The notes beneath the pieces are model-generated. The model was not told the DNA's origin, did not search any database, and saw nothing but the letters and a program-made list of their open reading frames with translations. Of a stretch of DNA of 34,722 bases, positions 1 through 34,722 are shown piece after piece. The DNA is taken from NCBI GenBank assembly GCA_022709565.1, contig JAKLIO010000006.1:1-34722 (forward strand). The letters are read 5' to 3'. A program made the position numbers and the translations under genes. This stretch comes from Patescibacteria group bacterium. GTDB taxonomy: Bacteria; Patescibacteriota; Minisyncoccia; Moranbacterales; GWC2-37-73. Position 1 is the first letter of the stretch, and every line of letters starts with the position of its first letter.

Positions 1-112
1 GAAAATACTCGCCGAGAATTTTTCCATTCGGCAATTCCACTTTGTCCTGGCGAAGTTTGAACCACTTGTGATCAAAAGCCATTTTTGAAGAAATTGTTTT
101 CCATTTTTGCAT
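1..112 (-). CDS. NUDIX hydrolase, N-terminal fragment (runs off the window)
   Basis: Reading leftward from an ATG at 110-112, 37 codons are visible before the window edge. They begin MQKWKTISSKMAFDHKWFKL and continue with an LPNG-x-ILGEYF stretch. A tryptophan-rich start followed by 'V-x-LPNG-x-ILGEY' is the usual N-terminal strand pair of ADP-ribose-pyrophosphatase-like NUDIX proteins. The NUDIX box itself would lie outside the window, so the family call rests only on this N-terminus. It starts 5 bp after the stop of the HD-domain gene and is probably the third gene of an operon read SGNH, HD, NUDIX. The substrate cannot be inferred. Confidence 0.55.
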   Translation of the reverse strand, partial: MQKWKTISSKMAFDHKWFKLRQDKVELPNGKILGEYF

Positions 113-117
113 AGTTT

Positions 118-660
118 TTAATCGTTTAATTTTTTAATAGCATTTTCATAAAATAGCCTTGTAAGTTTGCGGGCCTTTTCGGAAGAAAGACGCGCAAATT
201 CAGAATCGAATTTTTCTTTCAATTCTTTTTTGTCCTTTCCCTCTTGAATAAATTTCAGCGCATTATTTTCCAAAAGACTTATGCTGTCGGCATCCCGCAG
301 CAAATCTCTTTCGGCCGTTCCGCCCAAGCTATGTTCAGCAATCAATGTTTTTATTCTGGCAATCGCCACTTCATCATTAAATCCATTTTCTCGCAAAAGT
401 TTTTCCGCAAATTCAGCCGATCTCTTTCCATGCCAATCCAAATATTCTTCATCGAATTCATCATTACCTGTTTTTGGAGGTTTAACTTCGCCGTCTCTAA
501 GCGGAAAAACGCGTTCTATATCATGACAAACCGCGGCAATGTAAAAAGCCTCATCAGCTTCGGGATGAATCTCTTTGAGCCAAAAACCTGTCCGCAGCAT
601 ATGCTCCGCCTCAACATTATTTTCTCGTATATAATTTTCAAGTTTTTGAATAATTTCCAT
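118..660 (-). CDS. HD-domain metal-dependent phosphohydrolase-like protein
   Basis: The 180-aa protein has the spacing of an HD domain. There is an early His (around residue 20), then AAVCHDIERV (the HD pair near residues 46-47), then an IAEHSLGG histidine, and finally LLRDADSISLLE, the distal metal-binding Asp. HD proteins of this size are usually cytosolic phosphohydrolases acting on nucleotides or related phosphoesters. No accessory domain is present to suggest a substrate. It lies 3 bp downstream of the SGNH hydrolase gene and 5 bp upstream of the NUDIX fragment, so co-transcription is likely and a small metabolite-housecleaning operon is plausible. The domain call is firm; the reaction is unknown. 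Confidence 0.75.
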   Translation of the reverse strand: MEIIQKLENYIRENNVEAEHMLRTGFWLKEIHPEADEAFYIAAVCHDIERVFPLRDGEVKPPKTGNDEFDEEYLDWHGKRSAEFAEKLLRENGFNDEVAIARIKTLIAEHSLGGTAERDLLRDADSISLLENNALKFIQEGKDKKELKEKFDSEFARLSSEKARKLTRLFYENAIKKLND

Positions 661-663
661 TTC

Positions 664-1269
664 CTAAATAATCTTATTTTCAATCAGAAAATCTTTAATT
701 CGCAAGAACATTTTTTCATGTCCTTTTGAGTTTGGATGCAGTCCTTCTTCTAAGTCATCATCATTTAATAAATCCAACATCTCAATAAACAGCAGTTTAT
801 TATTGCCACAAATTTCTTTTATCTTAGCATTATAGAGTGCTGCATTTTCTTCGTCGAAATATCTTGTTTCATCCCAGGGAACAGGCATAAGTCTTGTTTC
901 ATCGATTTTTGTCAGCCCGACAAAAATAATTTCTTTGGTAAACTTTTTCGCTTGTTCAATAAGTTCCAGCAAATTCTGTTCGAATTTTTGGAGTGAAACG
1001 TATGGATTATCTTTAGAATTGATGTATTGCGAATCGTTGATACCAATCGCAATCATTATTGTATTGGGATTTCTGGCTGCATTTTCATTGGAAAATCTTT
1101 TCAGCAATTCCTCTGAATTATTTCCACCTACTCCAAGATTATAGACTTCAAAATAATCCTCTGCTTTGCTGTTTAAATAATTTTTCAGACGATTTGCCCA
1201 GCCGCCCATTTCACTATCACAAGCTCCCCAGACTATACTGTCACCAAAAATATTAATAATTTTTTCCAT
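664..1269 (-). CDS. SGNH/GDSL-family hydrolase
   Basis: A 201-aa single-domain protein with all four SGNH blocks: FGDSIVWG (nucleophile Ser11), NLGVGGNN (oxyanion Gly), IGINDS (Asn78) and EGLHPNSKGH (His178). The family normally has Asp three residues before the catalytic His. Here that position is Glu (E175), a conservative but uncommon change. There is no signal peptide, so it probably acts in the cytoplasm as an esterase or lipase-like hydrolase on an unknown ester. It is the first gene of the close-packed set with the HD and NUDIX genes. The next 700 bp upstream contain no gene. Confidence 0.85.
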   Translation of the reverse strand: MEKIINIFGDSIVWGACDSEMGGWANRLKNYLNSKAEDYFEVYNLGVGGNNSEELLKRFSNENAARNPNTIMIAIGINDSQYINSKDNPYVSLQKFEQNLLELIEQAKKFTKEIIFVGLTKIDETRLMPVPWDETRYFDEENAALYNAKIKEICGNNKLLFIEMLDLLNDDDLEEGLHPNSKGHEKMFLRIKDFLIENKII

Positions 1270-1292
1270 AATGTTTTAATAAAGAATTTTTT

Positions 1293-1330
1293 TGGATACA
1301 CTTTTAGACGACCGCACTTTAGTGTATCCA
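1293..1330. repeat. Inverted repeat TGGATACACT / AGTGTATCCA
   Basis: A perfect 10-bp inverted repeat (1293-1302 and 1321-1330) separated by 18 bp lies just upstream of the SGNH gene. It could be an operator, a transcript hairpin or the border of the adjacent dispersed repeat. No T-run follows it on either strand, so it is not an obvious terminator. Confidence 0.6.
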
Positions 1331-1337
1331 GGAAAAT

Positions 1338-1532
1338 TTTATACATTTTTTGCATTTTATAGGCACCATATGAAGTGCGTAGGCGAAATGCAAGTGATGA
1401 GCGTTAAAAATTTTGTGAGGAGCGAAGCGGAATTGAAATTTTAGCGAAGAGCGCCGCATTTGCCCCAGCATCTTCATCCGGTGCGACTTTCTTTTGTAAC
1501 TTTTATTATCCTAGAAAGAAAAGTTAATACGT
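1338..1532 (-). repeat. Dispersed composite repeat, copy A (inverted orientation)
   Basis: Read on the minus strand, this segment matches 9930-10092 and 12899-13071 over roughly 170 bp. Shared blocks in order are a hairpin AACTTTTCTT...AAGAAAAGTT, ACAAAAGAAAGTCGC, CGGATGAAGAT, CGCTAAAATTTCAATTCCGC, TTTTTAACGCTCATCACT and CTTCATATGG. It encodes no protein. It lies between the SGNH gene and the 1663-1922 RNA. Confidence 0.85.
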
Positions 1533-1627
1533 CTTTATCATATCAAACCCCCTTATTTTTGTCATTTATTAGCCGCAAAATTGCACCCTCTAAAAGTCCT
1601 TGCATATAGCCTCATTCCGCCCTGCTA

Positions 1628-1656
1628 TTGACATTTAGCTCATTTTGGAGTATAAT
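1628..1656 (+). promoter_or_regulatory. Consensus sigma-70 promoter of the 1663-1922 RNA
   Basis: TTGACA (1628-1633), a 17-bp spacer and TATAAT (1651-1656): a perfect match to both hexamers and the ideal spacing. No open reading frame with a start codon and ribosome-binding site follows on the plus strand, so the transcript is probably noncoding. Confidence 0.85.
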
Positions 1657-1662
1657 AGGGAG

Positions 1663-1922
1663 TTGGTAAAAAAATAAAGGAAGGAGGGTTTTTTGCATGC
1701 TATAGAAAACAAGGGAGGCGGCGGCCTTCTCAAAAAAACGCGAAGGTATGAAGCCTTTTTGCCTCTGCACCGAAGGGAAAACGCTGATACAAGGTATCGG
1801 CAGACAAAAACCTCGGGAGCGGTACGCGGGATGCCTGCTATTACGGTAATATTGCGCCGGCCGTAATATGCTGAAAGCTTCAAGAATGCCTGCTTCACTT
1901 CATCTAGTGAGCGGGCTTTTTT
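1663..1922 (+). ncRNA. Candidate structured noncoding RNA (about 260 nt), family not recognised
   Basis: The unit is bounded by a perfect promoter and an intrinsic terminator. It is clearly more GC-rich than the surrounding spacer. Hairpins seen by eye are CCTTC/GAAGG nested inside GAGGC/GCCTC (about 1713-1772), GCTGATAC/GTATCGGC with a 3-nt loop (about 1789-1807), TATTACGG/CCGTAATA (about 1838-1869), and a CCGAAGG/CCTCGG pair that encloses the second hairpin. I saw no RNase P signature blocks, no tmRNA tag or CCA end, and no SRP GGAA/AGCA apical motif. It may be a known family that I cannot identify by eye, or a new one. Confidence 0.65.
1888..1922 (+). terminator. Intrinsic terminator of the 1663-1922 RNA
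   Basis: GCCTGCTTCAC pairs with GTGAGCGGGC (10 bp with one bulge and one wobble), followed at once by six T. It ends the plus-strand transcript begun at the 1628 promoter. Confidence 0.85.
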
Positions 1923-1934
1923 ATATCTTATTAC

Positions 1935-1967
1935 AAAAGAGTCCCGATTTTAGTCGGGACTCTTTTT
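1935..1967. terminator. Bidirectional terminator after dnaK
   Basis: AAAAGAGTCCCGA and TCGGGACTCTTTT form a perfect 13-bp stem with A- and T-runs on both sides. It ends dnaK on the minus strand 6 bp after its stop and can back up termination of the opposing RNA. Confidence 0.9.
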
Positions 1968-1972
1968 GAAGT

Positions 1973-3910
1973 TTATTCTTTTTTATCCTCTGGCTTCTCG
2001 CCTTCTTTATTAGGTTCAACCTCAGCGTCTTTAGGGCCGTCTGTAGCCGAGCCAGGTTTTCCTTCTGTTCCTGCGCCTGCTGCCCCACCTTGGGCAGCTT
2101 GGGCATCCTGCGCTGCTTTATATAATTTCTCGCCGATCTTTTGGGCAGCTTGGGAAAGAGCTTCTGTCTTGGCTTTGATGGCATCAAGGTCTTCACCATT
2201 CTTTACTTTATCAAGTTCTGCCAGCGCATCTTCAACTGGTTTCTTTTCATCGGCTGTGATTTTGTCGCCGGCATCAGTTAAAGCTTTTTTGGTTGTGTAG
2301 ACAAGCGTGTCAGCCAAATTGCGCGCTTCTACCAATTCTTTTTTCTTTTTATCTTCTTCCGCGTGCATCTCAGCATCTTTTTTCATTTTTTCAATTTCAT
2401 CTTTAGAAAGTCCTGAGGAAGCTTCAATTTTAATGGATTGTGATTTGCCGGTCGCTTTATCTTTGGCCGTCACGTTCAGAATTCCGTTAGCATCAATATC
2501 GAATTCAACTTCAATCTGCGGAATACCGCGTGGGGCTGGTGGAATGCCATCGAGCAAAAATTTTCCAAGAGTTTTGTTGCCGGAAGCCACTTCGCGTTCG
2601 CCTTGAAGCACATGAATTTCCACACCCGGCTGATTGTCAGCCGCTGTTGAAAATATTTGCGTCTTTGAGGTTGGCACAGTCGTGTTGCGATTAATAAGCG
2701 GGGTTGAGATTCCTCCCATCGTTTCAATTCCAAGCGTGAGTGGTGTCACATCCAAAAGCAGGACATCTTTGACTGATCCTTCGAGCACTCCGCCTTGAAT
2801 AGCAGCCCCGAGAGCCACAACTTCATCCGGGTTCACGGTAATGTTGGGTTTTTTGCCAAAGAATTTCTCAACTGTTTGCAAAACCAATGGCATTCTGGTC
2901 ATACCGCCGACCATCACAATTTCATTAATATCCTTGGTAGAAAGTTTGGCATCTTCCAAGGCTTTCTTGACTGGACCCAAAGTTTTTTCCACCAAATCAC
3001 CCACCAATTCTTCCATTTTGGCTCTGGTCATTTTCATTACCAAATGTTTCGGACCGCTTGCGTCAGAAGTTATGAAAGGCTGATTGATTTCCGATTCCAT
3101 AGAAGTTGAAAGTTCAATCTTCGCTTTTTCACCGGCTTCTTTTATTCTTTGCAGAGCCAACGGATCTTTGGAAAGATCAATGCCTTCTTGTTTCTTAAAT
3201 TCAGAAATTATCCATTCGATTATTCGCTGATCGAAATCATCACCGCCCAAGTGTGTGTCGCCATTGGTGGATTTTACTTCCACTGTGTCTCCGCCGACTT
3301 CCAAAACGGAAATATCAAATGTTCCTCCTCCCAAGTCATAGACAGCGATTTTTTCATCGGCTTTTTTGTCAAAACCATAAGCCAAAGCGGCCGCTGTCGG
3401 TTCATTGATGATTCTTTTCACATTGAAACCGGCAATTTCTCCCGCTTCCTTGGTAGCTTTTCTTTGTGAGTCGTCGAAATAGGCCGGCACGGTGATGACC
3501 GCGTCCGTAATTTTTTCGCCCAATTTTTCTTCCGCGTCCGCCTTGAGTTTTCCCAAAATCATGGCGGAAATTTCCTGTGGAGTATAATCCTTATCGCCCA
3601 TGGTTATTTTCACGGTGTCGCCCGAATGCACAATCTTATATGGCATGAGTTTCACATCTTTTTGAACTTCAGGATCATTGAAAGAGCGTCCAATCAATCT
3701 TTTGATTGAAAACAAAGTGTTGCCGGAATTGGTCACCGCTTGACGCTTGGCCAAAAGTCCGACCAGTCTTTCATTGGCTTTGGAAATCGCCACCATTGAA
3801 GGCGTGGTTCTGTTGCCTTCTTTGTTTTCCACAATTTCCGGCTTGCCGGCCATGACAACTGCCATAGCGCTGTTGGTGGTTCCTAAATCGATACCTAATA
3901 TTTTACTCAT
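1973..3910 (-). CDS. dnaK: Chaperone DnaK (Hsp70)
   Basis: About 645 aa. This is the ATP-driven cytosolic chaperone that binds unfolded segments and works with GrpE and a J-protein. The ATPase domain opens with [14 protein letters not shown] and carries DLGGGTFD and the [10 protein letters not shown] motif. The linker and substrate-binding domain include [11 protein letters not shown] and the conserved SKDEIEKM start of the lid. The lid ends in an Ala/Gly-rich then acidic tail. I chose the ATG at 3910, because the frame also allows a start 27 bp upstream but the family begins at MSKILGID. It is the last gene of hrcA-grpE-dnaK, 333 bp below grpE. No dnaJ is adjacent, although many bacteria have it here. 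Confidence 0.97.
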
Positions 3911-3954
3911 ATTTTTATTGTTTTTAGATAGCTGCAATAAATAAATCTTATTGC

Positions 3955-4086
3955 AAGAACCTAAATTTTTATATTATTTGATTAATAATTTTAAATTTTT
4001 AATTTTAAGTTTTAATTGAAATCTAAATTAATAAATTTTTAAACATTTGGAAATTAGAAATTGATTTAAAATTTAAAATTTATAAT
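3955..4086. repeat. AT-rich micro-repeat tract between dnaK and grpE
   Basis: A run of near-repeats of AATTTTAAATTTTTAA, including the palindromic form AAATTTAAAATTTATAATTT. The same vocabulary recurs at 4800-4899 and 10676-10755. It contains no gene. The rest of this 333-bp gap is the promoter and short RNA at 4087-4195. Confidence 0.6.
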
Positions 4087-4114
4087 TTGAAATTTGTTAC
4101 CCGCGTGCTATAAT
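4087..4114 (+). promoter_or_regulatory. Probable promoter of a short plus-strand RNA
   Basis: TTGAAA (4087-4092), a 16-bp spacer and TATAAT (4109-4114), preceded by TG one base upstream (extended -10). It points away from dnaK and toward the 3' end of grpE, so the transcript would be antisense-oriented. Confidence 0.55.
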
Positions 4115-4120
4115 CATTTT

Positions 4121-4195
4121 ATAGATTGCACAACGTTGCTGTCTTAGCCCCAGCAGGGCTTCCTTTCCTATCTGTCGCCCTGTTCGGGCTTTTTT
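4121..4195 (+). ncRNA. Candidate small RNA or attenuator (about 75 nt)
   Basis: It lies between the 4087 promoter and a GCCC-tgttc-GGGC hairpin followed by six T (4177-4195). Three further pairings compete: TGCTG/CAGCA (4137-4155), AGCCC/GGGCT, and CAGGGC (4154-4159) with GCCCTG (4177-4182), which would break the terminator stem. This is the layout of a terminator/antiterminator switch, yet no gene follows on the plus strand. It may be a small RNA, or a terminator that insulates the operon. Confidence 0.4.
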
Positions 4196-4243
4196 GTTTT
4201 AAAAAATTACATCTCCCTTTTTCTAAAAGCTATCAGCTAAAAG

Positions 4244-4798
4244 CTAGTTTACTGTCACTTTCACCGGCCTTATAATTTTGTCATTCAATTTATACCCTTT
4301 CATAACTATCTTGGAGATTTTGTCTCCTATTTCTTCTTCCCGATTACCCGCCTCGACTCGCAAAGACGATTGCTCGTCGACGCGAGACGGGCTAGTTACC
4401 GATGACTGATTACTGTCATGTATCGCTTCATGGATTTCCGGATTAAATTTATCTCCCACTTTAGTTTCAATTTCAGTAACCCCGTTTTCTTTGAGAACAT
4501 TTTCCAATTGTTTTTGAATATGCATTATTCCGGTCACCCAGCCATTATTTTTTTGCTCTTCCGGAACATGATCAGTTGACATATGAAAGTTGTCGAGCAC
4601 TGGGATAATCTGCATGACAACATTTTGAGCTGAATATTTCACGAATTCTTTTTGCGCCTCAGTCTGCATTTTTTTATAGTTTTCAAAATCCGCCTGACAA
4701 CGCTTCCAACCAGCCAGATATTCATCTTCTTTAGTCGCTAATCCTTTTTCGATTTCGGCTTTCTTGTTTTTTTTATTGTCTTTGTCTTCTTTTGACAT
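4244..4798 (-). CDS. grpE: GrpE, nucleotide exchange factor of DnaK, with an in-frame insertion
   Basis: A 184-aa co-chaperone that dimerises and releases ADP from DnaK. The N-terminus is charged and disordered. The family core follows: LAGWKRCQADFENYKK, then VVMQIIPVLDNF. The C-terminal beta domain has FNPEIHEAIHD and IVMKGYKLNDKIIRPVKVTVN. Between HEAIHD and EEEIGDKI lies an atypical segment of about 23 residues that contains PSRVDEQSSLRVEAG (residues 137-151). It is encoded by a GC-rich palindrome that also occurs in mnmA. The insertion is in frame and falls in the small beta domain that contacts DnaK in characterised GrpE proteins. The upstream gene is hrcA. Confidence 0.93.
   Translation of the reverse strand: MSKEDKDNKKNKKAEIEKGLATKEDEYLAGWKRCQADFENYKKMQTEAQKEFVKYSAQNVVMQIIPVLDNFHMSTDHVPEEQKNNGWVTGIMHIQKQLENVLKENGVTEIETKVGDKFNPEIHEAIHDSNQSSVTSPSRVDEQSSLRVEAGNREEEIGDKISKIVMKGYKLNDKIIRPVKVTVN
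4346..4390 (-). repeat. Protein-embedded palindromic element, family 1 (in grpE)
   Basis: Forty-five bases, exactly 15 codons, reading PSRVDEQSSLRVEAG. The GC-rich palindromic DNA stands out from its AT-rich gene. It aligns without gaps to 20201-20245 in mnmA and is read in the same frame there. The outer arms on the plus strand are CCCGCCTCG and CGAGACGGG, with an inner GCAA/TTGC hairpin. Imperfect GATTAC copies lie on either side (4342-4347 and about 4408-4413). Confidence 0.85.
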
Positions 4799-4799
4799 A

Positions 4800-4899
4800 A
4801 TTTTAAATTTCCAATTTTTAATTTTTAATCAATTTCTAATGTTTTAATTTTTAATTCATTCAAAATTCAATCAAAATTCGAAATTCATAATTCAAAATT
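4800..4899. repeat. AT-rich micro-repeat tract between grpE and hrcA
   Basis: Degenerate units such as AATTTCCAATTTTTAATTTTT and AAAATTCGAAATTC fill the 100-bp gap. No promoter, RNA or reading frame could be supported here, so grpE is presumably read through from hrcA. Confidence 0.5.
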
Positions 4900-5643
4900 C
4901 TATACGATATTTATAAACAACACTATTGCTGTCGACGCTCCCAACAGCTTCTTTACATATTCCATTACCGATTTGTTTTTGGCATATTTCATCCTTTTCG
5001 GACCAATGAGCGCCAGGATGCCTTTTTCTCCGGTTTTTAATTTATATGGCGACACCATCATAGAACAATTTGTGATTCCTTCAATCGGGTTTTCTTTGCC
5101 AATGAAAATTTTTGTTTCACCAGTTTTGATTTCTTTCATCAGTTTCTCGAATTTTTCATCCACATAATCCAAAACTTCCACCAAGCGGCACATATCATCC
5201 AGTTCGCGAAATTCCGGTTCTTCCATAAGTTCTCTCATTCCAAAATCAGAAAATTCATCATTATCAATCAGACCGCTGATGGCCAAATTACCGCTGAGAT
5301 GAGAAAGCAGTTTGGCAGATGTTTTGGTCAGCCGAGTGTTCTGCGCTTTGAGTTTCAAAAATTCCCGCTGCAGTTTGTGCTGTTCATCTTTGGACAATTC
5401 CTTGTCCTTCATGATTTCTTCGACAAAATAGCGGTAGCCTTTGTCGGTTGGGATTCGGCCGGCGCTGATGTGAGGCTGATAGAGAAATCCTTCTTTTTCC
5501 AAAGCCATCATGTCGTTCCGAAGAGTCGCCGGACTGACTTTGAAATGATATTTGTTCACCAAAATCTGCGAACCGACTGGAACAGCCGTTTTGGTGTATT
5601 CTTCTATTACAGTTGATAATATTTTTTCTTGCCGAGTGTTCAT
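4900..5643 (-). CDS. hrcA: HrcA, heat-inducible transcription repressor (short form)
   Basis: A 247-aa DNA-binding repressor of the CIRCE regulon. The N-terminal winged helix reads PVGSQILVNKYHFKVSPATLRNDM, followed by EKEGFLYQPHISAGRIPTDKGYRYFV, the family signature. The C-terminal GAF-like part is present (CSMMVSPYKLKTGEKGILALIGPKRM). The protein is roughly 90 residues shorter than typical HrcA of about 340 aa, and the missing part appears to be the inserted dimerisation region. It is the first gene of hrcA-grpE-dnaK. The CIRCE site at its own promoter indicates autoregulation. The start ATG directly follows an ACTACAGGG sequence. Confidence 0.95.
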   Translation of the reverse strand: MNTRQEKILSTVIEEYTKTAVPVGSQILVNKYHFKVSPATLRNDMMALEKEGFLYQPHISAGRIPTDKGYRYFVEEIMKDKELSKDEQHKLQREFLKLKAQNTRLTKTSAKLLSHLSGNLAISGLIDNDEFSDFGMRELMEEPEFRELDDMCRLVEVLDYVDEKFEKLMKEIKTGETKIFIGKENPIEGITNCSMMVSPYKLKTGEKGILALIGPKRMKYAKNKSVMEYVKKLLGASTAIVLFINIV

Positions 5644-5681
5644 CCCTGTAGTGAAATTAAAATAATTTTTATTACATTTAC

Positions 5682-5710
5682 ATTATATATTAAGCGTTAG
5701 CAGTCGTCAA
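5682..5710 (-). promoter_or_regulatory. hrcA operon promoter
   Basis: Read on the minus strand: TTGACG (5705-5710), a 17-bp spacer and TATAAT (5682-5687). The -35 hexamer sits inside the spacer of the CIRCE inverted repeat, so a bound HrcA dimer would cover it. Confidence 0.85.
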
Positions 5711-5723
5711 GTCCGAGTGCTAA
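5697..5723. promoter_or_regulatory. CIRCE operator (HrcA binding site)
   Basis: TTAGCAGTC, nine bases, GAGTGCTAA. The consensus is TTAGCACTC-N9-GAGTGCTAA, so 17 of 18 arm positions match. It overlaps the -35 box of hrcA-grpE-dnaK. By the known mechanism, HrcA bound here blocks transcription until heat stress inactivates it. Confidence 0.95.
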
Positions 5724-5732
5724 TTTTGTAAA

Positions 5733-5776
5733 AATAAGAAAGACCGCTACGTTTTTTGTTACTACGTAACGGCCTT
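5733..5776 (-). terminator. Terminator after the 74-aa Cys-rich gene
   Basis: On the minus strand GGCCGTTACG pairs with CGTAGCGGTC (10 bp, two wobbles), followed by TTTCTTATTTTT. It lies 24 bp past the stop of the gene at 5801 and separates it from the hrcA promoter. Confidence 0.75.
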
Positions 5777-5800
5777 GAAGAAAACCAATAATTAAAAATT

Positions 5801-6025
5801 TTAGATTGCCTGGGAAACGTTGCTCCCTGACTTGGTGAATTTCCTGGAATTAGCATTGGCAATCATATTGACGGTAATTGTTGGTTGCCTATCGCTAGAT
5901 GCGCTTTTATTTTGCATTTTGCGTAACTTACGCGAAGGCATAAACTGACAACCAAAGCAGGCTGACTTTAGAACACCGCAATCCGCCTTTTTTACCGGCT
6001 TACCACAACTGCCCTTAACTGCCAT
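5801..6025 (-). CDS. Small Cys-rich protein, function unknown (74 aa)
   Basis: Not recognised. The N-terminal third carries four cysteines (C7, C16, C23, C26), including a CFGC pair, followed by a basic stretch (PSRKLRKM) and a Ser/Asn-rich tail. There is no signal peptide or membrane segment. A clear Shine-Dalgarno (CGGAGGG) stands upstream of the ATG, which is unusual in this window and supports translation. It lies 98 bp below another small Cys-rich gene with the same kind of ribosome-binding site and has its own terminator. A metal-binding or redox-sensitive small protein is possible, but this is only inference. Confidence 0.6.
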   Translation of the reverse strand: MAVKGSCGKPVKKADCGVLKSACFGCQFMPSRKLRKMQNKSASSDRQPTITVNMIANANSRKFTKSGSNVSQAI

Positions 6026-6123
6026 ACAATAAACCCTCCGAAGTTTTTATTTTACTGCTGAAAATTACAACTAAACTTCACCCCCTTTCAAAAAATTTTG
6101 CAAAAACAGCAGGCAAAATATGC

Positions 6124-6402
6124 TTATTCATTTCGCCAGCAGCCGCCATTTCTTGTGCATTCATCATCTTTTCGCATGCGCTTTTCTTCACATCTATTTG
6201 ACGCTAAGAATGGCACAAGCCCACAAGCGCCTGCTTTTAAAGAACCGTCATAAACAACTTCTGGAGTCTTTACCGATTGAATAAGCACGTCTTTCTCCTC
6301 CCCATCCAATCTTTTTGCGTGAGGATTCTTTTCTAAACAGTCCGGAATTGATTTACATCCAAAACAATCTACAATATTCATTTCCCCAAGACATTTCTTC
6401 AT
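6124..6402 (-). CDS. Small Cys-rich protein, function unknown (92 aa)
   Basis: Not recognised. It contains eight cysteines: MKKC, VDCFGC, PDC, AGACG, NRC, DEC and GGC. The cluster DCFGCKSIPDC suggests a metal or disulfide knuckle. It shares the CFGC pair and a Lys/Arg-rich run after the cysteines with the neighbouring 74-aa protein, so the two may be diverged relatives. A strong Shine-Dalgarno (AAAGGAGG) precedes the ATG. No export signal is visible, so it is presumably cytosolic. Confidence 0.6.
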   Translation of the reverse strand: MKKCLGEMNIVDCFGCKSIPDCLEKNPHAKRLDGEEKDVLIQSVKTPEVVYDGSLKAGACGLVPFLASNRCEEKRMRKDDECTRNGGCWRNE

Positions 6403-6550
6403 TTAGAACCTCCTTTCAAAAAAATTGCTAGAAACGATGATCCAAAAAATCCGTCTTTTTTAAAAATTAATCAAAAACCCAAAATAGAATTAAAAAAAAT
6501 TAAATCCTATTTTTGATTTCCAATTTATACTAAATACCAAATACCAGATA

Positions 6551-6790
6551 CTATTTCTTCGGCACGGGATCATATCCCCCGTCATTCCATGGATGGCATC
6601 TGGAAATTCTTTTTATTGCCAGCCACAACCCTTTCATAACTCCGAATCTCTCTACCGCTTCGTAGGCATATTGGCTACAAGACGGATAAAACCGGCAATA
6701 TCTCTTAGTGGAAATTTTGGATAAAATTCCATGGTCAAGAGACAATGACTTTTGATAAATTCTTATAGCAAGCAATATTGCTTTTCTCAT
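6551..6790 (-). CDS. yidD: YidD, membrane protein insertion efficiency factor
   Basis: A 79-aa protein with the complete family pattern: [13 protein letters not shown], then [19 protein letters not shown], then [24 protein letters not shown]. Characterised relatives are peripheral inner-membrane proteins that assist YidC/Sec-dependent insertion. I chose the ATG at 6790; the frame is open for another 150 bp, but that part is unlike the family and overlaps the promoter of the opposite strand. The usual neighbours (rpmH, rnpA, yidC) are not adjacent. Confidence 0.93.
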
Positions 6791-6819
6791 ACTATTAAAT
6801 TTACTCAACACCGATTCTT

Positions 6820-6848
6820 TTGTCAACAAAGAGAAAATAGTGTATAAT
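6820..6848 (+). promoter_or_regulatory. Promoter of the corA-like gene
   Basis: TTGTCA (6820-6825), a 17-bp spacer and TATAAT (6843-6848). The predicted 5' untranslated region of about 220 nt contains the palindromic element at 6880-6937. Confidence 0.7.
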
Positions 6849-6879
6849 TTAGAAAGAATAAACACAAAGATAAAAGTAA

Positions 6880-6937
6880 CCCCGTTAAATCCCCAACGAG
6901 TTGAGGTTTCGCTTGTGGCGAAATTTAACAGGGCAAG
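6880..6937 (+). repeat. CCCC-GTTAAAT hairpin element, copy 1
   Basis: CCCCGTTAAAT (6880-6890) pairs with ATTTAACAGGG (6923-6933) and is followed by CAAG. The interior has its own hairpin TTTCGC/GCGAAA and a CCCCAAC...TTGAGG pairing. It is one of four relatives in the window (also 14319, 15135 and 34441). It sits in the leader of the corA-like gene. Confidence 0.75.
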
Positions 6938-7075
6938 CAAAAATGAATCCGGTAGTGAAAATTCGAAATACGACTAAAAAATTCTTGGGCCGGATAGCTT
7001 TGTGTAAAAAATTAAACAGAAATATAAAAACAAAAAAATTCTTTGAGCAAAGCTCATTCGAATTTCTACTACCGG

Positions 7076-7984
7076 ATGAAAACAGTTTCATTCAAAAACA
7101 TAACCTGGATTGACTTCACTGACCCCGGCGCAGATGATGTTTTGTATTTGCAGGAAAATTTTGATATCCATCCTTTAGCCATCGAGGAATTCGTCACGCC
7201 AACCTACCGTCCAAAAGCCCTGCAATATCACAACTGCGTTTTTCTGACACTGCACATTCCCCTGTTTGATCCCAAAACCCGCATGACTCACCCGGGAGAG
7301 TTGGACATAGTTATAACCAAGGATCATTTGCTCACGGGACACACACATGAGATGCCGCAACTTAGAAGTTTTTTTGAATCTTTGCAGGAAAGCGAGGGCA
7401 AGCGCCGGCTATATATGGACAAGTCGCCAGCTCACCTTCTGTACAAAGTAATTGAAATACTGCTTGATTCTCTTTTCCCAAATTTAGACCATATCCACGA
7501 AAGACTTTTACACATTGAAGAACAGGTTTTTAATGGCAATGAAAAAGAGATGGTCTTTGAAATTTCCGTAGTCAAAAGAGATATTCTGAATTTCCGAAGA
7601 ACGCTCAAGCCGCAGCGGCATATTATAGAATCTCTTACGCAAATGAAATCGCGTTTCATAGATGCGGAACTCATTCCATATTTTCAGGATCTTATTGGAA
7701 CAAACATCCGGCTCTGGAACGCCCTGGAAAGCAATAAGGAAACCATCGAATCTTTGGAGGAAACCAACAACTCCCTGCTTTCAAACAAATTGAACTTTAC
7801 CATGAAAATCCTGACAGTTTTTAATGCAATCTTTTTGCCGATTACTGTCTATTCAAACATTCTGGCTATGAGCGCCGGCATCCCTTTTGGTGATAATCCA
7901 TATGCATTTGCTATTCATGTTTCCATAATGCTTTTTATTTCTATCTGCACAATCATATTGTTCAAGGCAAAGAAATGGCTGTAA
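7076..7984 (+). CDS. corA: CorA-like divalent-cation transporter, GMN motif absent
   Basis: About 302 aa. CorA proteins are pentameric Mg2+/Co2+ channels with a large cytosolic domain and two C-terminal membrane helices. The protein shows the soluble alpha/beta domain, a long helix region (HERLLHIEEQVFNG; ILNFRRTLKPQR) and two membrane segments near the end. The first reads MKILTVFNAIFLPITVYSNIL and the second covers FAIHVSIMLFISICTIILF, ending KKWL. At the pore entrance the near-universal GMN is replaced by LAMSAG, so selectivity may differ. I chose the ATG at 7076; a TTG start 33 bp upstream is possible. The gene has its own promoter. Confidence 0.85.
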   Translation: MKTVSFKNITWIDFTDPGADDVLYLQENFDIHPLAIEEFVTPTYRPKALQYHNCVFLTLHIPLFDPKTRMTHPGELDIVITKDHLLTGHTHEMPQLRSFFESLQESEGKRRLYMDKSPAHLLYKVIEILLDSLFPNLDHIHERLLHIEEQVFNGNEKEMVFEISVVKRDILNFRRTLKPQRHIIESLTQMKSRFIDAELIPYFQDLIGTNIRLWNALESNKETIESLEETNNSLLSNKLNFTMKILTVFNAIFLPITVYSNILAMSAGIPFGDNPYAFAIHVSIMLFISICTIILFKAKKWL

Positions 7985-8002
7985 CGCGCGAAGCGCGTTT
8001 CA

Positions 8003-8036
8003 GCTTTCAGGCATTAGCTTTTTAGCTTCTTTAATT
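8003..8036. repeat. AGCTT micro-repeat, left of the four-helix gene
   Basis: TCAGCTTTCAGGCATTAGCTTTTTAGC-type sequence. An inverted relative lies immediately after the four-helix gene (8391-8423). The same vocabulary recurs at 4229-4250, 10637-10668, 17159-17188 and 19697-19785. Confidence 0.6.
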
Positions 8037-8042
8037 AAAAAT

Positions 8043-8399
8043 ATGATAAACTCTTATAAAGATCTCACTGTTTGGCAAAGATCCATGGAGCTGGTTGTAG
8101 AAGTTTATAAAATTACAGAATTATTTCCAAAGTCAGAATTATATGGCATTATTGTGCAAATGAGACGAGCTTCTGTTTCTATTCCATCAAATATTGCCGA
8201 GGGAAGGAAAAGAAGCACCCGAAAAGATTTTAGACAGTTTTTATTTATGGCTTATGCTAGCGCCTCTGAGTTAGAAACTCAGATTGAAATATCCAAACGT
8301 TTAAATTTTACAGAGATTGACAAATATCAAAAAATAGATGCATTATTACTTGAAACGATGAAAATGCTTAACAAAATGATTTCTTCCCTAAAAAGCTAA
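8043..8399 (+). CDS. S23/IVS-type four-helix bundle protein
   Basis: 118 aa with the hallmarks of the 23S-rRNA intervening-sequence protein family (TIGR02436-like). It begins YKDLTVWQRSMELVVEVYK, then LYGIIVQMRRASVSIPSNIAEG, then FRQFLFMAYASASELETQI. Members form compact four-helix bundles, often pentameric. Their cellular role is not established, although relatives serve as accessory proteins of diversity-generating retroelements. No reverse transcriptase or template repeat is present here, so that role is not supported. The gene is bracketed by AGCTT repeats in opposite orientation. It lies 24 bp upstream of cysS and about 60 bp after the corA-like gene. Confidence 0.92.
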   Translation: MINSYKDLTVWQRSMELVVEVYKITELFPKSELYGIIVQMRRASVSIPSNIAEGRKRSTRKDFRQFLFMAYASASELETQIEISKRLNFTEIDKYQKIDALLLETMKMLNKMISSLKS

Positions 8400-8423
8400 G
8401 AAGCTGAAGCCTAAGAAGCTTAT
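8391..8423. repeat. AGCTT micro-repeat, right of the four-helix gene (inverted)
   Basis: AAAAGCTAAGAAGCTGAAGCC-type sequence, the reverse-complement style of 8003-8036. It covers the last codons of the four-helix gene and the short gap before cysS. Confidence 0.55.
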
Positions 8424-9836
8424 ATGAACCTATATAACACACTTTCAAAAACTAAAGAAGAGTTTAAACCCATCAATCCAGGCAAGGTCGGGATGTATGT
8501 CTGTGGACCAACAGTTTACGACCATTGCCATTTGGGACACGCGCGCGGCTATGTTTCTATGGATATTCTCCGTAGGTATTTGGAATATCTGGGATTTGAG
8601 GTGCGCCACATCATGAATTACACCGATGTCGGACATTTGGTTAATGACGAAGAAGAAGGCGAAGACAAAATTGAAAAAAGAGCTAAAGCTGAAAAAATCA
8701 ATCCGATTGCTATTGCTGATAAATACATCACTTCCGTCGAAGAAGATTTTACCGCACTTAATATAAAACCAGCTCACTTCAATCCCCGACCGACAAAATA
8801 TATCGCGCAAATTATTTCTTTCGTTGAAATGCTCATCAAAAAAGGTTACGCCTACGAAACAAACGGATCGGTATATTTTTCCGTTGAAAAATTTCCCGAA
8901 TATGGAAAACTTTCCGGACGTAACACGGAGGACTTGATTAGCGGTTCTCGCGTGGAAATAAACCCGGAAAAAAGAAATCCGTTAGACTTTGCCGTTTGGA
9001 TCAATGCGCCAAAAGAGCATATCTTGAAATGGGAAAGCCCTTGGGGAATTGGCTATCCAGGCTGGCACATTGAATGCAGCGCTATGAGCTATGACCTTTT
9101 AGGGCAAGCTACTTTTGATATTCATGGCGGCGGCAATGAAAACATGTTCCCGCATAATGAAAATGAAATTGCACAAAGTGAAGCAATTCTTGATAAGCTC
9201 ATGGCCAACTATTGGACACACTGGAACATGGTCAATGTTGAAGGGAAAAAAATGGGCAAATCTTTGGGAAATTTCACAACCATAAAAGACGCTTTGGAAA
9301 AATATAATCCGGGAGCCATTCGCCTTTGGATCATAAGTTCACACTACAGAAGCATTATTGATTACTCTGAAAAATCATTGGAGCAAGCTTACAAAAATTT
9401 CCAAAAAATTAATGACTTTGTCTTGAATCTGGAAGCCGTCGCTGCCGGGAATGTTTCGGCTGCGGAAAATTTTAATGCCGATAGTTTCCGGGAAAAATTC
9501 GAAGCGGCCATGGATGATGATCTCAACACTCCCCTCGCTCTCAGCGTTGTTTATGAAATGATTACGGATGTTAATAAAAAAATTGCAGAAAATTCTTTTT
9601 CTTCCGAAGATGCCAAAAAAACTCTGGCGCTTTGGAAAAAAATGAATTCCGTTTTTGGATTTGTGCTTTCCGGCCAAGCTGAAATTCCGGAAGAAATCAA
9701 GAAATTGGTTCAGGAAAGAGAAAGTGCCCGCCGAGGCAAGGATTTCAAAAAATCCGATGATCTTCGCGCATTGATTGAAAAGAAGGGATATATTGTTGAA
9801 GATACCAAGGATGGTTCGTCAATCAAACAGAAATAG
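8424..9836 (+). CDS. cysS: Cysteinyl-tRNA synthetase
   Basis: A 470-aa class I aminoacyl-tRNA synthetase that charges tRNA-Cys. The HIGH motif is HLGH (residues 36-39) and the KMSKS motif is KKMGKSLGN (near 275). Zinc ligands are visible as Cys27 in MYVCGPTVYDH, the Cys of GWHIECSAM, and His plus Glu of MFPHNENE. The second His of the usual HHENE is Asn here, but the ligand positions are kept. The C-terminal helical anticodon-binding domain ends in EKKGYIVEDTKDG. Length is normal. A terminator follows. Confidence 0.97.
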   Translation: MNLYNTLSKTKEEFKPINPGKVGMYVCGPTVYDHCHLGHARGYVSMDILRRYLEYLGFEVRHIMNYTDVGHLVNDEEEGEDKIEKRAKAEKINPIAIADKYITSVEEDFTALNIKPAHFNPRPTKYIAQIISFVEMLIKKGYAYETNGSVYFSVEKFPEYGKLSGRNTEDLISGSRVEINPEKRNPLDFAVWINAPKEHILKWESPWGIGYPGWHIECSAMSYDLLGQATFDIHGGGNENMFPHNENEIAQSEAILDKLMANYWTHWNMVNVEGKKMGKSLGNFTTIKDALEKYNPGAIRLWIISSHYRSIIDYSEKSLEQAYKNFQKINDFVLNLEAVAAGNVSAAENFNADSFREKFEAAMDDDLNTPLALSVVYEMITDVNKKIAENSFSSEDAKKTLALWKKMNSVFGFVLSGQAEIPEEIKKLVQERESARRGKDFKKSDDLRALIEKKGYIVEDTKDGSSIKQK

Positions 9837-9856
9837 TTTATAAAACTTTAATATAA

Positions 9857-9886
9857 CAAAAAGCCAGGCGACGCTTGGCTTTTTTC
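9857..9886 (+). terminator. Terminator of cysS
   Basis: AAAAAGCCA and TGGCTTTTTT pair around GGCGACGCT. It stands about 20 bp after the cysS stop. Confidence 0.85.
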
Positions 9887-9900
9887 ATACAAAAAACCAG

Positions 9901-10092
9901 TTTCCACTTTCTTTTTCCGCAAAATTCAAGCATTAACTTTTCTTTCTAGGATAAGAAAAGTTACAAAAGAAAGTCGCGCCGGATGAAGATACTGAGGCAA
10001 GCGCTTCGTTCTTTGCTAAAATTTCAATTCCGCTTCGCTCCTCAAAAAATTTTTTAACGCTCATCACTCGCGCTTTACCTACGTACTTCATA
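9901..10092 (+). repeat. Dispersed composite repeat, copy B
   Basis: The left part has CCACTTTCTTTTTCCGCAAA and TTCAAGCATTAAC. Then comes the hairpin AACTTTTCTT...AAGAAAAGTT and the shared body ending CGTACTTCATATGGCGC. It is nearly identical to copy C (12899-13080), and to copy A (1338-1532) on the other strand. It fills most of the 366-bp gap between cysS and the gene at 10203. Confidence 0.85.
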
Positions 10093-10102
10093 TGGCGCAC
10101 AG

Positions 10103-10141
10103 AGAATACTAAATACTAAATACCAGATACAAAATACCATT
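10103..10141. repeat. TAAATACC micro-repeat
   Basis: Tandem-like AATACTAAATACTAAATACC-type sequence. A relative occurs at 6527-6553, before yidD's stop. Confidence 0.5.
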
Positions 10142-10147
10142 TTAGGC

Positions 10148-10186
10148 AAAAAGAAAAGGCGGGGATGATGGATCTACCCTCGCCTT
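10148..10186 (-). terminator. Terminator of the small gene at 10203
   Basis: On the minus strand AAGGCGAGGG pairs with CCCCGCCTT (nine pairs, one bulge), followed by TTCTTTTT. It lies about 17 bp after the gene's stop. Confidence 0.75.
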
Positions 10187-10202
10187 CCACTTATGCTGGT
10201 TA

Positions 10203-10475
10203 TTAAAAAGGTACTCCTTTGAGTTCCTTTTCAATTTTTTCAAACATAATTGCCAAAATTAAATTTCTTATATCTTCCTTGCTCCTCTCTTTTTCGCCAA
10301 ACGACATCTCTTTGGCAAGATCATCAAGTTTAAAAGGGTCCATTTCAACATTCAAAACACCTACTTTTGTCTTATCGAATCCGCAGATACAAACTTCAGA
10401 AAAGATTCTTCTTTCTAATATCTTTTCTCCTACAAAAGCCAACAAAACAGAACTTTTTCCATCACGATATGACAT
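10203..10475 (-). CDS. Hypothetical protein (90 aa)
   Basis: Not recognised. The sequence starts MSYRDGKSSVLLAFVGEKI, has a middle segment with FSEVCICGFD and VGVLNVEMD, and ends in a charged helix (IRNLILAIMFEKIEKELKG). It is soluble, mixed alpha/beta by eye, with two closely spaced Cys. I chose the ATG at 10475, since GGAAAGGAAG lies 4 bp upstream. An upstream TTG would add 15 basic residues. It has its own promoter and terminator, so it is a monocistronic gene facing away from dnaB. Confidence 0.65.
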   Translation of the reverse strand: MSYRDGKSSVLLAFVGEKILERRIFSEVCICGFDKTKVGVLNVEMDPFKLDDLAKEMSFGEKERSKEDIRNLILAIMFEKIEKELKGVPF

Positions 10476-10531
10476 TTTTCTTCCTTTCCGGCTTTTGGCC
10501 TTTGGTTTATTTTTAAACAACTTGAAGTAGC

Positions 10532-10560
10532 ATTATGCAGCCATTTTGGCCATATGTCAA
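10532..10560 (-). promoter_or_regulatory. Promoter of the 90-aa gene
   Basis: On the minus strand: TTGACA (10555-10560), a 17-bp spacer and CATAAT (10532-10537). It is divergent from the dnaB promoter. Confidence 0.7.
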
Positions 10561-10600
10561 TATGTGGACATTTAGTGTATAAAACACCTGCTTTTTGGCA

Positions 10601-10629
10601 TTGATTTTAATCCCAACCTTGCCTATAAT
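10601..10629 (+). promoter_or_regulatory. Promoter of dnaB-recR
   Basis: TTGATT (10601-10606), a 17-bp spacer and TATAAT (10624-10629). The predicted leader of about 150 nt holds AGCTT and AATTT micro-repeats. Apart from these and the opposing promoter, nothing else was seen in the 314-bp gap. Confidence 0.7.
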
Positions 10630-10675
10630 TAATTAGCTTTCGGGAATTAGCTTTTTAGCTTCTTAGAAAAACTAT

Positions 10676-10755
10676 TTGAATTTAGTTTTGAAAATTTGAA
10701 ATTTAGTCATTAAGATTTGATTTAAAATTTAAAATTTAAAATTAAAAATTGGAAA
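10676..10755. repeat. AATTT micro-repeat tract before dnaB
   Basis: Degenerate TTTGAAAATTTGAAATTTAG and AATTTAAAATTTAAAATT units, the same vocabulary as 3955-4086. Confidence 0.5.
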
Positions 10756-10789
10756 ACTATCTTTAGCACACAAATCAATCAAAAACATC

Positions 10790-12157
10790 ATGGCTTTATC
10801 AAACAAACAACAATCTAATGACATCCTCCGCATTCCTCCTCACAACCTAGAGGCTGAGCAATCAGTTCTTGGTTCTTTGATGTTGGAAAAAGATGCGATC
10901 ATAAAAATTGCGGATCTTTTAAAAGTTGGCGATTTCTACAAAGACATTCACAATACTATATATGAAACCATGCTGGAACTCTATGAACAGCGCGATCCTT
11001 TGGATGTTCTTAGTATTTCAAACAAGCTGGATGAAAAAAAGAAACTGGAAAAAGTCGGCGGCAGCGCCTACATCGCTTCCTTGGTTGGCAGTGTTCCATC
11101 AGCTTCCCATATCGTCCACTATGCCAAAGTTGTTCAGAAAAAAGCCTTGCTCCGAAGACTCATTCACGCCGCAACAGAAATCTTGGAAGCTGGATACAAT
11201 GAAGGTGATGACATCGAAAAAATTCTCGATGATGCCGAACAGAAACTTTTTTCCGTTTCGCAAAAATATATCAAGCAGGATTTCATTCCGATCAGGTCAA
11301 TCTTGGAAGCCGCGTTCAACCGCATTGACGAACTTCATCGCGACGGCAACAAATTCCGCGGCATTCCGACCGGCTTTCATGATTTGGATAATATTTTGGC
11401 AGGACTCCAAAAATCCGACTTGGTAATTTTGGCTGCCCGTCCTTCAATCGGAAAAACATCCTTAGCTCTTGACATTGCCCGGCATATTGCTGTTCGTGAA
11501 AACGTGGCCGTGGGTATGTTTTCATTGGAAATGTCATCTGATCAGCTGGTTGATCGTATGCTTGCCGCTGAAGCAAATGTTGATTTGTGGCGCCTGCGAA
11601 CCGGCCGCCTCAAGAGCGAAGGCGACAATAATGACTTTCAAAGAATTGGCGATGCCATGGGCGTTCTTTCTGAAGCAAAACTTTTTATTGACGACACAGC
11701 CAGCGCCAATATTATGGAAATGCGCACTATGGCGAGGCGTTTGCAAGCCGAACATCATTTGGGACTTATTATCATCGACTATTTACAGCTGATGGAAGGC
11801 CGCGGCGGCGACAATCGCGTGCAGGAAATTTCGGAAATTTCCCGCGGACTCAAAAATTTGGCCCGAGAACTTAATATACCAATTTTGGCTCTTTCACAGC
11901 TGTCCAGAGCCGTTGAATCACGTTCGCCGCAAATTCCAAAACTTTCTGATCTTCGCGAATCCGGTTCGATTGAACAAGACGCCGATGTTGTGCTATTCTT
12001 GTATCGTGAAGACCGAGAAAAACCAGACACTCCAAACAAAGGCATCGTGAAAGTCATCATTGCCAAACACAGAAACGGACCTGTCGGCGAAATCAGCGCT
12101 TTCTTCCAAGAAAATTCCGCTTCATTCAAATCGTTGGAGAAAATACACACACAATAA
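10790..12157 (+). CDS. dnaB: Replicative DNA helicase DnaB
   Basis: A 455-aa hexameric helicase that unwinds the replication fork. The N-terminal domain begins RIPPHNLEAEQSVLGSLML. The RecA-like domain has the Walker A motif ARPSIGKTS (near residue 218), FSLEMSSDQLVDRMLA, the Walker B motif LIIIDYLQLM, and then ALSQLSRAVESR and DLRESGSIEQDADVV. There is no intein and the length is standard. It is followed by recR across a repeat-filled gap of about 120 bp, so the two are probably co-transcribed. Confidence 0.97.
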   Translation: MALSNKQQSNDILRIPPHNLEAEQSVLGSLMLEKDAIIKIADLLKVGDFYKDIHNTIYETMLELYEQRDPLDVLSISNKLDEKKKLEKVGGSAYIASLVGSVPSASHIVHYAKVVQKKALLRRLIHAATEILEAGYNEGDDIEKILDDAEQKLFSVSQKYIKQDFIPIRSILEAAFNRIDELHRDGNKFRGIPTGFHDLDNILAGLQKSDLVILAARPSIGKTSLALDIARHIAVRENVAVGMFSLEMSSDQLVDRMLAAEANVDLWRLRTGRLKSEGDNNDFQRIGDAMGVLSEAKLFIDDTASANIMEMRTMARRLQAEHHLGLIIIDYLQLMEGRGGDNRVQEISEISRGLKNLARELNIPILALSQLSRAVESRSPQIPKLSDLRESGSIEQDADVVLFLYREDREKPDTPNKGIVKVIIAKHRNGPVGEISAFFQENSASFKSLEKIHTQ

Positions 12158-12159
12158 AA

Positions 12160-12276
12160 TGACAAATGGCCAATTTCAAATGACAAATCAATGTCAAATC
12201 TCGAATATCAAAAATTTGTCATTTGGATTTAGGGTTTGATTTGAAATTTGTCATTGGAAATTTGATATTTAAATTC
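12160..12276. repeat. GACAAAT micro-repeat with inverted arms, between dnaB and recR
   Basis: Repeated ATGACAAAT and AATTTGTCATT units. AAATGACAAAT and ATTTGTCATTT form an 11-bp perfect inverted pair, so the dnaB-recR transcript could fold here. No gene or T-run was found. Confidence 0.6.
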
Positions 12277-12861
12277 ATGTATCCTAAAGCATTTCAAAAA
12301 CTAATAAAAAATCTCGCTTCCCTGCCTTCCGTCGGTCCTAAAATGGCCGAACGGCTGGTTTTGTTTCTCTTCAAGCAGGATATGGAAAAAATCCGCGACT
12401 TCGCCGAAAATCTTTTGGAAATAAAAAACATGCGAATTTGCCACAGATGTTTCAATATTGCCGAAGGTGAACTGTGCGAATACTGCAAAGATTCCAAACG
12501 CGACCAGCATTCAATTTGCGTTGTTGAAGAACCATTAGACATTATTTCTCTGGAACGAACAAAGGTTTTTAATGGCCTGTATCATGTTCTCGGCGGAGTT
12601 TTGCAAGTTGGCGATACCGGAGCTGATCTTAAAATTCCCGAGCTTCTAAGCCGCATTGAAAAAGAAAAAATAACAGAAGTCATTCTAGCCACCAATCCGA
12701 CTACTGAGGGCGACACGACTGCTTTATATTTAAAAAGAAAGCTACAGCCATTGGGAGTAAAAATCACCAGACTGGGCCGCGGGCTTTCCACCGGCGCTGA
12801 TCTGGAATACGCCGACGAAATTACCCTTTCCGAAGCACTAAAAAATCGCAAAGAATTATAA
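12277..12861 (+). CDS. recR: Recombination protein RecR
   Basis: A 195-aa partner of RecO/RecF in loading RecA at gaps. The helix-hairpin-helix reads LASLPSVGPKMAERL. The zinc knuckle is CHRC...CEYC, followed by RDQHSICVVEE. The Toprim core has EVILATNPTTEGDTTALYL, and the C-terminus GADLEYADEITLSEAL. The usual GLP-x-G is GLSTG here. I chose the ATG at 12277; an upstream start would add 18 residues that read through the micro-repeat. Confidence 0.96.
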   Translation: MYPKAFQKLIKNLASLPSVGPKMAERLVLFLFKQDMEKIRDFAENLLEIKNMRICHRCFNIAEGELCEYCKDSKRDQHSICVVEEPLDIISLERTKVFNGLYHVLGGVLQVGDTGADLKIPELLSRIEKEKITEVILATNPTTEGDTTALYLKRKLQPLGVKITRLGRGLSTGADLEYADEITLSEALKNRKEL

Positions 12862-12898
12862 TTTTATTACTTTTCTTTCTAGATAATAATCCACAAAA

Positions 12899-13080
12899 TT
12901 AGCATTAACTTTTCTTTCTAGATAAGAAAAGTTACAAAAGAAAGTCGCGCCAGATGAAGATACTGATGGCAAGCGCTTCGTTCTTCGCTAAAATTTGCAC
13001 TTCGCTACGCTCCGTTTTAAAATTTTTTAACGCTCATCACTCGCGCTTTGCCTACGTACTTCATATGGCGCCTATAAAAT
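12899..13080 (+). repeat. Dispersed composite repeat, copy C
   Basis: Begins AGCATTAACTTTTCTTTC and continues with the hairpin arm, ACAAAAGAAAGTCGCGCC, the GCGCTTCGTTCTTCGCTAAA block, TTTTTTAACGCTCATCACTC and CTTCATATGGCGCCTATAAA. It is very close to copy B. Reading frames across it (for example 12954-13208) are not genes. Confidence 0.85.
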
Positions 13081-13350
13081 GCGATGCGGGATGCAAAACG
13101 CTGAATTTTTGCATTTCTATTCGCACTAGAAATGCGCCGATACAAATCTGCCGCGAAACGAGCGTTAAGAAATTCCTTAAACGCAGCGAAGTGGAGCAGG
13201 AATTTTAGTGAGTGAGCGAGCAGTTTGTCGCCGCATTTCTCCGTGCGAGAGTTTTCTTTCCTCCACCTTTCTTTTGCGGAAAAAGAAAGGTGGAAAATAG
13301 ATTTACTGAAGAATTTCTTACTAACTTTTCTTTCAAGACAAGAAAAGTTA
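13081..13350 (-). repeat. Diverged repeat copy D, inverted against copy C
   Basis: Read on the minus strand the order of parts is the same as in B: TTCAAGCATTAAC, an AACTTTTCTT hairpin, a second hairpin CCACCTTTCTTTT/AAAAGAAAGGTGG, AAAGAAAACTCTCGC, CACTAAAATTCCTGC, CACTTCGCTGCG and TTTCTTAACGCTC. The sequence is much more diverged. C and D together make an imperfect inverted pair filling most of the 555-bp gap between recR and rplU. Confidence 0.6.
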
Positions 13351-13375
13351 ATGCTTGAATTTTGTTACATCAAAA

Positions 13376-13403
13376 AAACATCCCAATTGCTCGGGATGTT
13401 TTT
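13376..13403. terminator. Terminator of rplU (bidirectional)
   Basis: AAACATCCC and GGGATGTTTTT pair around AATTGCTC, with A- and T-runs on both sides. It lies 14 bp beyond the rplU stop. Confidence 0.85.
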
Positions 13404-13416
13404 ATTATAAAAAGTT

Positions 13417-13725
13417 CTACGCTATTTTTGTGATTTCCACTTCCGTGAAAAGCTGCTTGTGACCGAACTTAACCTTATATCGTTTCTTAGGCTTATGCTT
13501 GATTCCCCAAACTTTTTTATGGCGTCCTTGGCTCACAATTGTTGACTCAACTTTCGCGCCCTTGATGAAGGGAGCTCCAATTTTTGCGTCTTTTTCATCA
13601 CCCACAAAAAGCACTTCTTCAAATGTGATTTTTGCTCCGGCTTCGCCTTCCAGTTTTTCAACTTTAATTTTATCGCCTTCGGCTACCTTATATTGCTTTC
13701 CGCCTGTTTTAATGATTGCCAACAT
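13417..13725 (-). CDS. rplU: Ribosomal protein bL21
   Basis: A 102-aa large-subunit protein binding 23S rRNA. It starts MLAIIKTGGKQYKVAEGDKI and contains LEGEAGAKITFEEVLFVGD, VWGIKHKPKKRYKVKFGHKQ and a TEVEITKI end, all typical. Length is normal. In most bacteria rpmA (bL27) follows. Here a terminator and repeats follow instead, so rplU is monocistronic. A strong promoter sits directly upstream. Confidence 0.97.
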   Translation of the reverse strand: MLAIIKTGGKQYKVAEGDKIKVEKLEGEAGAKITFEEVLFVGDEKDAKIGAPFIKGAKVESTIVSQGRHKKVWGIKHKPKKRYKVKFGHKQLFTEVEITKIA

Positions 13726-13754
13726 ATGTTCAAAAGTTATTTATTACTTAAGTT

Positions 13755-13783
13755 AGTATACGCTATCCTAAAGAGAGTGTCAA
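13755..13783 (-). promoter_or_regulatory. rplU promoter
   Basis: On the minus strand: TTGACA (13778-13783), a 17-bp spacer and TATACT (13755-13760). The leader is only about 25 nt. Confidence 0.8.
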
Positions 13784-13884
13784 TTGCCTATTCCCATCCA
13801 GATGGATATCAGAAGCAAATAAGACCACTTTGCATAATGACACATATTTTGCTTTTGTCAAGCCGAAATAGTGCATAACTTCTA

Positions 13885-13913
13885 TTGACGTTGATTTAAC
13901 CGGAGAGTATACT
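13885..13913 (+). promoter_or_regulatory. Promoter of the 13920-14061 RNA
   Basis: TTGACG (13885-13890), a 17-bp spacer and TATACT (13908-13913). Confidence 0.8.
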
Positions 13914-13919
13914 TGTAGC

Positions 13920-14061
13920 AACATTGGAAGATATTGATCCGTGCGTGAAACTCATTTGTTAGTTACCTTTGAGTGGTTGCCCGACAACACGGGGAGTCGA
14001 ATGGCAAAACCGACCTGAGTAAACAAACTTTTTTGTTTATTTATTTAGGTCGGTTTTTGTT
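13920..14061 (+). ncRNA. Candidate compact structured RNA (about 140 nt), family not recognised
   Basis: It is bounded by a good promoter and a strong terminator. Visible pairings are ACTCA/TGAGT, a two-part hairpin TTGCC-CGAC/GTCG-AAT-GGCAA with loop AACACGGGGA, and CCGTG (about 13941) with CACGG in that loop, which would form a pseudoknot. No start codon with a convincing reading frame is present. The nearest downstream gene (14440) lies 380 bp beyond the terminator. The choices are a free-standing small RNA, or a riboswitch-like leader that allows read-through into the surface-protein operon. I cannot tell which. Confidence 0.6.
14006..14061 (+). terminator. Terminator of the 13920 RNA
   Basis: AAAACCGACCT pairs with AGGTCGGTTTT, with an inner AAACAAA/TTTGTTT stem, then a T-rich tail. 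Confidence 0.9.
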
Positions 14062-14172
14062 ATCCCTCATGATTTTAAAGCATGTGTCCGAGGAAGAATT
14101 AAAATAAAATTATAACTAAATACAGATAATGAAATTTGGAAACGAATTTAAAAACTTCTGTTCAATTTCAAT

Positions 14173-14228
14173 AAAGCCAACTTTTGTTTGCCCTGTTTTC
14201 TAGGGGTGGTCAAAAGCTGGCTTTTTTG
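14173..14228 (+). terminator. Second terminator-like hairpin upstream of the surface operon
   Basis: AAAGCCA-CTTTTG pairs with CAAAAG-TGGCTTT, with an inner CCCT/AGGG pair and a run of six T. It could stop read-through from the 13885 promoter or act as an attenuator. No separate promoter for it was identified. Confidence 0.65.
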
Positions 14229-14236
14229 TTTGCACA

Positions 14237-14258
14237 AACAACCAAAAGTTTGGTTGTT
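14237..14258. repeat. Short palindrome AACAACCAAA/TTTGGTTGTT
   Basis: A 10-bp perfect inverted pair with a 2-base centre, immediately after the previous hairpin. Its function is unknown. The rest of 14062-14440 shows only the palindromic element at 14319 and AT-rich sequence. Confidence 0.5.
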
Positions 14259-14318
14259 AGTAAATAATAAAAAACCAAGAAAGGTCGAAGGTGCTAAGCT
14301 CCCTTAATCGCTTAAAAT

Positions 14319-14362
14319 CCCCAGTTAAATAAATGTGTTAACGCACAATTTAACGGGGCAAG
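14319..14362 (+). repeat. CCCC-GTTAAAT hairpin element, copy 2
   Basis: CCCCAGTTAAAT (14319-14330) pairs with ATTTAACGGGG, followed by CAAG (to 14362). The inner stem is TGTG/CACA. It lies 77 bp before the TasA-like gene. Confidence 0.75.
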
Positions 14363-14439
14363 TTAATTAAATTAATTAAACTAATTACAACCTTATTGAA
14401 AATGACAGAAGTCAATTTAATAAGATAAACAAACAAATT

Positions 14440-15033
14440 ATGTCAATGATTTTTAGAAGTCTTTTCGTTATCGCAGCAGTCGCTGCTGTAGCCGGAGTAG
14501 GCACATATGCATTGTGGACTAGTCAAGCTTCAGTTACTGGAAACACTTTCTCTACCGGAACAATGAATCTTTATATAGATGCTGATCAAGCTGGAAGTGG
14601 ATTTGATTGGCAACCTACAGTTACTGGCATTGCCTTGCCTGATTATCTTTACCCTGGATATAGAGGGGAGCAAATTCTTGATTTAAGAAACAAGGGTTCA
14701 GTTAATGGCAATGTTACCTTCGATATAAACAGAACATCTAATTATAATGAATTATCGAGTAATTTGAAATTTGATGTTTACTACAACACTCATGTAGCAA
14801 ACGCCTCCAATGTATGGGGCGGCAGAGCGATAGTAGGCAAGACCTTATCAGAACTTATAACTTTGGCTCCTACCGTGCTTGGCAACTTACCTCCTACTGG
14901 TGAAGGCAGCTTTGATGCAACTACAGATACAATAGGCAGTGTAAAAGTAGTATGGTATGTGGATACTAGCGCTGGAAATGAAATCCAGGGAGATCAAGCT
15001 ACTTTTGACGTAGTATTTGGTCTTAGTCAATAG
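14440..15033 (+). CDS. TasA/camelysin-like secreted protein with SipW-type signal
   Basis: 197 aa. The N-terminal hydrophobic segment (residues 5-25, LFVIAAVAAVAGVGTYALW) runs into WTSQASVTGNTFSTGTMNL. The pattern of an aromatic residue, Ser-x-x-Ala, then GNTFSTG is the SipW-dependent signal found in TasA and camelysin. The rest is a Thr/Gly/Asn-rich beta-sandwich-like domain with no catalytic motif. Known relatives form extracellular fibres or cell-surface coats. The next gene encodes the matching peptidase, which supports processing and export. No Shine-Dalgarno is visible. The surface-fibre role is inferred from family and context. Confidence 0.8.
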   Translation: MSMIFRSLFVIAAVAAVAGVGTYALWTSQASVTGNTFSTGTMNLYIDADQAGSGFDWQPTVTGIALPDYLYPGYRGEQILDLRNKGSVNGNVTFDINRTSNYNELSSNLKFDVYYNTHVANASNVWGGRAIVGKTLSELITLAPTVLGNLPPTGEGSFDATTDTIGSVKVVWYVDTSAGNEIQGDQATFDVVFGLSQ

Positions 15034-15083
15034 ATAAGTTCGCCAAAGTTTAAAGATCAATTAAAAGATTTTCCAGACTTTCT

Positions 15084-15121
15084 TTGTTACGTAACTAGTT
15101 AAGTAACATGTTACGTAACAA
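15084..15121. repeat. Perfect inverted repeat TTGTTACGTAAC
   Basis: TTGTTACGTAAC (15084-15095) and GTTACGTAACAA (15110-15121) are 12-bp perfect arms, each half itself containing the palindrome GTTACGTAAC. It lies between the TasA-like gene and the signal peptidase gene. It could be an operator or a processing hairpin. Confidence 0.6.
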
Positions 15122-15134
15122 GCAGGGCGAGGAA

Positions 15135-15176
15135 CCCCAATTAAATAGTCCGCTACGCGGAATTTAATGGGGTAAA
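15135..15176 (+). repeat. CCCC-GTTAAAT hairpin element, copy 3
   Basis: CCCCAATTAAAT pairs with ATTTAATGGGG, with inner stem TCCGC/GCGGA. Arm changes are compensatory relative to the other copies (C-to-T on one side with G-to-A on the other), which supports pairing as the conserved property. It ends 12 bp before the start codon of the peptidase gene. Confidence 0.75.
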
Positions 15177-15188
15177 TAAAATAAAGAA

Positions 15189-15815
15189 ATGATTATGTTT
15201 GGAAAAATATTCAAAATCATAACCAACACGATTCTCGGAATTTTGATTGTAATCGGTATTCTTTCGGTTCTTTCCCTTTTGCCGATTCCGGGAAATTACA
15301 AAATTTTTACTGTTCAATCGGGTTCGATGGAGCCGGCAATCCACACAGGGAGTCTGATCTTTTCCAAACCGCTGGCTGACTATAATGTCGGCGATGTGGT
15401 TACCAGAAAAACTGATGATCCGAAAATGACTGTGACGCACCGCATTGTTTCCAAAGAAGAAGTTGACGGAAAGACGGTTTTTGCAACTCAGGGTGATGCC
15501 AACAACGCGCCGGACGGGGAAAAATTTTCCAAAGAATTGATTGTCGGAAAAACATTCCTAACTATTCCCTATCTCGGCTATTTGGTCGGCTTTGCCAAAA
15601 CGCAGCTAGGCTTGCTCATCTTTGTCGTAATTCCGGCCACGATTATCATTTATGAAGAGATAACCAAAATCAAAAAAGAAATCAGAAGGCTAGTTGATAA
15701 GAGAAGGTCAAGAAAGGCGACAGTGGAAGATGAAGGACATGATCCATTGGCTCCTGACACGCAGTTTGTGCGCAAAGCAACAATAGAAAAAGTTAAAAAA
15801 ATGGAAATCCTATAA
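15189..15815 (+). CDS. sipW: Signal peptidase I, SipW/ER type
   Basis: A 208-aa membrane protease that cleaves signal peptides of exported proteins. The N-terminal membrane helix covers residues 11-32. The catalytic box is QSGSMEPAI (Ser46). The general-base position is THRIV (His84) rather than the Lys of ordinary bacterial LepB, as in archaeal, ER and SipW enzymes. GDANNAPD forms the third box. A second membrane helix (LLIFVVIPATIIIYEEI) is followed by a long basic cytosolic tail. The genes on both sides encode proteins with SipW-type signals, so they are its likely substrates. Its stop overlaps the next start by one base. Confidence 0.92.
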   Translation: MIMFGKIFKIITNTILGILIVIGILSVLSLLPIPGNYKIFTVQSGSMEPAIHTGSLIFSKPLADYNVGDVVTRKTDDPKMTVTHRIVSKEEVDGKTVFATQGDANNAPDGEKFSKELIVGKTFLTIPYLGYLVGFAKTQLGLLIFVVIPATIIIYEEITKIKKEIRRLVDKRRSRKATVEDEGHDPLAPDTQFVRKATIEKVKKMEIL

Positions 15816-17110
15816 TGACATTTAGAACTAGCTCGAAAAATAATTTTATGTATTGTTACAGTTTAAAAGCAAAATCCAAAATTCTACAATCCATTCTGCG
15901 CATATCCGCGGCGATTTTCGCTATCGTGTTTTATGTGAGCGTAATCAATTTTGGCGAAACGAATGCATTTTTTAGCGATAAGGCAACAATTGAAGGCAGC
16001 ACTTTCAGCGCGGGCTATTGGATTCCGGAAATTCACATGAGCGTGGAGCCCGCAGAACCCGATGGCAAAAAAGGCTTCTACAAAACCACGCCTTGCGTGA
16101 CTCTTTCCGCTGATATTCATGGCGAGGAAGACGGGATAGACATTTTTTATGAATTTTCCGATGATGGAAATCCGATTAAAGGCGGCGAGAAATATGAAGA
16201 AGGAAAATGTGTGGAAATTCCGGATGGCGATCCGACGCATTTCCAAGCCCAAGCCGTCAATGAAGAAAATGATGATTGGAAAAGCGAAGTCATTTCCAAA
16301 GATTTCAAAGTAAAAACCGGCGCCGATGAAGGAGATGTGGTAATCAATGAACTGATGTGGATGGGCAGTTTTGGGGACAATGATGATGAATGGATCGAGC
16401 TGAGAAATACGACGGACGAAGACATTGATATTTCCAATTGGAGAATTCTGGGCGCCGGCAAAGGCTCGGGAGACAGGGCCCACGTCCAGATACCAAACGG
16501 CTACACTATAGAAGCCAACGGATATTTCTTGATTACCAAGAAAAAATGGAATAAAACAGAAATAAGTCTCTCCAAAGATTTGGACAAAAATGAAGGAATG
16601 ACGAATGTCGAAGGAATGGATCTTGATGATAACAGCGAAAAATTGACATTGGAAGATAAAAATAGAAAAGTAATTGATGTTGCCTGGAAAGACGGTTGTC
16701 ATTGGCCAGCCGGGTGGCATGGAATTTTTCTGCACATGTCCATGGAAAGAGACAAAAAACCGGACAATGGAAAAGACGCTTCCAGCTGGCACACCTGCGT
16801 TGATTCAAAGTGCAATGACAAAACTTATTGGGATCACGAGGGATTTGATTTCGGAACTCCCGGCAAAGAAAATCTTTCCGAAGATGATCTGGTAGATTCT
16901 ATCATTGCTTCAATGGAGAAAAAAATAGAAGATGAACAAAACGCAAGCCTGAATAAAACTGAAGATTCAAATAACGCGCCGAAAGAAAATAAGTCGGCAC
17001 CTCCTGCTCCTGCTGAAATTCCAGAAACCATTCCGGAACCGGAACCTAACATCCCGCCAAATCCAGAAACAGAACAAGAACCAATAAATGAAAATTCACC
17101 AACAGAATAA
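15815..17110 (+). CDS. Surface protein with SipW-type signal, beta-sandwich and lamin-tail domain
   Basis: 431 aa. After a basic start comes a membrane segment (about residues 30-47) and then NAFFSDKATIEGSTFSAGYW, a SipW-type signal like that of the TasA-like protein. Residues about 70-170 resemble the C-terminal beta-hexosaminidase/Fn3-like domain (FYEFSDDGNPIKGGEKY). Residues about 175-350 form a lamin-tail domain: VVINELMWMG, DEWIELRNTTDEDIDISNW and FDFGTPGKEN. The C-terminus is Pro/Glu-rich and probably disordered, as in wall-spanning or exposed tails. It overlaps the peptidase stop (TAATG), so translation is probably coupled. It is likely exported and cleaved by that peptidase. Confidence 0.85.
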   Translation: MTFRTSSKNNFMYCYSLKAKSKILQSILRISAAIFAIVFYVSVINFGETNAFFSDKATIEGSTFSAGYWIPEIHMSVEPAEPDGKKGFYKTTPCVTLSADIHGEEDGIDIFYEFSDDGNPIKGGEKYEEGKCVEIPDGDPTHFQAQAVNEENDDWKSEVISKDFKVKTGADEGDVVINELMWMGSFGDNDDEWIELRNTTDEDIDISNWRILGAGKGSGDRAHVQIPNGYTIEANGYFLITKKKWNKTEISLSKDLDKNEGMTNVEGMDLDDNSEKLTLEDKNRKVIDVAWKDGCHWPAGWHGIFLHMSMERDKKPDNGKDASSWHTCVDSKCNDKTYWDHEGFDFGTPGKENLSEDDLVDSIIASMEKKIEDEQNASLNKTEDSNNAPKENKSAPPAPAEIPETIPEPEPNIPPNPETEQEPINENSPTE

Positions 17111-17111
17111 C

Positions 17112-17141
17112 AAAAAACACCAATTCAAAGCGGTGTTTTTT
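17112..17141. terminator. Bidirectional terminator between the surface operon and alaS
   Basis: AAAAAACACC and GGTGTTTTTT pair around AATTCAAAGC. It serves the plus-strand surface operon directly and the minus-strand alaS across a short AGCTT micro-repeat. Confidence 0.85.
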
Positions 17142-17185
17142 GCTATTTTATATTTCTAATAAGCTAAACAGCTAATGCCTAAAAG

Positions 17186-19156
17186 CTATCCCAAAATTGC
17201 CTTTATTCTCCTGACTCCCGCGCTGGATGATTCTTCCTTTTGAATCTTAAAATGCCCCAGTTCGCCGGTATTTTTGACATGCGGACCGCCGCATATTTCC
17301 CGGCTTATTATTATTGCATCATCATTGACTATGGAAAAGACAGAAACCTTGTCCCCATATTTTGCGTCGAAAACTCCCATAGCATTTGTTTTTCTGGCAT
17401 CGTCTAGCGTCATTTCTTCGCGTACCACATCCAGATGCGCTTCGATTGCCATATTGACAATTTTCTCAACTTCGGCTTTCTGTCCATCTGTCATTTTGTC
17501 CGGATGGGAAAAATCAAAACGCAGGCGTTCGGCTGTGATGTTTGATCCTTTCTGCATCACATGATTTCCGAGCACATGCCGGAGAGCCGCCAACATCAAA
17601 TGCGCGACCGTATGATATTGCACCGTTTTTTCACTTGTATCTGCCAGCCCGCCCTTGAACATTCCGGCTGAAGCCGTGCGAGAAAGTTCTTGGTGTTTTT
17701 CTATTTTATCTTTTAGCAATTCCTTACTTTCCTTAACTAATTTTTCATTTTTAGTTTTTAATAATAAATCTTCAAAAAATAATTCACTGGGATAGCCATG
17801 TGCAGTTTCTAAATCAAAAGCAATTGAAGCCGAAAGCGGAACGGCCTCCGTGCTAATAGCTTTATTTTTTATTTCATCAATTTCTTTTTCAGAAAGGCCA
17901 TGTTCTTTTGCGGTTGCCCTAAAAATTATATCGTATATTTTTTGCAGTTCTTTATTTTTAATTTTTTCTGCACTAATTAATGTTTTTTTAAATTTATTTT
18001 CTTCTTTTTCTAATTCTTCAAAAATCCTATTTTTATTTTGTTCCAATTCAGGATAATAATCTTTGTATATTTCCACCACAACTTTTGCAATTTCAGCAGT
18101 AAAATTTTTCTCCCCGCCTGCATCGCTTTGCGAAGCATTGCGGTCAGGAATTCCCAATTGCTTGCCATAACGGATGGCTCGGCGGATTAACCTGCGCAAA
18201 ACATAACCAGCCCCGACATTCAAAGGACTTACACCATCGGAAATTATAAAAGTTGCTGCTTTGATGTGGTCAGCAATAACCCGGAAGCTTTTAGCTTCTT
18301 GCTTATAGCTTTTAGAAGAAAGCTTCTCAATTTTATCAAAAATAGGTTTAAACAATTCGGTTTCAAAAACATTTTCTTTGCCATTCAGAACCGCCAAAGT
18401 CCTTTCTATGCCCATGCCTGTGTCAACATTGTGTTTCTTTAATTTCTCAATTGTTCCATCTTCCTTCTTGTTAAATTCCATGAAAACATCATTCCATATT
18501 TCAATAATGCGTCCGGAATCAACTAAATCAGAAAATTTTCCATTTATTTTTCCTTCCTCTGGTCTTGTGTCATAAAACATCTCCGAATTAACCCCACAAG
18601 GTCCCGTTGCACCAGCAATCCAAAAATTATCTCCAGCTCCAAGCGGAATAATTTTAATATTGTTTTTTATAATCTCGTCTTCACCGGAAACATCAACTTT
18701 TGTTCCTGCTTTTTCAAAAATATTTTTCCAAATCGCAATTGATTCTTCATCGCGTGGGATTCCTTCAGCTCCCTTGAATACGGTTACATATAAACGCTTA
18801 GGATCAAGTCCCAAGCCATTTTTTTTATCGGTTAAAAATTCAAAACTCCATTCTATAGCTTCCTTCTTGAAATAGTCTCCAAAACTCCAATTTCCAATCA
18901 TTTCAAAGAAAGTGCAGTGTCTATTATCTCCAACATCGTCTATATCCCCTGTTCTAATGCATTTTTGTACGTTTACAACCCTTTTGCCGCCAGGGTGCTG
19001 TTCTCCCATAAGATACGGCACCAGAGGATGCATTCCTGCTGTCGTAAAAAGCACCGATGGGTCGTTTTCCGGAATCAAAGAAGCCGAAGGGATAATAGTA
19101 TGCCCTTTGGATTCGAAAAATTTCAAATATTTTTGACGAAGTTCCTGCGCAGTCAT
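17186..19156 (-). CDS. alaS: Alanyl-tRNA synthetase, short form with an in-frame insertion
   Basis: A 656-aa class II synthetase charging tRNA-Ala. The catalytic core has KYLKFFESKGH, LFTTAGMHPLVPYL, GDNRHCTFFEMIGNWSFGDYF and GMGIERTLAVL. The tRNA-binding part has GYVLRRLIRRAIRYGKQLGI. The editing domain is complete with HTVAH and CGGPH, and the protein ends soon after at VRRIKAILG. The C-terminal DHHA1/C-Ala domain of about 200 residues is missing. PDRNASQSDAGG (residues 337-348) interrupts the conserved LGI-x-x-NFT stretch and is encoded by a hairpin. I chose ATG at 19156 with GGGAAG upstream; a GTG lies two codons earlier. It is 10 bp below the 80-aa coiled-coil gene. Confidence 0.96.
   Translation of the reverse strand: MTAQELRQKYLKFFESKGHTIIPSASLIPENDPSVLFTTAGMHPLVPYLMGEQHPGGKRVVNVQKCIRTGDIDDVGDNRHCTFFEMIGNWSFGDYFKKEAIEWSFEFLTDKKNGLGLDPKRLYVTVFKGAEGIPRDEESIAIWKNIFEKAGTKVDVSGEDEIIKNNIKIIPLGAGDNFWIAGATGPCGVNSEMFYDTRPEEGKINGKFSDLVDSGRIIEIWNDVFMEFNKKEDGTIEKLKKHNVDTGMGIERTLAVLNGKENVFETELFKPIFDKIEKLSSKSYKQEAKSFRVIADHIKAATFIISDGVSPLNVGAGYVLRRLIRRAIRYGKQLGIPDRNASQSDAGGEKNFTAEIAKVVVEIYKDYYPELEQNKNRIFEELEKEENKFKKTLISAEKIKNKELQKIYDIIFRATAKEHGLSEKEIDEIKNKAISTEAVPLSASIAFDLETAHGYPSELFFEDLLLKTKNEKLVKESKELLKDKIEKHQELSRTASAGMFKGGLADTSEKTVQYHTVAHLMLAALRHVLGNHVMQKGSNITAERLRFDFSHPDKMTDGQKAEVEKIVNMAIEAHLDVVREEMTLDDARKTNAMGVFDAKYGDKVSVFSIVNDDAIIISREICGGPHVKNTGELGHFKIQKEESSSAGVRRIKAILG
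18113..18148 (-). repeat. Protein-embedded palindromic element, family 2 (in alaS)
   Basis: Thirty-six bases, exactly 12 codons (PDRNASQSDAGG). On the coding strand CCTGACCGCAATGCTT folds onto AAGCGATGCAGGCGGG with loop CGCA (16 positions: 13 paired including two G-T, three mismatches). Removing it restores the ordinary LGI-EKNFT sequence of AlaS. It differs in sequence and length from the grpE/mnmA element. Confidence 0.8.
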
Positions 19157-19166
19157 AAGCACTTCC

Positions 19167-19409
19167 CTATTTTCCTATTATGTTATCAATTGTTTTTTCT
19201 GTTGCTTTTTTCACTTCTTCTAAAAGCAATCTTTCTTTCTCTATTCTTGACTTTAATCTATTAAAATAATCTTTAAAACTATCCAAACGATCATCTACTT
19301 CTCTGGCTACTGACATAGTGTCTCCTGGCAATTTAATATCCTGCTCGTCATCTTGGATTTTTTTATTCGCCATGTAATTACTTACGGTTTTTTCAATTAA
19401 ATCACTCAT
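19167..19409 (-). CDS. Small coiled-coil protein, function unknown (80 aa)
   Basis: Not recognised. A charged, helical protein with a probable coiled coil in its second half (FKDYFNRLKSRIEKERLLLEEVKK). It has no Cys, no membrane segment and no signal. Between the upstream 88-aa gene (21 bp gap) and alaS (10 bp gap), all three read leftward and are probably co-transcribed. The tight linkage to alaS may be incidental. Confidence 0.6.
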   Translation of the reverse strand: MSDLIEKTVSNYMANKKIQDDEQDIKLPGDTMSVAREVDDRLDSFKDYFNRLKSRIEKERLLLEEVKKATEKTIDNIIGK

Positions 19410-19429
19410 ATTTTTTATGAATTAAAAAA

Positions 19430-19696
19430 TTATTGTTGCCCTAAAGAATTCATTTTGTGTTTAATTCTTATCAGTTCATTCTGCAAAACGACAGCCTCCG
19501 CTTCAAGTCTTTTCAACAAACTTTCTTTTGAAAGAATCTCCATATGGATCAGGCTTTCTTTATGCTTAAGATCGCGGAGCGTTGTTTGAACCTCAATTTT
19601 GCTGCGCATATTTTTTTTCACATCAGAATCTTTGAGCAACATTTCCAACTGCATTTTCTTTTTTTCGGCTTTTATTTGTGGGTCTTGATCTTGCAT
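19430..19696 (-). CDS. Small coiled-coil protein, function unknown (88 aa)
   Basis: Not recognised. It starts MQDQDPQIKAEKKKMQLEM and is almost wholly helical, with heptad-like leucines (SLLKRLEAEAVVLQNELIRI). It is Lys/Glu-rich and soluble. It is the first gene of the short cluster leading to alaS and is preceded by AGCTT micro-repeats. Its composition and size resemble its 80-aa neighbour, so they could form a hetero-coiled coil, but nothing shows this directly. Confidence 0.6.
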   Translation of the reverse strand: MQDQDPQIKAEKKKMQLEMLLKDSDVKKNMRSKIEVQTTLRDLKHKESLIHMEILSKESLLKRLEAEAVVLQNELIRIKHKMNSLGQQ

Positions 19697-19785
19697 AAGT
19701 TTCAGCTTTTTAGGCTTTAGCTTTTTAGCTTCTTAGCTTTAAAGGAATTTTTGTATTTTCCTAAAAGCTAACAGTTAAAAGCTAT
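19697..19785. repeat. AGCTT micro-repeat tract between mnmA and the coiled-coil genes
   Basis: TTTTAGGCTTTAGCTTTTTA and TTAGCTTCTTAGC on one side, CCTAAAAGCTAACAGTTAAA on the other: the same vocabulary in both orientations, able to fold back on itself. Confidence 0.6.
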
Positions 19786-19789
19786 TTAG

Positions 19790-20923
19790 CTAGTTTATTA
19801 TTCCTCCCCCTAAAACTTCTCCGCTATCTCCGTAAAACACGGCTGATTGCCCGGGAGTCACCGCCTTTTGCGGTTCTGGAAACTCTACTTCAATAATACC
19901 TTTTTCCTTGCCATTTGTCACCTGTTCCTTTTTTAATATACAACGTACTTGGGGATGGCGGTAGCGGATTTTAACTTTTATTTCCAAAGGAAATTTCGGC
20001 TTGCCAGTAGTCCAATTTGTTATTTCAACCAACATTTTTTTCTTGCATATGTCCTTGTCATTTTCATCATTGGTCACGATAAGCTGATTTTTCTTAAAAT
20101 CACGACCAACCACATAATATGGTCCCGTTCCGCCAATATTAACCCCTTTTCTTTGTCCGATCGTATAAAGTTCCAGCCCTTCATGGATGCCAATTTTTTT
20201 CCCCGCCTCGACTCGCAAGACGCCTTGCGCGTCGACGCGAGGCGGGCCTTCTGTCGTTATTATATCTCCGGATGATAAATTAATATTTCGCTTGATAAAT
20301 TCACTGGGAGATTTTTCCCAAGTAAAACAAAGATTCTGAGACTCTTTTTTATTAAAAACCGGCAATTTTTTCTTCTCAGCCATTTTTCTCACTTCCGCTT
20401 TTTTATAATTTCCAATAGGAAAAAGGATCTTGCCCAACTGTTTTTGCGACAAATTATAGAGAAAATACGTTTGATCTTTTTCGCTGTCACAGGCTGGATA
20501 CAAATGATATTTACCGCCTATTTTATCTATTTTGGCATAATGTCCGGTGGCCACATAATCTGCCTTGATTTCCAGCATTTTTTTGAAAAGAAAATTGAAC
20601 TTTATTTTTTTATTGCAGACAACGCAAGGATTGGGTGTTCGTCCCGCCTTTGTTTCTTTGAGAAAATTATCCACCACTTCTTTCTTAAATTCCTTCGCCA
20701 CTTTTACGACATAAAAAGGAATTCCTAAAATTTGTGCTACTTTTCTGGCATCCTGCTGCGATTCGAGCGAACAGCATTTATTTTCCAAAGCCTGATTCTG
20801 CCCCGGTTCTTTCCAAAAATGCAGAAAAACGCCCACGACATCATAGCCTTGTTCTTTCAAAATAGCCGCCGCCATTGAGGAATCTACCCCGGCTGACATG
20901 CCCACAATAACTCGTTTTGCCAT
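19790..20923 (-). CDS. mnmA: tRNA 2-thiouridylase MnmA with an in-frame insertion
   Basis: About 377 aa. It adds sulfur to U34 of tRNA-Lys, -Glu and -Gln. The PP-loop reads VIVGMSAGVDSSMAA (SGGVDS with one Gly changed to Ala). The catalytic Cys pair is NPCVVC and QNLCF. The YTIGQRKGVNIGG and AVTPGQSAVFY motifs are standard. PPRVDAQGVLRVEAG (residues 227-241) splits the conserved GDIITTEG-KKIGIHEG segment. It is encoded by the palindrome also seen in grpE. I chose the ATG at 20923 (MAKRVIVGMS); an upstream start would add 13 residues that lie in a structured leader. The gene appears monocistronic. Confidence 0.95.
   Translation of the reverse strand: MAKRVIVGMSAGVDSSMAAAILKEQGYDVVGVFLHFWKEPGQNQALENKCCSLESQQDARKVAQILGIPFYVVKVAKEFKKEVVDNFLKETKAGRTPNPCVVCNKKIKFNFLFKKMLEIKADYVATGHYAKIDKIGGKYHLYPACDSEKDQTYFLYNLSQKQLGKILFPIGNYKKAEVRKMAEKKKLPVFNKKESQNLCFTWEKSPSEFIKRNINLSSGDIITTEGPPRVDAQGVLRVEAGKKIGIHEGLELYTIGQRKGVNIGGTGPYYVVGRDFKKNQLIVTNDENDKDICKKKMLVEITNWTTGKPKFPLEIKVKIRYRHPQVRCILKKEQVTNGKEKGIIEVEFPEPQKAVTPGQSAVFYGDSGEVLGGGIIN
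20201..20245 (-). repeat. Protein-embedded palindromic element, family 1 (in mnmA)
   Basis: Forty-five bases, 15 codons (PPRVDAQGVLRVEAG). On the plus strand CCCGCC/GGCGGG, TCGAC/GTCGA and CGCAAG/CTTGCG form nested stems with an ACGC loop. The grpE copy (4346-4390) aligns without gaps and in the same frame. The GC content is far above the surrounding gene. Confidence 0.85.
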
Positions 20924-20935
20924 TTTTGTCTGTGA

Positions 20936-21073
20936 GGCACGAACAGCTACAAAAATGAGCATCCCGTGCCAATTCTATCTACTTAACTATTATTAACCGC
21001 TTTTTCAAGCCGCAGGCGGTTCCGTACAAAAATCTTTCTTTAAAGATTAGCTTTTTCGGAATTTGGCACTGGG
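20936..21073 (-). promoter_or_regulatory. Structured leader upstream of mnmA with competing stems
   Basis: CCCGTGCCAATTC (20963-20975) pairs over 13 bp with GAATTTGGCACTGGG (21059-21073, two bulged T). The pair encloses two hairpins, AACCGC/GCGGTT and AATCTTT/AAAGATT, giving a three-way junction. The same CGTGCC (20965-20970) can instead pair with GGCACG (20936-20941), close to the start codon. These two states exclude each other, as in an attenuator or translation switch. No T-run follows the second stem. A promoter could not be placed with confidence. Confidence 0.5.
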
Positions 21074-21121
21074 ATTAAATCTTTATAACTAATGATAATA
21101 TATATAAAATATTCTGTAAAT

Positions 21122-21150
21122 AAAAACCTGCCATTGCTGGCAGGCTTTAT
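21122..21150 (-). terminator. Terminator of the VirD4-like gene
   Basis: On the minus strand CCTGCCA pairs with TGGCAGG around GCAA, followed by TTTTTATTT, about 15 bp past the stop. Confidence 0.85.
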
Positions 21151-21164
21151 TGAAATAGTTTAAT

Positions 21165-23135
21165 TTACCTGCCAGTTTCTCTTTTGTCAAAATCGTAGTC
21201 ATCATCACTCTCTGGAACAGGATTATTGGAGCTTTGCGTACTTTTTATTAAACTGCGCAGCTCATCCAAATTAACACTTGGCCTGTTTCTCTGCGGTTTG
21301 AATTTTTTCGGCGCAATGTGCTGCATTTGAGACAAAGAAAGCGGCTTCTCTGTTGGAGAATAGGATTTTGGTTCAAAAATTCTTTCTGAAGGACTTTGCT
21401 CGTGTTGCTTTGAATGACTTTCTAATCTTGGCTTTTGTTTCACAATTCTATCAGGTTGAACTAGCACTGGTTGTTTTTCTTCCTGTTCTCTTTGTATTTT
21501 CCGTTCCTGCGCAAGTTTTTCTTTGGCTGTCATCCGCTGATAATCTTTGAGGCATTCTTTGCAAAATGTCGGGCGTTTGCCATCCGGCTTGAATGGAACT
21601 TGGATTTCGGTGCCGCACATATCGCATATCGCTTCAAACATGGGTTTCGGCGCAAAAGCAGCGTTGGCATCTTCGATTTTTTGAGACTGAGGCATTGCAG
21701 CTGCTGTTTTTTCCTGAATAAATGGTCTTGCAATTGTTTTTGCCTGAGACTGGATCTGGGCTTTAGATTCAGGCTGCGGAGAAAAATTTGCAGTTATTTT
21801 GTCGTGCTCTTGCGATGGATATTGAGTTCCATTTATTGTCTTAAAACCATTGGCAGGCATAATGCCGGCCCATTTGGAAATTTTTTCTTCTACCTCTGCC
21901 TTGCTGGAAGCATAACGTTCGCGCGAAACAGCAATGACTTTTTCTTCATTCTCTTTTGTATCTTCAATATATACCGGCGGCAAAGTTGTCGCCGAAAAAG
22001 CATCGCCGGCAATCCCGTTAATCATTAACTTCAGATAAATCTGATATTTGGGAAGATTTACGATATCATTTTGCATAAAAATTGGCTCAAATTCTTTTTC
22101 CAAAAATTCAGCATCAGTCGCTCCGACTCGGAAAGAAATTATCGTTCCGGCGTTCCCGAAAATCGCGTCGCGGACTTTTTCATCAATCTGGGTTATATAT
22201 TGGTTGGCTAAAACAAGATCCAGGTGATATTTTCTGGCTTCAGAAAGAATATTAGCGAATGATTCAGTCGCAAAATTTTGAAACTCATCAACATACATAT
22301 AAAAATCCTTGCGTTCTTCTTCTGGAATGTCAACGCGTCCCATGGCTGCCAGTTGTATTTTTGTTATCATCATTGCTCCCAGCAAGGCACTATTGTCTTC
22401 TCCGATGCGCCCTTTGGACAAATTTAAAATAAGGATTTTTTGCGAATCCATAATTTCACGAATATCAAAAGAAGATTGCGTCTGACCGACAATATTTCTG
22501 ATCAGTGAGCTGGACAAAAATTGCCCAACTTTATTTTGAATCGGAGAAATGACTTCCTGCAAAACTCTGTCATTCCATTTGCTGAATTCATCAACCCAGA
22601 ATTGTTTAACAACCGGATCTGTCACTTTATCAATAACTTTCTCACGATATTTTTTATCAACCAAAATTCTGGTTACCCCGAGAAGCGTGCTGCCTGGATA
22701 TTCCAATAGCGCTAAAATTGCGTTGCGCAGTATATATTCCAAACGTGGTCCCCAGGAATCCGCCCAAATCTTTTTGAAAACCCCAATGAGTCCTGAAGCC
22801 ACTAAATGCCTATAATCCGGATCAACCGCCTCCATGACATTAAACGCCAAAGGAAAGCCCTGATCGGCAGGATTGAGATATATGACATCATTGATGCGGT
22901 TTGGAGGAATGGCTTTTATGAGCTTTTCTGCTGTGTCTCCGTGCGGATCGATATAACAAACGCCTTTGCCATTGCGGATATCCTGTACAACCATATTTTC
23001 CAAAAGGTTCGTCTTGCCCATACCGGTCTTTCCGATAATGTACATATGGCGTCTGCGGTCATCTGTCTTTATGCCAAAAACGCACTCTTGATTGCGAAAA
23101 TTTGTTTTAGCAAAAAAATTTATTTCTTTATCCAT
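21165..23135 (-). CDS. VirD4/TraG-like AAA+ ATPase with C-terminal zinc ribbon
   Basis: 656 aa. Walker A is IIGKTGMGKTNLL (residues 33-45). Walker B is FYMYVDEFQNF (near 280), followed by SEARKYHLDLVLANQYITQI, typical of TraG/VirD4 coupling proteins and DUF87-like pumps. Residues about 500-530 hold a four-Cys ribbon, CDMCGTEIQVPF...PTFCKEC. A disordered Gln/Lys/Pro-rich tail ends acidic. It has no N-terminal membrane helices, unlike classical VirD4. The gene 21 bp upstream encodes a membrane-anchored partner and may supply the anchor. No relaxase, VirB4 or pilin genes are nearby, so DNA transfer is not shown. A role in moving DNA or protein at the membrane is the likely reading. Confidence 0.85.
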   Translation of the reverse strand: MDKEINFFAKTNFRNQECVFGIKTDDRRRHMYIIGKTGMGKTNLLENMVVQDIRNGKGVCYIDPHGDTAEKLIKAIPPNRINDVIYLNPADQGFPLAFNVMEAVDPDYRHLVASGLIGVFKKIWADSWGPRLEYILRNAILALLEYPGSTLLGVTRILVDKKYREKVIDKVTDPVVKQFWVDEFSKWNDRVLQEVISPIQNKVGQFLSSSLIRNIVGQTQSSFDIREIMDSQKILILNLSKGRIGEDNSALLGAMMITKIQLAAMGRVDIPEEERKDFYMYVDEFQNFATESFANILSEARKYHLDLVLANQYITQIDEKVRDAIFGNAGTIISFRVGATDAEFLEKEFEPIFMQNDIVNLPKYQIYLKLMINGIAGDAFSATTLPPVYIEDTKENEEKVIAVSRERYASSKAEVEEKISKWAGIMPANGFKTINGTQYPSQEHDKITANFSPQPESKAQIQSQAKTIARPFIQEKTAAAMPQSQKIEDANAAFAPKPMFEAICDMCGTEIQVPFKPDGKRPTFCKECLKDYQRMTAKEKLAQERKIQREQEEKQPVLVQPDRIVKQKPRLESHSKQHEQSPSERIFEPKSYSPTEKPLSLSQMQHIAPKKFKPQRNRPSVNLDELRSLIKSTQSSNNPVPESDDDYDFDKRETGR

Positions 23136-23156
23136 AACTATCGTTGTAGTTAATTT

Positions 23157-24437
23157 TTATTCAATCGGCAAATTTGACGGCGCTCCGCCACGTTTGGTTT
23201 CAACACGAGTAAGGGATGGCGCCAAAACATTCATATCTGGCAAATGGAAAACTGTTGCCAATTCTTCACTGCTCATGACAAGCAGTCCACCTTCTCCGTC
23301 CATGCTTCTGTCTCTGTATCTTCTTAGTTGTTTTCTTTGCAGATAGCGCAAGCGCGATTCTATAAAAATATGGTAGGCGGTAGTTTTTGTCGTATTGGGT
23401 TTTAAAGCATTTAAGTTTTCATCGGAAAATTGGCGTATGGCTCCAAAAAAAGCATTAATACCCACACCCTTGTCATAATTTTCACGGCGACCAACATAGG
23501 CGTAGCGCGGCCGCACATAAAATTGCGGTTTTCCTAAATTTTCTTCGACAGCTTTCAGAACGTCTCTTTCTCCTGGAGACAATCTGAATTCCAACGGCTG
23601 TTCCTCTTTTTTTGCTTCTTGAGAAAAATCAATCGGCTCGCTTAGGGCTTTGAAAAGATTGCTGAAAACATCAATAAGATCACTTAATATCATTTTGAGC
23701 AAGTTTTCATTCTCCTTTGTTCGTCCCTTAAGCTTTTCAGCCAGTTTTTTCCCTTCCTTTTCTGCCCAGCTCGTTTTGGTTGGTTGGATTATCCATTGCA
23801 ACCATAGTTTTTGATTCGGGCCAAGCTTGCCCATAGCTTCAATCAGTCCTGCTAAAGGATCAATCATTTTTCCGGTAACTGATTCCTCAAATTTTTGATA
23901 GGTCCTGATTGGATATGCATTGTCTTTTGAAAAACCCAGATCTGAACTCCAGATGTCCCATTGGCTGTTGGGAATAACCCTTGGCACATCATTGACATAA
24001 TCAGGCACTTCCACAATTTCCACATCCGGATATTGAGCATAAAGATGAGCCTCCACCAGATGGCGATATTTTTTCATCGTTCTTATATAGAAATGGACAG
24101 TGCCGGAATCACCAACAATCTCCAAACTCATATAGTCCGTAAAAGCTCCATCAATAAAAAGTTCGATTGGATTGAATGATTTTTCCGCGCCACAAAAACC
24201 GATAAAAAGAGCTTCCATCGGTTTAGGACTTTTTTCTATATTTTTTGGAGGAATGATTTCAAGAAGCACCCAATCAGCCGAAGCCCAGAATTTCTCTTGG
24301 ATATGCTTCATCCAGAGAATTTTAAAAAGAAAATAAAAAACCGGCGGCAATATAATAAACCACGTATAACTTAAAACTTGTCCGGTTTGTCCGAATGAAG
24401 TTGCTATTTGTTGCAGTGAGCTTGAAATGATATCCAT
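23157..24437 (-). CDS. Membrane-anchored partner of the VirD4-like ATPase
   Basis: 426 aa, not assigned to a characterised family by me. One strong N-terminal membrane segment (about residues 24-41, YTWFIILPPVFYFLFKIL) is followed by a large soluble region. That region includes WVLLEIIPPKNIEKSP, HFYIRTMKKYRHLVEAHLYA and KPQFYVRPRYAYVGRRENYD. The C-terminus has HIFIESRLRYLQRKQLRRYR and LSSEELATVFHLPDM-like sequence. Pairing with a TraG/VirD4-like ATPase is a recurrent arrangement in Patescibacteria (from memory, not searched). A palindrome (24452-24481, CTGGAA...TTCCAG) lies just upstream. It probably anchors or gates the ATPase. Confidence 0.7.
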   Translation of the reverse strand: MDIISSSLQQIATSFGQTGQVLSYTWFIILPPVFYFLFKILWMKHIQEKFWASADWVLLEIIPPKNIEKSPKPMEALFIGFCGAEKSFNPIELFIDGAFTDYMSLEIVGDSGTVHFYIRTMKKYRHLVEAHLYAQYPDVEIVEVPDYVNDVPRVIPNSQWDIWSSDLGFSKDNAYPIRTYQKFEESVTGKMIDPLAGLIEAMGKLGPNQKLWLQWIIQPTKTSWAEKEGKKLAEKLKGRTKENENLLKMILSDLIDVFSNLFKALSEPIDFSQEAKKEEQPLEFRLSPGERDVLKAVEENLGKPQFYVRPRYAYVGRRENYDKGVGINAFFGAIRQFSDENLNALKPNTTKTTAYHIFIESRLRYLQRKQLRRYRDRSMDGEGGLLVMSSEELATVFHLPDMNVLAPSLTRVETKRGGAPSNLPIE

Positions 24438-24543
24438 GCTTTCTGGCTATGCTGGAATTCCAAATTTTTGGAGACTTCCAGCAGAATAAATTTTTTATTT
24501 TTGAATGAAACTATTCAATTGAAAGCTGATTTATTTCTAGAAT

Positions 24544-25602
24544 TTATTTCTTGATAGAGTACGTTCCGTCTTTTTGTTTGGAAAAGTAATTATTGAGATT
24601 GATAATTATCGTGGATTTTTTGACATTTCTGATTTCCAAAACTTTCGAAAGAATTTCGTCCCTGCTGAGCGGCTTGGAGCTGTTTTTCAAAATTTCTTCG
24701 ATAACATCTTTGACTGTCCCTTTCTTGTAGCCCCATTCAGACAAAGCGTAAATGCCCCTGCCAACCAAAACGAAATTGTCATCTTTGATAAGTTCATTGT
24801 GCACTGTCTGCGAATGTGTCTTTTTCTTGTTTAACTTATACTGATCTATCTTGCTGGCAATTTCCCTGAAATGTAGGGGTTTATCCGCTTCTTTGAGCAC
24901 CAAATAGGCCTTTTCTCTGGTTCCTTTCGGAGAAATTTCCTTCCATTTGGCAACTCCCCATTTTCCAAAAGTGTTTTGCTTCATTTCTTCAGACACTTGC
25001 AGATAAAAAGCGAAAGATTCTTTAGGAAATTCAGAACTAATCAGGTTGGAAATTTTTTGGAACAACTCATCCAAATGGAGCGGCCTTTTGTGTTCATTCA
25101 GAACATTAACAGTATGATTTTTGATTTTTCTCCAGTGCTCAAGATCAAAATCCTTGAGCGCATAGGAAAATTTCAATTCGCCGGCTATTTCTTGGCAAAT
25201 AATATTATTAATACATTGCAGAAAAAAACGAATAGCCGCCTTTTCGCTTTCATTGTCTTTTCCCAAAACATTGAGAAGTTGTTTCTCCTCCATTATACCA
25301 CTATTTGCGCTGAGTGCCAAGGCAATTTTTTCCTCAATTTGTACAAAAATCGGATTGTCTTTTTTCTCCTGAACTTTTTTCAGCACTTCGCGGATAACTT
25401 GCCGGACGCGTTCGCGCGTGATGTGATATTTTCGTCCAATTTCTTCCAAAGTCATGGCTTTAGAACCAACAACTCCGAAGCGGCAGAAGATGATTTCCTG
25501 GGATCGTTCTGGCAGCCCGGAAACAAGCTGTTTCAGAGAATTAGAAAAAAACAAGTCTTCGAATTTTAGACTATTTTTGGCTTTTATAAGCTGTTTTTCC
25601 AT
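24544..25602 (-). CDS. Sigma-70 region-4-like protein fused to HARE-HTH domains
   Basis: 352 aa. Residues about 25-80 match sigma region 4: LPERSQEIIFCRFGV, MTLEEIGRKYHITRERVRQVIREVL. No region 2 or 3 is present, so it cannot be a complete sigma factor. The middle is helical. Residues about 224-290 (REKAYLVLKEADKPLHFREI through GRGIYALSEWGYKKG) and about 295-352 (DVIEEILKNSSKPLSRDEIL to DGTYSIKK) look like two HARE-HTH winged-helix units, as in RNA polymerase delta subunit. A transcription regulator touching RNA polymerase or the -35 region is plausible. It reads in the same direction as the VirD4-like pair. Confidence 0.8.
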   Translation of the reverse strand: MEKQLIKAKNSLKFEDLFFSNSLKQLVSGLPERSQEIIFCRFGVVGSKAMTLEEIGRKYHITRERVRQVIREVLKKVQEKKDNPIFVQIEEKIALALSANSGIMEEKQLLNVLGKDNESEKAAIRFFLQCINNIICQEIAGELKFSYALKDFDLEHWRKIKNHTVNVLNEHKRPLHLDELFQKISNLISSEFPKESFAFYLQVSEEMKQNTFGKWGVAKWKEISPKGTREKAYLVLKEADKPLHFREIASKIDQYKLNKKKTHSQTVHNELIKDDNFVLVGRGIYALSEWGYKKGTVKDVIEEILKNSSKPLSRDEILSKVLEIRNVKKSTIIINLNNYFSKQKDGTYSIKK

Positions 25603-25675
25603 ATATTTGATCTTTTATATAATTGATTATTTTTTAGGGTTCAAATTATATTACCACATCTGAAAATTTTGTCAA

Positions 25676-25806
25676 CCCCGCACTAACTTTTCACTGGCGC
25701 AAAGCGCCAAATCATTTTTTTAATAAATAAGTCTTTATAAAATTATTTGAAGTGTTTTAATAATAATTTTTTTGTAATTTTAATTAAGTGAAAAGTTAGT
25801 GCGGGG
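25676..25806. mobile_element. MITE-like element with 20-bp perfect terminal inverted repeats
   Basis: The left end CCCCGCACTAACTTTTCACT (25676-25695) is exactly repeated in inverted orientation at 25787-25806. The bases directly outside are TCAA on both sides in direct orientation, consistent with a 4-bp target duplication. The inside holds a GGCGC-AAA-GCGCC hairpin and AT-rich filler with no reading frame. At 131 bp it is the size of a nonautonomous element. It lies between pheT and the sigma-like gene. A TTGACA that could serve the latter sits at its left edge. Confidence 0.75.
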
Positions 25807-25838
25807 TCAACCCGTCTCTAACTAAACAATTTCCACAC

Positions 25839-25872
25839 AAAAAAATCGGGAGAACTTTACAGTTTCCCGATT
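25839..25872 (-). terminator. Terminator of tyrS-pheS-pheT
   Basis: On the minus strand AATCGGGAA pairs with TCCCGATT, followed by seven T, about 20 bp past the pheT stop. Confidence 0.85.
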
Positions 25873-25890
25873 CTATATTGAAAAAATATT

Positions 25891-28293
25891 TTATTTCCGC
25901 ACTTTTATATCCAAATCTTTTTCCAGACTGCTCATTATGGAATTCATAGCGTCATCAATTTCCTTTCCAGTTAGTGTTCTGTCTTCCGCTGAAAAAATAA
26001 TATGAAAAGCAAAACTAGAAGTGTTGTCGGCAAAATCAATCGCATCAAAAAGATCAACATCCAAAACCAAATTGCCACCTGCTTTTTGAATCGTTCTCAG
26101 AATGTTGTCTACGCGCACATCCTTCCCTGCCACTAATGAAACATCTCTCACAACCAATGGATATTTATTGACAGGAGCATACTCGCGTTCTTGCTGCGAA
26201 ATTGCTTGCATCTTTTGCAGATCAAATTCAAACATCGCGACTCTGGTACGCAAACCAAATCTTTCCAAAACAAGCGGGTTGATTTCACCTATAAAACCTA
26301 CTGTTTCACCTGTTCCTTCGATCTTTATCTCCGCGCTTCGGCTTTCATGCCAAAGAGCCGCTGAAGTTTCTGCAAAGTCAACTTTAAAATCGTCATAATA
26401 ATGATCTAAAACCCCCAATTGCCCCAGAATCCCGTCTGCCTGCGATTTAGCTTCAAAGAAAATAGATGCGTGTCTCTTGTCCTGATTTTCTTCCTCGGAA
26501 CTTTTCTTCTCCAAAACAACCGCTCCAGTCAACATGGTTTTTTCTTCCGGCAAAACCGCTTGGCTAGGGTGATAAACATTGCCTATTTCAAAAATATTAA
26601 ATTCTTTGAAATTTTTCAGATTTTCGCGGATGTTTTTCAGGAGATTCGGAATCAGGCTGATTCTCATCAGCGCCTGATCAGGGTTCATTGGATTTTCCAA
26701 TTTCAAATGTTTTATTGATCTAATTTTGGCAGAATCAGCATCATGCTCAGAATAAAAAGAATAGTTGCACACCTCTGAAAAACCCTGCGTAATCATGCTA
26801 TTTTTTAAACCTCTGACGAAAGATAATTTTTCATTAACAGGTGCAGGATTTATTGGAACAAGTGGCGCTATTGGTTTTATTTTTTCATAGCCGTATATCC
26901 TGCCTATTTCTTCAATTAAATCCTCTTGGGTTTTTACATCAATTCTAAAAGTTGGGATTGTCACGAGCATTTGCCTACCAAGCATTTTTACCTGAAAACC
27001 AAGCAGCATTAAAATTTTTTTACTTTCGCCATGAGGCACCTTTTCTCCAAGCAATTTATCCACACTTTCGAGATCAAGTTTAATTGTCCATGGTTTTTTC
27101 TTTTTTGGATATATATCAACAATCCCGTCCAATTTTCCGCCGGCAATATGTTCGATAATCTCAATTAACCTCACCATCGCCTTTTCGGCTAAATTTGGGT
27201 CGATATCTTTTTCAAACCTGTCTGAAGCATCTGTTTTTATATTTAGATTTGTCCTTGTTTTTCTGATTGAAATTGCTTTAAAATTAGCGCTTTCCAGAAC
27301 AATTGTTTTGGTTTTTTCGTTTATCCCCGAATGTTGACCTCCCATGATTCCAGCAATAGCCAACGCTTTATTCTCATCGGCAATAATTAAATCATCTTCG
27401 GCAAGTTCTTTTATGCTTTCATCCAACAGTGTTATTTTTTCTCCCTTTTTAGCTTTTCTGATAATTATTTTTTTACCGCTGATTTCCTGCGCATCAAAAG
27501 CATGCAGAGGCTGTCCTAGCTCCAACATCACATAATTAGTCGCGTCAACAATATTGTTTATTGGTCTTATTCCGGAAGAGAGTAGCCTATTTTTCATCCA
27601 AATTGGCGATTCTTTTATTTCAATATTTTCCATCACCGCTCCAATATATCTAGGACACAATTCCTTGGCTTTTATTTCTATGGAGATATTCTTGGTTTTT
27701 TTGCTTGGAAGTATGAGTCCGTCAAAATCATAGTCTAGCTGTCTATTTTCCAAAGCTACAATCTCTCTGGCCACACCAACATAACTTTGTGCATCGTGTG
27801 CTCTGTCCGGCAAAACTTTTATTTCAAAAGTATAATCTTCGAGACTCAATTCTTTGGTCAAAGGTGATCCAATTTTGCTTTTTGGATCTAAAACTAAAAT
27901 TCCGCTATGATTATTGCCAATTCCCAGCTCATCTTCAGCGCAAATCATGCCGCAAGACTTGATGCCTCTGATTTCAACTTCTTTCATTACCATTCCATTC
28001 GGCAGTTTTGTGCCTAAAAGTGCTACTGCAACTTTTTGTCCGACTTCAATATTCGGTGCACCACAGACAACTTCCATTTCTTTTCCGACATCAACCTTGG
28101 CAATTCTAAGCTTATCAGCATTAGGGTGTTTTTTAATTTCCAAAATTTTACCTACCACAACACCATCCAAATTTCCTCCGATTTTTTCCAAATTTTCCAC
28201 CTCAAAAGATTTCATAGTTAAATCCTCAACTACTTTTTGAAAATCTCTCTTAGTTCCGGATATTTCTTTGAGCCAATTGTAAGAATATTTCAT
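25891..28293 (-). CDS. pheT: Phenylalanyl-tRNA synthetase beta subunit
   Basis: 800 aa, full length. It pairs with PheS as an (alpha-beta)2 enzyme charging tRNA-Phe. The N-terminal OB/EMAP-like tRNA-binding domain has VVGKILEIKKHPNADKLRIA and VVCGAPNI. The B3/B4 editing region includes RPINNIVDATNYVMLELGQP and HAFDA. B5 contains the GFQVKML region, and the C-terminal ferredoxin-like anticodon domain has YPLVVRDVSLVAG and RTLTGKEIDDAM. It starts 5 bp after the pheS stop. Confidence 0.97.
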   Translation of the reverse strand: MKYSYNWLKEISGTKRDFQKVVEDLTMKSFEVENLEKIGGNLDGVVVGKILEIKKHPNADKLRIAKVDVGKEMEVVCGAPNIEVGQKVAVALLGTKLPNGMVMKEVEIRGIKSCGMICAEDELGIGNNHSGILVLDPKSKIGSPLTKELSLEDYTFEIKVLPDRAHDAQSYVGVAREIVALENRQLDYDFDGLILPSKKTKNISIEIKAKELCPRYIGAVMENIEIKESPIWMKNRLLSSGIRPINNIVDATNYVMLELGQPLHAFDAQEISGKKIIIRKAKKGEKITLLDESIKELAEDDLIIADENKALAIAGIMGGQHSGINEKTKTIVLESANFKAISIRKTRTNLNIKTDASDRFEKDIDPNLAEKAMVRLIEIIEHIAGGKLDGIVDIYPKKKKPWTIKLDLESVDKLLGEKVPHGESKKILMLLGFQVKMLGRQMLVTIPTFRIDVKTQEDLIEEIGRIYGYEKIKPIAPLVPINPAPVNEKLSFVRGLKNSMITQGFSEVCNYSFYSEHDADSAKIRSIKHLKLENPMNPDQALMRISLIPNLLKNIRENLKNFKEFNIFEIGNVYHPSQAVLPEEKTMLTGAVVLEKKSSEEENQDKRHASIFFEAKSQADGILGQLGVLDHYYDDFKVDFAETSAALWHESRSAEIKIEGTGETVGFIGEINPLVLERFGLRTRVAMFEFDLQKMQAISQQEREYAPVNKYPLVVRDVSLVAGKDVRVDNILRTIQKAGGNLVLDVDLFDAIDFADNTSSFAFHIIFSAEDRTLTGKEIDDAMNSIMSSLEKDLDIKVRK

Positions 28294-28298
28294 ACTTT

Positions 28299-29327
28299 TT
28301 AGAATTGTTTAATAAATCGGAGGTCGCTTCCATGAAACAAGCGAATTTCGGTTACTTTATATTTCATCATAGCCAACCTTTCCAGTCCAAACCCCCAGGC
28401 TAAGCCTTGATAAGCATTTCTTTTATATCCGGCTGCAATAAAAACATTCTGATTAACCATGCCTGCTCCCCCAATTTCCAACCAGCCGGCATTTCTGCAA
28501 GCACTGCAACCCTTGCCGCCACAAACTGTACAACTGATGTCGAATTCAAAACTTGGTTCTGTGAAGGGAAAATAGCTGGGTCTGAGCCTAACTTTAATGT
28601 CTTTTTTGAAAAATTTGGAAAAAAATTCCTGCGCAATATATTTTAGATTTCCAACATTAATATCTTCCCCCACCATTAACGCTTCAAATTGATAGAAAGT
28701 ATGTTCATGGGTGCTGTCGGTGGCTTCACGCCGGAAACATTTTCCAGGCACAATGATACGCAGTGGCGGTTCATGCTTTTCCATATATTTCACCTGCGCT
28801 GCTGAGGTTTGCGTTCTGAGAGCCAGCCTTTCCTTGCCTTTTTCAGTTTTTAGCCAAAAAGTGTCCTGCATATCACGAGCTGGATGATCCTTTGGCATAT
28901 TCAAAGCATCGAAATTGTAAAATTCAGTTTCGATTTCCGGACCTTCCACTGTTTCAAATCCCATTGATGTAAAAATATCTTCAATTTCATTTCTAACTTG
29001 CGTGAGCATATGAAGATGTCCTCTGCGCATTTTTTTGGCTGGCATCGTCACATCGATTTTTTCCGCCGCAAAATCAAAACTCTTCGCTTTAAGCTCTTGC
29101 TCTTTCTGCATAAAAACGTCTTCAATTGCTTTTTTAGTAGCATTAGACTGTTGTCCGACAGTTCTTCTTTGCTCTTCCGGCAAATCCTTGAGACTCTTAA
29201 GAATATTCGTAAATTCACTTTTTCTTCCCAAATATTTTATCTTCAGATTTTCGAGATCATCCAAACTTCCAGCTTTTTCGATGGAATTTAAGGCTCCGTT
29301 TTTTATGGAATTTATTTTATCAATCAT
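28299..29327 (-). CDS. pheS: Phenylalanyl-tRNA synthetase alpha subunit
   Basis: A 342-aa catalytic subunit. The N-terminal coiled coil (residues 1-90) includes YLGRKSEFTNILKSLKDLP. The class II core has MPKDHPARDMQDTFWL, LRTQTSAAQVKYM, PGKCFRREATDSTHEHTFYQ and FGLERLAMMKY, and ends LFHGSDLRFIKQF. All motifs and the length are standard. It lies 9 bp after tyrS and 5 bp before pheT. Confidence 0.97.
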   Translation of the reverse strand: MIDKINSIKNGALNSIEKAGSLDDLENLKIKYLGRKSEFTNILKSLKDLPEEQRRTVGQQSNATKKAIEDVFMQKEQELKAKSFDFAAEKIDVTMPAKKMRRGHLHMLTQVRNEIEDIFTSMGFETVEGPEIETEFYNFDALNMPKDHPARDMQDTFWLKTEKGKERLALRTQTSAAQVKYMEKHEPPLRIIVPGKCFRREATDSTHEHTFYQFEALMVGEDINVGNLKYIAQEFFSKFFKKDIKVRLRPSYFPFTEPSFEFDISCTVCGGKGCSACRNAGWLEIGGAGMVNQNVFIAAGYKRNAYQGLAWGFGLERLAMMKYKVTEIRLFHGSDLRFIKQF

Positions 29328-29336
29328 AATATTTAT

Positions 29337-30557
29337 TTAGAAAGCTATCTTTATAAAACCTAATTTTCCTATCTTCAAAACTTTTCCATTTTTTTCTTTA
29401 GTAATTATCGCTTGCGCATCGGTTAATTTTTCCTCATCAATAGAAACACCGCCTTGTTCAATTTTTCGGCGTGCATCACTCAGGCTTTTCGCATTGCCAG
29501 ACTCAACTAAAATTTCTGCCAATTTTTTAGATTCACCGTCAATCTTAAACTCGGCAACATTTTCTGGAATTTCTTTCTGTGAAAATGTTTTGATGAAATA
29601 ATCCCTGGCATCTCTAGCTTTGTCTTCGCCGTGATATATTTCCACGATTTCCCCCGCCAGCCTGAGTTTCGCATCCCGTGGATTCAAGTCGCCATCTTCC
29701 ATTTCTTTTTCCAGTTTTTTAATATCTTCCATTGAAACATAGGTGCAATCAATAAATACTTGAATAATTGTTTCGTCCGGTAATGCCATAATTTTTCCAA
29801 ACATTTCATTTGGAGAATCATTCAAAGCCACAAAACCACCCTCGCTTTTACTCATGAGTTTTTTGCCAGTAACAGGATTGATAAGCAGCGTTGTTGATAT
29901 TACAAATTTTTCTTTATCATTGTATTTTTTCTGCAAAGTTCTCCCTACCAACATATTGAATGTTTGATCTGTTCCACCAATTTCAACATTCACATCCAAA
30001 TGAACACTGTCATATCCTTGCATAAGCGGATAGAAAAATTCATGCACATATACTGGCTTTGCTTCCTTTATCCTCTTTTCAAACATATCTCTTTCCATCA
30101 TTTGTTGCACTGTAAAATTTGAAGCCAAATCAATCAAGTCAGAAAAATCAAGTTTTGAAAGCCACTCGGAATTTTTAACAATTTTGGCAGGATTTGCAGA
30201 ATCATCGAAACTAAGAACATGAGAAACTTGTTCTCTCCATGATAAAATATTTTCTGCTACTTGTTTTTTTGTGAGACGAATACGAGCAGCATTTTTATCA
30301 GTTGGATCGCCAATCATCGCAGTAAAATCACCAAACAAAACAGTTACGTCATGTCCCATTTGGCGTAATTTTTCCAAAAGCATAAAGTTCGTCGCATGAC
30401 CAATGTGGAGTTGCGGACCTGTTGCATCAGCACCTATATATATCTTAAGCTTTTTCCCACTCAAAAGAAGATTTTTGAACTCTTCTTTTGTAGGAAGAAC
30501 TTGCGAGATACTGCGCGTTAAAATTTCATCAATTTGTTTTTCGATGTTTTTATCCAT
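29337..30557 (-). CDS. tyrS: Tyrosyl-tRNA synthetase
   Basis: A 406-aa class I synthetase. The signature HIGH is at residues 51-54 (LHIGHATNFML), KMSKS is KKLMSKSEGG (near 238), and NVEIGGTDQTFNML lies between. The C-terminal S4 RNA-binding domain (LAEILVESGNAKSLSDARRKIEQGGVSID) is complete. It is the first gene of tyrS-pheS-pheT, an operon of aromatic-amino-acid synthetases. No T-box leader was seen. Just before the ATG stands TACTACAGGGT, similar to the sequence before hrcA. Confidence 0.97.
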   Translation of the reverse strand: MDKNIEKQIDEILTRSISQVLPTKEEFKNLLLSGKKLKIYIGADATGPQLHIGHATNFMLLEKLRQMGHDVTVLFGDFTAMIGDPTDKNAARIRLTKKQVAENILSWREQVSHVLSFDDSANPAKIVKNSEWLSKLDFSDLIDLASNFTVQQMMERDMFEKRIKEAKPVYVHEFFYPLMQGYDSVHLDVNVEIGGTDQTFNMLVGRTLQKKYNDKEKFVISTTLLINPVTGKKLMSKSEGGFVALNDSPNEMFGKIMALPDETIIQVFIDCTYVSMEDIKKLEKEMEDGDLNPRDAKLRLAGEIVEIYHGEDKARDARDYFIKTFSQKEIPENVAEFKIDGESKKLAEILVESGNAKSLSDARRKIEQGGVSIDEEKLTDAQAIITKEKNGKVLKIGKLGFIKIAF

Positions 30558-30558
30558 A

Positions 30559-30702
30559 CCCTGTAGTAGAAATTCAAATGATCTTAGCTCAAAATATTAT
30601 ATACCTTATATTTAACAAAAACCATTATTCCTTATTAGCGAATAGCAGATAGAATAACCCTGTTTTCAAACAATTTGTTAATTTTGAATTTTCACTACAG
30701 GG
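30559..30702. repeat. Long-range inverted repeat upstream of tyrS
   Basis: CCCTGTAGTAGAAATTCAAA (30559-30578) is matched in inverted orientation by TTTGAATTTTCACTACAGGG (30683-30702), with two differences. A TATAAT (minus strand, about 30596-30601) lies between the arms and is probably the tyrS -10 box, with a weak -35 (TGGTTT). The left arm includes the ribosome-binding region of tyrS. Confidence 0.6.
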
Positions 30703-30754
30703 CATATTCTAATAATATCAATATAAAGCCTTTTTTGCAATACTTACCGATAAA

Positions 30755-30783
30755 CAAAAAACGGAGGAAAATCCTCCATTTTT
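30755..30783 (-). terminator. Terminator of the 91-aa gene
   Basis: On the minus strand GGAGGA pairs with TCCTCC, flanked by A's and followed by GTTTTTTG. It lies about 18 bp after the stop of the gene at 30799. Confidence 0.75.
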
Positions 30784-30798
30784 AGCCTTATTTGATTC

Positions 30799-31074
30799 TT
30801 ATAGCAGTCCCAGTCTTTTTTTGGCTTCAAAGACTTGATGTGAGTTCATTTGTCCCGACTTTTGCATTTGATCCAGCGTTTTCAAAATATCTTCCCTATT
30901 CTTGCTGATATTTTCTGGCGTCATGACTTTTTTCATCAGTTTTTCCCTTTCTTCCGGACTCATTTTTTTCAGTTTCTTCATCGCTATCCGCTGCATAAAA
31001 CTCATATTTTCCGGATCCATCGGATTAGCGTTCTTTTTGTCTTTCTTCTTAAATATATTTTTTAAATCAAACAT
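30799..31074 (-). CDS. Hypothetical small basic protein (91 aa)
   Basis: Not recognised. It is rich in Lys and Met, with a helical middle (SFMQRIAMKKLKKMSPEERE) and a repeated short pattern: MSPEEREKLMKKVM is echoed by MTPENISKNREDIL. It ends VFEAKKRLGLL. There is no membrane segment or Cys. It follows secF across an AT-rich micro-repeat tract and could be the last gene of the secD-secF unit. A soluble helical adaptor is as far as the sequence allows. Confidence 0.6.
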   Translation of the reverse strand: MFDLKNIFKKKDKKNANPMDPENMSFMQRIAMKKLKKMSPEEREKLMKKVMTPENISKNREDILKTLDQMQKSGQMNSHQVFEAKKRLGLL

Positions 31075-31084
31075 AAAGTTTTGT

Positions 31085-31220
31085 AAATAAATTTTATTAA
31101 TAATTTACAATTTACAGTTTTCAATTTACAATCAATTTTCAATTCCAAAATTTTCAAATCAGAAATTGATCATTGCGTCATTGTAAATTCAATGAAAATT
31201 GAGAATTGATCATTGAAAAT
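31085..31220. repeat. CAATTTAC/TCAATTTTC micro-repeat tract below secF
   Basis: Units such as AATTTACAATTTACAGTTTT and two copies of AATTGATCATTG. A relative tract of TTTTCAATTATCAATTTTC fills the secD-secF gap (32126-32197). No gene or terminator could be placed in either. Confidence 0.5.
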
Positions 31221-31222
31221 TT

Positions 31223-32125
31223 TTATGAGCGTTCTTTTAAGGATAATTTATAACTGGTAACCAGAAGGCCTGAGGCTATAAAAATTGATGAATACGTTCC
31301 AAATGTTATGCCGACCAAAAGCGCTAGCGCGAAATATTTGATGGATGCGCCGCCGAAAATATAAATGGCCAAGAGAGTTATGATAACCGTCAGGGATGTG
31401 TTGATCGAGCGCACCAATGTTTCATTAAGACTTTTGTTGACTATATCCGGAAACTCTACTTTATTGGAACTTCTAAGTAAATTTTCCCGCGTTCGGTCGT
31501 AGACCACAATTGTATCATGCACGGAAAATCCAAGAATTGTCAGCAAAGCCGCAATAAATGGAATGCCGACTTCAATGCCGAAAAAATGACCGAGCACAGA
31601 AAAAACTCCGGCCGTGATTAGGACGTCGTGCGCCAACGCAACCACAGCCCCCAGACCATATTTCCATGATTCAACAGGTCTGGAAACCTTGCGGAAAGCC
31701 CAGGCGATATAGGCCATAATCATAGCAATGGCCAATAAGATTGCTCGAAGCGAATTTGATTTAAGTTCTTTGGAAACTGTCGAATTGATGAAATTGACAC
31801 GCAATTGGCTCGCATCTTGATATTTTTCTTTCAAAACATTCCAAACCGCATCATTAGTTTTATCATCCTCAGACGCATAGCGAATAAGCGCAGAATTGTC
31901 GCCCGATGCCTGAATCGTCAAACTGCTCAAATTTAAATCTTTAAGTGTGGCAACTATTTCGTCATTGGCCGGCATCGTTCCCGCAAATTTAACTTCCATA
32001 AGTGTTCCGCCGGTGAAATCGATATCATATTTCAGCCCCCAAATAGACAAACTTAAAACACAAAGAATCGTTAAGATTATTGAGAAAGTATAGGCGTATT
32101 TAGCTTTGCCGATAATGTTGAACAT
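31223..32125 (-). CDS. secF: Protein translocase subunit SecF
   Basis: A 300-aa six-helix RND-type membrane protein. With SecD it uses the proton-motive force to complete export through SecYEG. The N-terminal helix is followed by DIDFTGGTLMEVKF, the family signature. The membrane core has LAHDVLITAGVFSVLG, GFSVHDTIVVYDRTREN and LNETLVRSINTSLTVIITLLAIYIFGG. Length is normal. It lies 72 bp below secD. Confidence 0.96.
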   Translation of the reverse strand: MFNIIGKAKYAYTFSIILTILCVLSLSIWGLKYDIDFTGGTLMEVKFAGTMPANDEIVATLKDLNLSSLTIQASGDNSALIRYASEDDKTNDAVWNVLKEKYQDASQLRVNFINSTVSKELKSNSLRAILLAIAMIMAYIAWAFRKVSRPVESWKYGLGAVVALAHDVLITAGVFSVLGHFFGIEVGIPFIAALLTILGFSVHDTIVVYDRTRENLLRSSNKVEFPDIVNKSLNETLVRSINTSLTVIITLLAIYIFGGASIKYFALALLVGITFGTYSSIFIASGLLVTSYKLSLKERS

Positions 32126-32197
32126 AAAATAAAATTTTCAATTATCAATTTTCAATTTCTAAACAATTTTCAATAAATTAATTTTAAAAATTAGAAA

Positions 32198-33871
32198 TTA
32201 TTCTGACGGCACGTCTGATTTTCTCACTCCCACCATCCACACTCTCCCATGAATCCAGTCGCTGATAATGAATTTAAGCAATGTGCGCGTGATCACAACC
32301 GCTGTAAACATGGAAACTAAAACTCCGATAAACAGAGAAGCCGCAAAGCCCTTCACAAATCCTGTCCCCATCAAATAGAGAATTCCGGCTGTCAAAAGCG
32401 ATGAGATGTTTCCGTCACGGATTGATGTCCAAGCTCTTTTAAAACCCTCGTCCAAAGCATTTGTGATAGTCCTGCCGTTTCTTATTTCTTCTTTGGTGCG
32501 TTCAAAAATAAGGATATTAGCATCGACGGCCATGCCGATCGACAGCACAAAACCGGCAATGCCGGAAAGTGTCAGCGTTATGCCGGTAAACTTAAATATG
32601 GCAATCATAATCGCGGTGTAAATAAGCAGGGATAGTGATGCTACTAATCCTAAAAATCTATAGAAAAACAACATAAAAATAACTACAGCAACCAGTCCAA
32701 CAACACCAGCCACCAAACTTTTTTTAAGAGATTCCATGCCTAATGTCGCCTCCACGCTCGATTGAGAAACAATAGAGAGAGGAACAGGCAAAGCGCCCTC
32801 ATTGATTGTGCGTTGCAATTGTTTGGCTTCGTCTACAGTAAAATCACCCGTGATTACGGCTTCGCCATTGGTAATTTCCGTCTGAATTGTCGGCGCGGTC
32901 TTGAGCTGATTATCCAAGAAAATAGCCAGTGGTTTGCCGACATTTTTTTTGGTCAGTTCGGCAAATAATTTTGTGCCTTCTTCATCAAATTTGAGTGATA
33001 TTTGCGGTTCGCCGATTCCCTGCTGTTGAAAAACAACCTGAACATTCTGCAAATTTTTGCCCGTGAGCCCGGTTGATTTGTATCCAAGCTCCGGATATTG
33101 ATCAATGGTAGCCTTGCCAAATAATATATGTGATGCATGCACTTCCCTTTCATCACCCTCGCCGCGCGCTTCAATAAATTTTATGATATGCCAGCCATAT
33201 TGCGTTTCAACCAAATCAGGATATATTTCTCCCGGTTTTAAGTTGCCTTCAAAAAGAACTTTATCAAATTCCGGCACCATAATTCCTTTTTTGAAAAAAT
33301 CCAAATCGCCGCCTTTATCTTTCGAGCCAGCATCTCGGCTGTTATCTTTAGCCAGTTGTTCAAAATTGCCGCCTTTTTTGACTTCAGCTAGGATTTCTTT
33401 GGCTTTAGCTAATGATTGCTGATTTTGCGAATCAAGCATTTGCTGAATTCCTGGGTCAACTCCCTGCTCCTTAAATTCAAGGCTGGGTGCTTCACCAATG
33501 CGTTTTTTGGCTTCTTCAATATCTTTAATGCCGGGAAGTTGAACAATGACTCTATATTCATCTCCGCTTTTGGCTGTCTGCACCAATGGTTCGCCCACGC
33601 CAAAAGCATTGACGCGGCGCTCAATCACGTCCTGTGTGCTTTGCATTGCATCGCCTATTTTTGCAGAATCAATTTTGGAAACATCTGCTTTATATTCCAA
33701 ATCAATCCCGCCCTGTAAATCCAAACCGAGCTTGATCTGTAGCCTATTAAAAAAATCATAGACAGGCGGAACAGGCTTGAGGATCTGCGGATAGGAAACC
33801 AACCCGGCCAAAACAGCCAAAACAACAATTCCGGCAATTTTCAGTCTTAATTTTTTCTGAACGCTCATCAT
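32198..33871 (-). CDS. secD: Protein translocase subunit SecD with an inserted parvulin-like domain
   Basis: 557 aa. The SecD frame is complete: an N-terminal helix (residues 12-30), LGLDLQGGIDLEYK, VIERRVNAFGVGEP, then after the insertion TGLTGKNLQNVQV, and a C-terminal six-helix domain with IGMAVDANILIFERTKEE. Residues about 150-250 are foreign to ordinary SecD and read as a PpiC/parvulin domain: AKAKEILAEVKKGGNFEQLA, GGDLDFFKKGIMVPEFDKVL and VETQYGWHIIKF. The strand that normally opens a parvulin (VHASHILF) comes last, at about 241-250. It lies outside the membrane and probably helps released substrates fold. Confidence 0.94.
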   Translation of the reverse strand: MMSVQKKLRLKIAGIVVLAVLAGLVSYPQILKPVPPVYDFFNRLQIKLGLDLQGGIDLEYKADVSKIDSAKIGDAMQSTQDVIERRVNAFGVGEPLVQTAKSGDEYRVIVQLPGIKDIEEAKKRIGEAPSLEFKEQGVDPGIQQMLDSQNQQSLAKAKEILAEVKKGGNFEQLAKDNSRDAGSKDKGGDLDFFKKGIMVPEFDKVLFEGNLKPGEIYPDLVETQYGWHIIKFIEARGEGDEREVHASHILFGKATIDQYPELGYKSTGLTGKNLQNVQVVFQQQGIGEPQISLKFDEEGTKLFAELTKKNVGKPLAIFLDNQLKTAPTIQTEITNGEAVITGDFTVDEAKQLQRTINEGALPVPLSIVSQSSVEATLGMESLKKSLVAGVVGLVAVVIFMLFFYRFLGLVASLSLLIYTAIMIAIFKFTGITLTLSGIAGFVLSIGMAVDANILIFERTKEEIRNGRTITNALDEGFKRAWTSIRDGNISSLLTAGILYLMGTGFVKGFAASLFIGVLVSMFTAVVITRTLLKFIISDWIHGRVWMVGVRKSDVPSE

Positions 33872-33920
33872 ATAATAATCCGCTAAAATGTCTTACCTTA
33901 GAATAAACCCATGTTTTTCC

Positions 33921-33949
33921 ATTATATTGGAAATAAATAGATATGGCAA
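33921..33949 (-). promoter_or_regulatory. Promoter of secD-secF
   Basis: On the minus strand: TTGCCA (33944-33949), a 17-bp spacer and TATAAT (33921-33926), about 50 bp before the secD start. Confidence 0.7.
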
Positions 33950-33973
33950 TATTGAACCAAAAAACTAAACTTA

Positions 33974-34375
33974 TTATTCAACTTTTAGTTCCAAATAACC
34001 AGTTTCTTCATTTAGAACTCTCCTGTATGAAACATCTTCAAAAATTCCAATGACAAGTTCAACTGTTGATCTTACCACGCAACCACCCTTGAGATGTCCT
34101 CCTATCATTTCCCCTTTTTCGTTTGCCAGAGAAACATGGATATGGCAACCTTCTTTTGATATCGTGCCTGTTGCAGATATAATATCGAGCGGTTCATCCC
34201 ATCTTTTCGCAACATGTTTTTCGGGTGTTGATCCAGCCATTCGGAGCACGGCATTTTCAAGTCCGCCGACAGCTGCCAATAAAACACCGGCCTTAATGTC
34301 ATTTTCTATGGCAATTTTTTCAATTTCCCCTTTCAAATGCTGCCCTTTTTTTAGCTGAAATGTTATTTGTTTCAT
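33974..34375 (-). CDS. PPC-domain (DUF296) protein
   Basis: 133 aa, a single PPC domain (plants-and-prokaryotes-conserved; in plants fused to AT-hooks). It has LKKGQHLKGEIEKIAIEN, GVLLAAVGGLENAVLR, ISATGTISKEGCHIHVSLAN, GEMIGGHLKGGCVV and TVELVIGIF, the full set of family blocks. Bacterial members are trimers of unknown cellular role, some with metal ligands at the conserved His pair. There is no DNA-binding extension here. It precedes secD on the same strand by about 100 bp, and secD has its own promoter, so the link is loose. Confidence 0.88.
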   Translation of the reverse strand: MKQITFQLKKGQHLKGEIEKIAIENDIKAGVLLAAVGGLENAVLRMAGSTPEKHVAKRWDEPLDIISATGTISKEGCHIHVSLANEKGEMIGGHLKGGCVVRSTVELVIGIFEDVSYRRVLNEETGYLELKVE

Positions 34376-34440
34376 AGGTTTTATTTATGAATTATTATTT
34401 TTTTTCACAAAATTTATGACAAATTTTATTTCCCGTGACA

Positions 34441-34477
34441 CCCCGTAAAATTTTGCTTCGCAAAATCACGGGGCAAG
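34441..34477 (+). repeat. CCCC-GTTAAAT-type hairpin element, copy 4
   Basis: CCCCGTAAAATTTTGC folds onto GCAAAATCACGGGG with a TTC centre, followed by CAAG then TTTTTT. It shares the CCCCGT/ACGGGGCAAG border with the other three copies but has a shorter interior. It lies in the leader region of the PPC gene. Confidence 0.65.
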
Positions 34478-34513
34478 TTTTTTATTTTCCACAGCATTTC
34501 TTATACTTCTTCT

Positions 34514-34673
34514 AGTGTGGCAAATGCCACAGGGGTTTTGGAGGCTGGAAAATTATCCAGTCGATTTTTCCCGCATGCTCGTCTGCGAGGATGCGCAACC
34601 GGATGTATTGATGTTTCCCGGTTGTGATTATCCCTCGTAGACGAGTAGGCGAATTACTATTTTCAATGTTCCT
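34514..34673 (-). ncRNA. Candidate structured RNA or long 5' leader, family not recognised
   Basis: Downstream of a good minus-strand promoter, CTCGTCTACGAGG pairs with CCTCGCAGACGAG (one mismatch) and encloses a 7-bp CAACCGG/CCGGTTG hairpin, with internal loops between. CTGGA/TCCAG and TGTGGC/GCCACA hairpins follow. No T-run is seen after the last hairpin. The transcript may therefore continue through the element at 34441 into the PPC gene. The 3' end given is only where visible structure stops. The 347-bp region holds no reading frame of note. Confidence 0.5.
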
Positions 34674-34679
34674 ACGGAT

Positions 34680-34708
34680 ATTTTACCCTCTTGTCAGTTT
34701 CTTGTCAA
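34680..34708 (-). promoter_or_regulatory. Promoter of the 34514-34673 RNA or leader
   Basis: On the minus strand: TTGACA (34703-34708), a 17-bp spacer and TAAAAT (34680-34685). Confidence 0.75.
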
Positions 34709-34722
34709 CTTTCTTGGAAGTG

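Follow-up and report, generated by a model that had tools for sequence, protein, structure and literature searches.

Short GC-rich palindromes in frame within mnmA, grpE and other housekeeping genes of Patescibacteria, probably mobile DNA hairpins

In-frame mobile palindromes have been documented mainly in Rickettsia and Wolbachia, and mobile DNA that makes protein segments in essential genes is regarded as peculiar to the Rickettsiales and some REP-bearing bacteria. The Rickettsia palindromic elements (RPEs) are palindromes of 100-150 nt that are found in frame in many unrelated, often essential genes, at tolerant sites (PMC3767692). REPs are also known from within genes, notably from uvrA, uvrB and other repair genes, and the CGTC REPs are without a dedicated transposase (Di Nocera 2013, PMC3733652). 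What defines a REP is its GTAG or CGTC tag and, in many cases, an associated RAYT.

The window analysed here (the whole stretch of DNA, 34,722 nucleotides, from a Patescibacteria group bacterium of the order Moranbacterales) contains two copies of a palindrome, termed PE1, which is GC-rich within a window of 39% GC and lies in frame in mnmA and in grpE (Table 1). PE1 resembles RPEs and the Wolbachia palindromic elements (together RPE/WPE) in being a dispersed palindrome (folding, 22 copies in its own genome, stem covariation), in its in-frame position in named, unrelated genes (85 coding copies, 80 of them divisible by three in length), in the presence of several unrelated families per genome and in same-site insertions in relatives. 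Regarding the insert sites, exact gaps were seen against solved MnmA and AlaS structures, and a loop of variable length in GrpE. Unlike RPE/WPE, PE1 is GC-rich, occurs in Patescibacteria, has many of its non-coding copies in the 5' fragments of tRNA genes, next to GIY-YIG genes, and is short (35-47 nt, and 36 nt for the second family PE2, compared with about 100-150 nt for RPE). The likeness to Rickettsia palindromic elements drawn in the original prediction holds in behaviour, i.e., many copies, in-frame positions in unrelated genes and empty sites in relatives; that PE1 works like RPE/WPE is a likeness of behaviour and does not imply membership.

Table 1. Palindromic inserts in the window and the genes that carry them (window positions).
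Feature	Position	Strand	Support
PE1 in mnmA, 45 nt, in-frame insert PPRVDAQGVLRVEAG	20202..20246	-	15-aa gap vs 9hln/2hma; orthologues; DNA empty site vs L194
PE1 in grpE, 45 nt, in-frame insert PSRVDEQSSLRVEAG	4347..4391	-	absent from family orthologues
mnmA (tRNA-specific 2-thiouridylase), PE1 host, 390 aa, frame open across insert	19790..20962	-	
grpE, PE1 host, 184 aa, frame open across insert	4244..4798	-	
PE2, 36-nt palindrome unrelated to PE1, in frame in alaS, encodes PDRNASQSDAGG	18113..18148	-	exact 12-aa gap vs AlaS 1riq
alaS (alanine--tRNA ligase), PE2 host, frame open across insert	17186..19162	-	

The two copies share orientation and codon phase relative to their genes, as had been proposed, and lie one base higher than first reported (20201-20245 and 4346-4390). 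They are 82% identical at the DNA level over 49 nt, and the sequence of the 45-nt element is CCCGCCTCGACTCGC..loop..CGACGCGAG(G/A)CGGG. The PE1 strand folds with -18.1 kcal/mol, compared with -10.4 kcal/mol for shuffled sequences (z = -4.1; 0 of 200 shuffles). Alignment of the solved MnmA chains (9hln/2hma) showed a gap of exactly 15 residues at the insert. Among the 16 other family genomes with an MnmA orthologue spanning the site, 15 were without insert (...GDIITTE^GKKIG...) and one had a different insert. Distant orthologues had no residues matching the inserts at the two sites. The differing orthologue, from genome G018 (L228:1909-1953), carries 15 other residues at exactly the PE1 site, and its DNA holds a perfect 20-nt palindrome CTTTGTGCCGGCGCACAAAG. 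The family orthologues of GrpE likewise lack the insert, the loop at this site being variable in length.

The own-genome assembly (742 kb, 68% complete) yielded 18 places in a BLAST search with the mnmA copy, the other 17 with E values from 2e-4 to 6e-12; since the genome repeats PE1 at significant E values, the pair in the window is not due to chance. A covariance model (R1) built from these 18 copies found 22 distinct places in the own genome, and the further copies on which the original prediction had been staked are thus present. R1 matched 15 of 19 family genomes (E<=1e-3) and 40 of 131 genomes of the order (E<=1e-6; maximum 47 copies per genome), and matches were obtained in only 9 of 380 genomes of the phylum, the own genome counted. 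The distribution is patchy even within genus g7, with no copy in G016 and 14-19 copies in G013. A pattern with exact arms was found in at least 110 stretches of GTDB species genomes, and the matches listed belong to Moran-, Kaiser-, Zambryski-, Gottesman-, Woese-, Buchanan-, Doudna- and Kuenenbacteria, a Paceibacter and other Patescibacteria or 'bacterium' bins, with no Rickettsiales among them. (Note that one match, L171, is titled Burkholderiales, a title treated as doubtful, as its GC content of 32% does not fit.) The invariance of the arms in these copies is partly by construction, because the pattern demands identical arms; the arms of the own-genome copies, which were found without this demand, are nearly invariant as well. 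A viral, phage or plasmid vehicle was rejected, as no PE1 match was found in viral contigs with the exact pattern or in plasmids and phages with blastn.

A set of 171 distinct PE1 copies (35-47 nt) was assembled, in which the genomes of CG23 and RIFOXYA12 are over-represented; copies are not equal to independent events, and since some orthologues have copies at the same site, which may be inherited, copies overcount events. Copies were classed as coding when a hexamer model, for which long ORFs from these loci had served as the training set, called both flanks coding; this is a statistical call. On this basis 85 copies lie within coding frames of conserved genes and 86 elsewhere, so that the expectation of protein-borne copies applies to about half of them. 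Lengths divisible by three were found in 80 of the 85 coding copies, compared with 60 of the 86 others (Fisher p = 4e-5). Among the five coding copies that depart from this rule are some in short or doubtful ORFs and the nested one in L062. The consensus is open in all six frames. Frame F0 (PASTRGDDRSSTRGG) is used by 45 coding copies and frame R2 (PPRVDERSSPRVEAG) by 24, together 69 of 85 (p = 1.6e-19), whereas the non-coding copies use the frames roughly evenly. When the count was reduced to ORFs of >=250 aa and one copy per orthologous site, F0 or R2 accounted for 51 of 62 copies (p = 3e-15), and 60 of 62 were divisible by three. The peptides of the two favoured frames (PASTR..STRGG and PPRVD..RVEAG) have net charges of +1 and 0, whereas those of the four avoided frames range from +2 to +4. 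This bias in length and frame is the signature of a filter on translated peptides.

Nucleotide variation lies in the loop, alike in F0, R2 and non-coding copies, which makes the DNA or RNA hairpin, and not the peptide, the conserved unit. The peptide pattern put forward at the outset is not a fixed one: six frames are open, two of them strongly preferred. Given where the variation lies, the peptide seems to be tolerated and not selected for, in line with what had been assumed; the further suggestion that the element spreads because of its peptide is unsupported.

The coding hosts are unrelated housekeeping genes, often essential. Those named by NCBIfam are GlmS, PrmC, TopA, GatB, LCP, RecJ, NrdG, TatD, Fpg, UvrA, UvrB, UvrC, RecG, Elp3, a copper-type ATPase, HolB, TrpS, Lgt, RmlB, Pth, PolA, DusB, SecD, SecA, YchF, LeuS, CCA transferase, PEP synthase, ArgS, GyrB, MurE, RsmH, thioredoxin reductase, a Xer-like recombinase, MiaA, PNPase, a UvrD/PcrA helicase and TruB. 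Genes of repair and tRNA modification are conspicuous among them, an impression taken from the list of names. In the TatD family nuclease of three loci from different genomes (L040, L116, L170), PE1 lies near one site in opposite orientations (R2, F2), owing to either repeated insertion or inversion. Two gyrB genes (L135:3031-6042 and L148:1181-4645) are matched by a profile that contains an intein; in each, PE1 lies in the extein, but the two sites differ.

The insertions are precise. For 40 filled PE1 sites a gap-free empty site was available in a relative, and the palindrome had been added exactly, with neither duplication nor loss; these sites include mnmA at the DNA level (compared with L194), and the two gyrB genes are reciprocal, each being empty where the other is filled. 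In L058 and L062 a further palindrome is nested inside a PE1 copy, in both cases at TCGA^C. The junction is a purine^pyrimidine (R^Y) step in 39 of 85 coding and 68 of 85 non-coding copies, compared with 22% of background dinucleotides, the non-coding figure being too high on account of host tandem repeats that contain TACG (CG^TA and TA^CG). PE1, at 36-45 nt, consists of arms of 15 and 14 nt around a variable loop and forms an imperfect hairpin of invariant asymmetry, the arms pairing to the last base. In a sample of 55 distinct 45-mers the inner stem covaries: the two pairs that close the loop have Watson-Crick partners in 96 of 110 cells, compared with 61 expected (0 of 20,000 shuffles), with exchanges from G-C to A-T on both sides.

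A second palindrome, PE2 (CCTGCCCGCAATGCTTCGCATAGCGATGCAGGCGGG), came to light through the GrpE alignment. Its length is 36 nt in 39 of 41 copies; 22 of the 41 were classed as coding, 20 of these in frame F0, and a PE2 model matched 57 of 124 genomes of the order. PE2 is without R^Y preference (9 of 41 junctions). It occurs twice in the GrpE of G014 (L247) and once in that of G016 (L244). When hairpins were scanned for additional families, only minor repeats or repeats resembling terminators turned up. The window also has a longer interspersed repeat, about 120-180 nt in size (TAACTTTTCTTTC..GATAAGAAAAGTTAC..), which lies between genes at 1348-1528, 9932-10113 and 12921-13082, the three copies being 73-98% alike.

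Regarding the 86 non-coding copies, 21 lie inside the 5' fragment of a tRNA gene (blastn against intact tRNAs), at tRNA positions 7-23 in 19 cases and 34-35 in two. Most of these belong to a recurrent unit in which the PE1-bearing fragment is directly followed by a small GIY-YIG ORF, after which comes the intact tRNA of that kind, as in L011 (own genome, tRNA-Glu), L072, L111, L121, L139, L142 and L156. A unit of this type, with a palindrome in the tRNA fragment, is also present in L152. The unit resembles a mobile nuclease aimed at tRNA genes. ARAGORN, applied to flanks of 150 bases with PE1 excised, found no tRNA across any junction. In L140:7139-7184, PE1 lies inside a sequence that looks like an additional, incomplete copy of a 5S rRNA gene's 5' end.

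Taken from genome comparison, the most satisfactory explanation, and very probably the correct one, is that PE1 is a non-autonomous mobile DNA hairpin which is filtered after insertion by protein tolerance. On this view each new copy of the element is inserted as one exact unit that neither duplicates nor deletes target sequence; purine^pyrimidine steps are favoured, and insertion apparently takes no account of genes. Copies in coding sequence would persist only if a length that is a multiple of three is combined with a permissive loop and a suitable frame, i.e., one with a near-neutral, hydrophilic, Pro/Gly-bounded peptide, which would then be translated as part of the host protein. That targets are not duplicated, that the hairpin is imperfect and asymmetric and that copies can be nested suggests single-strand chemistry, and a trans-acting enzyme may recognize the hairpin form in single-stranded DNA, e.g., at replication forks or during DNA uptake.

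Such an enzyme could be a single-strand transposase of the Y1/HUH class (RAYT or IS200/IS605-like) that mobilizes a REP-like PE1 in trans through its hairpin, and the absence of target-site duplication, the invariant asymmetry and the insertion of palindrome into palindrome are expected of single-strand hairpin transposition. RAYT-sized Y1 genes (about 230 aa) are found in several element-rich genomes (e.g., G101, G104, G107). PE1 further shares with the GTAG/CGTC REPs its similar size as a short palindrome, intragenic copies in uvrA, uvrB and repair genes and, with CGTC REPs, the lack of a dedicated transposase, and with IS200/IS605-derived MITEs the hairpin ends and the duplication-free insertion (40 precise empty sites). 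This origin is nevertheless rather unlikely, since none of the 16 Y1/RAYT-like genes examined in genomes of the order is flanked by PE1 or PE2, the copy-rich genomes G013, G015 and G017 are without Y1 transposase genes, and neither a conserved tetranucleotide in the flanks of the hairpin nor an unpaired GTAG/CGTC motif at its end was found. The fetched Y1 loci contained no full-length transposase-bearing element sharing the PE1 ends. In the own genome a single Y1 transposase came up, an IS200-like gene at a contig edge (G000:C23:5-349, L019). Unlike GTAG/CGTC REPs, PE1 has no unpaired tag at either end, shows no RAYT linkage (REPtron 0/16) and has about half of its copies inside coding frames, with two dominant frames; unlike the MITEs, it is a hairpin throughout, for which no related transposase gene or terminal sequence was found. 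Y1/RAYT was rejected as the obvious mobilizer, as neither gene presence nor the flanks of the 16 genes examined gave a link.

Homing nucleases of the GIY-YIG type might instead cut tRNA and other sites, hairpins being captured at the breaks so that insertion is a by-product. Of about 18 GIY-YIG ORFs, 13 start within about 80 nt downstream of an element, compared with 0.2 expected (in loci fetched by the DNA pattern), and the layout of tRNA fragment with PE1, nuclease ORF and intact tRNA of the same kind is in line with this idea. It is improbable all the same, because GIY-YIG genes are present in all 19 family genomes, PE1-free ones included, most coding-site insertions have no such gene nearby, other units carry different palindromes or none (by eye, different ones in the tRNA fragments of L180, L184, L186 and L188), and the tRNA fragment may be merely a redundant, permissive target. 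The association is read as palindromes landing in such a target with a real preference, rather than as proof that the nuclease moves them. The strength and covariation of the hairpin, together with the same-site copies common to some orthologues, could also indicate a module that functions as RNA or as protein, e.g., as a regulator, terminator or mRNA stabilizer, and is kept for the benefit of the host gene; this is quite improbable in view of the unrelated hosts, the varying sites within genes and the majority of orthologues without PE1. A known RNA family was rejected for PE1, as Rfam gave no match within the window. Removal of the element from the transcript, such that the protein never contains the PE1 peptide, might be suspected from a strong hairpin flush with the element boundaries, but would require neither lengths divisible by three nor a preferred frame; both biases are strong and count against it, and this explanation is extremely improbable.

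The reading of PE1 as a mobile hairpin filtered by protein tolerance can, tentatively and with more doubt than confidence, be extended to a guild of several unrelated hairpins in Patescibacteria (PE1, PE2 and, at the MnmA site of a relative, at least one other). Their precise, duplication-free insertion might depend on a mobilizing activity that is neither Y1/RAYT nor a described transposase, and may repeatedly have added segments of 12-15 residues to core proteins of repair, translation and secretion across the radiation.

No prior description of such elements was found for Patescibacteria, CPR, Parcubacteria or Moranbacteria in open-licence PMC papers, as the original prediction had supposed. 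Inserts of the PE1/PE2 type should be treated by annotators as mobile DNA and not as lineage-specific functional motifs. The filled and empty PE1 sites amount to a large natural data set on which protein sites tolerate insertion, and the long-standing question of how palindromes move is now testable, because the insertion unit, the junctions and nested copies are defined. The high copy number and the occurrence of at least two unrelated families in Patescibacteria imply that the phenomenon evolved or spread in another lineage with reduced genomes. As judged from these sequences, a second deep branch of the bacteria seems to draw on mobile DNA for new protein material, with about 15 amino acids added each time.
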